This document shows positions 1 to 57,188 of a stretch of DNA of 57,188 bases, piece by piece; positions within the stretch are counted from its first letter, which is position 1; every line of letters starts with the position of its first letter. The DNA comes from an uncultured Rhodospirillales bacterium (lineage in GTDB: Bacteria; Pseudomonadota; Alphaproteobacteria; CAAGCB01; CAG-977). Both the position numbers and the translations under genes were made by a program. Location of the stretch: assembly GCA_902777205.1 (NCBI GenBank), contig CACYSU010000014.1:1-57188 (forward strand), read 5' to 3'. The notes under the pieces were generated by a model, which did not search any database, was not told the DNA's origin, and saw only the letters and a list, made by a program, of their open reading frames with translations.

Positions 1-198
1 CCGCTCGTTCTCGTAATAGCGGATCCGAGGGTCGGAATAGCTCCGAACCACCCGCGCCACGTTCGGGTCGGGCGAACAGTCGTTCACGATCACAACCTCA
101 AAATCGTCAAACGTCTGCCCCAATATCCCGTCCATACACGCGCGCAAATGCTCCTCGCGCGTGTTGTACAGCGGAAGTAAGACTGAGATTAACGGCAT
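1..198 (-). CDS. Glycosyltransferase family 2, N-terminal fragment
   Basis: The first 66 codons of a gene that continues beyond base 1. The start ATG follows AGGAGG eight bases upstream. The translation opens MPLISVLLPLYNTREEHLRA, and soon after comes VVIVNDCSPDPNVARVV. This is the usual start of a GT-A fold family-2 glycosyltransferase: a beta strand plus LPLYN, then the VNDxSxD nucleotide-sugar loop. Such enzymes move a sugar from a nucleotide-sugar to a glycan or lipid acceptor at the inner face of the membrane. The acceptor cannot be told from this fragment. It lies downstream of, and on the same strand as, two recombinase genes. Confidence 0.85.
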   Translation of the reverse strand, partial: MPLISVLLPLYNTREEHLRACMDGILGQTFDDFEVVIVNDCSPDPNVARVVRSYSDPRIRYYENER

Positions 199-321
199 CA
201 AGCGTCCTCCTGTTCAGGCGAACGGGAACAGCAAAAACAGAACGCCTCGACATTCGTTTTCCCGCGTTTTAAGCCGCAGGCTCTGGACATCGGCGGGAAT
301 TCCCGTTCATAAAAAAGCAAA

Positions 322-957
322 TCACGCATGGGCGGCCGCCTTGACATCCGGATGCGTTTTCAGCCATTCGTACAAAGTCGTGCGCGAAATTTCCAAACGG
401 CGGCAGATTTCGACAACGCCGCACCCCTGTTCAAACAAACGGCGGATGCTGTCCCGTTTGCCGTCCAGCTTTTTGCTTTTGTTCAAAACTCCGGCGGGAC
501 GGCCGACCGCCTTTCCCGCGCGTTTCAGCAAATCCATGCTTTCCCTGACCGCGGCGGAACCGGATTCCTTTGCCGCGCGCGCCATCAATCCGAAACCGAA
601 CGCCAACACCGACGCGGAAACGTCGCCGCCGATTTTCACGCCGTCGCCCGCGGAATAAACCGTCGCGCCGCTTTCCAACAACCGCGCCAGCAAAGCCATA
701 ACCGCGGCGATATCGCGTCCCAAACGGAACAGCTTTGACACAATTAAAACGTCGCCCGATTTGAAATCCGGCAACGGCGCGCCGTCGTCGTCGAAAATCC
801 ATTCATCCAAAGACAAGCCGTTCGATCGGGCGAAAGCGGCGACATCCTCGCGCTGCGATTGCGTCGCCGCCGCGTTTTTGCACAACCGGACATACCCGTA
901 GCAGGTGCGTCCGGAAGCGGAATCGCCGGAACATCCGTTTATGTCACGCCGGATCAA
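322..957 (-). CDS. Degenerate serine recombinase (resolvase/invertase family), catalytic Ser replaced by Cys
   Basis: About 211 residues from a TTG start preceded by GGGAGAGG; a longer form from a TTG at 1020 is possible. It aligns along its length with the intact recombinase just upstream: YGYVRLC against YGYLRVS, DVLIVSKLFRLGR against DVIVCSELSRLGR, VGRPAG against LGRPAG, and a C-terminal helix-turn-helix (EICRRLEISRTTLYEWL). The position of the nucleophilic serine is a cysteine (C26). The ER pair of the E-helix region (ELERDMISQR in the neighbour) is changed to ARAAKESGSAA. It is therefore probably unable to recombine DNA in the normal way but may still bind it. A regulatory or dominant-negative partner of the upstream recombinase is possible; this is inference. 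Confidence 0.75.
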   Translation of the reverse strand: MIRRDINGCSGDSASGRTCYGYVRLCKNAAATQSQREDVAAFARSNGLSLDEWIFDDDGAPLPDFKSGDVLIVSKLFRLGRDIAAVMALLARLLESGATVYSAGDGVKIGGDVSASVLAFGFGLMARAAKESGSAAVRESMDLLKRAGKAVGRPAGVLNKSKKLDGKRDSIRRLFEQGCGVVEICRRLEISRTTLYEWLKTHPDVKAAAHA

Positions 958-1133
958 AGCCCTCTCCCTTGATGAAAACGTCTTTGCGGATATTCTCCCT
1001 TTTTTCCGTATAAAATACAAGCATATTTTTTTGAAATCCTCTTGTGACTAATGAAACGGTTCCGGCCGATTTGCCGGAACGCCGGATCGGCCGCGTCCCT
1101 TTCGGAAAAAAGGGACGTTTTATCCGGCAAGAG

Positions 1134-1745
1134 TTATTTTGCGCCGTTCCGCGCGATTTTCAGGAAAGAATACAGGCTGCCGACGCCCATGCCGGTCATG
1201 CGCGCGATTTTCACTTTTCCGACGCCCTGATCCACCAGCCGCAAAATCCGTTTTTCCTTGCCGTCCCAGACGTGTTTTTTGTTCATGCTGCCCGCCGGAC
1301 GCCCCAGCTTTTTCCCGTCAGCCTTGCGTCTGGCCAGCGCCTCTTTCGTGCGCTGGCTGATCATGTCGCGTTCCAATTCGGCGACCAGCCCGAACGCAAA
1401 CGCCAAAACCTTGCTTTGCATATTGTCGCCCAGTTCGTAGCCGTCCTTGACGGTCAGGACTTTCGCACCCGTTTTCATGCAATGTTCCAAAATCGAAATG
1501 ATCATAAACAGCTTGCGCCCCAAACGGGACAGTTCGGAACACACGATCACGTCGCCCGATTTAATCCGTTTCAGCAATTTTCCCAATTCGCGTTTTTCGG
1601 GCGCTTTCGTTCCGGAAACCCCGTCGTCAACAATCCACCTGTCGATCGTCAGCCCGCGTTTGCACGCCAGATTTTCCACGCCGATTTTCTGATTTTCGCA
1701 ATCCTGTTTATCCGTGGATACCCTTAAATAACCATATACCGTCAT
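1134..1745 (-). CDS. Serine recombinase, resolvase/DNA invertase family
   Basis: 203 residues from ATG with AAAGGAA seven bases upstream. The N-terminal catalytic domain shows YGYLRVSTDKQD with S10 as the predicted nucleophile, then SELSRLGRK and the ELERDMISQRT helix. The C-terminus has GRPAGS followed by a Hin-like helix-turn-helix (KIARMTGMGVGSLYSFLK). Length and order of parts match small DNA invertases and resolvases such as Hin, Gin and Tn3 resolvase. These cut all four strands through a phosphoserine link and invert or resolve DNA between paired sites. I found no clear pair of inverted crossover sites nearby, so its target is unknown. A degenerate paralogue follows 176 bases downstream. 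Confidence 0.9.
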   Translation of the reverse strand: MTVYGYLRVSTDKQDCENQKIGVENLACKRGLTIDRWIVDDGVSGTKAPEKRELGKLLKRIKSGDVIVCSELSRLGRKLFMIISILEHCMKTGAKVLTVKDGYELGDNMQSKVLAFAFGLVAELERDMISQRTKEALARRKADGKKLGRPAGSMNKKHVWDGKEKRILRLVDQGVGKVKIARMTGMGVGSLYSFLKIARNGAK

Positions 1746-1850
1746 CTTTCGTTTCCTTTTTCAAATCCCGTCCGTCCCTGCGACGAACCGGATTCAGGAA
1801 AAACGAAAAATCTTTTTCCACCGTAAACGCCCCGTTTTCCGCGCATACGA

Positions 1851-1880
1851 AAAGGGCGTCCCGTCGGGGACGCCCTTTGT
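1851..1880 (-). terminator. Intrinsic terminator after the RNase J-like gene
   Basis: A perfect 12-bp stem: AAAGGGCGTCCC, loop GTCG, GGGACGCCCTTT. On the minus strand it is followed by TTTTCG. It lies just past the stop of the RNase J-like gene and ends the iscX-rnj transcript. The plus side is also T-rich, so it may work both ways. Confidence 0.85.
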
Positions 1881-1898
1881 GTTTTTCAACCGTAAAGC

Positions 1899-3563
1899 TT
1901 AGCGCGCGCGGTCGGCAACTTTCGCCATAACGGCGATGTTGTGGCGTTTTCCGCCTTTGCCTTTTTTACCGCCCTTGCCGCCTTTGGCCATATTCTTGCG
2001 TTCGGTTTTGGACATCAGGATTTTCTTGTATTCGATTTCCTTGACATCTTCCCATTTCTTCGCAACGGGGTTGAACGCCTGTTTGATATAGCGGAAGTCG
2101 GGGTTCATAAAGTCGTCGTTCTGGTCGATGACCGCGATGCGGCTGGCTTTGCCGATCGTCGGGGAAACCTGAACTTCGCCCTTGGAAACGACAATCTTCT
2201 GCGCGTTCGTGATGTGATCGACTTTCTGACCTTTGCCCTTGAAGATTTCTTCCGTCGCTTTGGTCTGGACTTCGTCGCCGTGAATGCCGATGAACGTCGT
2301 TTTGCGATCCGCGGGCTGGTTGGCGGCCGCCAAATCGGCAACCTTTTCCATATCGCCGGCGCGGCCGTGACCGGAAACGTAGTAGGTTTCGCCTTCGACG
2401 AAAGCGGCGCCGCGTTCGGGGATCATCGTTTTCCAACCCTGAGCGCGCAAGGCCCCCATCATCTGATCGACAACCGCCTGATTGTCACCGGACGGAATGA
2501 CCGCCTGCTGGTTGACGCACAGGTTCGGAACGCCGCGCGCCGGACGGATGTTGCGGTTTTCACCGCGGGAAACGCGCGCCATGGACGCCATTTCCTCACC
2601 CTGCGTACCGGTCACCATATAGATGCGTTCGCTGGGCGGAATGGCGCGGGCGGCGGGGTCTTTGGCGTCAATGATGTTGACGCGGACGCCCGTGCGTTTT
2701 TCGCATTCGCGGGTCATGCTCATATCCGCTTTGTTCAGGCAGTTGTTGACCTGAACCAGCGAAGCGCCGTCCAGAATGAACGTGCGGGGCTTCGTTCCCG
2801 TTTCCTTGGCGTATTCGGCCACCGCGATAACGTCGGCCATCATCTGCTGGGCGGAACGGGCGATCGTGCCGACCATCATCTGGGCGTTGGGATTGTCGTA
2901 CAGGATTTTTTTAAAGCCCTTGGTCACCATGTCGTAGGACGGCGTGGTTTCCTTGGATGTCGTGGACGTGGAGTCGCAGAAGCAGACGTCAATGCCTTTG
3001 GCAAAGACTCCGGCAATGCGTTTATCGTCCCAACCTTTGCCCAATTCGGCTTTGGTCGTTTTAAAATCGCCCATATCCATCATACGAGTGCCGTCGGGGG
3101 ATTCGACGACGAACGCGATCGCGCCGGGGGCGGAGTGCGTCACGGGGACGGGTTCGATTTCAAAGCCGTTGACTTTGAATTTTTCGCCGTCCTTCACATC
3201 GTGGAATTTCGGCATATTGTCGATCGGCAGCCCCTGTTTGGTCATTTCGGCCAGCATGAACTGATGCGTGAATTTGTCGGCATAGATGTTCAGCGGACGT
3301 TCAGGGTTCATCTGGATGTGGTGGATGATGCCGGCGATGTGGTCGGCGTGGGCGTGCGTCAACAGCAGGTCGTCGCATTCCAGCGGAGCGATGTAGTTGT
3401 CAACACCCGTCAAAGCCTTGTCGGAAAACTTCATGCCGCAGTCGATCTGAATCGACTTTTTGCTTCCGTCTTCGGCGGTATAGGTGATCTTTTTCGCGTT
3501 GCCGCCGATACCGTCCAAGTTATTTCCGCCGAGAGATTCGAACTCTGTTCTTTTTTCAGCCAT
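1899..3563 (-). CDS. rnj: RNase J-like metallo-beta-lactamase/beta-CASP nuclease
   Basis: 554 residues, the usual size for RNase J. The metallo-beta-lactamase zinc motif is THAHADHIAG at about residues 69-78 (HxHxDH). Further on are MDMGDFK and CDSTST, the RNase J-type TGTQGEEMASMARVSRGE segment, and a late YYVSGHGRAGD histidine motif. These are the order and parts of RNase J, which degrades and matures RNA from the 5' end in many alphaproteobacteria. The C-terminus carries a Lys/Gly-rich tail (KGGKGGKKGKGGK), plausibly for RNA binding. The sequence looks divergent from standard RNase J (HAHADH rather than the common HGHEDH), so it may be a paralogue with a special role. It follows iscX by 25 bases in one operon and ends at a strong terminator. 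Confidence 0.8.
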   Translation of the reverse strand: MAEKRTEFESLGGNNLDGIGGNAKKITYTAEDGSKKSIQIDCGMKFSDKALTGVDNYIAPLECDDLLLTHAHADHIAGIIHHIQMNPERPLNIYADKFTHQFMLAEMTKQGLPIDNMPKFHDVKDGEKFKVNGFEIEPVPVTHSAPGAIAFVVESPDGTRMMDMGDFKTTKAELGKGWDDKRIAGVFAKGIDVCFCDSTSTTSKETTPSYDMVTKGFKKILYDNPNAQMMVGTIARSAQQMMADVIAVAEYAKETGTKPRTFILDGASLVQVNNCLNKADMSMTRECEKRTGVRVNIIDAKDPAARAIPPSERIYMVTGTQGEEMASMARVSRGENRNIRPARGVPNLCVNQQAVIPSGDNQAVVDQMMGALRAQGWKTMIPERGAAFVEGETYYVSGHGRAGDMEKVADLAAANQPADRKTTFIGIHGDEVQTKATEEIFKGKGQKVDHITNAQKIVVSKGEVQVSPTIGKASRIAVIDQNDDFMNPDFRYIKQAFNPVAKKWEDVKEIEYKKILMSKTERKNMAKGGKGGKKGKGGKRHNIAVMAKVADRAR

Positions 3564-3588
3564 AACTGCACCTTTCTGTAAAAATCAA

Positions 3589-3795
3589 TTAACCTTCGGG
3601 ATAAGCGACATAAACCCAGCGATTCCAAATCGCGCCCAAAACCGTTTCGTCGGGTTCGGATTCGTCTTCAAAATCGGGCAGGGATTTGACCAAACCGATC
3701 AATTCTTCGTCTTTCATGTCGGTCAAAGCCTTATCAGGATAAGCTTCGTTCAACGCGTCCGCGATATCGCAGTAATCTTTCCAACGTAATGCCAT
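3589..3795 (-). CDS. iscX: IscX-like Fe-S assembly protein
   Basis: 68 residues, acidic. MALRWKDYCDIADALNEAYP matches the start of IscX (YfhJ), followed by LPDFEDESEPDETVLGAIWNRW, the conserved acidic helix and terminal tryptophan region. IscX binds IscS and iron and tunes Fe-S cluster building in the cytoplasm. The usual isc operon is not next to it; it is here the first gene of a two-gene unit with the RNase J-like gene. AAGGAG precedes the start. Confidence 0.8.
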   Translation of the reverse strand: MALRWKDYCDIADALNEAYPDKALTDMKDEELIGLVKSLPDFEDESEPDETVLGAIWNRWVYVAYPEG

Positions 3796-3844
3796 ACTTA
3801 TTCTCCTTGCACCAAGACTTTAACCCCTCAAGTCTGTTAAGCAC

Positions 3845-3874
3845 ATATTAGCACCTGTTTTTTACGTTTTGCAA
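3845..3874 (-). promoter_or_regulatory. Sigma70-type promoter for iscX-rnj
   Basis: On the minus strand TTGCAA is followed after 18 bases by TAATAT, about 50 bases upstream of the iscX start in an AT-rich gap. No other feature explains this AT-rich stretch. Confidence 0.5.
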
Positions 3875-3918
3875 ACACTTTTTCAAAAATTTTTCAAAAA
3901 TTTTGACAAAAATCAAAA

Positions 3919-3989
3919 AAGGCGCGGATTTCGCGAAACGCCTTATTTTTCCGAAAAATAAAAGGACGGTTTAGTGAAAAACCGTCCTT
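3919..3989 (-). terminator. Tandem intrinsic terminators ending the secretin/giant-protein operon
   Basis: Two hairpins in a row. The first met by minus-strand transcription is AAGGACGGTTT...AAACCGTCCTT (3962-3989), followed by TTTTATTTTT. The second is AAGGCG...CGCCTT (3919-3944), followed by TTTTTT. Both lie after the gene ending at 4039. Confidence 0.8.
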
Positions 3990-4038
3990 AAAACGCGTAT
4001 TTTTTCGCAAATATTTCATACAAAGCCCGAAAACGCCG

Positions 4039-4893
4039 TCACATCGGCGGAACGTTCAGCAAAGCGATGTATCCGGGGGGAATCCGCATGGTCGCGTAAC
4101 GGATGTTCGCCGTTTCGATCTGGAATTTCGGAACGCCCAGAATGTCCGACGCCATGGAAAAGAAATCCTTGGCTTCGACTTCGCGGCGCTGGGCGTTCAT
4201 CAGGTACAAAACGCAGCCCTGCCCCTTTTGCGCGATGCCGCAGCGCGGGCGTCCCTTGGGGATTTCCGCGTTGGTGACGACCCCCGGCAGCTCGTTTTCC
4301 GCCCCGCTTTGCAGCACGGACGCGGCGAAATACCCCGCGACGCCGCCGAACGCCAGCAAAAACATGAACAGCGGCAGCAGCACTTTCGTTTTCACAAAAG
4401 CGGGCGGCAGCCCCAGATCGGACGCCATATTGTGTTCGTAGGGGTTTTCCTCGAACGCGGGTTCCTCTTCGATTTCCGCCGATTCGGCCGGCTGTTCCGG
4501 TTCGTCGGGCTCCAAATCGTCGATAAAGCCGTTTTCGTCAACTTCGGGTTCCGGTTCGGGAACGTTGTTCCACAATTCATCCACGTCCGATTCGTCGGCG
4601 GACGGCGCGGGTGCGGGAACCGGCGCCGAAACCGGCGCGGCGGCGGGATGCGGCGGATAAGACGGTTCGGCGGCCGGCGCGGCGGCGGGATGCGGCGGAT
4701 AAGACGGTTCGGCGGCCGGCGCGGGCGGCATCGGATACCCCATCGGACGCGGCGGCATTTTCACCCCCGCGGGCGGCATCGGGTATCCCATCGGACGCGG
4801 CGGCATTTTCACCCCCGCGGGCGGCATCGGCGCGCCTCCCTGCGGCGGATAGGGGGATGTTGGCGGATAAGGCGGACGTTGTTGATCAGGCAT
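4039..4893 (-). CDS. Proline-rich single-pass membrane protein of the secretion cluster
   Basis: 284 residues. Residues 1-100 are Pro-rich and contain two near-identical blocks (MPPAGVKMPPRPMGYP) and repeats of AAEPSYPPHPAAAP. Then comes an acidic stretch (about 100-165), one membrane helix (VLLPLFMFLLAFGGVAGYFAA, about 170-190) and a periplasmic domain of some 90 residues ending PPGYIALLNVPPM. With no signal peptide, the long N-terminal arm should be cytoplasmic. I do not recognise the family. The gene lies 11 bases after the secretin-like lipoprotein gene and is the last of its operon, so a role as an inner-membrane partner of the secretin or secretion channel is likely but inferred. Confidence 0.75.
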   Translation of the reverse strand: MPDQQRPPYPPTSPYPPQGGAPMPPAGVKMPPRPMGYPMPPAGVKMPPRPMGYPMPPAPAAEPSYPPHPAAAPAAEPSYPPHPAAAPVSAPVPAPAPSADESDVDELWNNVPEPEPEVDENGFIDDLEPDEPEQPAESAEIEEEPAFEENPYEHNMASDLGLPPAFVKTKVLLPLFMFLLAFGGVAGYFAASVLQSGAENELPGVVTNAEIPKGRPRCGIAQKGQGCVLYLMNAQRREVEAKDFFSMASDILGVPKFQIETANIRYATMRIPPGYIALLNVPPM

Positions 4894-4904
4894 CTGTTCC
4901 TCCT

Positions 4905-6143
4905 TTAATTAAACTCTTTGACCAGCCGGATGATGCGGGGGGTCAGGATGATGACGGTTTCGTACCCGTTCAGGGAATCGCTGAAAGACGCCGAGGGAAT
5001 CCCGATCAGAACGATATTGTCCCCCAGCTTGCTTTTAGCCGTGAAAGCCGTGATTTCGCCCTGATCCGAATCCAGCGTGACGGCCGTGTTCATGCGGCGT
5101 TCGCCGTACAGATCCGTTTGCGCCATGACGGACAGCTGGGCTTCGGGCATGGACATATAGCCGCACCGCCCCACGTCGAAACGCGCGCGCCATTTGTTGG
5201 CGGCGATGAACATCCCTTCAGACACCAGCGTGACGGAACCGCGGGCGTTCAGGAAATTGCGCAGGCTTTTGGCGTTGATGTCGTGATCCGTGACCAGCGC
5301 GCGCCCCAAAACGCCTTTCAGCATGAACTTGATCCGATCCGCGCCGAACAGGCCGACCAGATCCTGCCATTCGATTTCCTTTGTCGTGCCGAACGGTTTG
5401 ACGCGCAGCACCTGCACGTCGAACGCGATCAGCTTCGGTTCGGTGTCGAACAGTTCGATCAGCTTTCTGACCTTGGCCTCGACGCTTTTGTCACCCTTGA
5501 AGGAAATGATGTTTTCCTCCCAGTTGACGACCAGATCGTGCATTCCGGCGCCGCGCAGGGAATCCAGAACGGCGATCATGATTTCACGCCGCGCGGGAAC
5601 GCTGAGGTTCCAGTTGACCTCGCGGCTGACGATCAGCACTTTCTGCGCGTCGATATAGCGGTAGTACAAATCGGCCGCGTCGGCGATCATGCCCGTGACT
5701 TCGGACAATTCGCCGGTGATGTTTTCGGCGGCCAGTTCGGGGAAAGGCCCGCCCTCGGCGACGATTTTGATTTTCGCTTCGTTCAGCAGCTTGTGGAACA
5801 CGCGTTCGGCCGTCTGCCCGTCAAAGGAAAATCCCGTCACCTCGTACCGCGGCAAAGCGTCGCTTTTGTCCGCGCGTTCCAATTTGAACGCCTCTTGCTG
5901 GAACGGAATGACGGTCACGACGTTTTGATGCGTGTCCTGAACGTCGCATCGAAACGGCGATTCCAGACTGACCATTTCGGCGGAACGCGTCGTTTTCGGT
6001 TCGGTCGGCAAAGAGGTCGGCCGCACGGTTTGCACCATCGGGCGTCCGGCGCGGATATCGCCCTGACACGCCGCGACGGCGACGCCGGCCGCGGTGACGG
6101 CGGCGATTAAAGCACATTTTTTGAATTGTCGAAAAAACATCAC
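4905..6143 (-). CDS. Secretin-family outer-membrane lipoprotein (PilN/TcpC-like)
   Basis: 412 residues. A type II signal peptide ends at the lipobox VAVAAC (C26). The middle holds a repeat-like domain around DLVVNWEENIISFKGDKSVEAKVRKLI, resembling the N-domains of secretins. The C-terminal part ends with an amphipathic beta pattern and VIILTPRIIRLV, close to the end signature of PilN/TcpC-type IVb pilus secretins and related type IV secretion pores. It is expected to form a ring in the outer membrane. It overlaps the upstream gene by 4 bases (ATGA). Which secretin subfamily it belongs to is uncertain. Confidence 0.7.
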   Translation of the reverse strand: MMFFRQFKKCALIAAVTAAGVAVAACQGDIRAGRPMVQTVRPTSLPTEPKTTRSAEMVSLESPFRCDVQDTHQNVVTVIPFQQEAFKLERADKSDALPRYEVTGFSFDGQTAERVFHKLLNEAKIKIVAEGGPFPELAAENITGELSEVTGMIADAADLYYRYIDAQKVLIVSREVNWNLSVPARREIMIAVLDSLRGAGMHDLVVNWEENIISFKGDKSVEAKVRKLIELFDTEPKLIAFDVQVLRVKPFGTTKEIEWQDLVGLFGADRIKFMLKGVLGRALVTDHDINAKSLRNFLNARGSVTLVSEGMFIAANKWRARFDVGRCGYMSMPEAQLSVMAQTDLYGERRMNTAVTLDSDQGEITAFTAKSKLGDNIVLIGIPSASFSDSLNGYETVIILTPRIIRLVKEFN

Positions 6144-7057
6144 TGTCCACCCTGTCCTTGACCCGCCGGCTGCGGCTGTCCGGCCGGCTGCGCCGGCTGA
6201 GCCTGCTGCGAATCAGGCGATTCAAAACCGTCCGGCGCGGGGCCGATGTCGCCTTCGTCCTCGTTTTTATCGGCCAGCGACCCCAAACGGTTTTTCACGT
6301 CGTCCATATCGTCTTCCTCCGCCAGCATTTCGGGCGGAGCGTTGCTTTCAAATTCGGCCTTGAACTCCCGCAATATCTTTTTCAGCGCGGGTTCGCCGCC
6401 CTTGTACCGTTCCTGCACGATTTTGGCGTAAGGCGGCGTCAAAATCTCCATCCCGAACGTCAGAATCTCGTCCAGCAGATCCAGAATGTAGCCGAAATAC
6501 GGATACTGGCTGAGCTCCAGCCCGCCCAGATGGACGCATCGGGCGCTGGTGCGGGAAATCGTCTGGTCGTAATAGGTTTTCAACCGCATGAAATGGTCGA
6601 AATTCCACAGCTGTTCCACCGTCAGGCCGTAATTGGACGCGACGACGGAACCGCCCGTCGCCGGCGCGGATTCGGTTTGCGCCAGCTTGGTCTGCAAACG
6701 GGCGACCAGATCCTGCCCCGCTTTGCCGAAAATGGACAGCCAGCGCTGCATTTCCGGCAGCCGCGCCTTGACCTGCGCGGCGTCCAGCTGGCGGCGGGGA
6801 TCAAGCATACGCGACACCTCCGCCCAAACGGAACCGGCCTTTTCATACGTCAGCGCCCTGTCGATGTTCGATTTGACTTTCGCCTGTTGGGATTCGGGGC
6901 AATCGGCCAGAATTCCGCCGATCTGTTCGCGCCACCGGTCGCCGAAAACGGATTGCGCGACGGAACGCAAACGCCCCAGCCCCTCTTGCGTATCCTGATA
7001 CGCCAGAACGGCTTCAAACAGCGACGACAAAGCTTCGGGTATTTCCTTTTCTGCCAT
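6140..7057 (-). CDS. Unrecognised soluble protein of the secretion cluster
   Basis: 305 residues, no signal peptide or membrane helix. Mostly helical by eye, with a central part containing NYGLTVEQLWNFDHFMRLKT and LSQYPYFGYILDLLDEILTFGMEI, then an acidic region (EEDDMDDVKNRL) and a Gln/Pro/Gly-rich tail (QPAGQPQPAGQGQGGQ). I do not recognise the family. It lies between the giant repeat protein and the secretin gene, overlapping the latter by 4 bases, so it probably works with them in the cytoplasm. Confidence 0.75.
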   Translation of the reverse strand: MAEKEIPEALSSLFEAVLAYQDTQEGLGRLRSVAQSVFGDRWREQIGGILADCPESQQAKVKSNIDRALTYEKAGSVWAEVSRMLDPRRQLDAAQVKARLPEMQRWLSIFGKAGQDLVARLQTKLAQTESAPATGGSVVASNYGLTVEQLWNFDHFMRLKTYYDQTISRTSARCVHLGGLELSQYPYFGYILDLLDEILTFGMEILTPPYAKIVQERYKGGEPALKKILREFKAEFESNAPPEMLAEEDDMDDVKNRLGSLADKNEDEGDIGPAPDGFESPDSQQAQPAQPAGQPQPAGQGQGGQ

Positions 7058-7122
7058 TTCCTTTTCCGCGTTAGAGTCCCTTTGTTTTATATATATTATG
7101 TTTCATTGCGAAAATGCAAACA

Positions 7123-10100
7123 CTATCCTTTGAAATACGGATCGTCGCCGTCTTTGATCAGCGACACGACGACGTTGTCCGGCGGAACGGCCGGTTCGGG
7201 TTCGACATTCCGCGGGTTGAAACGGACGGCCGATCCGAAAACGAACGGGACGGTGGAAACCAGTATCGTTTTCAACGGCTTTTCCGGAACGGGCATTTCC
7301 AGCCGCACCGGCGATCCGGCCAGCGCGAACGACGGCGCGGGTTCGACAACGGACGGCACGGGAGCGGGAGCGTCGGAAAGGACGGGGACGGCCGGGGCGG
7401 AAGCATCGGGGGCGGCGATTTCGTCGGGCGGCAGCTCCGGCTCTTCTTCCTCTGCCGCCATTTCTTCCTCGGCCGAAACGGGTTCGTCCGTCGGTTCGGG
7501 CGACAGGTCGGGTTCTTCTTCCTCTTCCGTTATTTCTTCCTCGACCGGAGCAAGTTCGTCCACCGGTTCGGGCGGCAGTTCGGGTTCTTCTTCCTCTACC
7601 GCAATTTCTTCCTCAACCGGAGCAAGTTCTTCCGCCGGTTCGGGCGGCAGGTCGGGTTCTTCTTCCTCTGCCGCCGTTTCTTCCTCGGCCGGAACGGGGT
7701 CGTCCGGCTGTTCGGGCGGCAGCTCCGGCTCTTCTTCCTCTGCCTCCGTTTCTTCCTCGGCCGGAACGGGTTCGTCCGGCTGTTCGGGCGACAGCTCCGG
7801 CTCTTCTTCCTCTTCCGGCTCTGGGGCGGCGGGGACGGGATCGGGTTCGGCCGTTTCCTGCAATTCGTCCAAAATCTTTTGCGTTTCGTCGTCGATATCC
7901 GCGTAATAAACGCGCTCGCCCGACTGATCGACGTAATACGGCCGCCCGTCCTCGCCCGTGTAATAGGCGTTGCCCTGCCCGTCCGTGTAATACGCGTTTC
8001 CTTGCGCGTCGCGGTAATAGGCCGCGCCGGACGCGTCAAGGTAATAGAAGTTCCCCTGTTCGTCGGGATAGCATTGTTCGCCGTTCGCGTCCAGATAGTA
8101 TGTGCTGCCGTCTTCGGCCGTATAGGCGACGGGAGCGGCCGGCGTTTGCGGTTCGGCGGCGGTTGTTTCCCCGCCCTCTTGCTCCGGCGTTTCCGCGTTT
8201 TCCCCGCCCGTTTCCGGCGTCACGGCGGCGTCGGCATAGACCGCCTGTCCGTTTTCATCGACATAGTAGGCTTGGCCGTTTTCATCGACGTAATAGGGAT
8301 TGCCCTGCGCGTCCAGATAATACGGGCTGCCGTTTTCATCGACATAGTACGGCGTTCCGTTTTCATCGACGTAATAAGGCGAGCCGTTCGCATCGACGTA
8401 ATAGGGAACGCCGTTCGCGTCCAGATAGTACGGATTGCCGCCCTCATCGACATAGTACGCGTTGCCGTTTTCGTCCGTGTATGCCGCGGGCGTTTCCGCG
8501 TTTTCCCCGCCCGCGCTTTCCGGCGTTTGTTCCGCCGCCCCCATATCGGCATAGACCGCCTGCCCGTTTTCATCGACATAGTACGCGCTGCCGTTTTCAT
8601 CGACGTAATACGGGTTGCCCTGCGCGTCCAAATAGTACGGATTGCCGTTTTCGTCCGTGTAATAAGCGGACGCGTCCTGTGTCTGGTCGGCGGCGACGGC
8701 CGGATCGAAATAAACCGCCTGCCCGTTTTCGTCCATATAATAGGCGTGCCCGCCTTCGTCCACATAATAGGCCTGACCGTTTGCGTCCATATAGTACGGA
8801 TACCCGTTTTCATCCGTGTAATAATACGAACCGTAATTTCCGGCGGCGACGTAACCGTACAGCCCCTGATCCTCGGTCGCGACGGATTGATCCCCCTCGT
8901 ACCCCTCGGTGTCCTGATAGTTATAGACTTCGCCGTCCTGTCCGGCAGCGGAATAATCCACGTTTTCGCTGGCCGCGTCGGCGTATCCGTACCCCCAGTT
9001 GTCGTCCAGATCGTATCCGGCCTCTTCCGCCGCTTTTTGCGACAGGGACAGCGCTTCGTCCAGATTGGCGTTCCAATCGGACAAATCCATTTTCGGCAGA
9101 GCGGGCGTCTTTTCCGTTTTTTTCTCCGCCGCCTGTTCCGGTTCGGGCTGCGCGGGCTGTTCGACCGCCGCGCCCTCATACCCCGACGTATATGGCGTGT
9201 CGTAATAATCGTGGACGGGATCGGCCGTCGGCGGCTGCTGCGGCGGGACGCCCGCCTGATCGCGCAAAGCTTCCTGCGTTTTCGCCTGCTGCTTGGCCAA
9301 AGCGGACGCCAAAGCCGACGTTTGATCCATCTGCTTGCGGCTGATCAGCTCCACCGTTTCGTTCAAAGACGCGCTTTGCTGCTGCGCCATCGCTTCGGCG
9401 ACGACGCGCGCCTGCTGCGCCAAAGCGTCCGTTTGAACACCCGCCTGCGATTCCGCCATCGCTTCGGCGACGACGCGGGCTTGTTCCGCCAAAACGTCGC
9501 GCTGGACGTTTGCCTGCGTTTCCGCGACAACGCGCGCCTGTTCGGCCAGAGCGTCACGCTGGACACCGGCCTGCGCCTCGGCCACGACACGGGCTTGTTC
9601 CGCCAGAACATCGCGCTGAACGCCGGCCTGCGCCTCGGCCACGACGCGCGCTTGCTCGGCCAGAGCGTCGCGCTGAATACCGGCCTGCGCCTCGGCCACA
9701 ATCCGCGCCTGCTCGGCCAGAGCGTCGCGTTGAATCCCCGCCTGCGCCTCGGCGACGACGCGCGCCTGTTCCGCCAGCACTTCCTTTTGCACGCCGGCTT
9801 GGGATTCCGCGACCGCCTGCGCCACGACGCGGGCTTGGGTCGCCAAAGCCTCCGCCTGAACACCGGCCTGCGATTTCGACATCGCTTCGGCCACGACGCG
9901 CGCCTGTTCGGCCAAAGCGTCGTGCTGGACGCCCGCCTGCGATTCCGCGACCGCCTGCGCCACAACGCGCGCCTGCGTCGCCAAAGCCTCGGCCTGCAGG
10001 GCGTTTTGCGATTCGGACATCGCCGTCGCGATCGCTTTGGCCTGCGCCGTGATCGTTTCCGATTGCGTCGCCGTTTGGGCGCGCATCATCGCCTGCGCGA

Positions 10101-11529
10101 CCGCCTGCGCCTGCGTCGCCAGCGTTTCGTTGCGCACGGCCTTTTGCGCGTTCGACAACGCCATCGCGATTTCCTGCGTCTGTTTGGAAAACGCTTCGGC
10201 CATCAAGGTCGCTTGGAAACGCTGGGATTCCTCCTGCCGGTGCATCAGCTGCCCCATCGTTTCCGTCAAAACCGCGCTTTGCGTTTGCGCCACGACATCC
10301 GCGATCAGCTTCGCCTGTTCCGCCGCCGACATTCCGCCGCCGTTGGACACCGGCATTCCGCCCGTTTCCAACATGGCTTTTTTCTGCATTTCCAGAATTT
10401 CTTTTTGCGCTTCGATCTGCGCCTGCGCCATCGCTTTGGCCTGCGCGGCGATCGCCTCCGACGATTGCGCCGACGCCAGATTGCTGTTTTCAATCACGAT
10501 TTGCGGCATTTGCATCTGTATCGGCTGCGCCGTTCCGGCCGCCGCCGCGGGCATGGCCATGCCGCCCTTTTGTATCGACGAAAACAGCGCCGCCAGCGTT
10601 TCGTTCGCGTGTTTCTGGGAATCCGCGATCGCCCGCGCGATCAGGTTGCCCTGCACTTCGGCCGCGTTCTGCTGGGATTTGGAAAAGGCCTCCGCCATCG
10701 CGCGCGCCGTCATTTCCTGACTTTGCGAAAAGATTTTGGCCATCGTTTCCGATTGCGTTTTAGCCTGTATCTCCGCGGATTTGACCTGCGCCTGCGTCAA
10801 CGCGTTGACCAAAGCGTCCAACCCCTGCGATCCGGCCGCGGACAGCTGTTCCAACCCGCCCTGCACCCCGCCGCCCTGCACCTGCAGCTGGACGACGGCG
10901 GGCACGGCCTGCGCCTGCGCGTACTGCATACGCAATTTTTCCTGAACGCTTTCCTGTTCGCCGGACGCGCCTTCGGTCAAACGCGTCGTGAAAACGGAAT
11001 AGTCCTCTTTGGCTTTTTTCAAAGACTGCGCCAATTCGGCGACTTCGTCGCGGCGGGACGGATCCTGTCTGGCTTCGGACAACGTTTTCGCCAGCAATTC
11101 CATATTGCGGCGCGATTCCTCCTGCGCCTGCTGCATCACGGCGATCTGGTTCTGGTTCATTTTTTCCTGCGCGGACGACAAAGCGTCGGCGATCGCTTTC
11201 GCCTTGGCCTTTTCCTCGCGGGAAACGAAGACTTCCTCCTCCGCCTCTTCGGCGACGTAATCGTCCCCGTATTTCTGGTGTTCCAGATATTCCAGATAGT
11301 CGCGAACGTCCCGCCCGCCGGGGATGTCCGTCAGCGTCGCGCGCGCGTCCGCGCTGATGCCCAGCAGCATATCGTTATAGCGCGTGACCAGATCTTCGCG
11401 CAGGACGTGCAGCTGCCTGTAAACGTTGATGAAACGCTGCGCCGTTACATACGGATCCTCTTCCCCGTCGCTCGCCGCGCCGGGGAATTTCGGCTTCCAT
11501 TTTTTCATGTCCTTTTTCGGCGGGCTCAT
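7123..11529 (-). CDS. Giant three-array repeat protein (helical, Tyr-rich and Glu/Pro-rich repeats)
   Basis: 1468 residues, no signal peptide or membrane segment. A unique N-terminal part of about 100 residues is followed by long Ala/Gln/Glu-rich probable coiled coil. Residues about 500-720 are units such as QAGVQRDALAEQARVVAEA (19 residues, with longer versions of about 24). Residues about 897-1210 are many nine-residue Tyr-rich units of the form xPYYVDENG, with YYLDAQG and YYTDENG variants. Residues about 1230-1375 are six Glu/Pro-rich units of about 24 residues (EEEEPELPPEQPDEPVPAEE). A unique tail ends DGDDPYFKG. It heads the operon with the soluble protein, the secretin-like lipoprotein and the bitopic protein. 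A scaffold or very large secreted substrate of the type IV-like system is plausible. I know no matching family. Confidence 0.85.
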   Translation of the reverse strand: MSPPKKDMKKWKPKFPGAASDGEEDPYVTAQRFINVYRQLHVLREDLVTRYNDMLLGISADARATLTDIPGGRDVRDYLEYLEHQKYGDDYVAEEAEEEVFVSREEKAKAKAIADALSSAQEKMNQNQIAVMQQAQEESRRNMELLAKTLSEARQDPSRRDEVAELAQSLKKAKEDYSVFTTRLTEGASGEQESVQEKLRMQYAQAQAVPAVVQLQVQGGGVQGGLEQLSAAGSQGLDALVNALTQAQVKSAEIQAKTQSETMAKIFSQSQEMTARAMAEAFSKSQQNAAEVQGNLIARAIADSQKHANETLAALFSSIQKGGMAMPAAAAGTAQPIQMQMPQIVIENSNLASAQSSEAIAAQAKAMAQAQIEAQKEILEMQKKAMLETGGMPVSNGGGMSAAEQAKLIADVVAQTQSAVLTETMGQLMHRQEESQRFQATLMAEAFSKQTQEIAMALSNAQKAVRNETLATQAQAVAQAMMRAQTATQSETITAQAKAIATAMSESQNALQAEALATQARVVAQAVAESQAGVQHDALAEQARVVAEAMSKSQAGVQAEALATQARVVAQAVAESQAGVQKEVLAEQARVVAEAQAGIQRDALAEQARIVAEAQAGIQRDALAEQARVVAEAQAGVQRDVLAEQARVVAEAQAGVQRDALAEQARVVAETQANVQRDVLAEQARVVAEAMAESQAGVQTDALAQQARVVAEAMAQQQSASLNETVELISRKQMDQTSALASALAKQQAKTQEALRDQAGVPPQQPPTADPVHDYYDTPYTSGYEGAAVEQPAQPEPEQAAEKKTEKTPALPKMDLSDWNANLDEALSLSQKAAEEAGYDLDDNWGYGYADAASENVDYSAAGQDGEVYNYQDTEGYEGDQSVATEDQGLYGYVAAGNYGSYYYTDENGYPYYMDANGQAYYVDEGGHAYYMDENGQAVYFDPAVAADQTQDASAYYTDENGNPYYLDAQGNPYYVDENGSAYYVDENGQAVYADMGAAEQTPESAGGENAETPAAYTDENGNAYYVDEGGNPYYLDANGVPYYVDANGSPYYVDENGTPYYVDENGSPYYLDAQGNPYYVDENGQAYYVDENGQAVYADAAVTPETGGENAETPEQEGGETTAAEPQTPAAPVAYTAEDGSTYYLDANGEQCYPDEQGNFYYLDASGAAYYRDAQGNAYYTDGQGNAYYTGEDGRPYYVDQSGERVYYADIDDETQKILDELQETAEPDPVPAAPEPEEEEEPELSPEQPDEPVPAEEETEAEEEEPELPPEQPDDPVPAEEETAAEEEEPDLPPEPAEELAPVEEEIAVEEEEPELPPEPVDELAPVEEEITEEEEEPDLSPEPTDEPVSAEEEMAAEEEEPELPPDEIAAPDASAPAVPVLSDAPAPVPSVVEPAPSFALAGSPVRLEMPVPEKPLKTILVSTVPFVFGSAVRFNPRNVEPEPAVPPDNVVVSLIKDGDDPYFKG
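7410..7830 (-). repeat. Coding tandem repeats, 72-bp Glu/Pro-rich units
   Basis: About six units of 72 bases inside the giant gene, each with a core reading EEEEPELPPEP on the minus strand. Units differ by scattered base changes, with no shift of frame. Confidence 0.8.
7896..8838 (-). repeat. Coding tandem repeats, 27-bp Tyr-rich units
   Basis: A long array of 27-base units encoding xxYYVDENG-type nonapeptides, broken by spacers such as those around 8115-8220, 8480-8550 and 8670-8700. Blocks ending NGQAVYAD or NGQAVYFD recur, so there is a higher-order repeat of several nonapeptides as well. Confidence 0.85.
9363..10020 (-). repeat. Coding tandem repeats, 57-bp (and longer) helical units
   Basis: In the core (about 9510-9790) the string gcctgcgcctcggccac recurs every 57 bases. 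On either side, longer units add an extra AMAES or AVAES step. The repeats are in frame and the encoded heptad-like pattern suggests one continuous helix. Confidence 0.85.
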
Positions 11530-11590
11530 TTCTTCTCCAACAGGCGTCAGCGATCGTCCCTGTTCAAGGGATATCCGTCCGATACTACGA

Positions 11591-11623
11591 CGCCGCAGAT
11601 TAACATATATTTAATCCGCGGCG
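11591..11623. promoter_or_regulatory. 33-bp imperfect palindrome with a perfect CtrA-type box at its centre
   Basis: Arms CGCCGCAGATTAA and TTAATCCGCGGCG differ by one base from perfect dyad symmetry. They flank a 7-base centre, so that TTAA-N7-TTAA (11600-11614) is an exact match to the CtrA binding consensus. It lies 62-94 bases upstream of the giant repeat protein start and just past the end of the XRE gene. It could be a CtrA site, an operator for the XRE protein, or both. There is no T-run, so a terminator is unlikely. Confidence 0.6.
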
Positions 11624-11649
11624 GTTTTTAAACGACGGCTGGCGTCGGG

Positions 11650-12642
11650 TCAGGGCAGGTTGATCTGCACGACGCGGTGCAAAGCGGCCGCCTTGTCTTC
11701 GGGGATTTCGATCTTTTCCTCCGGATTCCACAAAACGCCGAACAGCTTGCCGTCGATATCCTCGCGCACGCTGATCAGCCGCGCTTCCGTTTCATTGACG
11801 TACATGACCGCGATGTCGCCCAAACCGACCATTTTCGTCGGATCGACGATCAAAACGGATCGGGCGGGCAGCAAATTCCCCAAACGGCGGGTGCACAGCG
11901 ACACGGCGTAGGCCGACATCGGATTGACCGCGCCCGCGCAGCACGCGACCGTGCCCAAAGGCGCCTGACGGTCGATGATCACCGTGCCGTTTTCGCCGCC
12001 CTGTCCGTAAATCTGCAGGGTGACTTCGGCCTTTTCCTGCTTTGCCGCGGATTTGGCCACGGGCAGTTCGGGATAGCCGGATTTGACGCCGGCCGCGGCG
12101 CGGTACCGCGCGTCGTTGCGCTGAATGAATTCCTCCAGCGCGCCGGCCTTGTCCAAATCGTAAATCTGCTTTTGCAATTCGTCGTTGGTGTATCCCAGCG
12201 CGCGGGCGATTCTGGCGATTTCGTCCTCGGACACTTCGCGCTGTCCCATTTCGATGCGGTGGTAAACGGACAGGGTCAGTTCGGAACCGTCGGCGACATC
12301 CGCCAGCGTCAGGTTTTTCTGACCGCGGATATAGCGCAGCCCCGCCCCCAGCATTTTCAGCCCGCCGCGTTCGTTGACGCGGTTGCGGCGTTCCTGTTCG
12401 CGGCGCCACGCCTGCACGACATCGGGCTGCGAACTGGCTTCGTTGACAAAGATTTCCTGCAGCGGACAATCCAGAAATTCGGCGATGCGAACCAGCTGTT
12501 CCTGATCAATGCGGCGGTAGCCTTTTTCGATTTTGCTGACGGCGGACAGGCTGACGCCCAGAAAATCCGCCAATTCCTGCATGGAACGGCCGCGCACGCG
12601 GCGATACATACGAATCTGATTCGGAAAGATGATCTCTTCCAT
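11650..12642 (-). CDS. Double-HTH XRE regulator with LexA/S24-like C-terminal fold
   Basis: 330 residues. Residues about 8-65 form an XRE helix-turn-helix (MQELADFLGVSLSAVSKIEKGYRRI) and residues about 100-160 a second one (LTLADVADGSELTLSVYHRIEMGQR). The C-terminal 110 residues (AYAVSLCTRR, LPARSVLIVDPTKMVGLGDIAVMYVN, ending LHRVVQINLP) resemble the beta fold of LexA/S24-type repressors. I do not see the Ser/Lys pair needed for self-cleavage. It is probably a DNA-binding regulator of the neighbouring secretion operons, possibly acting at the palindrome 30-60 bases past its end. It is transcribed alone, after a terminator at 12762-12786. Confidence 0.8.
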   Translation of the reverse strand: MEEIIFPNQIRMYRRVRGRSMQELADFLGVSLSAVSKIEKGYRRIDQEQLVRIAEFLDCPLQEIFVNEASSQPDVVQAWRREQERRNRVNERGGLKMLGAGLRYIRGQKNLTLADVADGSELTLSVYHRIEMGQREVSEDEIARIARALGYTNDELQKQIYDLDKAGALEEFIQRNDARYRAAAGVKSGYPELPVAKSAAKQEKAEVTLQIYGQGGENGTVIIDRQAPLGTVACCAGAVNPMSAYAVSLCTRRLGNLLPARSVLIVDPTKMVGLGDIAVMYVNETEARLISVREDIDGKLFGVLWNPEEKIEIPEDKAAALHRVVQINLP

Positions 12643-12761
12643 TCACATTGTTCCTTAATCTGTCAACCAACGGCCGGAAAAACGCCGACACTTTCCTGTT
12701 TATAGCCGTTTTCAAAAAAAAATACAACACTTGGCGTGCAAAAAATCGGGCGGAACACGCA

Positions 12762-12786
12762 AAAGCCCCGCGCGAAACGGGGCTTT
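12762..12786 (-). terminator. Intrinsic terminator of the VirB6-like operon
   Basis: AAAGCCCCG, loop CGCGAAA, CGGGGCTTT; on the minus strand the stem is followed by TTTTGCG. It lies 28 bases after the last VirB6-like gene. Confidence 0.8.
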
Positions 12787-12813
12787 CGACATTTTGCGAA
12801 CCGGAAACGGACG

Positions 12814-14265
12814 TCAGCTCTGCCCGCCGGCGAACGCGGCTTCGGCTCTTTGAACGTTCTGTTTGACCTGCTGCGCCTTGCGCTGAATCTTCAGCATCCG
12901 CTTGCGGAATTTCTTGATCTTTTCCAAACGCTGGCGCAGTTTTTCGGCCTTTTCCACCCCTTCCGCGACGTTTTTCATAATCCGGACAAGGTACAGGCAC
13001 GATGTCGCCCCCAGCGTGATGACCGTGATGATCATCAAAACGACATCCATGATAAAGAACAACGTTCCGCGAACGGCTTTGACGGCGCAGTTGCTGGAAA
13101 ATTCCGCGCCGACGAATTTTCCGGACAGATCGTCCGCGATCGGCGCGACGTATATCGCCCACACCGTGCAGGCCAAAACCATAAACAGGTTGAACACGCC
13201 GCCGGCCGCCAGCATTTCGTCCCACGCGTCAACGTACGAACTGGCCCTCATATTCGTCATAAACGTCCCCATCGCCCCGCTGTCGGTGCCGTTCCACGCG
13301 TTTTCCAACATGGCGGTGATCATGCTGATGATCACGCCCGTTATGGCGAACACCATGCACGAATGCAGGAAGATGTTCCACGCCGTTTTGGCATAGCGCG
13401 ACGTGATCGGAAAAATCCACGCCACGATGAACAGCGGCAGCATCCCGACCAACAGGCCGATACGGAAAATGACGTCCATCATCGCGATCGGGAACATGAA
13501 CGAAATGAACCAGAACATACACCCGAACAACATCCCGACGCCCCACATCAGCGGGTTGGGAATGTACCATTTCAAAACGGGAACTTTGAACCAGAAAAAC
13601 GCGCCGCACCGCAGCCCCTGCGCGACCGCCTGACTTTCCGCCATGCCGGACGCGATTTTTTCAATCATGCATTTCAGCGATTCGCGAACGCCCGTCCCCA
13701 TCGGCAGCGTTTTGGACGACGATATCGACGACGGCATGGTGCATCCGCCGCCGCCACCGCCGGACGCGTCCAATATATCGCCCGACAGCTGCGCCGCGGC
13801 CGTCAAAACGGGGTTGACGATGTAATCGAACGCCATCGCCGACCCGCCCTTTAAAAAGCACCATCCGAAACCGGCTTTGACCAGCATGCCGCCGACCTTT
13901 GTCAGATATTCCATCGGGCTGGGGGCGTCGCCGACGTTGCTGAACAGCATCAGCGTCTGCACGATCAGAAACAGCCCGACGCCGATGTTGATCACGTCGC
14001 CCAGCGGATCGGACAGCGCGGCGTTGATCTGCCCCGCCGTTTTGTTCGCGGCGTCGAAAAACAGCAGAAAGATGTGACAGCCCCAGCAGTGTTCCTGATC
14101 CGAATAATCCGCGATGTTTTTGTCCCATGTGTCGCAAAACGCTTCCATGGTCGCGTCGTTCATCGTGTTTTCCGCCATGGCGGGCGTGGAAAAGGCACAG
14201 ACGAACGCGCCGCAAAACAGCAGCAATCCGATAATGAATTTGTTCAATCCCAAATGTTTTGTCAT
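12814..14265 (-). CDS. VirB6/TrbL-like type IV secretion membrane protein, copy A
   Basis: 483 residues from the ATG preceded by GGAAGGG; an in-frame ATG at 14289 is less well placed. A signal peptide ends at AMA-ENTM. Several long hydrophobic helices follow, including VINIGVGLFLIVQTLMLF, MLVKAGFGWCFL and a central cluster (MWGVGMLFGCMFWFISFMF). The C-terminus is a basic coiled coil (KLRQRLEKIKKFRKRMLKI). The plan and the PMEYLTKVGGMLVKAG segment match the other two VirB6-like proteins here (PMDNMTKIGGMMLKAG in copy C). VirB6/TrbL proteins form part of the inner-membrane channel. It is the last gene of the operon. Confidence 0.75.
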   Translation of the reverse strand: MTKHLGLNKFIIGLLLFCGAFVCAFSTPAMAENTMNDATMEAFCDTWDKNIADYSDQEHCWGCHIFLLFFDAANKTAGQINAALSDPLGDVINIGVGLFLIVQTLMLFSNVGDAPSPMEYLTKVGGMLVKAGFGWCFLKGGSAMAFDYIVNPVLTAAAQLSGDILDASGGGGGGCTMPSSISSSKTLPMGTGVRESLKCMIEKIASGMAESQAVAQGLRCGAFFWFKVPVLKWYIPNPLMWGVGMLFGCMFWFISFMFPIAMMDVIFRIGLLVGMLPLFIVAWIFPITSRYAKTAWNIFLHSCMVFAITGVIISMITAMLENAWNGTDSGAMGTFMTNMRASSYVDAWDEMLAAGGVFNLFMVLACTVWAIYVAPIADDLSGKFVGAEFSSNCAVKAVRGTLFFIMDVVLMIITVITLGATSCLYLVRIMKNVAEGVEKAEKLRQRLEKIKKFRKRMLKIQRKAQQVKQNVQRAEAAFAGGQS

Positions 14266-14281
14266 GTGCCAAAACCCTTCC

Positions 14282-14488
14282 TTACACATCGGAACCGCCG
14301 TCCCGATTTTTATTCCTTTTTCCCGCCATCACCATCACGGCCACCGCCAAAACCAACAACACACCGACGGTTCCCGCCACAACGGTTTGAAAAGATGACG
14401 ACTGCAACGTCCGTTTGACGAAATCCGCCTGTAAAAGAAGAAGCCCTCCTCCCAATACCAAATACTGTGCCGCCCTGCCTCTCATCAA
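14282..14488 (-). CDS. Small membrane protein in the VirB6-like operon
   Basis: 68 residues with two hydrophobic segments (YLVLGGGLLLLQA and TVVAGTVGVLLVLAVAVMVMAG) and a short basic tail KRNKNRDGG. The start overlaps the stop of the upstream VirB6-like gene (ATGA), and the gene ends 16 bases before the next start. This supports a real, translationally coupled gene. The family is unknown. Its size recalls the VirB3-like small membrane subunits, but I cannot show homology. Confidence 0.65.
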   Translation of the reverse strand: MMRGRAAQYLVLGGGLLLLQADFVKRTLQSSSFQTVVAGTVGVLLVLAVAVMVMAGKRNKNRDGGSDV

Positions 14489-15993
14489 TCTTCGTCCAGC
14501 GCGCCTTTGTAATTATCGGACGCCTTATTGCCGCCTTTTCCGTCCTTGCCGTGGTCGTGGCGGTCAACCGATTGCGACAGCGGACCGGAATTCCAGTCTT
14601 GCGCCACGCCGGCCGCCCAGTTCCGAACACCGTTGTGCGCGGAGTTTTTCAAACCGGTGTACGCCTGCGTTTTGTGCAGCTGGCCGTCCGCGCCTTTGGC
14701 CAGATAGCCGCGATCCTGCAGGTTTTCGTTGGCGCGATCCAAACGTTTCTGTTCCTTGTCCGACAATTTTTGGCCGGACGCCTGCTTGGCTTCCAAAGCT
14801 TCCTTGGCTTTCATATCCTGACGCGACCAATGGCGCAAACCGCGGTTGGCGGCGAATTTGCCGATCTTGGCGCCCAGCTTGGCACCGCCCTTGACATCGC
14901 TGTAGGTGCCGGCGGCTGTTTTGCCCAAACCGCCCGCGCCGCCCGAAAAGCTCTGCATCAGATCCAAAATGACATCGGCGAAGAAAATCAGGAATGTGAA
15001 AATAAAGATTAAACCGATGATTCCGGGGCCGAAAATCGCGTTTTGGAACAGGCTGGGATCGGACAGCATATCCAACGGATGCGTCATATACGGCAGATAC
15101 GCGTCCATGTATTTCTTAATAACCTCCACCGCCACGGCGCAAAAAACGCACATTCCGACGGTGCCGAACCCGATTTGAACCAGCATTTCCATTCCCTTGG
15201 CGGAAAAGTTTCGCGTCGCCTTGAAACAAAACGCCGTCAGGCACAGCGGCAACATGGCCACGATGAAGCAGTAGCGGATCACGCAATCCAACAGCAACAG
15301 CGGGAAATAGATCATCATGAAAATCGACACCAGATAAATGCCCGCGCCGACCAGTATGATAAAGATCGTCGGCCCCGCGATGATCGCCAGATACGAAAAA
15401 CCGATCGAAATGTTCAATTTGCCCTGCAGCGCCGAGATCAGGCAGATCATGCCGCTTTTCGGCCCGCCCCCCGGCGAACAGGGCAGATCGCTGCCCGACG
15501 CGTTGATGATCATCAGTCCCGTGTCCACAAAACCGGAAAAGACCGGTTCGACAATCATTTTCAAAACGGACGACCCGCTGCCCGCCCCCAAATCGCGCAG
15601 CATCGCGGCGACCAGCGTCGCCAAAAACGCCTGACTGGCCAATTCGCGCCAATATTGATAGGTGTCCGGTTCCTTCATCGACCCGACGAATTTCAAAATG
15701 AAAATCGCCAGCCACAACCCGAACCCGACGCCCAGCAGGGAAACGGCGCTTTTGGAAACGGACTGCACCAGCGACTTTGAAAACTGATCCGCGATGTTGA
15801 ATCCCATTTCAAACAACGGGCACAGCCAGCAATCCATCGTTTCCTTTTCGACGCGGGCGGCTTCTTCGCCCTGCGATCCGTCGGAAATCTCGCTGCATCC
15901 CGACAGCAAAACCGGCAACAGAACCAGAGCCAGCGCGCACAAAACCCGCGCGCTCTGCCCCTTTTTCAAAAATGTCATCAACGTTTTCAACAT
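14485..15993 (-). CDS. VirB6/TrbL-like lipoprotein, copy B
   Basis: 502 residues. The signal peptide has a lipobox LLSGC (C33), which is unusual for a VirB6-like protein. A Cys-containing segment (DCWLCPLFEMGF) and many membrane helices follow, for example AVSLLGVGFGLWLAIFILKF, YLAIIAGPTIFIILVGAGIYLV and GIIGLIFIFTFLIFFADVILDL. The last about 140 residues are hydrophilic, basic and probably helical (KAKEALEAKQASGQKLSDKEQKRLD written in parts), and rich in His/Asp/Lys/Gly at the end. It is the second gene of the operon. The long soluble tail is like those of the extended VirB6 proteins of Rickettsiales. Confidence 0.75.
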   Translation of the reverse strand: MLKTLMTFLKKGQSARVLCALALVLLPVLLSGCSEISDGSQGEEAARVEKETMDCWLCPLFEMGFNIADQFSKSLVQSVSKSAVSLLGVGFGLWLAIFILKFVGSMKEPDTYQYWRELASQAFLATLVAAMLRDLGAGSGSSVLKMIVEPVFSGFVDTGLMIINASGSDLPCSPGGGPKSGMICLISALQGKLNISIGFSYLAIIAGPTIFIILVGAGIYLVSIFMMIYFPLLLLDCVIRYCFIVAMLPLCLTAFCFKATRNFSAKGMEMLVQIGFGTVGMCVFCAVAVEVIKKYMDAYLPYMTHPLDMLSDPSLFQNAIFGPGIIGLIFIFTFLIFFADVILDLMQSFSGGAGGLGKTAAGTYSDVKGGAKLGAKIGKFAANRGLRHWSRQDMKAKEALEAKQASGQKLSDKEQKRLDRANENLQDRGYLAKGADGQLHKTQAYTGLKNSAHNGVRNWAAGVAQDWNSGPLSQSVDRHDHGKDGKGGNKASDNYKGALDED

Positions 15994-16066
15994 TTGTCCC
16001 GTCCCAATTTCACATATCGGAAAGCGTTTCCGGTTCGACGGCCGTTAAAACGCGGCCGCCCCTCGA

Positions 16067-18061
16067 TCAGAATTTCTTCGTCAGAATGTCGTCATCCACC
16101 CCTGTTCTTTGTTTCATGTCGCGCAAGGCCTGCTTTTCCTGAATCAGTTCCTGCTGATCTTTCAATCCCTGCGTGGAATTGACGTAACCCGCGGTTTGAG
16201 CGACCTTGTCGCGGTACGCGGCCTCTTTCTTCATCGTGTCCAGCGTCATTTGGTCGTACGCCCGCTGGTTCTGTCCCTGCGGCGTGTTGTCGTAGGTGCG
16301 CCGGTTCACGTTGTTTTGAACCTGCGCCACCGCCGCGTTCGCGCGCGCCGATTTGGTGAAGTTGCGCTGTACCGTCGATGTCGTGCCGTCGCCCTTTCCG
16401 GTCGGGACGGACGCCAGTTTCTGCAATTCCGCCTGACTGCGCTGTTGATACGTCACGCCGAAATCCTGCATCCGGTCGGACTTCGCGCCGCTCCATATCC
16501 GGCCGACCGTGTTGTTTTTCAGCTTTTCACCAACGCGCAGAGCGGTTCTGGTTTTGCCGTTTTCCAACAATTTGTGCAGTGTTTCCGTTTCTTTGCCGTT
16601 GGAGTCCAAAGCCCCCAGACGCGATTTTTTCAAACGCTCCGTCGCCCATTTAAGGTTGTCTTTATCCTTTTTGGACGGGTTGTAAGCGGGGCCGCCGTTG
16701 GCCGCCGCGGCGCGTTTGCGCTGGTCGGATTCATAGATGCGCGCGGCTTTGCGGTCGCGGTGAAGTTGGACGCGGTCTTTTGCCGCACCGGCGACTTTCA
16801 ACCCCAGAGAACCGGCGTTTTCAGTGATTCTGCCCGCGCCTTTGGCCGCCTGGAACGCCATATTGTCGGCGAATTGCGCACCGGCGAAGTGTCCGGCGAT
16901 CGAACTGTTGTTCTTCATCAGCATCCAGCCGTACACGACGCAGACCAGATACATCCACATATTGTTCGTCCCCGGAACGTCGATTCCTTCGCACGCGTCC
17001 TCGTCGCCGAAATGCAGCCAGCGGAACGTGCACACCGCGCGCGTTTTGCTGGCGTCATCCGTGGATAGATCCTCCAACCCCGTGGCGCCGGTCAGCATTT
17101 TGACCGAAATCGCCATGGTGATGCGCAGCATCATGAACGTGAACGCAACGTTCAACAGCATGGAAAATCCCTTGGACGTGAAATCGCGCGTCGCGGGGCA
17201 CACCCACGCGGCGATGCACAACGGCGACATCGCGGCGACAACGCCCAGACGGAAACACGCGTCAATCAGCCAGAACGGGAACATCACCATGAACGACAGC
17301 GCGCCCAGCCAGATCATACATCCGGACGCCCAAATCTTCGGATCCTGGAAGGGTCCCCATTCGCCGATCAACGAAATGGAGAATTTATGAATGATGCCGA
17401 TGCACTGCAAATAATCCGCGCGCGCCATCACGCCGGCGATGGTGTCGTGAATGGAATCCGCCATGGTCAACAAGGCCGTTTTGACCGAATCCAAACCGCC
17501 GCCCGACATCGTGATCTCCGACGGCGCGGCACCGCCGACAGCCGACGAAATCGTGCTGGAATCCACAAAGCCCGCCCCCGCCTGCACCACGGACGCGACG
17601 AAATATTCAAAAAAGAAATCGCGGTGGTTCAGCAGCGCGGACGCGAAACCGGCCTTTAACATCATGCCGCCGATTTTCGTCATATTGTCCATCGGGTCGG
17701 ATTCGGTCATGGCGCCCAAAGTTTTCAGCGAAAACACGACCAGCCACAACCCGACCCCGACAATCATCAGCGATTCGGCGCCCTTCGCAACCTTGTCAAA
17801 CACGTTGTTACCGACGCCGACGGACGCATCCAGCACAGTCGTCAATATCGGCTTCCACCACCGGTCGCCGATCGCCTCGCCCTCCAGCGTGGCCAAAGTG
17901 CAACTCGCCCGCCATTCCTCGCTCATTTCATCGGCCGGCGTAAACGGCAATGTTTCGGCATCCGCAAAAGCGGGGCGAACCGGTGCGACCGACAGGAAAC
18001 ACACCGCGATCAGCATATACAACAGCACAATCATTCTGCATTTGTTTCTGTATTTTTTCAT
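16067..18061 (-). CDS. VirB6/TrbL-like type IV secretion membrane protein with long C-terminal extension, copy C
   Basis: 664 residues from the second in-frame ATG, which has AAAGGA eight bases upstream; an ATG at 18070 directly abuts that site. The signal peptide ends near AFA-DAETL. Helices include LMIVGVGLWLVVFSLKTLG, MMLKAGFASALL and CMIWLGALSFMVMFPFWLIDACF. From about residue 400 a hydrophilic tail begins (RVQLHRDRKAARIYESDQRK), and the last 75 residues (RAYDQMTLDTMKKEAAYRDK to DILTKKF) match a segment of the soluble protein at 19479-20708. It is the first gene of the minus-strand operon, divergent from the plus-strand genes. Confidence 0.8.
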   Translation of the reverse strand: MKKYRNKCRMIVLLYMLIAVCFLSVAPVRPAFADAETLPFTPADEMSEEWRASCTLATLEGEAIGDRWWKPILTTVLDASVGVGNNVFDKVAKGAESLMIVGVGLWLVVFSLKTLGAMTESDPMDNMTKIGGMMLKAGFASALLNHRDFFFEYFVASVVQAGAGFVDSSTISSAVGGAAPSEITMSGGGLDSVKTALLTMADSIHDTIAGVMARADYLQCIGIIHKFSISLIGEWGPFQDPKIWASGCMIWLGALSFMVMFPFWLIDACFRLGVVAAMSPLCIAAWVCPATRDFTSKGFSMLLNVAFTFMMLRITMAISVKMLTGATGLEDLSTDDASKTRAVCTFRWLHFGDEDACEGIDVPGTNNMWMYLVCVVYGWMLMKNNSSIAGHFAGAQFADNMAFQAAKGAGRITENAGSLGLKVAGAAKDRVQLHRDRKAARIYESDQRKRAAAANGGPAYNPSKKDKDNLKWATERLKKSRLGALDSNGKETETLHKLLENGKTRTALRVGEKLKNNTVGRIWSGAKSDRMQDFGVTYQQRSQAELQKLASVPTGKGDGTTSTVQRNFTKSARANAAVAQVQNNVNRRTYDNTPQGQNQRAYDQMTLDTMKKEAAYRDKVAQTAGYVNSTQGLKDQQELIQEKQALRDMKQRTGVDDDILTKKF

Positions 18062-18265
18062 GCCGAACATCCTTTCAGGCGAAGCCTTGAAACATCAACC
18101 GCGGGAACGGAAAAACAGCTGCTATCCGAAACCTGCCGGAATCCTATTTTTTCCAGAATAGTACAAAAAAGGTCAAAGAATTGTGACACTTTTTTGATTT
18201 TTGGGCGAACGGCCGGAAAAGGTTGCCTTTCGCCGATTTTTTTATAATACTGGCACAGAAGCCTT

Positions 18266-18294
18266 TTGACTTCAACGCAATATTCTCTTACACT
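18266..18294 (+). promoter_or_regulatory. Sigma70-type promoter
   Basis: TTGACT, 17 bases, TACACT, about 32 bases upstream of the next ATG (18327). It lies in the divergent gap between the VirB6-like operon and the plus-strand genes. Confidence 0.6.
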
Positions 18295-18326
18295 GGACGC
18301 GATCACACAGAGCTATCGGGACATTC

Positions 18327-19379
18327 ATGGATCCGCAACAACAAACACCCGCCCCCGTCAAAAAGGTTTTGGTCAAACGGGTAAAAGTATTGGTCAAACG
18401 CCCCGCCGCGGCGACGCCCGCTCCGGCCGCGGTCGCGCCTGTGAAAAAAGTGCTGGTGAAAGTCCCCGTCAAACGTCCCGTCCAGCCGGCCGCCCCCGCT
18501 CCCGCGCCGCAGCCGCAGGCGGTGAAACCGGCGCCGCAGCCGTCAAAGCCCGCGGAACAGCCGCGCCGCCCGACTTTCGCCGAATCCGTTTCGCGCGCCG
18601 CGCAGACCGCGCCGCAGGTCAAAAAATTCGTTTACGACCTGCCCAAAGACATTCTGGGCGAACTGGAACGGCGGGAAAAAGTGACGGACAAGCTGCTGGT
18701 TCTGTACGTTTACGCGCGCATTTATTCGCAGCAGCAGGCGAAACGCGACGGATACGCCTATCCGCAGATGATGGTCGAACTACCCGAGGATGTCGCGGAC
18801 GCCGAACGCATTGTCGGCGACGTGGACGACGACCTGTTTTTCGCCATACTGGACGATTTTCACGAAATGGCGCCGTTCATCCCCGGATTCGAGCGCGTCG
18901 TCGCCAGCCGCGCGCCGCTGGAACAGGTCATCCAGACGGAGCTGAACCGGATTCGCGATCAGGAAACGCTGTCCCCCGCGCAGCAGCTGATCATCGCCTA
19001 TCTGACCGTCATGGTGGATATGCAGATCATTCAGGAAAAGCTGCGCCTGAAGGACATGAAACGGGAAAACCAGAAAATCGCGGACGACATCCGCCAGATC
19101 GACGCGGACGAACGCGCGGTCATGGCCGCCTTTGTCGCCGCGATCGAACGCAAGCGTTTCCCCGTCAACGCCAAAAAGCTGATCAAAAACTATTTCACCC
19201 TGTCCAAAAAAGATCCGGAAAAGGCGTACAAGACCCTGACCACTAACCCGCTGTTCTTTTCACCGATTCTGATGGAAAAAATGCCCAAAAAGTTTTTCGG
19301 GCTGGTCAAACCGAACGCCAAGGATGCCATGGCCGTCAACAAACGGCTGGGCGCGTTTTTGAAAAACCTGAAAGTTTGA
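18327..19379 (+). CDS. Unrecognised cytoplasmic-type protein with Lys/Val/Pro-rich N-terminus
   Basis: 350 residues, no signal peptide or membrane helix. Residues 1-90 are low complexity: VKKVLVKRVKVLVKRP, then AP-rich, then VKKVLVKVPVKRP, then PQPQAVKPAPQPSKP. From about 95 on it looks globular and helical (DLPKDILGELERREKVTDKL, YLTVMVDMQIIQEKLRLKDM) and ends in a basic region. I do not recognise a family. It has its own promoter, and the following gene has one too. Its position between the VirB6-like and coupling-protein genes suggests a cytoplasmic part or chaperone of the secretion system; this is inference. Confidence 0.75.
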   Translation: MDPQQQTPAPVKKVLVKRVKVLVKRPAAATPAPAAVAPVKKVLVKVPVKRPVQPAAPAPAPQPQAVKPAPQPSKPAEQPRRPTFAESVSRAAQTAPQVKKFVYDLPKDILGELERREKVTDKLLVLYVYARIYSQQQAKRDGYAYPQMMVELPEDVADAERIVGDVDDDLFFAILDDFHEMAPFIPGFERVVASRAPLEQVIQTELNRIRDQETLSPAQQLIIAYLTVMVDMQIIQEKLRLKDMKRENQKIADDIRQIDADERAVMAAFVAAIERKRFPVNAKKLIKNYFTLSKKDPEKAYKTLTTNPLFFSPILMEKMPKKFFGLVKPNAKDAMAVNKRLGAFLKNLKV

Positions 19380-19414
19380 CACGAAACCGTTTGTGTGAAA
19401 TTTTGATGACACTC

Positions 19415-19443
19415 TGGACAAAAAAATTTTCTTTTCATATACT
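19415..19443 (+). promoter_or_regulatory. Sigma70-type promoter
   Basis: TGGACA, 17 bases, TATACT, in the 99-base gap upstream of the gene starting at 19479. That start has a strong AAGGAGG. Confidence 0.6.
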
Positions 19444-19478
19444 GATTATAAAGAGTTCCGTTTCTGAAGGAGGTTCCC

Positions 19479-20708
19479 ATGGCTGATGAAAAAAACCTTG
19501 CCGCTCAACCGGCTAAAGAGGGAAAAGGCGAATTTTCGGCGCAACCCGCGGAAGAGGAAAAAGGCGAATTTTCGGCGCAACCCGCGGAAGAGGAAAAAGA
19601 ACAGGAGCAGGAACAGCAGCCCGAGGGCAAACAGGGCGAATTTTCCGCCGAAGAGGAAGAAGACAAAAAGAAACAGAAATCCCCCGGCTACACGCCTTAT
19701 GATTGGGGACAGTCGGACAACATTTCCGATTTCATGGTGGACGCGTTCAGCGGCGCGCTGAGCAACTGGTTCATCGCCAACCTGCAATGGGTGGGACACT
19801 ACATCGACACCAGCGCCCGCTGGGCCAACAGGTTCATGGACGGCAAAGCCAAAAATCCGCAGGCGTTGAGTGCCAACAACAATAAAAACAACGGCAACTC
19901 GAACGGCGGCAACCAGACCAAGCCGAACACGCAAAACAAAGATCAGAACAAAGATAAGGATAAAAACAACGGCGGCCGTCAGGGCAGCTTCACCGCCGAA
20001 GCGGCAACGCCCGACCGGAACAACAACCGCGGCAACGAAAGCGGCGCGAACACCGGCGCCGGCAGCCGGCAGGGCATTGATCCGGTTCAGCAAAAACGCA
20101 ACGAAGCCAAAGCGAAGAACACGGAAAAGCAATACGATAAAGTCAAAAAGAACGTTTCAAAGCGTAAATATCCCAAAACGCTTGAAGGCAAGAATCAGGA
20201 AGCTTTCGACAAAATGACACTTGATTCTTTGAAAAAAGAGGTTGAGTACCGTAAAAACGTCGCCAAAAATCCCGATTTTGCCCAAACGCCCGAGGGACGA
20301 AAGGCGCGCGCCGAATTGGTGGGCGACAGAAAGGCTTTGGCTGCGATGCAAAAGGAAACCGGCGTTGATACCAAGGTTACGGACGGCATCATCAAAAACA
20401 AATCAAAGGCCAAAAAGAAAAATCGCGGCAACAAGCATACCAGCGCAAACAAAAAACGCAGCAAAATCTCCACCAAAAATTTCGGCGAACAGGCGAAATC
20501 GAACACCGGCGTGAGAAAATCGGCCAAACAGTCGCTGGACAAAGGCGTCCGGTCGGTTGCCGGACAGGATGCCAACCTGAAAAAGCTGTACAATCTGAAA
20601 GATATGCTGAATACGGCCGGAAGACCGAACCTGCCCGCGACGCGCGAACAGACGAACACGCAAACCAACGTCGCGATCAAAAAACGTCAGGCAGGCAAGT
20701 CCATGTGA
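19479..20708 (+). CDS. Unrecognised hydrophilic protein sharing a module with VirB6-like copy C
   Basis: 409 residues, no signal peptide. The N-terminus carries repeats of KGEFSAQPAEEE and a Glu/Gln-rich stretch. A short conserved-looking part follows (YDWGQSDNISDFMVDAFSGA, WFIANLQWVGHYIDTS), then an Asn/Lys/Gly-rich linker. Residues about 225-305 (AFDKMTLDSLKKEVEYRKNV, then TPEGRKARAELV and DRKALAAMQKETGVD) match the C-terminal tail of the VirB6-like protein at 16067-18061. The rest is very basic, ending QAGKSM. The function is unknown. The shared module could be a docking or export signal. A strong terminator follows. Confidence 0.8.
   Translation: MADEKNLAAQPAKEGKGEFSAQPAEEEKGEFSAQPAEEEKEQEQEQQPEGKQGEFSAEEEEDKKKQKSPGYTPYDWGQSDNISDFMVDAFSGALSNWFIANLQWVGHYIDTSARWANRFMDGKAKNPQALSANNNKNNGNSNGGNQTKPNTQNKDQNKDKDKNNGGRQGSFTAEAATPDRNNNRGNESGANTGAGSRQGIDPVQQKRNEAKAKNTEKQYDKVKKNVSKRKYPKTLEGKNQEAFDKMTLDSLKKEVEYRKNVAKNPDFAQTPEGRKARAELVGDRKALAAMQKETGVDTKVTDGIIKNKSKAKKKNRGNKHTSANKKRSKISTKNFGEQAKSNTGVRKSAKQSLDKGVRSVAGQDANLKKLYNLKDMLNTAGRPNLPATREQTNTQTNVAIKKRQAGKSM
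19524..19595 (+). repeat. Two tandem 36-bp coding repeats
   Basis: Two almost identical 36-base units, each encoding KGEFSAQPAEEE, lie next to each other near the 5' end of the gene. A partial third copy (QGEFSAEEEE) follows. Confidence 0.85.
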
Positions 20709-20720
20709 CATTTGTTTGCG

Positions 20721-20750
20721 GAAAGGGAGCTTCCGGCTCCCTTTCTTTTT
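20721..20750 (+). terminator. Intrinsic terminator
   Basis: GAAAGGGAGC, loop TTCCG, GCTCCCTTTC, then TTTTT, 12 bases after the stop at 20708. It closes the transcript begun at 19415. Confidence 0.9.
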
Positions 20751-20777
20751 GACTTTTTCCGGAATAATCAATATTCT
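20749..20777 (+). promoter_or_regulatory. Sigma70-type promoter for the membrane-paralogue/coupling-protein genes
   Basis: TTGACT, 17 bases, TATTCT, beginning inside the T-run of the terminator. The predicted RNA start near 20784 leaves a 26-base leader before the ATG at 20810. This favours that ATG over the in-frame TTG at 20786. Confidence 0.6.
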
Positions 20778-20809
20778 ATGGATAATTGTTCACTTTACGG
20801 GATCGACCT

Positions 20810-21916
20810 ATGAAAAAAGGGAAAACACATTACTTCCGCCTGCTTTTTTCCGCGGCCGTCAGCGCCGTTCTGTTCTATGTGATCGCGCGCGGCGTTTTCC
20901 TGTATTTCTGGCGTTTCGACATATCCTCCACGCGTCATTGGCTGCACATCTGGAACAAATGGCAAAGCGGATGGGTGTTTCACAAACCCAAGGAAGTGAT
21001 GTTTTTCATCGCCGTTTTGGGATTGCTGCCCGCCTATTTCGTGACGTGGTTCACCGTCCATTCGTCGGGCGGTTTGTTCCGTTTGCCGCTGGTGTATCTG
21101 CAGAACCGTAAAAAAGCCAAGCTGCAGGCGAAATCCTTGGCCGCCGCGCTGGGACCCGCCGACAAAAAGGCCGCCGCCCCGAAAAAGGAACAGCCCAAGA
21201 TCCACGTTTCGGCGCAGAAAATGCAGCATATCGACCAGCTGCGCGGCAAAAAAACGAACGTTCAGCGCGCGATCACGGAACACCACCACGCCCACGACGA
21301 CAACACCGCCGCCGCGGCCGAAGTCAACGAAACCCGCCGTTCCGCGCCCGCCGCCGCCTCTAAAGAGGAGGAAGCCGCCGCCCGTTTCGATTTGTGGGAA
21401 AAACTGGCGCAGCAGCTTGAAAAAGAACACATTTTCATTTTGCGCCAGATGAAAGTGGGCACTTTCCCCGTCAACACGTTCGCCGTCACGCAGGAAGGCG
21501 TTTTCCTGTTGTGCGAAGGCCCCGCGGAAGGACGCGAATGGACAATCGACGAATCCGCGAATCCGCCGGTGTGGCATACGGAAAAAGGGGACATCCCCTC
21601 GCCTTTGCGCCCGCTGGTCGATGCCAAAATCAAACTGCGCGAATACATTGAGGCGCATATGCCGCAATACGCCGGACTGTCGGTCAACTGCTGCATGATT
21701 TTGGATCACGCGAACGTCGCGAATCCGGACGATTTGATGAACGCGCTGGCCGAATGGGACATTTCCGTGCTGCGCATGGGATCGTGCCGGACGCAATCCC
21801 TGCCCGACACCGGCGCTTTGCTGGAATACATCAAATCCCAGCCCGCGTCCGACCAGAAATTGAACGACGCCGTCGCCGTCGCCATTCTGGATCTGATGTC
21901 TTCGGATCAGGAATAG
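20810..21916 (+). CDS. Two-helix membrane protein of the coupling complex, paralogue 1
   Basis: 368 residues. Membrane helices at about 8-28 (LLFSAAVSAVLFYVIARGVF) and 60-80 (VMFFIAVLGLLPAYFVTWFT) flank a short WRFDISSTRHWLHIWNKWQSGW loop. A basic, Ala/Lys-rich linker follows, then a C-terminal globular domain (VGTFPVNTFAVTQEGVFLLC, VDAKIKLREYIEAHM). The same plan and aligned motifs occur in the next gene (WKFNPMSPEHWSYIWRLWQNGW). The family is unknown; the domain looks vaguely like a NERD/nuclease-type alpha-beta fold but lacks clear catalytic residues. As in DotL/DotM or TrbA/TrbC sets, it may sit with the coupling ATPase encoded two genes downstream; this is inference. Confidence 0.75.
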   Translation: MKKGKTHYFRLLFSAAVSAVLFYVIARGVFLYFWRFDISSTRHWLHIWNKWQSGWVFHKPKEVMFFIAVLGLLPAYFVTWFTVHSSGGLFRLPLVYLQNRKKAKLQAKSLAAALGPADKKAAAPKKEQPKIHVSAQKMQHIDQLRGKKTNVQRAITEHHHAHDDNTAAAAEVNETRRSAPAAASKEEEAAARFDLWEKLAQQLEKEHIFILRQMKVGTFPVNTFAVTQEGVFLLCEGPAEGREWTIDESANPPVWHTEKGDIPSPLRPLVDAKIKLREYIEAHMPQYAGLSVNCCMILDHANVANPDDLMNALAEWDISVLRMGSCRTQSLPDTGALLEYIKSQPASDQKLNDAVAVAILDLMSSDQE

Positions 21917-21935
21917 GGAACCGGAGGGCGCGGCC

Positions 21936-22997
21936 GTGAAAACGATTTTTGCCATATTGCGAATATTCTTCATCCTGTTCATCTGGACGTTCGGATACGT
22001 CATCTGGTTCCAGCACATGATGATTTCGATTTGGAAATTCAACCCGATGTCGCCGGAACACTGGTCGTACATCTGGCGTTTGTGGCAAAACGGATGGGTG
22101 ATCCAGTCGCTGCGGGAATGGATGTTCGTCATTTCCATTTTCGCCGTTCTGCCCGTGTGGCTGACCGGATGGGCGATTCTGTGCACGGTTCCGTGGATGA
22201 AGTGGTTCAAGATCATCCTGCTGTTCCCGTTCAAATGGCTGCGCAGCAAATGGATCGACCGGAAAAAGGCGAAAAACGCCGCCCGCCCGAAAGTGACCAA
22301 GAAAAAATCCTACAAGCAGACGCGGCCGCCCGCCGTCCGCGCGACGACGGGACGGGTGAAGCCGCCTGAAAAACAGCCCGAAGCGGAAAAGGAAACCCCC
22401 AAAGACGCCGAACCGCGCAAACACGAACACAAACACGCGCCCGCGCCGGAAAAACGCCGCGCGGAAAGCGCGCCCGCGCCGGCCAAAAGCGCACCCGCGC
22501 CGTCCGCTTCCGGCGGTTCCGTCATGGATATTCTGCGCTCCGCCGGCTACCGTTTGATTTCGGACGCCAAGATCGCGGGCAAGAAAATCGACTTTGTCGC
22601 CGTCGCGGCCAACCACATCCTGCTGTGCCTGATCGATTCGGAAAGCGGCGACTGGCTGGCGGACGAGGAACGTTTCAACGACGAAGAACCGCTGTGGTTT
22701 TCCGAAAGCAACCACCGCATTTCCCCCGTCCGCGTCGTTTTGAACGCGCGCGACGCTTTGGCCGACATCCTGACCGGCGAGGCGCGCGGCATGGAAATCA
22801 AGCCCATGGTCGTCATCCGTCAAGGCACGATCATCAACGCCGAGGATATGTTCGAGGTTTGGAACGGTTTGAAAGTCACCGTCTGCCGTTACGAGGACGG
22901 CGGCCCCGACGAAATCGCCGCTTTGCAGGATTCCGTATCGCGCGTTTCGTCCCCCGACGACGGTTTGTACCACAGCGTTTCCGGCGTTGTCGGCTGA
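21936..22997 (+). CDS. Two-helix membrane protein of the coupling complex, paralogue 2
   Basis: 353 residues from a GTG start behind CGGAGGGCG. Helices at about 3-24 and 65-87 surround WKFNPMSPEHWSYIWRLWQNGW. A Lys/Pro/Ala-rich linker of about 90 residues leads to a C-terminal domain with IAGKKIDFVAVAANHILLCL, a DWLADEERFNDEEPLWF stretch and VVLNARDALADIL. It aligns along its whole length with the protein encoded 19 bases upstream, so the pair arose by tandem duplication. The job is unknown. Its position next to the VirD4-type gene suggests it helps recruit substrates to the ATPase. Confidence 0.75.
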   Translation: MKTIFAILRIFFILFIWTFGYVIWFQHMMISIWKFNPMSPEHWSYIWRLWQNGWVIQSLREWMFVISIFAVLPVWLTGWAILCTVPWMKWFKIILLFPFKWLRSKWIDRKKAKNAARPKVTKKKSYKQTRPPAVRATTGRVKPPEKQPEAEKETPKDAEPRKHEHKHAPAPEKRRAESAPAPAKSAPAPSASGGSVMDILRSAGYRLISDAKIAGKKIDFVAVAANHILLCLIDSESGDWLADEERFNDEEPLWFSESNHRISPVRVVLNARDALADILTGEARGMEIKPMVVIRQGTIINAEDMFEVWNGLKVTVCRYEDGGPDEIAALQDSVSRVSSPDDGLYHSVSGVVG

Positions 22998-23127
22998 TTT
23001 GTTATTCTTTTTTTACCTTTATGTGCCATTCTGGCGTAAAAGTCGCCGGAGAATGTAGATTTTTGTTCTTGTTTTCTGTATGCTGATAAGAGATTTTCGT
23101 ATCGTTTCCAAGGAGAAGTCCCCTTAA

Positions 23128-25467
23128 ATGGCCAAATCGGGTGAGGAATGGGCTGAAAGAGAAGCCGCAATACAATGGGTGGTGGCAACCGTCACCATCG
23201 CTTTGGTCGTTTCGTATCTGCTGGCGATTCTGTCGTTCGCCATGACAAACCTGATCCCCCGCGGCATCAGTCAGGAAACCATGGCGCTGATTTGGCGATT
23301 CGTGAAAAAGGCCGCGATCCAGCCGATGTACCTGCTGGGCGTTTACTGGAAATGGCTGGTCAAGGCGTTCAAAGCGCAAAACGACCTGCCCTTTTATTTC
23401 TGGCTGCCGGTCACGCCGCTGTTTTCGTTCGCGATCATTTTGACGACCGGATTGCTGACCAACCCGCATTCGTGGTTGTCCACCATTCACGGCGCCGGCC
23501 ACATCGCGACGAAAAAAGACATCGAAAAAATGGGGCTGTTCCGCGGTTTCATCGTTGTTTTAGGCCGTTGGCACGGCAAATTGCTGCGGCTGCCCGAAAC
23601 GCTGTCCGTTCTGGTTCTGGCGCCGCCCGGCACCGGTAAAACCGTCGGCGTCGTTATGCCCACGATTTTTGAATCCAACAACATCAGCATCATCGTCAAC
23701 GACCCGAAACCCGAACTGTGCTATAAAACCAGCGGATACCGCCAGACGATCGGCCCCGTGTTCGTCATCAACTGGGGCGCGGAGGACGAACCCGACAAAG
23801 GCATTTACTATCCCAGCTGGAATATGCTGTCGAACACCTGTCTGCCGCCGTTCGGCCCCGCCCGCGACATGTACGTCGATTCCATGGTGAACGTTTTGGT
23901 CGAAGAACCCAAGGGCGGCGCGGATCCGCACTGGGCGAAAACGGGCCGCAACGCCTTGACGGGCTTCATTCATTTCGTCGTCGGCAAATGCGAACACGCC
24001 CGCGCGAACGATTATTTCATCGGCCGCCTGTACGAAGGAAAGCTGGACGACAAAGACCGCGAAGTGCTGGAAGGCTACTATATGGAAATGACGGACGCCG
24101 ACGCGGCCGAAGCGTTGGATCATCTGCGCAACGGCACGTTGGATCTGAACAACTACGTTCCCGTCGGCACGTGGGAAATGCTGCCCGAAAACTGGGTCGG
24201 CGCGGAACCGTGCATCGCCATGATTTTGGACTGGCTGACCGAAGCGCAAATGCAAATGGCCGCGGAAATCAAACGCAAAACCGAAGAGGGCGACCAAATG
24301 GCCGCGCTGGCCGATCCGATGCGCGATATGCTGGATCAGGCCGTCGCCGAATGTAAACGCTACGGCTACGCCCACCGCGCCGTCGTCGAATTGAACCAGC
24401 TGTCCGGCACGCCCGACAAGGAACGCGGATCCATTCTGTCAACGGCTTTGACCGGTATCGGTATTTTCAAAAACTCCGCCGTGCGGTCGCGCACGAAAAT
24501 GAGCGACTTCATTTTCAAAGACTTGCGCGGGATGAAAGACCCGATCACCGGCGAAATGAAATCCATCGCGATTTACCTGTCGGTGAACCAGGTTGACGCG
24601 CGCGCGCTGAACATCATCACCGGCACGTTCGTCGAACTGATGTCGAACTTCCTGATCGCGAATCCGCCCAATTTCAAACAGGCCGACGGGTCGAAAACGG
24701 GTCCGTTCCCGACGTTGTTCGTGCTCGACGAATTTCCGCAAATGCCGAAACTGGGCGCGGTCAAAGACGGCCCCGCGGTCGGCCGCGGTCAAAAAGTGTC
24801 GTACCTGCTGATCGGGCAAGATTTGGGGCAAATCTCCGGCCAATACGGCAAGGACGATTTGGAAACGATCATTTCCACGACGGCGGCGAAAATCATTTTG
24901 TCGCAGAACAACGAACAGACCGCCCAGCGTTTTGAAAAGATGATCGGCACGAAAACCGTTGAAATCGCGTCGAAATCCAGAACGGAAGGCTGGTCGAAAC
25001 AGGCGACGCCGTTTTCCGCGAACGTTTCGCGTTCCCTGCAGGGGACGGCCGTCATCGGGGCGTCGCAAATGCTGTCCCTGCCTTCGACCCAGCAAATCGT
25101 TTTGATGCAAGGGTTCATGAACCGGCCGATCATGGCGGACGCGCCGCGTTGGTTTTTGGACAAGGAAATGACGCGCAAATGCAACATTCCGCCGTCGCCG
25201 TTCGTGCCGTACTGGATCGTCGCGCAACGTGAAGACACGGATGTCAGCGCGTTGCAGGGATTGATCGACATCGCCGAAGAGGACGACGGCGAAGGCGACG
25301 AAACCGATGAAGCCATCAAGGAATACGAAGAATACGGCGTGGACGATTTTGACGACGATGACGATTTCGACGAAGACGAAGATTTCGACGACGAAAATGA
25401 TGAAGAAGGAGAGGACGCGGAATACGACAACGAAAACTATGACGATTTCATTGATGAAAAATTCTAG
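23128..25467 (+). CDS. Type IV secretion coupling ATPase (VirD4/TraG/TraD family)
   Basis: 779 residues. Two N-terminal membrane helices (about 15-40 and 92-110) are followed by the P-loop domain. Walker A is LAPPGTGKTVGVV at about 164-176 and Walker B LFVLDEFPQMPKL near 529. LIGQDLGQISGQYG and ILSQNNEQTAQRFEKMIGTKT are further family motifs. These ATPases sit at the inner-membrane entrance of type IV secretion systems and pass substrates to the channel. The C-terminal 65 residues are extremely acidic (runs of DDDDDFDEDEDFDDEND), as in coupling proteins whose tails bind adaptors. The start has AAGGAG 13 bases upstream. The HNH-like gene follows 36 bases downstream. Confidence 0.95.
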   Translation: MAKSGEEWAEREAAIQWVVATVTIALVVSYLLAILSFAMTNLIPRGISQETMALIWRFVKKAAIQPMYLLGVYWKWLVKAFKAQNDLPFYFWLPVTPLFSFAIILTTGLLTNPHSWLSTIHGAGHIATKKDIEKMGLFRGFIVVLGRWHGKLLRLPETLSVLVLAPPGTGKTVGVVMPTIFESNNISIIVNDPKPELCYKTSGYRQTIGPVFVINWGAEDEPDKGIYYPSWNMLSNTCLPPFGPARDMYVDSMVNVLVEEPKGGADPHWAKTGRNALTGFIHFVVGKCEHARANDYFIGRLYEGKLDDKDREVLEGYYMEMTDADAAEALDHLRNGTLDLNNYVPVGTWEMLPENWVGAEPCIAMILDWLTEAQMQMAAEIKRKTEEGDQMAALADPMRDMLDQAVAECKRYGYAHRAVVELNQLSGTPDKERGSILSTALTGIGIFKNSAVRSRTKMSDFIFKDLRGMKDPITGEMKSIAIYLSVNQVDARALNIITGTFVELMSNFLIANPPNFKQADGSKTGPFPTLFVLDEFPQMPKLGAVKDGPAVGRGQKVSYLLIGQDLGQISGQYGKDDLETIISTTAAKIILSQNNEQTAQRFEKMIGTKTVEIASKSRTEGWSKQATPFSANVSRSLQGTAVIGASQMLSLPSTQQIVLMQGFMNRPIMADAPRWFLDKEMTRKCNIPPSPFVPYWIVAQREDTDVSALQGLIDIAEEDDGEGDETDEAIKEYEEYGVDDFDDDDDFDEDEDFDDENDEEGEDAEYDNENYDDFIDEKF

Positions 25468-25503
25468 TTTTCCATAAAGGAAACCGGATGAAACGAGGTT
25501 GGA

Positions 25504-26565
25504 ATGTGGGATTGGTCGGGATCTAAAACGCCGCCGCCCGTACGTTCACGGAGCGGAGCCGCTGAAGAGGCGCAGAATCAAGGGGTGACACCCGTGCGCC
25601 GCGACATCCGTCCTGTGCCCGGTTACAGGGACGCCCGCGCGTTCAGAACCCTGCCCCCGACGGCGCCGGCGTCGGCCTATCCCGATCCGGCCGGAACGCC
25701 CTATTCCCCCGTGCCGCCCGTCTATCCGCAGCAGCCCTACGCACCGCAGCCTTACGCCCCCGTTCCGCAGCAGCCTTACGCCCCGCAGCCCTACGCCCCC
25801 GTTCCGCCGCAGCCTTACGCCCCGCAGCCCTACGCCCCCGCGCCGCAGCCTTATGCGCCCGTTGCGCCGCAGCCTTACGCCCCGCAGCCCTACGCCCCCG
25901 CGCCGCAGCAGCCTTACGCCCCGCAGCCGGCGTATCAGCAACCCTACGCGCCCCCCGCCGCGCCGCAGCCTTACACGACGCAAGGCTATCCGCAGCAGGC
26001 CGCAGCCCCCGCAGGATCGCCGGAAGACCGCGGATTGTGGGAATGGCGGTTCAAGCAGACGGGGCTGGTCAACATGGATTTGATCGAAGCCGACTATGTT
26101 CCGCTGGATTCCGCTTGGCTGCTGGAATTGCGCAAGGCGTTCAAACGCACGCGCCGCGACTTTTTAAAATACGTCGGATACCACCACGTCAACGAACTGC
26201 TGGCGGCCGGTATGAGCGAAGACGCGATCAAGCTGGTGAAAAAAGGAAAAGCGCCGGAAAATTTCAACATCCACATCCGCGTTCCGTTTGAATACGGCGG
26301 AACGAACAGCTTTTCCAATCTGGTGTTGATTCAAACCCACCCGTATCACGTTGAAATCCACCGGTTCATTGATATGCAGACGCTGTCGCAGCCGAATTTC
26401 AAACCGCGCAAGCTGTTTTTGCCCGCGCCGAAAGGAAAAGTCTATTTCCCCGGCGACATCGAAATTTCGTCCGGCGGAACCAGCCGCCACGACCGCAGCG
26501 TTTACGCCGGATTTTTGGAAAGCACTTTTGAAATGATCGCGCAGCGGTCTTCTTTGGGACGGTAG
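25504..26565 (+). CDS. Proline-rich repeat protein with HNH-nuclease-like C-terminal domain (candidate effector)
   Basis: 353 residues. Residues about 75-155 are repeats of QPYAPQPYAPVP. The C-terminal 170 residues look like colicin-type and polymorphic-toxin HNH nucleases: a helical lead-in with DFLKYVGYHHVNELLAAGMS, then GKAPENFNIHIRVP, GGTNSFSNLVLI and PYHVEIH. Compared with colicin E9 (HHDKP...N...HIDIH), the first metal-binding His (H257), Asn (N272) and the last two His (H282, H286) are kept. The general-base His is Ile (I258). It may therefore be inactive or use another residue. It sits between the coupling ATPase and a SUKH-like gene (3 bases apart), which supports a secreted toxin or a toxin-derived adaptor. 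No signal peptide is seen. Confidence 0.7.
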   Translation: MWDWSGSKTPPPVRSRSGAAEEAQNQGVTPVRRDIRPVPGYRDARAFRTLPPTAPASAYPDPAGTPYSPVPPVYPQQPYAPQPYAPVPQQPYAPQPYAPVPPQPYAPQPYAPAPQPYAPVAPQPYAPQPYAPAPQQPYAPQPAYQQPYAPPAAPQPYTTQGYPQQAAAPAGSPEDRGLWEWRFKQTGLVNMDLIEADYVPLDSAWLLELRKAFKRTRRDFLKYVGYHHVNELLAAGMSEDAIKLVKKGKAPENFNIHIRVPFEYGGTNSFSNLVLIQTHPYHVEIHRFIDMQTLSQPNFKPRKLFLPAPKGKVYFPGDIEISSGGTSRHDRSVYAGFLESTFEMIAQRSSLGR

Positions 26566-26568
26566 GAT

Positions 26569-27003
26569 ATGCTGGCACGGATTTTAAACACGCTGAAAAA
26601 GGACGACGCCGTTTTTTTCGAACCTGTGGACGAACGGTCGCTGCGGTTCATCAGCTCTTTGCTGTCGTCGCACCGGTTTCCGCCCGTTCCCGTCGATTAC
26701 ATCGCATTGCTGAAACAAACGGACGGGCTGAGCTGGAATGGCATCGAGCTGTACGGAACGCGCGCGAGCGACCGCGAAGCGTTGGGCTACACCCTGCCGG
26801 GGCTGATCGAGGCGAATCTGGAATATCAGCAGGTCGCCCCCATGCGCGGCAAGCTGCTGTTGGGACGCGCGGCGGAGGAATTGTTCGTCTATGACAGTCT
26901 GGATCAGAAATACCACATCATCAGCCGGATGGATTTTTCCACCAACTGCAGCTTTCCGACCTTTTCCGAAGCGCTCTACCTGTTCGTGGACGAACTGTTT
27001 TAA
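26569..27003 (+). CDS. SUKH/SMI1-KNR4-like immunity-type protein
   Basis: 144 residues, cytoplasmic. The segment FPPVPVDYIALLKQTDGLSWNGIELYGT is typical of SUKH (SMI1/KNR4, YrhA-like) proteins, followed by LLLGRAAEELFVYDSLDQKYHIISR and a C-terminal helix (TFSEALYLFVDELF). Proteins of this superfamily are the best known immunity proteins against nuclease toxins of polymorphic toxin systems. The start is 3 bases after the HNH-like gene with GGTAGGAT in front, so the two are translated together. It probably binds and blocks the HNH-like protein. A GC-rich terminator follows. Confidence 0.7.
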   Translation: MLARILNTLKKDDAVFFEPVDERSLRFISSLLSSHRFPPVPVDYIALLKQTDGLSWNGIELYGTRASDREALGYTLPGLIEANLEYQQVAPMRGKLLLGRAAEELFVYDSLDQKYHIISRMDFSTNCSFPTFSEALYLFVDELF

Positions 27004-27030
27004 AGCCCGTCCGCGAACTTTAAAATCGAG

Positions 27031-27828
27031 TTACGCCGCCGGAACGTCGTTGCCGGCGGCCGATTTTTTGCCGTCTTGCAAAAAGCAGATCATATACACC
27101 GCGATGATCACGACATTCAAATACGCCGGAACGGACGCGCCGAAAACATACGCGCACGCGTTCAACACATACGCGGGCATAACGGACAGCGTCGCCAAAC
27201 GCAGGCGTTCCTCCCAAATCAAGGAAGTTTTAGAGGAAAACGTCAAAATGAACGACATCAGCCCGTAAAACACGGCCGCCAGAAAATAGTACGCCCACAA
27301 AACGGGAACGACGAAAACAAACATCGTCGGCGGCACGATCCGGCGGCACAGCCCGATAAATTCCGCGCCGGCCTTTTTCAGCATATCCTTGCCGACGGTC
27401 AAATCCGCCCCCTCTGTCAAAGAGGCGATCGGAAAACGCGTCACTTTGGTCAGGCTGTAGGTCGTGACGGCGTCGTTGGTGATGTAAACGCCGTTTTTCG
27501 GCAATCCGTCGGTTTGCGCGGGATCGCCAGACGTGTCGATGACAAAGAAGAAATCGCTTTCCTTGTCGATGAACGATTTTTTGTAATCGGCGGGGGATAC
27601 GATCACTCCCTTTTCAATGACGAAATCCGGCATATCCAGTTCGTCAACCGCTGCGGACACGACATCCGGCGAAATCGAAAACAGCAGCGCGGAAATTTTG
27701 ACCGCCATGACGGCGGCGACCGTAAAAGCCAGAAAGAACAGCGGTTGAAACCCGTAGCCCCGCCCCTGTTTGACATAGGACGCGAACAACGTCCGGTCGT
27801 AAAACGATTTGTACAGATAGGAAAACAT
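27031..27828 (-). CDS. DUF1189 family membrane protein
   Basis: 265 residues. One helix follows FFLAFTVAAVMAVKISALLF (about 30-50), then an extracytoplasmic domain with ELDMPDFVIEKGVIV, FFFVIDTSGD and VYITNDAVTTYS, and a four-helix C-terminal part (MFVFVVPVLWAYYFLAAVFYG and others). This matches DUF1189 proteins, whose function is unknown. The start has GGGGAGGGG in front. It stands alone, convergent with the secretion cluster, and marks its right border. Confidence 0.8.
   Translation of the reverse strand: MFSYLYKSFYDRTLFASYVKQGRGYGFQPLFFLAFTVAAVMAVKISALLFSISPDVVSAAVDELDMPDFVIEKGVIVSPADYKKSFIDKESDFFFVIDTSGDPAQTDGLPKNGVYITNDAVTTYSLTKVTRFPIASLTEGADLTVGKDMLKKAGAEFIGLCRRIVPPTMFVFVVPVLWAYYFLAAVFYGLMSFILTFSSKTSLIWEERLRLATLSVMPAYVLNACAYVFGASVPAYLNVVIIAVYMICFLQDGKKSAAGNDVPAA
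27035..27069 (+). terminator. Intrinsic terminator after the SUKH-like gene
   Basis: GCCGCCGG, loop of 10, CCGGCGGC, then CGATTTTTT. It lies within the 3' end of the convergent DUF1189 gene. Confidence 0.65.
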
Positions 27829-27963
27829 TCACCCCTCCCCGATGCAGGAAAACCATCTGATTCTACACGCAGCCGCCGCGTCCTGTCGAGGAAAATGACG
27901 CCGCGCCGTTTTGATTTTTGTTGACGGCGCGGGCGTATGGCCTTATAAAGTCGGATGAAAGCC

Positions 27964-28039
27964 GACCCTATCGTCTAATCGGTTAGGACAGCACCCTCTC
28001 AAGGTGTAAACACGGGTTCGAGTCCCGTTAGGGTCGCCA
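27964..28039 (+). tRNA. tRNA-Glu (CTC)
   Basis: Full cloverleaf: acceptor GACCCTA/TAGGGTC, D arm with AATCGGTTA loop, anticodon loop CTCTCAA (anticodon CTC), T arm ACGGG-TTCGAGT-CCCGT, and an encoded CCA end. Confidence 0.95.
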
Positions 28040-28134
28040 TTACGAACGGCAAGCATCTGGCTTTGTCGTTTTTTTATTTTATAAATCAAACACTTACCGT
28101 TTGTTTTTCAGCTTTCAAAAAAGGAATTCTGGAA

Positions 28135-28674
28135 ATGTTTTATAAAACCGGTTACGCTTCGCCGGTCGGCGTTCTCACTTTGGCTTCGGACGGCGGCAAC
28201 ATCGTCGGTTTATGGCTGGACGGGCAGAAATACTTTGCCGACACGGTCAACGAAGAAATGCGCCCGAATGACGATCTGCCCGTTTTTCAGCGGGCGAAAA
28301 ACTGGCTGGACAGGTATTTTCGCCATGAAAAGCCGGAAATATCCGAATTGCCCCTCGCCCCCATCGGCGGCGAATTCAGACAGGAAGTATGGAAAATTCT
28401 GTGCGAAATCCCGTACGGTCAAATCACAACCTACGGCGAAATCGCGCGCAAAATCGCCGAAAAAAGGGGATTGAAACGTATGTCCGCGCAGGCCGTCGGC
28501 GGCGCGGTCGGACACAATCCGGTTTCGATCATCATTCCCTGTCACAGGGTGGTCGGAACGAACGGCAGCCTGACGGGATACGCGGGCGGATTGGACAGGA
28601 AAATCGAATTGCTGAAATTTGAAGGCGTCGATCTGTCAAAACTGCACCGCCCGAAAAAGGGAACCGCCCTGTAA
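28135..28674 (+). CDS. ogt: Methylated-DNA--protein-cysteine methyltransferase
   Basis: 179 residues from the ATG behind AAGGA; longer in-frame starts overlap the end of the tRNA region and are unlikely. The C-terminal half has IPYGQITTYGEIA, the helix-turn-helix QAVGGAVGHNP and the active-site motif IPCHRVVG, with C136 as the acceptor cysteine. The enzyme takes alkyl groups from O6-guanine (and O4-thymine) onto its own cysteine. The short N-terminal domain fits the Ogt type rather than Ada. It lies convergent to fliJ with only 6 bases between. Confidence 0.93.
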   Translation: MFYKTGYASPVGVLTLASDGGNIVGLWLDGQKYFADTVNEEMRPNDDLPVFQRAKNWLDRYFRHEKPEISELPLAPIGGEFRQEVWKILCEIPYGQITTYGEIARKIAEKRGLKRMSAQAVGGAVGHNPVSIIIPCHRVVGTNGSLTGYAGGLDRKIELLKFEGVDLSKLHRPKKGTAL

Positions 28675-28680
28675 GCTTTT

Positions 28681-29163
28681 TCAAGATTGGCTTCCGGCCG
28701 TTCGCGCCGGATCGTCCCCGCCGTCCGCCTGTTCATCGTTTTCCTGCCGCCGCCGGCGGTACAGCGTCAACCCGATTTCGTCCAGAACGGCGTTCATTTT
28801 GCGTTCCAGCTCCGTCCATTCGCGTTTGTCGCGGTTTTCCTGCGTGATTTCAAAGGTTTTCAATTCCTGATAGGCGGCGCGTATCTCTTCGCGCATATCC
28901 AGAATTTCCTGCCGCACGTCCGCCAAAGCGCGATCGACGCGGCGGTTTTCCTCGATATGCCAATCGACGTACGCGCCGAACGTCAACGCGGCGACGGGAC
29001 TGGAATTGGCGGCGGCCTCCTCTTCCTTGAACCGTTCGGCCAACAGGATTTTACGGTTTTCCAAGGATTGCTCGAACCGCAGCAGGTTGCCCAGTTTCCT
29101 TTGGCGTTCGTCCAGCTCGAATTTATGTACGCGGATCAGGGTTTTCAGCTCGTTTTTCGCCAT
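28681..29163 (-). CDS. fliJ: FliJ-like flagellar export protein
   Basis: 160 residues, almost all charged helix. It shows the FliJ pattern of two long antiparallel coiled coils (ELKTLIRVHKFELDERQRKL and EEIRAAYQELKTFEITQENR). FliJ sits in the FliI hexamer of the flagellar export apparatus and helps switch on its use of ion gradient. It follows fliI by 14 bases in the same operon, which makes the call firm despite low sequence conservation. The tail is Asp/Gly-rich. Confidence 0.85.
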   Translation of the reverse strand: MAKNELKTLIRVHKFELDERQRKLGNLLRFEQSLENRKILLAERFKEEEAAANSSPVAALTFGAYVDWHIEENRRVDRALADVRQEILDMREEIRAAYQELKTFEITQENRDKREWTELERKMNAVLDEIGLTLYRRRRQENDEQADGGDDPARTAGSQS

Positions 29164-29177
29164 AAATCACAGCATCC

Positions 29178-30530
29178 CTACTTCGCGGCGGGGCGGCCGT
29201 CGGGCTTTTGCGCCAGAATTTCGGCCAATTCGCGGTATCCGGTCGCGAAATCGACCTTGTCCTTTTTGCGCTGGGAAATGAATTTTTCCAGCTTGTCGTA
29301 ATAGAAAATGGCCTCGTCCACTTCCGGATTCGACCCGCGCTTGTACGCGCCCAGCCGGATCAGCTCCGCCATGTTTTCATAGGTGGAAATCAGCGCCCGC
29401 GCCCGATTGACCAATGCGTTTTCCTCGTCCGTGTTGCACCCCGGCATCGTACGCGAAATGCTGCGCAGCAGGTTCACGGCGGGATAGCGGTTACGTTCGG
29501 CGATCGCGCGTTCCAAAACGATGTGGCCGTCCAAAATGCCGCGCACGGCGTCCGCGATCGGTTCGTTGTGGTCGTCGCCGTCCACCAAAACCGTGAACAG
29601 CCCCGTGATCGACCCCGATCCGGCCGGCCCCGGCCCCGCGCGTTCCAACAATTTGGGCAGTTCGGCGAACACGGACGGCGTGTATCCCTTTGTCGCGGGC
29701 GGTTCGCCGGCCGACAGGCTGATTTCCCGCTGTGCCATGGCGAAGCGGGTGATGCTGTCCATCATGCACAGCACGTTGTTTTTCAAATTGCGGAAATATT
29801 CGGCGACCGTCATGGCGACATAGGCCGCCTGCCGCCGCATCAAGGGACTTTCGTCCGACGTGGCGACGACGACGACGCTGCGCTTCATCCCCTCTTCGCC
29901 CAAATCGTCCTCGATGAACTCGCGCGCTTCGCGGCCGCGTTCGCCGATCAGCCCCAAAACCGTCACATCCAACCGCGTGTGCCGCGCCATCATCGCCATC
30001 AGCGACGATTTGCCGACGCCGGAACCCGCGAAAATGCCCATACGCTGGCCTTTGCACACGGTCAGGAAAGTGTTGATCGCCCGCACGCCCAAATCGGCCT
30101 TGCCCGCGACGCGCTGACGCGTGCCGGCGGGGGGCGGCGCGGCGTGGATCGGACAAGGGACGCCGCCTTTGATCAAAGGGCCTTTGCCGTCAACAGGTTC
30201 GCCCATCGCGTTGATCACCCGCCCCAGCCACGACGGGTCGGGATACAAAACGGGCAGCGTGTCGCACACGTCAACGGGGTTTCCGGGGCCGACGCCGTCC
30301 AGCGTCATGAACGGCATCGCCAACACTTTGCCGCTGTTGAACCCGACGACTTCGCACACGACGCGCTTGCCGCCGCGCGCGTGGATTGCGCAGCGGTCGC
30401 CGACGGACAGATCGGCGCGGATGCCGGTGATTTCGACCGGCATCCCCTTGACCGCGCAAACAGAACCGTAGCACCGGCATTCCGGCAGGGCGTCAATGTC
30501 TTTGATCAGGTTTTTCAAATAACCGTTCAT
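29178..30530 (-). CDS. fliI: Flagellum-specific export ATPase FliI
   Basis: 450 residues from the internal ATG starting MNGYLKNLIK, which fits the usual FliI length; a longer upstream reading would run into the ctrA promoter region. Walker A is GIFAGSGVGKSS (about 165-176). Also present are LGLIGERGREAREFI, the Walker B region NVLCMMDSITRFAMAQRE, and the FliI/F1-type PATKGYTPSVFAELPKLLERAG. FliI forms a hexamer at the base of the flagellar export gate and releases substrates from chaperones. It is divergent from ctrA, with 184 bases between starts. Confidence 0.97.
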   Translation of the reverse strand: MNGYLKNLIKDIDALPECRCYGSVCAVKGMPVEITGIRADLSVGDRCAIHARGGKRVVCEVVGFNSGKVLAMPFMTLDGVGPGNPVDVCDTLPVLYPDPSWLGRVINAMGEPVDGKGPLIKGGVPCPIHAAPPPAGTRQRVAGKADLGVRAINTFLTVCKGQRMGIFAGSGVGKSSLMAMMARHTRLDVTVLGLIGERGREAREFIEDDLGEEGMKRSVVVVATSDESPLMRRQAAYVAMTVAEYFRNLKNNVLCMMDSITRFAMAQREISLSAGEPPATKGYTPSVFAELPKLLERAGPGPAGSGSITGLFTVLVDGDDHNEPIADAVRGILDGHIVLERAIAERNRYPAVNLLRSISRTMPGCNTDEENALVNRARALISTYENMAELIRLGAYKRGSNPEVDEAIFYYDKLEKFISQRKKDKVDFATGYRELAEILAQKPDGRPAAK

Positions 30531-30652
30531 GTTTTTGTTCCGAATTTTTGCCCAATATACCCTTTCGCGCAGCGTTTGTCGCCCCTTTATCGCAAAAAAA
30601 CGGCGGCGGGCGAAATTTTTTCGCTTTTGATGAACAAGGTGCTTGCATCTGG

Positions 30653-30685
30653 GATTCATACAACATAAAGTTAATAAATCACTAA
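30653..30685 (+). promoter_or_regulatory. ctrA upstream control sites: GANTC and a near-CtrA box
   Basis: GATTC at 30653-30657 is a CcrM methylation site (GANTC). At 30671-30685 is TTAA-N7-CTAA, one base off the CtrA consensus TTAA-N7-TTAA. Both lie 30-60 bases before the ctrA start. In Caulobacter the ctrA promoter is controlled by a GANTC site and by CtrA itself. Confidence 0.5.
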
Positions 30686-30714
30686 TTCATTTTTGCCTGA
30701 AAGAGGATAACCGG

Positions 30715-31401
30715 ATGCGCGTTCTGTTGGTGGAAGATGACAAGGCGACGGCTCAAACGATCGAAGCCGTCCTGCACAAGGAGGGCATGGTCGTCGATAC
30801 GACCGTTTTGGGCGAGGACGGGTTGGAAATCGGCAAATTGTACGATTACGACGTCATCATTCTGGATCTGATGCTGCCCGATATGGACGGGTACGAGGTT
30901 TTGAAACGCCTGCGCGCGTCGAAAATCGCGACGCCCGTTTTGATTTTGTCGGGGCTGTCCGGCGCGGACAAAAAGGTCAAAGGCCTGTCCACCGGCGCGG
31001 ACGACTATCTGACCAAACCGTTTGACAAGGCCGAGCTGGTCGCCCGCATCCGCGCGCTGGTCCGCCGGTCGAAAGGACATTCCGAATCCGTCATCCGCAC
31101 CGGCGCGATCGAAGTCAATCTGGACACGCGCACCGCGTTCGTCAACGGCAAACCGCTGCACCTGACGGGGCGCGAATACGGCATCCTCGAACGCCTGTCG
31201 CTGTCAAAGGGAACGACGCTGAGCAAGGAACAGTTCCTGAACCACCTGTACAACGGCATGGACGAACCGGAATTGAAAATCATCGACGTTTTCATTTGCA
31301 AACTGCGCAAAAAAATCGCCGAGGCCACCGGCGGCGACGATTACATCGAAACCGTTTGGGGGCGCGGGTACGTTTTGCGCGAACCGAAAAAAGAAGGATA
31401 G
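30715..31401 (+). CDS. ctrA: Cell-cycle response regulator CtrA
   Basis: 228 residues from the ATG behind AGAGGAT. The receiver domain begins [17 protein letters not shown], with D51 in [15 protein letters not shown] as the phosphate acceptor and K in LTKPF. The OmpR-type winged helix contains [20 protein letters not shown] and [15 protein letters not shown], which are near-identical to CtrA of Caulobacter. CtrA controls cell cycle, flagellar and pilus genes by binding TTAA-N7-TTAA. The C-terminus ends KKEG and lacks the Ala-Ala end that ClpXP uses in Caulobacter, so its turnover may differ. A terminator follows. Confidence 0.97.
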
Positions 31402-31405
31402 GAAC

Positions 31406-31439
31406 AAACCTCCCTGTCGCCGGACGGGGAGGTTTTCTT
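31406..31439 (+). terminator. Intrinsic terminator of ctrA
   Basis: AAACCTCCC, 12-base loop, GGGAGGTTT, then TCTTC; it starts 5 bases after the ctrA stop. Confidence 0.8.
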
Positions 31440-31473
31440 CATTTCGTTTATATATGGTTTTAAGGAGTTTTTC

Positions 31474-34400
31474 ATGTCTTTTGTGGAAATCAAAGCGGCC
31501 GTTTCCCGTTTTATCAAACCAGTGAACGACAATCTGTTCAAAACGACGTTGCTGACGCTGATCGCCGTACGCATCACACAACAGACGGACGAACCGTCAA
31601 ACATCGTCGCGGGATTGCTGATCCTGCCGTTTTTCCTGTTTTCCGCCCGCGCCGGACAGCTGGCGAAAAAATACAACCGCGTCAAGGTCACGCGTTCCCT
31701 GAAACTGACGGATCTGGCGCTGATGCTGCTGGCCGGCGGCGTTTTGCTGACGAAAAACATCGGGCTGCTGATCCTGCTGCCGTTCGTGTTCGGCATCTTT
31801 TCCGCCTTTTTCGGCCCCATGCGCTACGCGTTCCAGCCCGACCAGCTGGAGGACGGCGATCTGACGGCCGATAACGCGTACATTGAAAAATCGACTTATT
31901 TCAGCATCATTCTGGCGCTGCTGATCGGGACTTTGCTGCCCGTCCGGCTGGCCGCGTGCATTTTGATCGCGTTCGCGCTGATCGGTTTTCTGGCGGCGCG
32001 CGACGAAACCGCGCGGCCGGAAACGCCCGCGCCGCGCAACACGCCCGCGGATATGCTGAAAGGCATTTGGAAAACCTTGAAAACCGTCCGCAAATATCCG
32101 CTGATCTTCCGCAGCATTTTGGGGGCGACGTGGTTTTGGTCGATCGGTTTGCTGATCATCATGCAAATCTATCCGCTGACGGGCAACGTGTTCAACGCGG
32201 ACGATTTCACGACGGCGTTTTTGCTGGCGGTTTACGCCGCGGGCGTCGGCATCGGCGCGGCGTATTGCCACAAATTGCTGAAAGGCATCGCGCACACGAC
32301 GTTCGTTCCCATCAGCACGATCGGCATGGGCGTGTGTTTTCTGGTGCTGTACTTGTTGACGGCCGGATACGCGACGCCGGCCGAACCGGTCGATTTCCTG
32401 TCGTTCGTCCTGCGCGTCAGAGCTTTGCTGTTCACCTTTTTCCTGTTTTTGCTGGCGTTCTGCAGCGGAATGTACGTCGTTCCGCTGACGACGCTGATCC
32501 GGTTCAGGGCGTCGGCCGCCAACCGCGCGACCGTTTTCGCCGCCAACAACCTGATCAACGCGGTCGGCATCGCGGTCGCGGCGCTGGTGTTCATCCTGCT
32601 GGGGCATTTGGGGATGCGGACGGCGGCGCTGTTTTTGTTCGCGGGCGTCGCGTGCCTGTTCGTGTCCGTTTACAACTGTTCGATTTTGCCGGCGGCGTTG
32701 CTGCGTTCGATCGCGCAGACGGTGCTGGAGTTTTTCTATCGCGTGACGGTCAAGGGGCTGCCGAATTTCCAAGCGGCCGGAAAGCGCGTTTTGATCATCG
32801 CCAACCACACGTCTTTGCTGGACGGGCTGCTGATTGCGGCGTTCATGCCGGAAAAAATCACGTTCGTCATCAAACCCGAATGGGAAAACAAGTGGTTCGC
32901 CCGCTTTTTCGGCCTGATGGTTGACGTGTATCCGCTGGATCTGAACAACCCGATGTCGCTGCGTTCGCTGGTCGATTTGATCAAGAAAAACAAAAAGGTC
33001 ATGATCTTTCCCGAACGCCGCGTCAGCGTGACCGGCGCGCTGATGAAAATTTACGAAGGCGCGGGGCTGGTCGCGGAAAAGGCGAACGCCAACATTTTGC
33101 CCATCCGCATCAACGGGGCGCAGTATTCAAAGCTGTCTTTGCTGAAAAACAAAGTCCGCACGCAATACTTCCCCAAGATTTCGATGAACATCCTGCCGCC
33201 GAAAAAATTCGACATCGATCCGTCGTGGACGGGGCGTCAACGGTCGCACGAAGTGTCGAACCAGCTGTACGACATGATGGTCGAAATGCTTTACGAATCC
33301 TCGAAAATCAACGAAAACCTGTTCGTGTCGCTGCTGAACGCCGCCAAAGTCAACGGCAAAAACCACATCATCGCCGAAGATGTCAGCCGCAAACCGATGC
33401 GGTACAAATCGCTGATTTTGAAAAGCTACGTTTTGGGGCGCGCGTTTGAACGCAATTTTCCGAACGAAGAACGGATCGGCGTCCTGCTGCCGAACGTTTT
33501 GGCCAACGTCGTGACCTTTTTCGGGCTGCAGAGCGTTGACAAAGTGCCGGCCATGCTGAATTTTTCAACCGGTGTGGCGCAGGTGGTGTCCTGCGTGAAA
33601 ACCGTCGGGCTGAAAAGCGTTCTGACATCGCGGAAATTCATTGAAAACGCGCATTTGGAAAAGCTGTGCGCCACACTGACCGAAAACGGCCTGAACGTCG
33701 TTTACATGGAGGATCTGGGCGCAAACATCCGCCGCGAGGACAAGCTGAAAGGGGTCGCGGACTACATTCTGTCGCGCAAACCGCAAAACACGGCCGACCA
33801 CACCGCCGCGATCATGTTCACGTCGGGTTCCGAAGGAATGCCCAAGGCCGTATTCCTGTCGCATAAAAACTTCCAGGCCAACCGCTATCAGGCGCTGAGC
33901 GTGATCGCCCTGACATCCGCGGACGTGTCGTTCAACGCTTTGCCGATGTTCCACGCGTTCGGGCTGGGGGTCGGCACGCTGCTGATGATCCTGACGGGCG
34001 TGCGCACGTTCTTTTACCCGTCGCCGCTGCATTACCGCATCGTGCCGGAATTGGTGTACGAGGTCAACGCGACGGTGCTGTGCGGAACGGACACGTTTTT
34101 CGCAGGGTACGGCGCAATGGCGCATCCTTACGACTTTTTCGCCCTGCGCTATGCGATCGTCGGGGCTGAAAAGCTGAAAACCAGCACGGCGGAACTGTGG
34201 ATGCGTAAATTCGGCATCCGCATTTTAGAGGGCTACGGCGCGACCGAAACCAGCCCCGTCATTTCGATCAACACCCCGATGTACATCCGCGAAGGATCGG
34301 TCGGCCGCCTGTTCCCGAAAATGACCGCCAGACTGGAGGACGTGCCGGGGATCAAGGACGGCAAACGCCTGTTCGTTTCCGGCGACAACATCATGCAGGG

Positions 34401-34833
34401 CTATATGTTCGCGGACAATCCGAACGTGCTGGTGCCGCCCAAAGACGGATGGCACGACACGGGCGACATCGTCGAAATCGACAAGGACGGATTCATCTTT
34501 ATCAAAGGGCGCGCCAAACGTTTTGCCAAAATCGGCGGGGAAATGATTTCCCTGACGGCGGTGGAACAGGTGCTGTCGAAACTGTATCCCGACGCGGTGC
34601 AGGGCATCGTCGCCGTCCCCGACGAGAAAAAAGGCGAACGGCTGGTGCTGATCACGACGAAACAGGATGTCGATCTGGGCGAGATCCGCGCCTATATCAA
34701 ATCGCAGGGTTTCAACGAACTGGGATCGCCCGCATCGTTCATTTCCGTCAAGGAACCGCCCGTTTTGGGATCGGGCAAATTCGATTACGTCACGGCGCAG
34801 AAAATCGCCGAAGCGCAATCCGCCAACGCATAA
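31474..34833 (+). CDS. aas: MFS transporter / acyltransferase / acyl-ACP ligase fusion (LplT-Aas type)
   Basis: 1119 residues in three parts. Residues about 1-410 are a 12-helix MFS carrier like LplT. Residues about 430-620 are a PlsC-type acyltransferase with NHTSLLDG (HX4D) and FPERRVSVTG. Residues about 640-1119 are an AMP-forming ligase with MFTSGSEGMPKAV, EGYGATETSP, GWHDTGDI and KRFAKIGGEMIS. In E. coli LplT flips lysophospholipid inward and Aas re-acylates it. Here both are one chain, known from other alphaproteobacteria. The acyltransferase block has FPERR where Aas has FPEGR; activity may still be normal. It is flanked by terminators and transcribed alone. Confidence 0.9.
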   Translation: MSFVEIKAAVSRFIKPVNDNLFKTTLLTLIAVRITQQTDEPSNIVAGLLILPFFLFSARAGQLAKKYNRVKVTRSLKLTDLALMLLAGGVLLTKNIGLLILLPFVFGIFSAFFGPMRYAFQPDQLEDGDLTADNAYIEKSTYFSIILALLIGTLLPVRLAACILIAFALIGFLAARDETARPETPAPRNTPADMLKGIWKTLKTVRKYPLIFRSILGATWFWSIGLLIIMQIYPLTGNVFNADDFTTAFLLAVYAAGVGIGAAYCHKLLKGIAHTTFVPISTIGMGVCFLVLYLLTAGYATPAEPVDFLSFVLRVRALLFTFFLFLLAFCSGMYVVPLTTLIRFRASAANRATVFAANNLINAVGIAVAALVFILLGHLGMRTAALFLFAGVACLFVSVYNCSILPAALLRSIAQTVLEFFYRVTVKGLPNFQAAGKRVLIIANHTSLLDGLLIAAFMPEKITFVIKPEWENKWFARFFGLMVDVYPLDLNNPMSLRSLVDLIKKNKKVMIFPERRVSVTGALMKIYEGAGLVAEKANANILPIRINGAQYSKLSLLKNKVRTQYFPKISMNILPPKKFDIDPSWTGRQRSHEVSNQLYDMMVEMLYESSKINENLFVSLLNAAKVNGKNHIIAEDVSRKPMRYKSLILKSYVLGRAFERNFPNEERIGVLLPNVLANVVTFFGLQSVDKVPAMLNFSTGVAQVVSCVKTVGLKSVLTSRKFIENAHLEKLCATLTENGLNVVYMEDLGANIRREDKLKGVADYILSRKPQNTADHTAAIMFTSGSEGMPKAVFLSHKNFQANRYQALSVIALTSADVSFNALPMFHAFGLGVGTLLMILTGVRTFFYPSPLHYRIVPELVYEVNATVLCGTDTFFAGYGAMAHPYDFFALRYAIVGAEKLKTSTAELWMRKFGIRILEGYGATETSPVISINTPMYIREGSVGRLFPKMTARLEDVPGIKDGKRLFVSGDNIMQGYMFADNPNVLVPPKDGWHDTGDIVEIDKDGFIFIKGRAKRFAKIGGEMISLTAVEQVLSKLYPDAVQGIVAVPDEKKGERLVLITTKQDVDLGEIRAYIKSQGFNELGSPASFISVKEPPVLGSGKFDYVTAQKIAEAQSANA

Positions 34834-34848
34834 ACGCCCAAGCAAACG

Positions 34849-34888
34849 AAAAGGACGGGGGAATGCGTTTCCTCCGTCCTTTTTTTTA
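34849..34888 (+). terminator. Intrinsic terminator of the aas-like gene
   Basis: AAAAGGACGGGGGAA, loop TGCG, TTTCCTCCGTCCTT, then a run of T. It lies 16 bases past the stop. Confidence 0.9.
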
Positions 34889-34976
34889 TCCGCCGTGGCG
34901 ACCGGATGCGGCGTTTTTTCAAACGTCGGCGGAACGTATCGCCTTATCTTTTCAAATCCGGCATCGGAAAGACCTG

Positions 34977-35006
34977 TTGACTTTCGGGCGTGTTCGGGGA
35001 TATTTT
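34977..35006 (+). promoter_or_regulatory. Sigma70-type promoter of trpS
   Basis: TTGACT, 18 bases, TATTTT, about 32 bases before the trpS start, downstream of the previous terminator. Confidence 0.6.
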
Positions 35007-35037
35007 ACGGGCAAAGCAAATAAAGGAGTTTTTGATA

Positions 35038-36099
35038 ATGGGCGACATTATTTTAACGGGCGACAGACCGACGGGCAAACTGCACTTGGGGCATTACGTC
35101 GGATCGTTGAAACGCCGCGTGGAAATGCAGAACAGCGGCTTGTACCACACGATTTTCATCATGATTGCCGACGCGCAGGCGCTGACCGACAACGCCGACG
35201 ACATCACCAAAGTCAGAAACAACATATCGAACGTCGCGCTGGACTATCTGGCGTGCGGACTTGATCCCGCCAAATCGACGATTTTCATTCAGTCCCAAAT
35301 CCCCGAATTGACGGAACTGACGTTCTATTACATGAATCTGGTCACCGTGTCGCGCGTCCAACGCAACCCGACCGTGAAAAACGAAATTCAGATGCGCGGG
35401 TTCAAACAGAGCATTCCCGTCGGATTTTTCACCTATCCGATTTCGCAAGCGTCCGACATCACGGCGTTCAAGGCCAATCTGGTTCCCGTCGGCGAAGACC
35501 AGCTGCCGATGATTGAACAGACGCGCGAAATCGTGCGTTCTTTCAACACGATTTACAGCCCCGTTTTGGTCGAACCCGAAGCGGTTCTGCCCGACAACAG
35601 CCTGTGTTCGCGCTTGCCGGGGCTGGACGGCGCGGCGAAAATGAGCAAATCGCTGGGCAACTGCATCTACCTGTCCGATTCATCAAAGGAAATCAAACAA
35701 AAAGTGCAGAGTATGTTCACCGATCCGACCCACTTGCGCGTCGAAGACCCCGGACATACCGAAAACAACCCCGTGTTCATTTATTTGGACGCTTTTTCCA
35801 CGGACGAACACTTTGCGGCGTTCCTGCCCGCGTACAAAAATCTGAACGAACTGAAAGATCACTACCGCCGCGGCGGATTGGGCGACGGAACGGTCAAAAA
35901 GTTCCTGAACGAAATTCTGCAAAACGAATTGAAACCGATCCGCGAACGCCGCGAAGCTTTTGCGGGCGACATCGGCGCGGTGTTCGATATGCTGAAAGCG
36001 GGCAGTGAAAAGGCGCGCGCGGTTGCCGCCGACACCTTAAGCGAAGTCAAAGCCGCGATGGGCATCGACTATTTCGGCAAAAACGCGCTGATAAAATAA
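35038..36099 (+). CDS. trpS: Tryptophanyl-tRNA synthetase
   Basis: 353 residues from the ATG behind AAAGGAG. Class I signatures: [16 protein letters not shown] (the HIGH motif as HLGH) near residue 16, and [10 protein letters not shown] (KMSKS) near residue 200. [15 protein letters not shown] and the [13 protein letters not shown] segment are typical of bacterial TrpRS. It charges tRNA-Trp in the cytoplasm. It stands alone between its promoter and a terminator shared with flgL. Confidence 0.97.
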
Positions 36100-36116
36100 A
36101 CATGACCGGAAACGTG

Positions 36117-36147
36117 AAAAGGCTTCCTTTGCGGGAAGCCTTTTTCG
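36117..36147. terminator. Bidirectional terminator between trpS and flgL
   Basis: AAAAGGCTTCC, short loop, GGAAGCCTTTTT. The stem has A-runs on the left and T-runs on the right, so it can end both the trpS (+) and the flgI-flgL (-) transcripts. Confidence 0.9.
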
Positions 36148-36148
36148 T

Positions 36149-38512
36149 TTACAGGTAGTTCAGCAAACTCAGCCCGTTGATCGTTGACAAAACGGAATAC
36201 GACACTTTCAGATTGTTCGCCTGCTGCAGCAGCAAAGTCGCCGCTTCGGTTTTATCCACCTGCGTCAGCGATGAAATGTACCCCTCCAGCGAATTTTTCA
36301 AATCCGTCTGGTTGGTGACGGTCGTTTTCACCTGATCCAGTTTGCTGATCACCGCGTATTGAACGCTGGTGACATCGCCGTTTTTCTCTTTGGAATTGGC
36401 CGTCAGCGCTTCGTCCAGCAGATCCAGAGCCTCCGACACGCGGCGGGTCGCGCTGTCCACGTCGTCGGCGTCCAGCATATTTCCCTGCGCGATCGCGCCC
36501 AAAGCGCGGAACACTTTTTCAAACGCGGCCGAAGACGCGTTGATGTCGTTGGTCACGCCCGTCGTTTCGCTGATGCGGTAATTCGACGACAGCTGGCCGC
36601 CGTTATAATACGTTGACGTTTCAAAACGCGCGGACGCGAAGCTGGCCGTATCCCCGTATTCGGGGAAATCCTCGGTGCGGACGATCAATTCCTTGCCGTC
36701 GCCGGAAACGCCCAAAACGGTGTATTTGCCATTGTACGCGCCGTTCGTTCCGGCCATTTCGACCGTCGCGCCGACGGAATACGTTTTGCAAATCGTCACG
36801 CCGGCGCCGTCCTTGATCACGCCGCCTTTGATTTGCGTCATGTCCTGTTCAACCGGCGTGTCGTCGGAAAATTTGATCGTGCGGCCGTCGGCGGAAACGG
36901 AATCGACGATGTACATTTTATCGTTGCCGTCCGCCCCTTTGATCAGCAGACAGTCGCCCTTTTTATAGGACGAATACGCGCCTTTGACCGTCGCGGTCAT
37001 CGTGTTTTGCGCGACGTTGAATCCGATGTCGCCGGTTTGCAGCGCGCCGCCTTTCATACCGGACGTGACGAAACCGCCGATATCGGAACGGGTTTCGACC
37101 GTCAGCGGAACCGCCGTCAAATCCGTTTGCGGCACAGGGGTGGAAGTTGAAATTTCCAGCGTCGAACCGTCGGCGGAAACCGATTTGACGTACAGCGCGT
37201 ATTCCTGTCCGGCAGCATCGGTGATTGTGACCGTCTGTCCGCCTTTCAGCGTCGAAAACGTTCCGGCATCGGCCGTCAGCGTGTTGTTTGCCGTATCAAC
37301 CGTCAAAGCGGATGTCACGTTCAGCGTTTCGATCGCAATGCCGACGTTCTTTTCCGCCGTGATCCGGCCGACCTGCGTGCTTTGTTGTATCGACACCGTG
37401 CCGTCGGTCAGTTTTTCGACATCCAGCGTTTCATCGACGACGTTCTCCTCGAACGTGATCGACGACCCGTCTTCGGATATTTCCTTGATCGTCAGATAAC
37501 CGTCGTTTTTCGCCGAACCGGCGATCAGAATCCTCTCGCCCGCCTTTAAATCGGAAAAGGAACCGATCCGGCCGGTCAGGCTGTTCGTCGTGATCCCCGT
37601 CGTCAAATCGGTGACGGATGAAAACGACCATTCCCCTTTGGTCAACGAAACATCCGCGGAATCGACAATCGTTTCATCAACGACGTTTTCCGCAAACGTC
37701 AGAGTCGATCCGTCGTCCGACACGCCCGTGACGGTCAGCTTGACGTTGTTGTTGTTCGTTCCGCCGACAACGATTTCATCGCCCGCGGCCAGCCCGTTGA
37801 ATGTGCCGGCGTCGGCCGTCAGGGATTTCGCCGCGGCGTCGAATGTCATCGTGTTGCCCGCCGCCCCGTTCCATTTCGACGTTTTCGGCGTCACCGTTTG
37901 AAATTCCTGTTTAATCGTCACGCCGCCCAAAACATCGGCGGAGCTGGACATTTTCGACAGCGACGCGGAATAGCTGGACGGATAGGTCAAAACGTCGCCG
38001 TCATAAACCTTTTGAAACTCCTCCAGCGTCGTATAGGGGAAATCGACCGGCGCGACCGTCGTTTTCCCGCCGCCGAAAATATAGTTCCCGTCCACCTGCG
38101 AATTCAGGTAATACGCGATCAGCGACATGGATTCAAACGCGGCTTCCTGCACGTTTTGCAGTGCCAGCAATTCCTCTTCGGTCGGATTTTTGGACATCGC
38201 GGCCAAATCGTTGGCAAAAAATTCACGGATCTGCGACCGCACGCCGGTCAGCGACGACCGGATGCCGTCAACCGCTTTCTGCTGGGATTCCAGCACGACT
38301 TGCGTGATCGAATTCGTTTCCAGATATTTTTCCGTCACCGCCCGTTCGTTCTGCAAAGACAGCAGCCGATAAGTAGATAGCCCGTATTTGTCATAAGAGC
38401 TGTAGCGGTTGCCGGTTGTCGCCTGATACGAAACGTCCGCCATGGCGGATTTTTGCTTTGTCATTTGCGACATATACAGCCTGTATGTCGCGGTTGTGGG
38501 GACTCTTGTCAT
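36149..38512 (-). CDS. flgL: Hook-filament junction protein FlgL with large internal repeat insertion
   Basis: 787 residues, more than twice the usual size (about 300). The N-terminus (MTRVPTTATYRLYMSQMTKQ, TGNRYSSYDKYGLSTYRLL) and C-terminus (LKVSYSVLSTINGLSLLNYL) are flagellin-type D0/D1 helices. Between about residues 220 and 620 lie four to five related beta-rich units, each with a core like SLTADAGTFNGLAAGDEIVV followed by VSDDGSTLTF. They probably form an exposed outer domain at the hook-filament junction. FlgL follows FlgK by 15 bases, as is usual. GGGAGG precedes the start. Confidence 0.9.
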   Translation of the reverse strand: MTRVPTTATYRLYMSQMTKQKSAMADVSYQATTGNRYSSYDKYGLSTYRLLSLQNERAVTEKYLETNSITQVVLESQQKAVDGIRSSLTGVRSQIREFFANDLAAMSKNPTEEELLALQNVQEAAFESMSLIAYYLNSQVDGNYIFGGGKTTVAPVDFPYTTLEEFQKVYDGDVLTYPSSYSASLSKMSSSADVLGGVTIKQEFQTVTPKTSKWNGAAGNTMTFDAAAKSLTADAGTFNGLAAGDEIVVGGTNNNNVKLTVTGVSDDGSTLTFAENVVDETIVDSADVSLTKGEWSFSSVTDLTTGITTNSLTGRIGSFSDLKAGERILIAGSAKNDGYLTIKEISEDGSSITFEENVVDETLDVEKLTDGTVSIQQSTQVGRITAEKNVGIAIETLNVTSALTVDTANNTLTADAGTFSTLKGGQTVTITDAAGQEYALYVKSVSADGSTLEISTSTPVPQTDLTAVPLTVETRSDIGGFVTSGMKGGALQTGDIGFNVAQNTMTATVKGAYSSYKKGDCLLIKGADGNDKMYIVDSVSADGRTIKFSDDTPVEQDMTQIKGGVIKDGAGVTICKTYSVGATVEMAGTNGAYNGKYTVLGVSGDGKELIVRTEDFPEYGDTASFASARFETSTYYNGGQLSSNYRISETTGVTNDINASSAAFEKVFRALGAIAQGNMLDADDVDSATRRVSEALDLLDEALTANSKEKNGDVTSVQYAVISKLDQVKTTVTNQTDLKNSLEGYISSLTQVDKTEAATLLLQQANNLKVSYSVLSTINGLSLLNYL
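36670..37860 (-). repeat. Four to five diverged domain repeats inside flgL
   Basis: Units of about 75-100 codons begin near 37850, 37610, 37300 and 37020, with a shorter one near 36790. Shared cores are TADAGTF, KxGD/AGDE, and VSxDGSTL. They are diverged at DNA level but clear in protein. Confidence 0.7.
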
Positions 38513-38527
38513 GACCGATCCTCCCTA

Positions 38528-40732
38528 TCAAACAATTCCATCCAGCATTTCCAACATTTCCAGCGCCGTCGTCAACGCTTTGGCCGCCGCGCTGTAGGAT
38601 CGCTGGTACACCAACAGCATGGACAGTTCCTCGTCCAAATCGACGCCGCTGACATCCTGTTCCTTTTTGTAAATCGTCGTCACCAGTTCGGTTTGATAAT
38701 CCGTCACCGAATTGGCTTCGTTCAAACAGGTCGCCAGCCCGCTGACGATCGACGAAGCGTAATCGGACAGCGGAACCGTGATTTTGGAAAAGCTGCCCGC
38801 CGATCCGAAATCGACCGTTTCCGTAAACGCTTTGGCAAAATCGTTCGCCAGCGAATTGTCCGCGTCGCTTAAAAAATACTGTCCCGTGTCCGCGCTGTAC
38901 TGCACTTTGCCCGTGTTCATCAGGGACGGCGATTTCAAAATGTCGGAACGAACCGTCAGCTCCGCCGCATATCCGGCGTGGGACGTTTTCATCCCCAAAC
39001 GGGTCAGGATGCTGCCGCTGGTCACGCCGTTGACGGTCGTTTTCGTTTCTGTGATTTCCATCTGGTTGTTGTTGATATCGGTGACGCGCAACCGGTATCC
39101 GGCTCCTTCCTTGACCAGATCGGCCCTGCCGATTTGAACGCCGTTGCCGTCCACCAGCGCGGCGTTGATCTTTTCCGCAATCGTTTTCAGCGAATCGCCC
39201 GCCGTAACGTCCACGGACGCGAAGTTCAACCCGTGTTCCGTATCGGAAAAGTTGATCGTCGTCTTGCCTTTGATCCCCATCAGGGAACCGGCGGAAATGA
39301 TTTCGGATTCATATACGGAATCGTTTTTCGACGTGACGATCAAATCGTTCAGCCCGAAGAAATCGCAAAATCCCGAATGCGTCCTGTCAACCGTTCCGTT
39401 GCCGTCCGCGTCGAATCCGATCGAAACGTCGGCAGCCTCCGCGCCTTTCAAAACCGTTTTTTCATCGCGGAAAGCGATGGAATACGCGCTGTCGCCCAAA
39501 TCGACGCTCAACTTTCCGTCGCCGTTCAACGCGACCGAAGCGTGTTCCAGATGCGGGCCGTCCACCGCGTTTCGCAACCAGTCCTGAATTTTTTCACACA
39601 TATCGTTGATGCTGCCCGACGAAAATCCCAATTCGCCGGTCAGACTGACATTGAACGCCTGCGTGCCGTCGCCGTTGAACAAAACCATCTTCACATCCCC
39701 GCCCGACAATGTGATCGTCTGTTTGTCCCCGTCGATAAATGTGCGCGTCCCCGTCATTTCATAGGTCGCGTTCGGATAGCCGACGCCTTTGTTGTGAACG
39801 GCGTTCAACCGCAGGGTCATTTGATAGGCCAGCTCGTCCAACTGCGTCTGCATATCCTGCAATTCCGTGTCGCGCAACTTGATCAGCCCGCTCATTTCGC
39901 CGGACGTTATTTCCTGCGTGATGTCGAATTTTCCGGCGTAAATGCCCGTGATGCCACCCGACGAATACGAAATCAGCGATCCGGTCGTCGCGGCCGGAAT
40001 GTGGGAAACGGTGACGCCGTCCTTGTCCAGTAAAGGTTTTCCGCCGCCGGTCAGGATGACCGTTTCGCCCGACGACCGTTCATAGCTTTGAATGTCCATG
40101 ATTTCCGACAACCGCGTGATCAGCAGGTCGCGCTGATCCTTGTAGTTGTCGGCGGACTGACCGCCCAGCGCGGACGTACGCACGATGTCATCGTTCAATT
40201 TGTCCAGCTGCTGCAAAATATCGGACACTTCATCGCACAAGGACGAGATTTCCTGATCTATTTCCAGCCGCATGGACTGGATTTGCGCGCTCAGTTCCTG
40301 CATTTGCGACAAAGCGGTGTCGATTGACGTGACGGCGGTCGATTGGGCGTTCAGCTTGTCCGCATCGACGCCCAGACTTTCAAACGCGGTCTGGATGGCC
40401 GCCACGCGGTTGGACACCGAATATTGCGACGACGGTTCGCCCATTTTGGCCTGAATCAGATCCAGATAGTAAACGCGAACGCTGGAGGATTGCAAAATCC
40501 CGCTTTCCTTGCGGTATTGGGCGACCAGCTTCGTATCGACCTGCCGCAGATCCGTGTTGCTGATCGCACCGGATATCCGCCCGTTGTTCAATACCAGCGT
40601 TTTTTGCGAATACGCTTTGCGATTGTACCCTTCGGTATCGACGTTGGACACGTTTTCGCTGACAACGTCGATCGCCCTTTGCGACGTTCTGATGCCGTTT
40701 AAAGAGGAGCTGATTGCACTGGAAAGAGGCAT
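38528..40732 (-). CDS. flgK: Hook-associated protein FlgK
   Basis: 734 residues. The start MPLSSAISSSLNGIRTSQRA and VVSENVSNVDTEGYNRK are typical of FlgK and rod/hook family N-termini. A long coiled coil follows (MQELSAQIQSMRLEIDQEIS), and the C-terminus (LDEELSMLLVYQRSYSAAAK, TALEMLEMLDGIV) is the conserved D0 helix. It caps the hook where the filament begins. It is longer than the E. coli protein (547), the extra length lying in the variable middle. AAAGGA precedes the start; it is downstream of flgN. Confidence 0.95.
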   Translation of the reverse strand: MPLSSAISSSLNGIRTSQRAIDVVSENVSNVDTEGYNRKAYSQKTLVLNNGRISGAISNTDLRQVDTKLVAQYRKESGILQSSSVRVYYLDLIQAKMGEPSSQYSVSNRVAAIQTAFESLGVDADKLNAQSTAVTSIDTALSQMQELSAQIQSMRLEIDQEISSLCDEVSDILQQLDKLNDDIVRTSALGGQSADNYKDQRDLLITRLSEIMDIQSYERSSGETVILTGGGKPLLDKDGVTVSHIPAATTGSLISYSSGGITGIYAGKFDITQEITSGEMSGLIKLRDTELQDMQTQLDELAYQMTLRLNAVHNKGVGYPNATYEMTGTRTFIDGDKQTITLSGGDVKMVLFNGDGTQAFNVSLTGELGFSSGSINDMCEKIQDWLRNAVDGPHLEHASVALNGDGKLSVDLGDSAYSIAFRDEKTVLKGAEAADVSIGFDADGNGTVDRTHSGFCDFFGLNDLIVTSKNDSVYESEIISAGSLMGIKGKTTINFSDTEHGLNFASVDVTAGDSLKTIAEKINAALVDGNGVQIGRADLVKEGAGYRLRVTDINNNQMEITETKTTVNGVTSGSILTRLGMKTSHAGYAAELTVRSDILKSPSLMNTGKVQYSADTGQYFLSDADNSLANDFAKAFTETVDFGSAGSFSKITVPLSDYASSIVSGLATCLNEANSVTDYQTELVTTIYKKEQDVSGVDLDEELSMLLVYQRSYSAAAKALTTALEMLEMLDGIV

Positions 40733-40751
40733 GGCGGCGTCCTTTCTTCAA

Positions 40752-41195
40752 TTAAAGCACTTGGTTGAACGAAATCGCGGCGGGGTTGCCGGCGTCGTTT
40801 TCCATGCACCCCTGTTTGGTGTAAAGGGGCGTTTTGGCGTGCGTCTGTTCTTCGATATCCTGCACGATGGCGTTCAGCAGGCGGTTCGCCGCGTCCATGT
40901 TGATTTTCAACAGCCGCGCGTTTTCCGCCGTCAGCCCGTTCAGCGTCGCGGCGGCTTTGCGCAGCACGTTTTTCTGCTTTTCCGGCAGGGATTTCAGCAC
41001 GTCGGCGCGCTGGGAAAAATAGGCGAAGGATTCTTCGTACGCCGCGGACAGCATCGTTTTGCGTTCCAGCAAATCCTTGCATTCCGACTGGCGCTGTTTT
41101 TTCAGCAGCGTGTTTTCCTTTTTCAACAGGGTGCACAGTTCCCCCATCAGCGCCAACAGACGGGACAGTTTCTTTTCGGGAAAGTTTTCCTGCAT
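40752..41195 (-). CDS. flgN: FlgN-like flagellar chaperone
   Basis: 147 residues, helical, no signal peptide (LSRLLALMGELCTLLKKENT, RKTMLSAAYEESFAYFSQRA). FlgN-type proteins keep FlgK and FlgL unfolded for export. Sequence conservation is low in this family, but the place directly upstream of flgK (19 bases) and the helical plan support it. AAGGAG precedes the start. Confidence 0.75.
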   Translation of the reverse strand: MQENFPEKKLSRLLALMGELCTLLKKENTLLKKQRQSECKDLLERKTMLSAAYEESFAYFSQRADVLKSLPEKQKNVLRKAAATLNGLTAENARLLKINMDAANRLLNAIVQDIEEQTHAKTPLYTKQGCMENDAGNPAAISFNQVL

Positions 41196-41206
41196 ACCTT
41201 TTCTCC

Positions 41207-41536
41207 TTATTCCGTTTTCGCCGCCGCTTCCTGCTGACGTAAAATCTGCGCCATAATCTGGTCGGTCAATCCGATGCCGCCCGATTTTGCCGTCATTTTC
41301 CCGTATTCGTCGATCATCATCGAACGGAAGATTTTTTCCGCGTTGCCGCCGCCGAACGTTTCGTTGACGGGAACGGTCGCGTACATCTGTTCAAACGTCT
41401 GCGAAATGAAAAAAGCCTCGAAATCCTGAACGGCCTGACGCGTTTTTTCCAAATCGAACGACTTGGCGATTTTGGGCGCCGCCCGCTGCGGCAGGGAAGA
41501 GGATACGAAATCCGTTGTCAAAGACGCGCCGTTCAT
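41207..41536 (-). CDS. flgJ: Rod-binding protein (FlgJ N-terminal type)
   Basis: 109 residues. DFEAFFISQTFEQMY, the GGGNAEKIFRSMMIDEYGK segment and GIGLTDQIMAQILRQ are the FlgJ rod-binding domain. It lacks the muramidase domain, as is common in alphaproteobacteria, so peptidoglycan cutting must come from another protein. The ATG shares its A with the stop of flgI (TGATG); a GTG three bases earlier is also possible. Confidence 0.88.
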   Translation of the reverse strand: MNGASLTTDFVSSSLPQRAAPKIAKSFDLEKTRQAVQDFEAFFISQTFEQMYATVPVNETFGGGNAEKIFRSMMIDEYGKMTAKSGGIGLTDQIMAQILRQQEAAAKTE

Positions 41537-42663
41537 CACATCACCTCGATTTCAGCCTGCAACGCGCCGGCGGCTTTGACGGCCTGCAAAATGCTGATCA
41601 TGTCGCGGGGACCGACGCCCAGCGCGTTCAACCCGTCCACCAGTTCCTGCAGGGACACGCCGGATTTCAAAACGTTCAGTTTGTTGCCGGATTCTTCGTC
41701 CACCTGAATGTCCGTTCTGGGAACGACGGCCGTCTGCCCCGTCGTCGAAAACGGCGCGGGCTGGGACACTTGCGGCGTTTCCGTGATGCGGATCGTCAAA
41801 TTCCCCTGCGCGATCGCGATCGGGTTGATGCGGACGTTTTCGCCGATGACGATGATGCCGGATTTTTCGTCGATGATGACTTTCGCCGCCTGATCGGGTT
41901 GGATGCGCAGCTGTTCGATGTCGGTCAGCATTTGAATCAGGTCGTCGCGGCGCGCGCGTTCCAGATTCAGCGAAACCGTGCCGGAATCGACCGTCGTCGC
42001 CGCCACCGACCCCAGATAGGAATTGATCGCGTCCGTAATGCGCGAAGCCGTCGTGAAATCGGGATTGCGCAGCGCCAGCTTGATTGTTTTCTGGTTGGCG
42101 AAGTCGAACATGATTTCACGTTCGATAATGCCGCCGTTCGCGATCCTGCCGGCCGTCGGCACGCCCTTGACGACGCTTTGCGCGGCGCCCTGCGCGGCGA
42201 ATCCGGCGATGGCGACCTGCCCCTGCGCGATGGCGTAAACCTCGCCGTCCGCGCCCAACAGCGGCGTCACCAGCAACGTGCCGCCCTGCAGGCTTTTCGC
42301 ATCGCCCAGCGCGCTGATCGCCACGTCGATGCGCGTCCCCTGTCGGGCGAAAGCGGGCAGACTGCCCGTCACCATCACGGCGGCGACGTTCTTTGTTTTG
42401 ATTTTGCCGTCGCGCGTGTTGACGCCCAAACGTTCCAGCATGCCGATCAGGCTTTCTTCGGTAAACGCCATGGACGAAATGCTGTCCCCCGTCCCGTTCA
42501 GCCCGACGACCAGACCGTATCCGATCAAATAGTTTTCCCGCACGCCTTCGATATCGGAAACGTCCTTGATGCGCGAACTGGCCAAAGCCGGCGGCGCGAA
42601 CAAAACGGCGGCGGCGGTCAGGAACGCGAAGCTTTTTCGTAAGGCTTTCATCATGCTCATCAT
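41536..42663 (-). CDS. flgI: Flagellar P-ring protein FlgI
   Basis: 375 residues, the normal FlgI length. The signal peptide ends ALA-SSRIKDV; then DVSDIEGVRENYLIGYGLVV and GLNGTGDS, the conserved FlgI start, and later NLERARRDDLIQMLTDIEQL and GVGPRDMISILQAVKAAGAL. FlgI forms the P ring around the rod in the periplasm. First gene of the flgI-flgJ-flgN-flgK-flgL operon; AGAGG precedes the start. It is divergent from fliX, as in other alphaproteobacteria. Confidence 0.97.
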   Translation of the reverse strand: MMSMMKALRKSFAFLTAAAVLFAPPALASSRIKDVSDIEGVRENYLIGYGLVVGLNGTGDSISSMAFTEESLIGMLERLGVNTRDGKIKTKNVAAVMVTGSLPAFARQGTRIDVAISALGDAKSLQGGTLLVTPLLGADGEVYAIAQGQVAIAGFAAQGAAQSVVKGVPTAGRIANGGIIEREIMFDFANQKTIKLALRNPDFTTASRITDAINSYLGSVAATTVDSGTVSLNLERARRDDLIQMLTDIEQLRIQPDQAAKVIIDEKSGIIVIGENVRINPIAIAQGNLTIRITETPQVSQPAPFSTTGQTAVVPRTDIQVDEESGNKLNVLKSGVSLQELVDGLNALGVGPRDMISILQAVKAAGALQAEIEVM

Positions 42664-42851
42664 TTTCGACCTCTTGCGTTGCGGACAAAATCATCCGCAA
42701 AACAATATGCGAAAACCGTGCCAATTTCGTTTTTCACGGCGAACAAGGCGTTCCGGCCGGTTCGATAAAAAACGCGGCGGGCAAAAATTGCCGGTTTTTT
42801 CCGCGCGCCAAATCGGATATACTGGAGCGAACCGTTTGCAGGAGGGAACGC

Positions 42852-43289
42852 ATGAATATGAAAATCGGGTCGGCGGGGCCGGTAAAATCCGTCGGAAATT
42901 CGCGAAAGACGGGCAAATCGTCGTCCGTCGGCGGGGATTTTTCCGCCTTTTTGTCGGAAACGGACGAAACGGCCGCCCCGTCGGTCGGCGCCGCGTCGGG
43001 CGTGTCGGGTATCGAAGCTTTGCTGGCCGCGCAAACGGTCGGCGACGCGCTGCAGGACGGCGGCAAAAAACGCCGCGCCGTTTCGCACGGCAACGACATT
43101 CTGGACAGGCTGGAGGATTTGCGCGCGGCGATCCTGACCGGCGCGGTTTCCAAATCGAAACTGATCGAGCTGGCGCAAATGCTGCGCGAAAAACGCGAAG
43201 CGGGCTTGGACGACGAATTGAACGCCATTTTGGACGACATCGAATTGCGCGCCGAAGTCGAATTGGCCAAACTGGCACACAGCGTTTGA
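42852..43289 (+). CDS. fliX: Flagellar assembly regulator FliX
   Basis: 145 residues. The N-terminus is Ser/Gly-rich. The conserved C-terminal part (SGIEALLAAQTVGDAL, ILDRLEDLRAAILTGAVSKS, LDDELNAILDDIELRAEVEL) is typical of FliX. In Caulobacter FliX links assembly of early flagellar parts to late gene expression by acting on the sigma54 activator FlbD. Position divergent from flgI is the same as in Caulobacter. GGAGGGA precedes the start. Confidence 0.9.
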   Translation: MNMKIGSAGPVKSVGNSRKTGKSSSVGGDFSAFLSETDETAAPSVGAASGVSGIEALLAAQTVGDALQDGGKKRRAVSHGNDILDRLEDLRAAILTGAVSKSKLIELAQMLREKREAGLDDELNAILDDIELRAEVELAKLAHSV

Positions 43290-43347
43290 TTTTTTAATCG
43301 CTTTGGTGTAAAAATAATCAACTGGCTGAAACAATGGGGATTTCATC

Positions 43348-43767
43348 ATGGGAATAGATTTACCGAAAGATTACAGACCGTCCGCCGACGAACCCTTTAT
43401 GAACGATAGGCAAAAAGAGTTTTTCCGCCGCAAACTGCAGGCTTGGCGCGAAGAATTGCTGCGTGATTCCGAAGAAACGCTGGACAACCTGAAAGAGGGC
43501 GGCATGACCGTTCCCGACATTTCCGACCGCGCGTCGGCCGAAGCGGACAAGGCGCTGGAACTGCGCACCCGCGACAGAATGCGCAAGGTCATTTCCAAAA
43601 TCGACACGGCTTTGGCGAAAATCGAGGACGGAACCTACGGCTATTGCGAAGAAACCGGCGAACCGATCGGTTTGGAACGCCTGATCGCCCGCCCGATCGC
43701 GACTTTGTCGATCGAAGCGCAGGAACGCCACGAACGCATGGAAAAAACGTACAACGACGACGATTAA
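43348..43767 (+). CDS. dksA: DksA-type RNA polymerase-binding regulator, Zn-site degenerate
   Basis: 139 residues. A coiled coil (FFRRKLQAWREELLRDSEET) carries the tip sequence VPDISDRASAEAD with the Asp-Ala pairs used to reach the polymerase active site. The zinc-finger region reads YGYCEETGEPIGLERLIARP then TLSIEAQE, keeping only one of the four cysteines of E. coli DksA. This form is common in alphaproteobacteria. DksA acts with ppGpp to reset transcription in starvation. It is followed by a terminator. Confidence 0.93.
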   Translation: MGIDLPKDYRPSADEPFMNDRQKEFFRRKLQAWREELLRDSEETLDNLKEGGMTVPDISDRASAEADKALELRTRDRMRKVISKIDTALAKIEDGTYGYCEETGEPIGLERLIARPIATLSIEAQERHERMEKTYNDDD

Positions 43768-43783
43768 GGTCGCTCGGATTCAA

Positions 43784-43817
43784 CAAAAGGGCGGGTCTGT
43801 TCGGATCCGCCTTTTCA
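43784..43817 (+). terminator. Intrinsic terminator after dksA
   Basis: AAAAGGGCGGGTC...GATCCGCCTTTT with one mismatch or bulge, followed by CATTC. It lies between dksA and maf. Confidence 0.65.
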
Positions 43818-43838
43818 TTCTGAAAACGGGAGGTTTTC

Positions 43839-44405
43839 TTGACAAACATCATTTTGGCGTCCGCTTCGCCGCGCCGGCGCGCCCTGTTGGAACAAATCGG
43901 AATCGCGGCCGAAATCCGCCCCGCCGACATCGACGAAACCCCGCGCAAAGGCGAAACACCCGCCCTTTACGCCCGCCGCATGGCCGTGTCAAAGGCGGAA
44001 AAAATCGCCGCGGATCGCCCCGACGCGTTCGTTTTGGCGGCCGACACGGTCGTCGCGTGCGGCGCGCGCATCCTGCCCAAAGCGGAGGACGCGGATCAGG
44101 TGCGCGAGTGCCTGAATTTGCTCAGCGGGCGGCGCCACACCGTATATGGCGGCATCTGCCTGATCACGCCGGACGGGCGGAAAATCGCCCGCGTCGCGCG
44201 CACGTCGGTCGTGTTCGCCCGCCTGCACGAATCCGAAAAGCGCGCCTATCTGGACGGCGGCGAAGGGATGGGCAAGGCCGGCGGTTACGCCATTCAGGGC
44301 AAAGCCGCCCTGTTCGTGCGCCAAATCATCGGATCGTACACCAACGTCGTCGGGCTGGATGTTTACGAAGCCGGCCGTATGCTGAAAGGGAACGGAGCCG
44401 TTTGA
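43839..44405 (+). CDS. maf: Maf-type nucleotide pyrophosphatase
   Basis: 188 residues from a TTG start behind GGGAGG. ILASASPRRRALLEQIG is the Maf N-terminal signature, followed by VLAADTVVACG and GKAGGYAIQGKAALFV, with the acidic residues that bind metal. Maf proteins hydrolyse non-standard or methylated nucleoside triphosphates, and some are linked to stopping septum formation. It is translationally joined to the RNase E/G gene through TGATG. Confidence 0.95.
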   Translation: MTNIILASASPRRRALLEQIGIAAEIRPADIDETPRKGETPALYARRMAVSKAEKIAADRPDAFVLAADTVVACGARILPKAEDADQVRECLNLLSGRRHTVYGGICLITPDGRKIARVARTSVVFARLHESEKRAYLDGGEGMGKAGGYAIQGKAALFVRQIIGSYTNVVGLDVYEAGRMLKGNGAV

Positions 44406-45661
44406 TGCGTCTGGTTCACAGCTTTTCCCCGTTTGAAGAAATCTGCGTCCTGTCCGGCGCCGACGGCGCGCCCGTGACCGTCACGGTCTGGCGGCAAAAC
44501 GATCCGGCCGTCGGTTCAATCTGTCTGGCGCGCGTTGTCAAATCAGCGGCGGCGGGCGTTTTCGTCGATATCGGGGACGGCCGGACGGCGTTTTTGAACC
44601 GGACGCCGTTTTTCATCAAACCCGACGGATCGGTCAGCCCGACCAAACCGGCCGAGGGCGACCTGCTGCTGGTCGAATTGTGCCGTCCCGCGGCCGAGGA
44701 CAAGGATCCCGAAGTGCGCGCCCATGTTTCCCTAAGCGCCGAAACGGTGGTTTTGCTGCCCGCGCAGCAAGGCAATTCCTACGCCCGCAGCTTTTCATCG
44801 CAAACGATCAACCGTTTCCGCGAACTGTTTCCGGATATGAGCGTGATGTTCCGCACGGCCGCGCCGTTCGACACGGTTGAAAACATTTCAAAACAGATCA
44901 CCGCTTTGAAAAACCGATGGGCGGAGATTTTGAAAAACGTTCCGGAAAAACCGCAAACAATCTGGCGTCCCGAACGCGACGTTTTGCGGCTGGCCGCGCG
45001 ATACGCCGACGATTTGGATGAAATCGTCACGGACGATCCCGAAACGGCGGCCGTTTTAAAGGAAAGGGGATTCGCCGACGTCGCTTTCGCCGTTTCCGGC
45101 GTGTGGGAACGCGAAAACGTCGCCGAATCGCTGGACGCGGCCTTGGCGCAAAAATCCCCCCTGCCCTGCGGCGGATTTCTGATCACGCAGCAAACGGCGG
45201 CCTGCGTCTGTTTCGACGTGAACACGGGGGCGGCCGACGCCTTTGCCGCGAATCAAGAAGCCTGCCCCGAAATCCTGCGCCAGATACGCCTGAAAGGGCT
45301 GGGCGGCCAGATGATCATCGACTTTGCCGGACGCAAGGATAAGAAAATGCTGTTCAACCTGATGAGCCGGCTGAAATCGGACGACGTGTATGTCGCCGGA
45401 TTTTCCCAGCTGGGGCTGGTCGAACTGACCGTTGAAAAGAAACGGAAATCCGTCTTTGACGATTTGACGGACAACCGGCAAACGGCCGACATCATCCGGA
45501 CGCTGTGGTTTTCGACGCCCGTTTCCGATGTTGAGATCCGCGCGCCGCAAAGCGTCCTGAACGGCGTCAGACCGTATTTGAACCGGCTGGAAACGCGGCT
45601 GAAAACGCGGATCGCCCTAATCCCCGCCGAAACCGCCGGATTGAAAGGATTGAAACAATGA
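44405..45661 (+). CDS. Ribonuclease E/G family protein
   Basis: 418 residues from the ATG that overlaps the maf stop. An S1-like N-terminal part ([24 protein letters not shown] cut in two) comes first, then the family core [10 protein letters not shown] and [10 protein letters not shown], and [10 protein letters not shown] with the two metal-binding Asp (in CFDVNTG and IIDFAG). The size fits RNase G-like enzymes without the long C-terminal scaffold of RNase E. The upstream reading frame stays open past maf but has no suitable start. The next gene, yacG, overlaps by 4 bases; the maf-rng-yacG order is common in alphaproteobacteria. Confidence 0.9.
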
Positions 45662-45861
45662 AAGACGCGCCCAACGTGTTCAAACGCCCGTCCGACCTGC
45701 CCGATTTGCAGGTGAAATGCCCGATTTGCGGCAAACCGGCCGCGAAACCGTACAAACCGTTCTGCTCGAAACGGTGCGCCGACATCGACCTGAACCGCTG
45801 GCTGACGGGGGTTTACGCGGTCGAAACCGACGAAACGGAAGAAAGTGACGAAAAAAATTAA
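45658..45861 (+). CDS. yacG: DNA gyrase inhibitor YacG
   Basis: 67 residues. Four cysteines in CPICGKP and [15 protein letters not shown] (C21, C24, C36, C40) bind zinc, and the WLTGVY region is the YacG signature. In E. coli YacG binds GyrB and blocks its DNA binding. An ATGA overlap ties it to the RNase E/G gene. Confidence 0.93.
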
Positions 45862-45912
45862 AAAGGTGTGGACAGACGATTTTGAATCGGCTATAAACAT
45901 TTTCTGTAAGGC

Positions 45913-45988
45913 GCCTGGGTAGCTCAGTCGGTAGAGCAGGGGACTGAAAATCCCCGTGTCGGCGGTTCGATTCCGTCCCCAGGCACCA
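45913..45988 (+). tRNA. tRNA-Phe (GAA)
   Basis: Acceptor GCCTGGG/CCCAGGC, D arm GCTCAGTCGGTAGAGC, anticodon loop CTGAAAA (anticodon GAA), T loop TTCGATT, and an encoded CCA end. Confidence 0.97.
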
Positions 45989-45991
45989 TTT

Positions 45992-46018
45992 AAAAGCCGC
46001 GGTTTCCGCGGCTTTTTG
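45992..46018 (+). terminator. Intrinsic terminator after tRNA-Phe
   Basis: AAAAGCCGCGG, loop TTT, CCGCGGCTTTTT, 4 bases past the tRNA. Confidence 0.9.
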
Positions 46019-46060
46019 CTTTTCCACATAAAATTCGGCGAATGAACGCGCCCCATAAAA

Positions 46061-46089
46061 GAAAAGTCCGGCGCACCGACACCGGACTT
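46061..46089 (-). terminator. Intrinsic terminator of the pilin/dolichol-kinase operon
   Basis: AAGTCCGG...CCGGACTT; on the minus strand the stem is followed by TTCTTTTATGG. It lies 31 bases after the stop at 46120. Confidence 0.7.
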
Positions 46090-46119
46090 CATCCCGAAAT
46101 TTGAGAAAGATGTGCGAAC

Positions 46120-46746
46120 TTACAGCCAAGTCATGGCGGCGGTGATGAACGCGCCGACGATGACGGGAATGGACAGGTTGTCGTCCGCCTTGATTCTGTT
46201 TTCATAGACTTCGGCGAACATGGCGGCGAACACGCCGGCCAATCCGCCGTACATGAACGTGTCGGGCAATCCGCGCATCGCGGCGAAAGCGGCGACGACG
46301 CCCGCGCCGAACACAAAGAACGCAGCCGCGCCTTCGACGCTTTTTCTGCCCTGATTGATTTTATGTTTGCCGAACGGCCGGCCGATCAGCGCGGCGGCGG
46401 TGTCGGAAATCAGCATCACGGCCATGGCGCACGCGGCGGCGGCCGGCGCGAACAGCAGCGCGGCGGCCAAAGCCCCGCCCAGCACATAGGGCGACCCGCT
46501 CAGCCGGAATTTGCCGTCGGTTTCCTTTTCGCGCAGCATTTTGCCGAACATCCGGCCGTAGGTTTGCATCACGAACGGCCATTTTTTGAAATACCCGTAT
46601 TCGATGAACACGTTTCCGGCCAGCAAAGCGGCGAACACGGCGGCCGGCCGGTACGGCGGGACGAACAAAATCAGCGCGGGCATCCACAGCGAAGACAGAT
46701 GCACGGATTTGCGCAGGATTTCTTGCGTATAGGGAATATCGGACAT
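46120..46746 (-). CDS. Dolichol kinase/phytol kinase-family membrane enzyme (SEC59/VTE5-like)
   Basis: 208 residues with about six hydrophobic helices. RKSVHLSSLWMPAL, FGKMLREKETDGKFRLSGSP and the core SDTAAALIGRPFGKHKI followed by KSVEGAAAFF are the signature of CTP-dependent polyprenol/phytol/diacylglycerol kinases related to CDP-diglyceride synthases. The substrate cannot be told from sequence. It lies 15 bases after the small anchored protein gene and may simply be co-transcribed with the pilin genes. Confidence 0.8.
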   Translation of the reverse strand: MSDIPYTQEILRKSVHLSSLWMPALILFVPPYRPAAVFAALLAGNVFIEYGYFKKWPFVMQTYGRMFGKMLREKETDGKFRLSGSPYVLGGALAAALLFAPAAAACAMAVMLISDTAAALIGRPFGKHKINQGRKSVEGAAAFFVFGAGVVAAFAAMRGLPDTFMYGGLAGVFAAMFAEVYENRIKADDNLSIPVIVGAFITAAMTWL

Positions 46747-46761
46747 AGCGTTATCTTCGGA

Positions 46762-47595
46762 TCAGTTAAACATGACGGCGTTGCACATATTGGGCGTTCC
46801 GGCGGTCAGGTTTTCGCCGTGTTCCAACCCGCCTATCAACGACAGGGCGACCAAATACCCGTTGGCCGAAGTCATGTTTCCCAACACGCCGGACGTTCCG
46901 GACGGGCTGTCCACCAACGGGAAATTGCACACGACATAGTTCGGGACATAGACGCTGTTGACCGGCGCGACGCCGGCGGACATGATGTAATACGCCGCGC
47001 CCAGCGGCTGGTGCTGGGTGATCGCGCCGACGGCGGGGTTCGTGTTCGCGACCAGCGGCTGCCAATCCTTTTGCAGCATACCGACGAAACGGGACTGCCC
47101 CGTGGCGTCGGAAATGGCGCGCAAGGCGGTCATTTTGTCGGCGCCGTCGTAACGCGGCGGAATGGCGCGGATCGTCACAATATAGCGCACAACGTCCGAC
47201 GCGCCGCACGACACGGTGATGTTCTGGCTTTTGGCGACGCAGAACAAATAGGTGCGCGTGCCGCTTTGCGGTTTATAAGTGGACGGCAAGCGGCTGACGA
47301 TATAGGGGAAAATGGCGTTTCCGGCCTGCACTTCGTTCAGCACGCCGTTGACCGTCGTCGTGACCAGCGGAATGACGCCGTCCGAATTCGACCGGATATA
47401 GGCTTCGGTCATTATGCGGTTGGCGTTCATCGCGTCGATGTATCCGTGTTCGGCCGACGAATGTTGTTGATACATACTCAACACCATGGCCTGATACACG
47501 GGGGCGATAAAGTTTTCCTGAGGCTTTGTTTTTTCGTACAGGTTGCCGTACATGACGACCCCCATCAACGATGCCAGCATCATCCAAAAAAACAT
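46762..47595 (-). CDS. Membrane-anchored protein paired with the giant pilin (PilM-like position)
   Basis: 277 residues. Residues 1-17 are a membrane helix (MFFWMMLASLMGVVMYGNL) with no positive charge before it. The rest is exported: two cysteine pairs (YLFCVAKSQNITVSCG, NYVVCNFPLV), YIDAMNANRIMTEAYI, and a C-terminus ending NMCNAVMFN. I do not recognise it clearly. The single N-terminal anchor and place next to a type IV prepilin recall PilM-type proteins of thin pili, which is only a suggestion. GGAGG precedes the start. Confidence 0.7.
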   Translation of the reverse strand: MFFWMMLASLMGVVMYGNLYEKTKPQENFIAPVYQAMVLSMYQQHSSAEHGYIDAMNANRIMTEAYIRSNSDGVIPLVTTTVNGVLNEVQAGNAIFPYIVSRLPSTYKPQSGTRTYLFCVAKSQNITVSCGASDVVRYIVTIRAIPPRYDGADKMTALRAISDATGQSRFVGMLQKDWQPLVANTNPAVGAITQHQPLGAAYYIMSAGVAPVNSVYVPNYVVCNFPLVDSPSGTSGVLGNMTSANGYLVALSLIGGLEHGENLTAGTPNMCNAVMFN

Positions 47596-47627
47596 GGCAG
47601 CCTCCTTTCCCTATCGCCCCGTGCGGA

Positions 47628-50600
47628 TCAGTTCATCCATTTCCTGTACGTGCTGTCGTCCAGGATCGGATTGTCCATCGGCGTCAGGATGACATCATTC
47701 GTTCCGGCGGCGTCGGGTTCTCCGTTGTCCTTCAGTCCTATGAACCGCATATTGGGCATATCGAAACGCTGCGGGTTGAAATAACAATAGGTGTGAGCCA
47801 GCGCGGTCCACGATCCGGTGCTGACCCCGCCGACGTTCCACACGAACGTACCGGCCGCGTCGTTGTAATAGGACGCGAATCCCATCGCGATTTTCCACCC
47901 CAAAACTTGACCGGCGGCGTTCGTTTCCGGCTGTTGCATGACGATCATGCGTTGCGACGGCTGCATGATGCGGATACCATGCACCGCATAGTTGTTTGAG
48001 CTATCCTCAAAATTCTGCCATCCGGGGTTGTACGAAATCGGATTGCCTTCGTCGTGGCGGGAATACAGCACCCGCGCGACGTCAAACGCGTTCGGGGTCA
48101 GGGTCATAACCGCCTGATACCCGTCGGGGCAAACGCCTTCATCCTGCGCGCTCTGGGTTTCCGTAACCGAAGCACCGGACGAGTTCACCGCGGCATAGGA
48201 CACCGACCGTCCGGGGGCGGGAACGATGCCCATGAACGGATGCGCCCAACAAAAAGCGCCGTCCGGGCATTCCCTGTATTCGGCTCCGCTTGCACCGAAC
48301 GTGAACGTAACGTATTTGCCGGTTCCCTCCGTTCCGGACGAACCGTCGCACGTCCCTGACGAACAGGTACACGTACCGCCGCCGGCGGCTTTAACCGGAT
48401 GATCGTGCGTGGAATCGACTCTGGAACAGTTGAATTCCCAGCCGCCGTTGACCATGCCCAGCTGATTAAACGTCATATACGGCATGGAATAGGAACAACT
48501 GCTGGCCCACTTCTCACTGGCAGTGTTCAAGCTTTCTCCGCACGGCCACCCGCCATAGGCGTAATCGTTCGACAGTTGGTAAATGCCTTTCAGAATATAG
48601 TTCGGCAACGCTTCGCTGAGCCGCGCGCCGCCGCGCGACGTGATTTTGATGTCGTTCATCACGGAAACGAACGCCGGATCGACGCGGAAGTTTTTGTATT
48701 TGTCCCGATCGTTGATCAGATGCGCACGATACGGCGAATACGGACCGCCCAGATTGCCGGTGTTGATATCGACATAGGCCGTGTTGTAATAGTCGGCGTT
48801 CGTCGTCGTGTTGCCCGCGGTGGTGCGTCCGGTGTCCTCGTCGATCTGGATGCGGGCGCGACCGACGATCGAATTTTTGTATTGGTGATTGTTTACGGCC
48901 AAGTTCTCGGGTTGGAAAAACGTGCCGCTGACCCGTCCGGAATCGCCGTAAAGCGCGACGGGATTGGCATTGGAAACATCTATCGAGAACATTTCGCTAT
49001 TATTACTGCCAACACGAGCCTTATTGCCGGCAATATAAACGGCTTCCCCGCGATTGTTAGCCCCCGTCAGCACACCGATCCTCGCACGTTGGCCGGCGTT
49101 ATTTCGGAATGTAATATATTGCCCCCATCCTTCCCCGCCTTGAGAACCGGTCGAATTGGCGAACAGAGTCAACCCCGAGTTATTATAGACCAGCTGCCGT
49201 TTATATAATGCGGTATTAATCACATTGATTTGAAACCTCGCGTCGGTGTTCTGCATATTATACAGCCCGAAGGAAGCCGCGCTGTTATCGGCATTAGAAT
49301 AATAATAATTTTTCATCGCTCTGACAACAAAATCTGTATCATCGTGATACACTTGCGTTCCGGAATCATTATTTCCTATAGTTGAATAGGCCCAACTTCC
49401 TCCTCTATATACTTGCGAATTGTAACCATAAGAATTTACATACAGACGATATGCACTATTCCACAGTTGCTCACTTATACTATGGTTTCCGTGTGTAACA
49501 TTTAGAAAAATATAATTTGTAGCATTGATATATTGCTTTGGCGCGTTTACGGACAATCTATTCAGCGCGTTTATATACGCACGATTGTTTGAAACCAGCT
49601 GCATCTGATTGATCGCCGTCAGGTACATCGTGTTTTGCGAATAGATATCCATCGTGTTTTGCGAATAGATATCCATTGCCCGCACCGCCGCCAGGTTCAC
49701 GTCCTGATTGGACACGATGTCGATCCGACTACTAGCCGTTATAAAAGCTTCACGGCCGGAAAGGGACGCCTGATTAGCGGCGGTAATTCCAATATTCGGC
49801 GCATTTAAATCGGTTGTGAAATTTGTCATGTTCAAGCTGGACGATGTCGTTCCGCTGACCCCCAGTGACAATCTGTTTGTCATGTTGATGTGCGACGAAT
49901 CCGTTCCCAGCAAAACGCGGGCGTATCCGGCATCACCGCTATTGCCTTCCTCTTGGTCATCGCCGTTGGCGGTGTTTTGCGAACGGATCAGGATTTTGCC
50001 GCCGACAACCTCCAACCCGCCGGCGTTATTGATTTTATGGCATTGCGTGCCGTTGCATTCGATCGCGCCGCCCATGTCCAGATTGGTGAACATACTGTTC
50101 GCGCCGGGCAGGCCGTCCACCTGTTTGCGGTACAGGTAATCACCCGAAAAACCCGACGAATAAATCGTCGTCGCCGCAACGCGTCCGCCGGCGGAGCTGT
50201 TGTACCCGACGATGTAGTTTGTCGCGTCGCCTTCCCAAATGCCTTGCGAGCCGACGATTGTCGTGCGGCCGTTACCGCTCAAAACGTTATTGACCATGTT
50301 CGACGTGCGCACGAAACCGCCGTCCGCCCCGATCATCGTCGCGATGCGCGCCGCGCGGCGGTCGTCGATTTCCGCCGCCCCGTTCGACAACACGACGCCC
50401 GTCATTTTATACCGCGAACACGTGCAGGTGGAGCTGAGCCCCGTGTAAACGCCGTCCATTCCCATGCTGCCGCACGTCGCGCCTGTAGATGTGTTCGTCG
50501 CCTCGGTGCATTGGGCGCGCACGCCGATATCGAACCCGTCGGCCAATTTGTTGCCCCGCAGCCGGAACGTCGTCGAATTGTTGCCGCTCGACACGGTTTC

Positions 50601-50942
50601 CAGATACGTCGCCGGCAAATACGGCGCCAACCCCGCGACCGGAACGGCGAAATGGCTGTCCGCCGAATTGGCACAACTCGCCCCGCCCGCGACCGCGATC
50701 GTGCCGCCCGCCGAACACGCCGCTTTGATGCTGGCGTAGTTTGCTTCGATCCAATTGGACAGCGCGTCCTTCAACTCTTTCATCTGGCCGGCGATGGCGA
50801 CATCCTCCATTTCCACGGTACGGTCGGCCGTTTGGCGCACAACCATCGGCGACATCATCGTCATCAACCCCAACAGCGCGATCGCTTCGATCATCAGCGC
50901 GCCGCGTTCATCGGTCTTTTTGTTCATCAGGGGCGTAAACAT
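47628..50942 (-). CDS. Very large type IV prepilin-like protein (PilV-type adhesin)
   Basis: 1104 residues from the ATG behind GGGAGG. The N-terminus has a prepilin peptidase site DERG-ALMIEAIALLGLM (Glu at +5) and a long hydrophobic helix. A PilV-like part follows with cysteines (CTEATNTSTGATCGSMG, TCTCSRYK). Residues about 380-620 are Asn/Tyr-rich beta-type with a doubled DIYSQNTM. The C-terminal part is Cys-rich (GGGTCTCSSGTCDGSSG). PilV proteins sit at the tip of type IVb pili and choose target cells. The size is two to three times that of known PilV. No shufflon-type inverted repeats were seen around its 3' end. Confidence 0.8.
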   Translation of the reverse strand: MFTPLMNKKTDERGALMIEAIALLGLMTMMSPMVVRQTADRTVEMEDVAIAGQMKELKDALSNWIEANYASIKAACSAGGTIAVAGGASCANSADSHFAVPVAGLAPYLPATYLETVSSGNNSTTFRLRGNKLADGFDIGVRAQCTEATNTSTGATCGSMGMDGVYTGLSSTCTCSRYKMTGVVLSNGAAEIDDRRAARIATMIGADGGFVRTSNMVNNVLSGNGRTTIVGSQGIWEGDATNYIVGYNSSAGGRVAATTIYSSGFSGDYLYRKQVDGLPGANSMFTNLDMGGAIECNGTQCHKINNAGGLEVVGGKILIRSQNTANGDDQEEGNSGDAGYARVLLGTDSSHINMTNRLSLGVSGTTSSSLNMTNFTTDLNAPNIGITAANQASLSGREAFITASSRIDIVSNQDVNLAAVRAMDIYSQNTMDIYSQNTMYLTAINQMQLVSNNRAYINALNRLSVNAPKQYINATNYIFLNVTHGNHSISEQLWNSAYRLYVNSYGYNSQVYRGGSWAYSTIGNNDSGTQVYHDDTDFVVRAMKNYYYSNADNSAASFGLYNMQNTDARFQINVINTALYKRQLVYNNSGLTLFANSTGSQGGEGWGQYITFRNNAGQRARIGVLTGANNRGEAVYIAGNKARVGSNNSEMFSIDVSNANPVALYGDSGRVSGTFFQPENLAVNNHQYKNSIVGRARIQIDEDTGRTTAGNTTTNADYYNTAYVDINTGNLGGPYSPYRAHLINDRDKYKNFRVDPAFVSVMNDIKITSRGGARLSEALPNYILKGIYQLSNDYAYGGWPCGESLNTASEKWASSCSYSMPYMTFNQLGMVNGGWEFNCSRVDSTHDHPVKAAGGGTCTCSSGTCDGSSGTEGTGKYVTFTFGASGAEYRECPDGAFCWAHPFMGIVPAPGRSVSYAAVNSSGASVTETQSAQDEGVCPDGYQAVMTLTPNAFDVARVLYSRHDEGNPISYNPGWQNFEDSSNNYAVHGIRIMQPSQRMIVMQQPETNAAGQVLGWKIAMGFASYYNDAAGTFVWNVGGVSTGSWTALAHTYCYFNPQRFDMPNMRFIGLKDNGEPDAAGTNDVILTPMDNPILDDSTYRKWMN
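49626..49673 (-). repeat. 24-bp perfect tandem repeat in the giant pilin gene
   Basis: The unit catcgtgttttgcgaatagatatc occurs twice back to back (listed here as the plus strand read in parts); it encodes DIYSQNTM twice. Copy-number change would stay in frame. Confidence 0.9.
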
Positions 50943-51465
50943 GGCAACCTCCCATTCGGAAATTCGTTCCAGCCGCACTTCGGGCTTTGGTTATTTACCC
51001 CATTGTAAAGGCAAAATCACGCCGCAATCAACCCAAATCGTGTATATCCGACGTTATATTCCGCGGTTTTCCGCCATTTTTCGGCCGTTTATGACTAAAG
51101 ACATAGAAACACCACAACCCGTTGAAAAATAACGATTCAGAAAACGGCGCGGCCTTTTGCCGGATCGGCGGAGGCCGGGCCGCACAAAACCGCCGCCCCG
51201 CATCCTACCCGTCCCCGCCGCGCCCGACCGCGACGAATCGCCGGAACAGACAGCGACACCGCGGATTTTTTATATGAACGCCCCCCCTGATTGCTTCACA
51301 CCACGCACAAGAGTTGCTCCACACGGACATTTCCCTGTACGGGTAGTATTCCCGCATAAGCAATGCCCCCCCCCGAACGGACAGTTCCCCCGTACGGGTA
51401 GTACCCCCGCACGGGTAGTGCCGCGGAATCACTTTGACGGCGCGTTGCTGCAACCGCAAGCGCGA
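50943..51465. other. Intergenic region of 523 bases with short imperfect repeats
   Basis: No supportable gene. It separates the pilin operon (starting at 50942) from the end of the CoA transferase. The first half is plain sequence and must hold the pilin promoter, which I cannot place with certainty. The second half holds the GGGTAGT repeat listed separately. Confidence 0.6.
51324..51424. repeat. Imperfect tandem repeat with ACGGGTAGT core
   Basis: Two units of about 54 bases start with CGGACA at 51324 and 51378. Both share TACGGGTAGTA and CCCGCA; a third partial ACGGGTAGTG follows at 51411. The unit is GC-rich with runs of C. It is non-coding on both strands as far as I can judge. Confidence 0.6.
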
Positions 51466-52662
51466 TCAAATCGCGCCGGATTGTTTCATATTTTCGATTT
51501 CTTCGCCGGAAAATCCCAGATCCCGCAAAACGGTCGTCGTGTCCTGTCCCAATTCGGGGGCGGCGGGACGCGATCCGCCCGCGGGCAAGGATGTCATCTT
51601 GATCGGGCAGGCAATCATTTTCACGTCCGTCAATTCGGGCGATTCCGATTTGATCAGCATTTGGCGCGCCTGCACCTGCGGGTCGGCCTCCACCTCTTGC
51701 AAATCGTGGATCAGGGAAACGGGAATGGCGTTTTCCTCCAGCAATTTCACCCATTCGGCGGCCGTTTTGCCGTCAAACACGCGCTGCAGCGCCGCGCCCA
51801 GTTCGTCGATATGGTCGTGGCGTGCCGCCGTCGTCGAAAAGCGCGGATCGGCGCCGATTTCCGCGTGGCCGATCGCTTGGCACAGCCGTTGGAACATCGC
51901 TTCACCCGCAATGGCGGCCAAAACGAACGGACGATCCGACGCCTGAAACATCTGGAACGGCGCTTCGGTCGCATGGCGGCATCCGACGCGTTTCGGCGGG
52001 ATTTTCGTCGCCTGATACCGCATCATCGCGCTTTCCAGCATGGCGACCTGACAATCCAGCATGGAAATGTCGATGTGTTCGCTTTCGCCCGTCTTTTCGC
52101 GGTGGTAAAGCGCCGTCGTAATCGCGGTCGCGGCAAACACGCCGGCGATCACGTCGCTGAGCGATATGCCCGTCATCATCGGATTGCCGTCGGGTTCGCC
52201 CGTCAGGCTCATCAACCCGCCGCGCGCCTGCGCCAAAATGTCGTAAGACGGCTTCAGCGCGTCGGGGCCCGTCTGGCCGAATCCGGAAATGGACGCGTAA
52301 ATCAGTTTCGGATTGATCTTTTTCGCGTTTTCGTAATCCAGCCCGAATTTCGCCATAATTCCGGGGCGGAAGTTTTCAACCAGCACGTCCGTCCGCGCGA
52401 TCAATCTTTTCAACACTTCGACGGCCGCCGGATTTTTCAAATTCAGCGTCAGACTCTTCTTGCCGCCGTTGGTCGCTTCAAAATACAGGCTCTTGCCCGA
52501 TTTGAACGGCTCGAACAATCGGGAATCGTCCCCGTGCTGCGGATTTTCGACCTTCACGACCTCCGCCCCCAAATCAAACAGAGTCTGCGTGCAATAGGGG
52601 CCGGACAAAACACGGGTCATATCCAATATTTTAACGCCGGCGAGCGGTTTCGTCTGAGTCAT
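51466..52662 (-). CDS. CaiB/BaiF family III CoA transferase
   Basis: 398 residues, the usual length. LAGVKILDMTRVLSGPYCTQ is the family N-terminal signature, followed by LGAEVVKVENPQHGDDSR, the DVLVENFRPG motif, SISGFGQTGP and DIAGVFAATAITTALYHRE-like helices (DVIAGVFAATA). The catalytic Asp is expected at DISMLD (about residue 178-206 region). Such enzymes move CoA between acids, for example formyl, carnitine or oxalate CoA esters. The substrate is unknown. It lies 42 bases after accD on the same strand. Confidence 0.93.
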   Translation of the reverse strand: MTQTKPLAGVKILDMTRVLSGPYCTQTLFDLGAEVVKVENPQHGDDSRLFEPFKSGKSLYFEATNGGKKSLTLNLKNPAAVEVLKRLIARTDVLVENFRPGIMAKFGLDYENAKKINPKLIYASISGFGQTGPDALKPSYDILAQARGGLMSLTGEPDGNPMMTGISLSDVIAGVFAATAITTALYHREKTGESEHIDISMLDCQVAMLESAMMRYQATKIPPKRVGCRHATEAPFQMFQASDRPFVLAAIAGEAMFQRLCQAIGHAEIGADPRFSTTAARHDHIDELGAALQRVFDGKTAAEWVKLLEENAIPVSLIHDLQEVEADPQVQARQMLIKSESPELTDVKMIACPIKMTSLPAGGSRPAAPELGQDTTTVLRDLGFSGEEIENMKQSGAI

Positions 52663-52704
52663 GGGTGTACTTTCACTTCAAAAACGGAAAAGCGGCGGCT
52701 TTTC

Positions 52705-53592
52705 TTATTTTTTACGCAACAAAGGAACGGGTTCGACGGCCGGATGCGGGTGGCGCAGCATATCAATCAGCCGGATCAGCGTCGCGCGAATCTGACGGCG
52801 ATCGACGACCATGTCCACCATACCGTGCTCTTTCAGGTATTCGGCCTTTTGGAAACCGTCGGGCAGGCTGGCGCGAATCGTCTGTTCAATCACGCGCGCG
52901 CCCGCGAATCCGATCAAAGCGTCGGGTTCGGCAATCGCGATGTCGCCCAGCATGGCGAACGACGCCGTCACGCCGCCCATCGTCGGGTCGGTCAGGACGA
53001 CGAAATACGGCAGCCCCTTTTCCTTTAATTTGCGGACGGCCATGGTCGTTCTGGCCATTTGCATCAACGACAGGATGCCTTCCTGCATACGCGCGCCGCC
53101 CGACGCGGGGATCAAAATCAGCGCCGCATCCTGTAAAATCGCCAAATTGACGGCGGCGACAATGCTTTCGCCCACGGCCGTTCCCATCGACCCGCCCATA
53201 AAGGCGAAGTTGAACACGGCGACGACGACGTTCATGCCGCCCATCGTTCCGGTCGCAACCATAATGGCGTCGTCCTGCTTTGTTTTTTTGCGGGCGTCCT
53301 TTAAACGGTCGGCGTAATCCTTCAGATCGGAAAAGCTCAGCGGATCCTCTTTGACTTCGGGCAATTCGATCGGATTGTATTTGCCGTCGTCGAACATCAT
53401 TTCCAGACGTTTGGCGGGCTCCAGCCGCATATGGTGGCTGCATTGCGGGCAGATGTTGTAATTCTGTTCCAATTCGCGGTGATAGATCATCGCGCCGCAA
53501 GCAGGGCATTTTTCCCACAGATTGTCGGGAATTTCCTTGACGCCGACCAAACTTTGCAGTTTCGGACGAACATAGCTTGTCAACCAATTCAT
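52705..53592 (-). CDS. accD: Acetyl-CoA carboxylase carboxyltransferase beta subunit
   Basis: 295 residues from the internal ATG (MNWLTSYVRPKL). The N-terminal zinc ribbon has CPACGAMIYH and ICPQCSHHMR (C29, C32, C48, C51). The crotonase-fold core has ASGGARMQEGILSLMQMA and DPTMGGVTASFAMLGDI. With AccA it moves the carboxyl group from biotin to acetyl-CoA to make malonyl-CoA, the first step in fatty acid synthesis. The common neighbours trpA and folC are not here. Confidence 0.97.
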   Translation of the reverse strand: MNWLTSYVRPKLQSLVGVKEIPDNLWEKCPACGAMIYHRELEQNYNICPQCSHHMRLEPAKRLEMMFDDGKYNPIELPEVKEDPLSFSDLKDYADRLKDARKKTKQDDAIMVATGTMGGMNVVVAVFNFAFMGGSMGTAVGESIVAAVNLAILQDAALILIPASGGARMQEGILSLMQMARTTMAVRKLKEKGLPYFVVLTDPTMGGVTASFAMLGDIAIAEPDALIGFAGARVIEQTIRASLPDGFQKAEYLKEHGMVDMVVDRRQIRATLIRLIDMLRHPHPAVEPVPLLRKK

Positions 53593-53661
53593 ACTGACAC
53601 CTTTATCGTTACGATCATTTACGGGCAACGTTTTAACAGAAAGCGATCGGGATTGCGACCA

Positions 53662-53695
53662 AAAAAGCGCGCCCCGACGGGTTTGCGCGCGTTTT
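53662..53695 (-). terminator. Intrinsic terminator after the LapA-domain gene
   Basis: GCGCGC...GCGCGC stem (positions within a base or two); on the minus strand it is followed by TTTTTTGG. It abuts the stop of the LapA-domain gene. Confidence 0.65.
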
Positions 53696-53977
53696 TCAGC
53701 GCGTTTCCTCCAATTCGGCGACCTTTTTGGTCAATTCCTTGATCTTTTTTCCCTGCCGGTAACGGTCGTTGCGCACGGGAATCGTCAAAATCCAGCTGTA
53801 AACGCCGCCGAAAATGAAAAACAGCAGCGCGAACGCCAGCACGACGAAACTGATCGGCAGCGTGATTTCAAACGGGAACGGCCACAAGGTCAAAGCGAAG
53901 CTTTGGTGGTTGGAAACGGCGAAAGACACCGTGAAAAACAATACGACGCAACTGAAAACAAATTGAATGATTTTCAA
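53696..53977 (-). CDS. LapA-domain (DUF1049) membrane protein
   Basis: 93 residues from a TTG start behind AAAGGGA. Two membrane helices (IIQFVFSCVVLFFTVSFAVS and ISFVVLAFALLFFIFGGVYSW) are joined by a short NHQSFALTLWPF loop, then comes a coiled tail (GKKIKELTKKVAELEE). This matches LapA/YciS, which in E. coli helps control lipopolysaccharide assembly with LapB. It is 22 bases after ihfB, a common pairing in proteobacteria. Confidence 0.85.
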   Translation of the reverse strand: MKIIQFVFSCVVLFFTVSFAVSNHQSFALTLWPFPFEITLPISFVVLAFALLFFIFGGVYSWILTIPVRNDRYRQGKKIKELTKKVAELEETR

Positions 53978-53999
53978 ATTTTTCGTCCCTTTGCAACTG

Positions 54000-54284
54000 T
54001 CAATCTTCGGCGTTCAGGCGGTCTTTCAATTTTTTTCCCGCCTTGAAAAAAGGAACGTTTTTGGCTTCGACGCTGACCTTTTCGCCCGTTCTGGGATTGC
54101 GCCCCGCCCGCGCGTTTCTGGCGCGCACGGAAAAAACGCCGAATCCGCGCAGTTCGACACGGTGTCCGTCGGACAATGCCGCGGCGATTTCGTCAAAAAT
54201 CGTTGTGACGATCTTTTCGGCGTCGCTTTGATACAGGTGCGGATTCAGCTCCGCAATGCGTGCGATCAGTTCGGATTTTGTCAT
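54000..54284 (-). CDS. ihfB: Integration host factor beta subunit
   Basis: 94 residues. [59 protein letters not shown] and [18 protein letters not shown] match IhfB closely, including the NPRTG beta-arm tip that bends DNA. With IhfA it bends DNA for recombination, replication and sigma54 promoters, several of which drive alphaproteobacterial flagellar genes. Confidence 0.95.
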
Positions 54285-54455
54285 TTCAACCCCGATTGTT
54301 GTGGATAAACTCGGCTTTTATGATGCCAAACGCGGGGCGACCCGTCAACGTAATTTAAAAAATTTTCAAAAACACGCGACAGATGATTGAATTTTCATTG
54401 TTTTTATTTTACAAAATAGACTTAAGGCATAGTGATTCTTTCGAGGAAAAACGCG

Positions 54456-56183
54456 ATGAGTGGTGATCAGGTTTGGGAACTCTTGGCCTTTTTGGCGGCC
54501 GTTGTCATTTTTATCCCCATTTTCTACCGGTTGAAAGTCAATCCGCTGCTGGCGTTTATCGTCGCCGGCATCGTTCTGGGCCCCCATATGCTGGGGCTGA
54601 TCAGGGACACGCACGTCACCGAAAACATCGGCGAACTCGGATTGCTGTTTTTGATGTTCACGATCGGACTCGACCTGTCGTTCCACCGGTTCAAGGCCAT
54701 GCGCCTGTACATTTTCGGATTCGGTTTGCTGCAGCTGTTGCTGACGGCGGCCGTGTTGGGCGGCGCGGCTTTTTTGATGCACAAAACCCTGAACGAAGCG
54801 ATCATCATCGGATTGGGGCTGGCGATGTCGTCCACCGCGATCGCCCTGCGTTTGATGCAGGAACGCGGCGAGATGCACACCAACGCGGGACGCGCGACCG
54901 TCGGCATTTTGCTGATGCAGGATCTGGCCGTCATCCCCATCATGGTGTTGCTGCCCAGAATGGCGCAAACGGATTCGACGGCCATCGGAAATATGGGACA
55001 GGCGTTCACGCAGGCGATCGGCGCAGTCACGCTGATCATGGTTGTCGGACGCATGGTGGTCAAGCCTTTGTTTAAAATCGTCGTTTCCACGAAAAACGCC
55101 GAAGCGTTCACCGCCGTCACTTTCTTTACGTTTTTGGCGACGGCTTGGGCGACGAACGCCGCCGGCCTGTCGATTTCTCTGGGCGCGTTTCTGGCCGGTA
55201 TGTTGATCGCCGAAACGGATTTCGGCCACGAAGTCGAAGCGGAAATCGCGTCGTTCAGCGGGATGCTGCTGGGGATTTTCTTCCTGTCCGTCGGCATGAT
55301 GATCGATATCAGCTACGCATGGGCGCACATTTTGCAGATTCTGGTTTTGACGGCCGGCGTCATGGTGGCCAAATTCTTAGTCCTGTATGCGATTGAACGC
55401 CGGATGAACGTTGATAAAAACGGAACGATCACGTCGTCCGTATTCCTGTGCCAAGCCGGCGAATTCGGTTTCGTCGTTTTCAATCTGGCGGCGCAAAATT
55501 TTCATTTGATGAGCGTGCAGACCTCTTCTTTGCTGCAGGTGGTGATCGCCTTGTCGATGTCCCTGACCCCGTTTGTCAGCTCGTTCGTTTTGAAAATCGT
55601 TGACAAGCAAAAGGCGGCCGAAGACGCGGCGAAAAATGAAAACGCCCCCGAACCCGAAGATGACGAGGAAAAGGAATTGGAAAACCACGTCCTGCTGGTC
55701 GGTTACGGTCGAGTCGGACAGGCGGCGGCGCGTATGTTGGCGCGCAACGACGTGCCGTTTTTGGTCATGGACACGGATGTGCCGCATATTGAAAAAGCTA
55801 AAAAGAACAAGCGCGACTATCTGTTCGGCAACGCCGGAAACGTCCGCATTCTGGAAGCCGCCAACATCGACAAGGCCAAAGCCGTCATGATTTGCATCAG
55901 CGGCCTGCCTTCCGCCATCCGCGTGTTGCAAGCCGTGCGCGAAGTTTCGTCCTCCATCCCCGTATTCATCCGCTGCAACGACGATACACGATGGGAGGAA
56001 TTGGTGCGGTTGGGCGCAACGGGCGTCATTTCCGAAACGCAGGAATGCGGTATCCGTTTGGCCGCCGCGACAATTTTGTGTTTGGACGGCGACGAAGACC
56101 GTCTGCGCGAAACGGCCGCCGTTCTGCGTCAGGAAAACACGGTCAACGCCTCTTTGCCGACGGCCACCGCCACGGCGGTTTAA
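54456..56183 (+). CDS. Kef-type (CPA2) cation/proton antiporter with NAD-binding domain
   Basis: 575 residues from the ATG behind GAGG. Residues about 5-385 hold 12-13 helices, including IGELGLLFLMFTIGLDLSF, MSSTAIALRLMQERGE, GILLMQDLAVIPIMVLL and LSISLGAFLAGMLIAETDF, the CPA2 ion-path motifs. After an acidic linker (EPEDDEEKE), a TrkA-N Rossmann domain begins with HVLLVGYGRVGQAAARML (about residue 415). Such proteins export K+ or Na+ in exchange for protons and are gated by nucleotide or glutathione adducts. Which ion is not shown. It is divergent from ihfB. Confidence 0.92.
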   Translation: MSGDQVWELLAFLAAVVIFIPIFYRLKVNPLLAFIVAGIVLGPHMLGLIRDTHVTENIGELGLLFLMFTIGLDLSFHRFKAMRLYIFGFGLLQLLLTAAVLGGAAFLMHKTLNEAIIIGLGLAMSSTAIALRLMQERGEMHTNAGRATVGILLMQDLAVIPIMVLLPRMAQTDSTAIGNMGQAFTQAIGAVTLIMVVGRMVVKPLFKIVVSTKNAEAFTAVTFFTFLATAWATNAAGLSISLGAFLAGMLIAETDFGHEVEAEIASFSGMLLGIFFLSVGMMIDISYAWAHILQILVLTAGVMVAKFLVLYAIERRMNVDKNGTITSSVFLCQAGEFGFVVFNLAAQNFHLMSVQTSSLLQVVIALSMSLTPFVSSFVLKIVDKQKAAEDAAKNENAPEPEDDEEKELENHVLLVGYGRVGQAAARMLARNDVPFLVMDTDVPHIEKAKKNKRDYLFGNAGNVRILEAANIDKAKAVMICISGLPSAIRVLQAVREVSSSIPVFIRCNDDTRWEELVRLGATGVISETQECGIRLAAATILCLDGDEDRLRETAAVLRQENTVNASLPTATATAV

Positions 56184-56202
56184 AAGCCGCGCCGGTCACA
56201 TT

Positions 56203-56236
56203 AAAAACGCGCCTTTCGACCCGAGGCGCGTTTTTT
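56203..56236 (+). terminator. Intrinsic terminator of the Kef-type gene
   Basis: AAAAACGCGCCT, loop TTCGACCCG, AGGCGCGTTTTT plus two more T. It lies 19 bases past the stop. Confidence 0.92.
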
Positions 56237-56294
56237 TGTATGCGTCCCTTCCCGCCCGTATCCGGCGCGGAACGTTCTTTCGGTTAAAAACATC

Positions 56295-56324
56295 TTGCCA
56301 AACGCGGCGGGGAAAAGCTATCCT
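56295..56324 (+). promoter_or_regulatory. Sigma70-type promoter of the structured leader
   Basis: TTGCCA, 18 bases, TATCCT, giving a predicted RNA start near 56331. It lies between the previous terminator and the hairpin-rich leader. Confidence 0.6.
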
Positions 56325-56330
56325 GACATT

Positions 56331-56612
56331 ATGTGCATCAAGCGTTTTGATGCGCGGAGTACCTGAAAAAGAGGTGCGGAGCCTTAGAACAGCTCTCTTA
56401 ATAGAACCGGTGCAGAGATGCGCCGTCATCCGTTTCGCGCAGGCAAAACGGAAAATATCCCCCGACCGTCCTTTCGATGGTTCGGGGAGCTTTTGGTGTA
56501 TGTTCAGAAGTCCCGATTTCCATCGGATCACTTTAAAGACCAAAAGGATCATTTGTTCTATTATGATTGTTCTAACTCCCCGAACCGCTTTTTCAAGCGG
56601 TTGTTTTTTTTC
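56331..56612 (+). ncRNA. Structured leader RNA with attenuator architecture, class unknown
   Basis: About 280 nt without a credible gene. In order there are hairpins GCATCAA/TTGATGC, GTACCT/AGGTGC, GAGC/GCTC, CGGTGC/GCGCCG, CCGTTT/AAACGG, CCCCGACC/GGTTCGGGG and CCGAT/ATCGG, then a perfect terminator. The segment GGTTCGGGGAG (56479-56489) is exactly complementary to CTCCCCGAACC (56576-56586), which overlaps the left arm of the terminator. So an early hairpin and a long-range anti-terminator exclude each other. It ends 18 bases before a signal-peptide gene with a strong ribosome site. It may be a riboswitch or attenuator, or a separate small RNA. I do not recognise the aptamer. Confidence 0.6.
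56583..56611 (+). terminator. Perfect terminator hairpin at the end of the leader
   Basis: AACCGCTT, loop TTTC, AAGCGGTT, G, then eight T. It lies 20 bases before the ATG at 56631, inside the untranslated leader. This is the expected place for conditional termination. Confidence 0.88.
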
Positions 56613-56630
56613 CTGAAAAAGGAGGGAGTT

Positions 56631-57188
56631 ATGAAAAAAACTTTATTGATTTTCGGTTTGTTTTTACTGTTCGCGACGGAAGCGAAAGCACTGTCATGCC
56701 CTTCGGGACAATATTTTGTTGCCAACGCCTCATGCGGCGAGATTCCCGACGAGCTGGGTGACAGGTGCGTTTCCTGTCCCGATGGATGTACGTCCTGCAG
56801 CCCGATCCGTTATTGGACGACCTGTCAGGCATGGGATGCAACCAACCATCAAACAATATATTCTTACACTTATGCCACCACTGCCACGTGCAACGCCTGC
56901 GAATCGGGATATGAATTGAAAAGCTACTCCATGAGCGGTTATGACGGAACCACGAGCACGCCGTTTACGGGATACGACTGTAAACGCAAAACCTCCTCTT
57001 CCGCCTCCTGTCCCGCGAACTGTTCATCATGTTCGTCGTCATCGACCTGTACGGCGTGCAAGAGCGGTTACACACTGAAAAACGGACAGTGCGTCAAACC
57101 CTGTCCCGCGAATTGTTCCAAGTGCGATTCATCGGGATCCTGCACACAATGCAACGGCGGGTACAAATTGAAAAACGGAGCTTGCGAA
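56631..57188 (+). CDS. Secreted cysteine-rich repeat protein, 5' part
   Basis: 186 codons, open at the window end. GGAGGG lies six bases before the ATG. A signal peptide (MKKTLLIFGLFLLFATEAKA) is followed by Cys-rich sequence. Repeats of about 30 residues have the form CPANCSSCSSSSTCTACKSG, then YTLKNGQCVKP, then CPANCSKCDSSGSCTQCNGG, then YKLKNGACE. This spacing recalls furin-like and Giardia-type surface protein repeats of eukaryotes. The disulfide-rich product is expected at the cell surface or outside. The function is unknown. Its base composition is less GC-rich than the neighbours at the 5' end. The gene sits behind an attenuator-like leader. Confidence 0.8.
   Translation, partial: MKKTLLIFGLFLLFATEAKALSCPSGQYFVANASCGEIPDELGDRCVSCPDGCTSCSPIRYWTTCQAWDATNHQTIYSYTYATTATCNACESGYELKSYSMSGYDGTTSTPFTGYDCKRKTSSSASCPANCSSCSSSSTCTACKSGYTLKNGQCVKPCPANCSKCDSSGSCTQCNGGYKLKNGACE

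Follow-up and report, generated by a model that had tools for sequence, protein, structure and literature searches.

A widespread, unnamed leader RNA of Alphaproteobacteria that looks like an on/off switch for the next gene

The closest described systems to the RNA analysed here are riboswitches of the translation- and termination-controlling kind (orphan riboswitch candidates), in which a conserved folded core in the 5' leader is linked to mutually exclusive helices, an antisequestor competes with a Shine-Dalgarno (SD) sequestor or a terminator, and one core can have two kinds of output. Leader-linked control of accessory and surface genes with terminators is also known from the EAR element/LoaP and RfaH/ops systems, while leader-peptide attenuators such as the Trp leader combine alternative hairpins with a terminator. 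Finally, the mobile or repeat sequence candidates of Narunsky et al. 2024 (PMC11109978) occur in many copies per genome and lack a consistent orientation relative to neighboring genes. Our goal was to determine how the leader at the end of one contig of an uncultured Rhodospirillales bacterium (GCA_902777205.1, contig CACYSU010000014.1) compares with these systems. The window, that is the whole stretch of DNA analysed, is 57,188 nucleotides long.

A preliminary description of the window proposed that one strand of this leader can pair either just upstream or with a more distant strand that contains the left arm of a terminator, as in a riboswitch or attenuator. The observation is confirmed and this interpretation is largely supported. 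The sequences and coordinates are exact, with GGTTCGGGGAG at 56479-56489, CCCCGACC at 56460-56467 and CTCCCCGAACC at 56576-56586, and the leader folds far better than dinucleotide shuffles (z -7.1, 0 of 200). Three corrections are needed, however. The downstream strand of the 11-bp helix was said to contain the left arm of the terminator, but the overlap of the helix with the terminator stem is only its AACC end, and the same strand pairs more fully, over 8 bp, with the SD region of the gene, which had been missed. The hairpins described as coming first include two pseudoknots. Additionally, the secreted Cys-rich protein named as the controlled gene is only one of many kinds of gene found behind this leader.

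Distribution and structure of the leader RNA

The leader is not unique. A blastn search against its own genome found 14 dispersed places, and a covariance model built from 12 of them found 15 significant copies, some of them cut, in this 1.94 Mb genome and 73 matches in 15 of 61 relatives. A second model built from 61 sequences found the RNA in 11 of 12 genomes of the order and in 32 of 385 sampled Alphaproteobacteria, including large free-living genomes with one or two shorter copies of about 150 nt. The genomes are mostly MAGs, and the E-values, which come from a shortened calibration, are rough. In a phylum-wide sample, for which the number of genomes outside the class is not shown, all 8 positive genomes were of the same class. 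An exact pattern scan of 84,980 species returned MAGs labelled Alphaproteobacteria or Pseudomonadota, several of them from ruminant gut, and two MAGs with other labels (Gastranaerophilales and Erysipelotrichaceae), where binning errors are likely. Viral contigs and phage records gave no match. No family of Rfam 15 matches the window at the curated gathering score, and homologous loci gave only tRNAs and the separate sRNA Atu_Ti1. Relaxed searches gave only chance-level, inconsistent matches, among them a weak Trp_leader match that is far below the gathering score and is not repeated in homologues. We found no description of this RNA in the literature, only part of which could be searched.

The features of the leader are collected in Table 1. 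Two pseudoknot helices, PKA and the hypervariable P4, are rewritten from copy to copy, yet self-complementarity is kept. P4 differs in nearly every copy of a genome but remains self-complementary, with 8.54 pairs within a copy against 4.82 between copies, and PKA gives 7.04 against 4.23; none of 5000 permutations reaches either value in 67 gut copies. The result repeats in 32 distant copies, including plasmids (7.7 vs 5.2 for P4 and 7.4 vs 4.5 for PKA, again 0/5000). Given that the copies are related, these permutation counts overstate independence. Column counts for P3, PKA, P5, P8 and P12 show 28 of 34 pairs with two-sided changes and 223 two-sided-change cells against 62.6 in shuffles, and sliding the partners collapses the pairing. 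The alignment used for these counts was fitted to the first model, which held PKA, P5, P8 and part of P7 but not P3, P4 or P12, so the counts for the former lean towards the model. Free-living and plasmid copies carry a further conserved hairpin, GCGGGGGCGYACCGC, about 30-60 nt after the CUCCCC strand, between the switch and the SD.

Table 1. Predicted features of the leader and its controlled gene in the window (all on the + strand)
Position	Feature	Sequence or pairing	Basis
56295-56324	sigma-70-like promoter of the leader	TTGCCA, 18 nt, TATCCT	consensus scan; a TATCCT-like box at the same place in most own-genome copies
56333-56355	P1, variable 5' hairpin		fold; position kept, sequence differs between copies
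56359-56377	P2 hairpin	GUACCU/AGGUGC	fold; alignment
56379-56395	P3 hairpin	GAGC/GCUC; its loop UUAGAAC (56384-56390) is the 5' strand of PKA	covariation
56399-56407	5' strand of hypervariable pseudoknot helix P4	UAAUAGAAC, pairs with 56555-56563	permutation of partners
56408-56425	P5 hairpin	CGGUGC/GCGCCG	all 6 pairs with changes on both sides
56430-56451	P6 hairpin, absent from short versions		fold; alignment
56460-56487	P7, local hairpin that competes with P12; OFF state (inferred)	CCCCGA/UCGGGG	comparison of copies
56479-56489	switching strand	GGUUCGGGGAG, pairs in P7 or in P12	comparison of copies
56490-56546	P8 with conserved internal loop and variable P9	CUUUUGG/CCAAAAG; loop GUAUGUUCAGA ... 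UUUAAAG	7 of 7 pairs with changes on both sides; loop motif counts
56548-56567	P10 hairpin; its loop holds the 3' strand of P4 (56555-56563)	AUCAU/AUGAU	comparison of copies
56569-56575	3' strand of pseudoknot PKA	GUUCUAA, pairs with 56384-56390	permutation of partners
56573-56580	anti-SD strand; OFF state (inferred)	UAACUCCC, pairs with GGGAGUUA at 56624-56631	permutation of partners
56576-56586	3' strand of long-range helix P12; ON state (inferred)	CUCCCCGAACC, pairs with 56479-56489	comparison of copies
56583-56612	terminator-like hairpin (56583-56602) with U-run; its 5' end overlaps the 3' end of P12	AACCGCUU/AAGCGGUU	fold
56621-56631	SD region of the controlled gene	GGAGGGAGUUA	permutation of partners
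56631-57188	controlled gene, secreted Cys-rich protein, cut off by the window end, which is also the contig end	ATG at 56631	no Pfam match for the part present

Alternative pairings and the genes behind the leader

The switching strand has two conserved partners. With the downstream strand it keeps 7-11 bp in all 67 full-length copies, with compensatory changes (AG/CU, GG/CC, AU/AU, AA/UU) in variants such as GGATCGGGGAG/CTCTCCGATCC, GGTTCGGGGGG/CCTCCCGAACC, GGTCGGGGAT/ATCCCCGACC and GGTCGGGGAA/TTCCCCGACC. The preliminary description would have been contradicted if related leaders had not conserved this pairing, and the pairing passed. With the upstream CCCCGA the strand keeps P7, although P7 itself shows few two-sided changes. 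The downstream strand can in turn pair with the SD of its own gene, over SD and start codon in the window, and elsewhere as AAUUCCC with GGGAAUU, AAAUCCC with GGGAUUU, or ACUCCCCGAU with AUCGGGGAGU. Self-pairing exceeds that of permuted partners (0/5000 in the gut set and 1/5000 in the distant set). This covariation is modest in size (5.5 vs 5.2 pairs in the gut set) because all SDs resemble each other, and about a quarter of the copies have little SD pairing. In many restriction-modification copies the same strand extends the terminator so that SD, U-run and start codon lie together, while other copies, such as those before autotransporters and pilins, have a plain hairpin with U-run and little SD pairing. 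SD sequestration is probably the main output in most copies and termination in others. P12 and the terminator overlap little in two copies.

We conclude, with a probability of about 0.75, that the leader is a member of an undescribed cis-regulatory RNA family of Alphaproteobacteria that works like a riboswitch. The comparison shows a core with hairpins P3, P5, P7, P8 and P10, the two pseudoknot helices, and the alternative pairings of both strands. The switching itself is inferred from these comparisons, as are the promoter and terminator, without RNA data. In the model we favor, when the pseudoknotted core is stabilized, P12 captures the CUCCCC strand, the SD is free and the terminator is weakened (ON), and when P7 forms, CUCCCC sequesters the SD or the terminator forms (OFF). 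Secondary structure energies, which ignore pseudoknots, favor the P7 state by 4.5 kcal/mol on average, so the ON state would presumably need the pseudoknots or an effector. Least certain is the nature of the trigger. It could be a small molecule common to Alphaproteobacteria, bound near the conserved AUGUYCAG/UAAAG internal loop and acting as an activator because the sequestor overlaps the PKA strand, but no ligand is known and the unrelated controlled genes give no metabolic clue.

Of 60 copies with both flanks, 59 have a same-strand ORF starting 10-95 nt downstream, compared to 25 of 60 on the divergent side. In the window the leader follows a terminator-like hairpin behind an antiporter-like gene, and its own hairpin ends about 20 nt before the SD and ATG. 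Pfam and PADLOC matches of the genes behind the leader include EcoRI-type adenine methyltransferases, type IIG/ISP restriction-modification enzymes, type III and C5 methyltransferases, and GmrSD- and Mrr-type nucleases; autotransporters, type IV pilins and outer-membrane proteins; and acyltransferases, glycosyltransferases and a pyruvyl transferase. By clustering and sequence there are also groups of lipoprotein-like and Cys-rich proteins without clear Pfam match. Several of the autotransporters share an N-terminus beginning MKQSKTT, perhaps an extended signal peptide, and a 1116-aa protein encoded elsewhere in the window (47628-50978, - strand) has an N-terminal region (GALMIEAIALLGLMTMMSP) that recalls that of the type IV pilins found behind other copies. 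In free-living relatives the genes are HTH_3 regulators, RovC/DUF2285 proteins and small secreted or membrane proteins.

Related leaders also lie in hundreds of rhizobial and other alphaproteobacterial plasmids. A blastn search with a free-living copy hit 264 PLSDB records, 219 of them predicted conjugative, and one with the pAt4 leader, whose 3' end includes the first bases of traM, hit 373. The leader stands directly before the quorum-quenching gene traM in pAt4, pSinA, an octopine Ti plasmid, pTi2788 and pTiC58, with model support in each; support is weak for pTiC58 (E 5e-4), but its PKA, P4, P12 and sequestor are intact. Elsewhere it stands before an HTH gene of R. etli p42d, before a DUF2285 gene, and near small genes and acyl-homoserine-lactone synthases, although many plasmid genes are unannotated. 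The theme is accessory, phage- or plasmid-facing genes and not metabolic ones. This suggests a plug-in regulatory device for accessory genes, present in up to fifteen copies per genome and carried between hosts on conjugative plasmids, and points to an unrecognized RNA step in the regulation of traM, a textbook quorum-sensing component of Agrobacterium. A more tentative reading, which we consider somewhat less likely than not, is that this riboswitch class senses one common intracellular signal, such as a second messenger or a marker of phage attack, DNA entry or conjugation, and sets the expression of restriction-modification, surface receptor and polysaccharide genes and of traM on Ti plasmids accordingly.

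ALTERNATIVES

The same conformational switch could instead be triggered by a protein or RNA chaperone, for example Hfq or ProQ/FinO, or by a trans RNA. This is possible but doubtful. In A. tumefaciens C58 the TraM protein is lower in an hfq mutant (PMC4201532), which fits post-transcriptional control but does not show that this leader is the cause, and the effect may be indirect. A ProQ/FinO-family gene lies directly before the traM leader of an octopine Ti plasmid (2563-2895 of that locus, L200). However, the family is scattered over many families of the class and travels on plasmids, so a protein trigger would have to be present throughout, and we infer that large conserved pseudoknotted cores are more typical of ligand-binding RNAs.

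A mobile or recombination element, in which the conserved DNA is an attachment site or repeat used to exchange gene cassettes, is unlikely. Integrative islands with a Phage_integrase gene lie inside some copies at the junction of TCGGGGAG and nTTTTG, in the window's genome (C1:41223-41377 and C1:23275-23466 of its contigs) and in another genome, G007 (contigs C11 and C54). In G007 the two RNA halves have matching P4 and PKA and so come from one interrupted RNA that served as attachment site, while the two halves in the window's genome do not match each other. A second junction, between CTCCCCGA and TATGGTTTTAAAGCG, is repeated at contig ends right behind the RNA (C6:97510-97598 and C23:1-89 in the window's genome, C19 of genome G006 and C40 of G007) and is probably the end of another inserted element. 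Additionally, pairs of copies in different genomes, such as C2:145156 in the window's genome and C21:64746 in genome G011, share RNA body and gene type but differ abruptly in the promoter or P1 region, as if RNA plus gene were exchanged between expression sites. None of this explains the strict orientation and spacing to one downstream gene, or the covariation of a pseudoknotted single-stranded structure and of the SD pairing. Island insertion can be explained by a conserved sequence being a good target, as with tRNA genes.

An independent trans-acting small RNA that ends at the terminator, with the downstream gene read by leak-through only, is equally unlikely. The leader has its own promoter-like box and terminator, and one copy (C13:3145-3352 in the window's genome) has no obvious gene behind it; there is also a decayed copy (G006 C51:82829-82964) and a locus (L177) with what looks like a second partial copy in tandem. 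However, nearly all copies lie in a fixed place directly before a gene, only about 20-50 nt separate the hairpin from the start codons, which leaves little room for a separate promoter, and the RNA strand co-varies with the SD of its own gene, which a separate RNA would not need.

Ribosome-mediated attenuation finds even less support. The conserved AUGUYCA is present in 61 of 67 copies, about 10 nt behind GGGGAG, and could start a leader peptide. However, ORF lengths run from 6 to 434 codons, stops are scattered, all three frames relative to the gene occur, codon 2 alternates TTC/TCC (Phe/Ser), and the AUG is missing in some relatives. The SD-likeness of the switching strand follows from its having to mimic the SD. 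Processive antitermination by a specialized NusG paralogue of the RfaH/LoaP type, suggested only by the resemblance of these leaders to the places where such factors act, is very unlikely given that the genome has one NusG-family match only, that mostly single genes follow and that the SD pairing is covaried.

Comparison with described systems

Comparing the leader to each of the described systems helps to place it. With riboswitches of the translation- and termination-controlling kind it shares, on comparative evidence, a conserved folded core in the 5' leader on the same strand as the gene and mutually exclusive helices linking that core to SD or terminator, but it has no Rfam match or known ligand, occurs in many copies per genome before unrelated accessory genes, and has a hypervariable long-range pseudoknot helix. 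The EAR element/LoaP and RfaH/ops systems likewise act on accessory and surface genes with terminators, but here there is no NusG paralogue in the genome, mostly single genes follow and the SD is predicted to be sequestered. Compared to leader-peptide attenuators, the leader has alternative hairpins and a terminator but no conserved leader peptide. With the mobile or repeat candidates (PMC11109978) it shares many copies per genome and, in places, nearby integrases, but its orientation and spacing to the gene are consistent and it co-varies with the SD of that gene.
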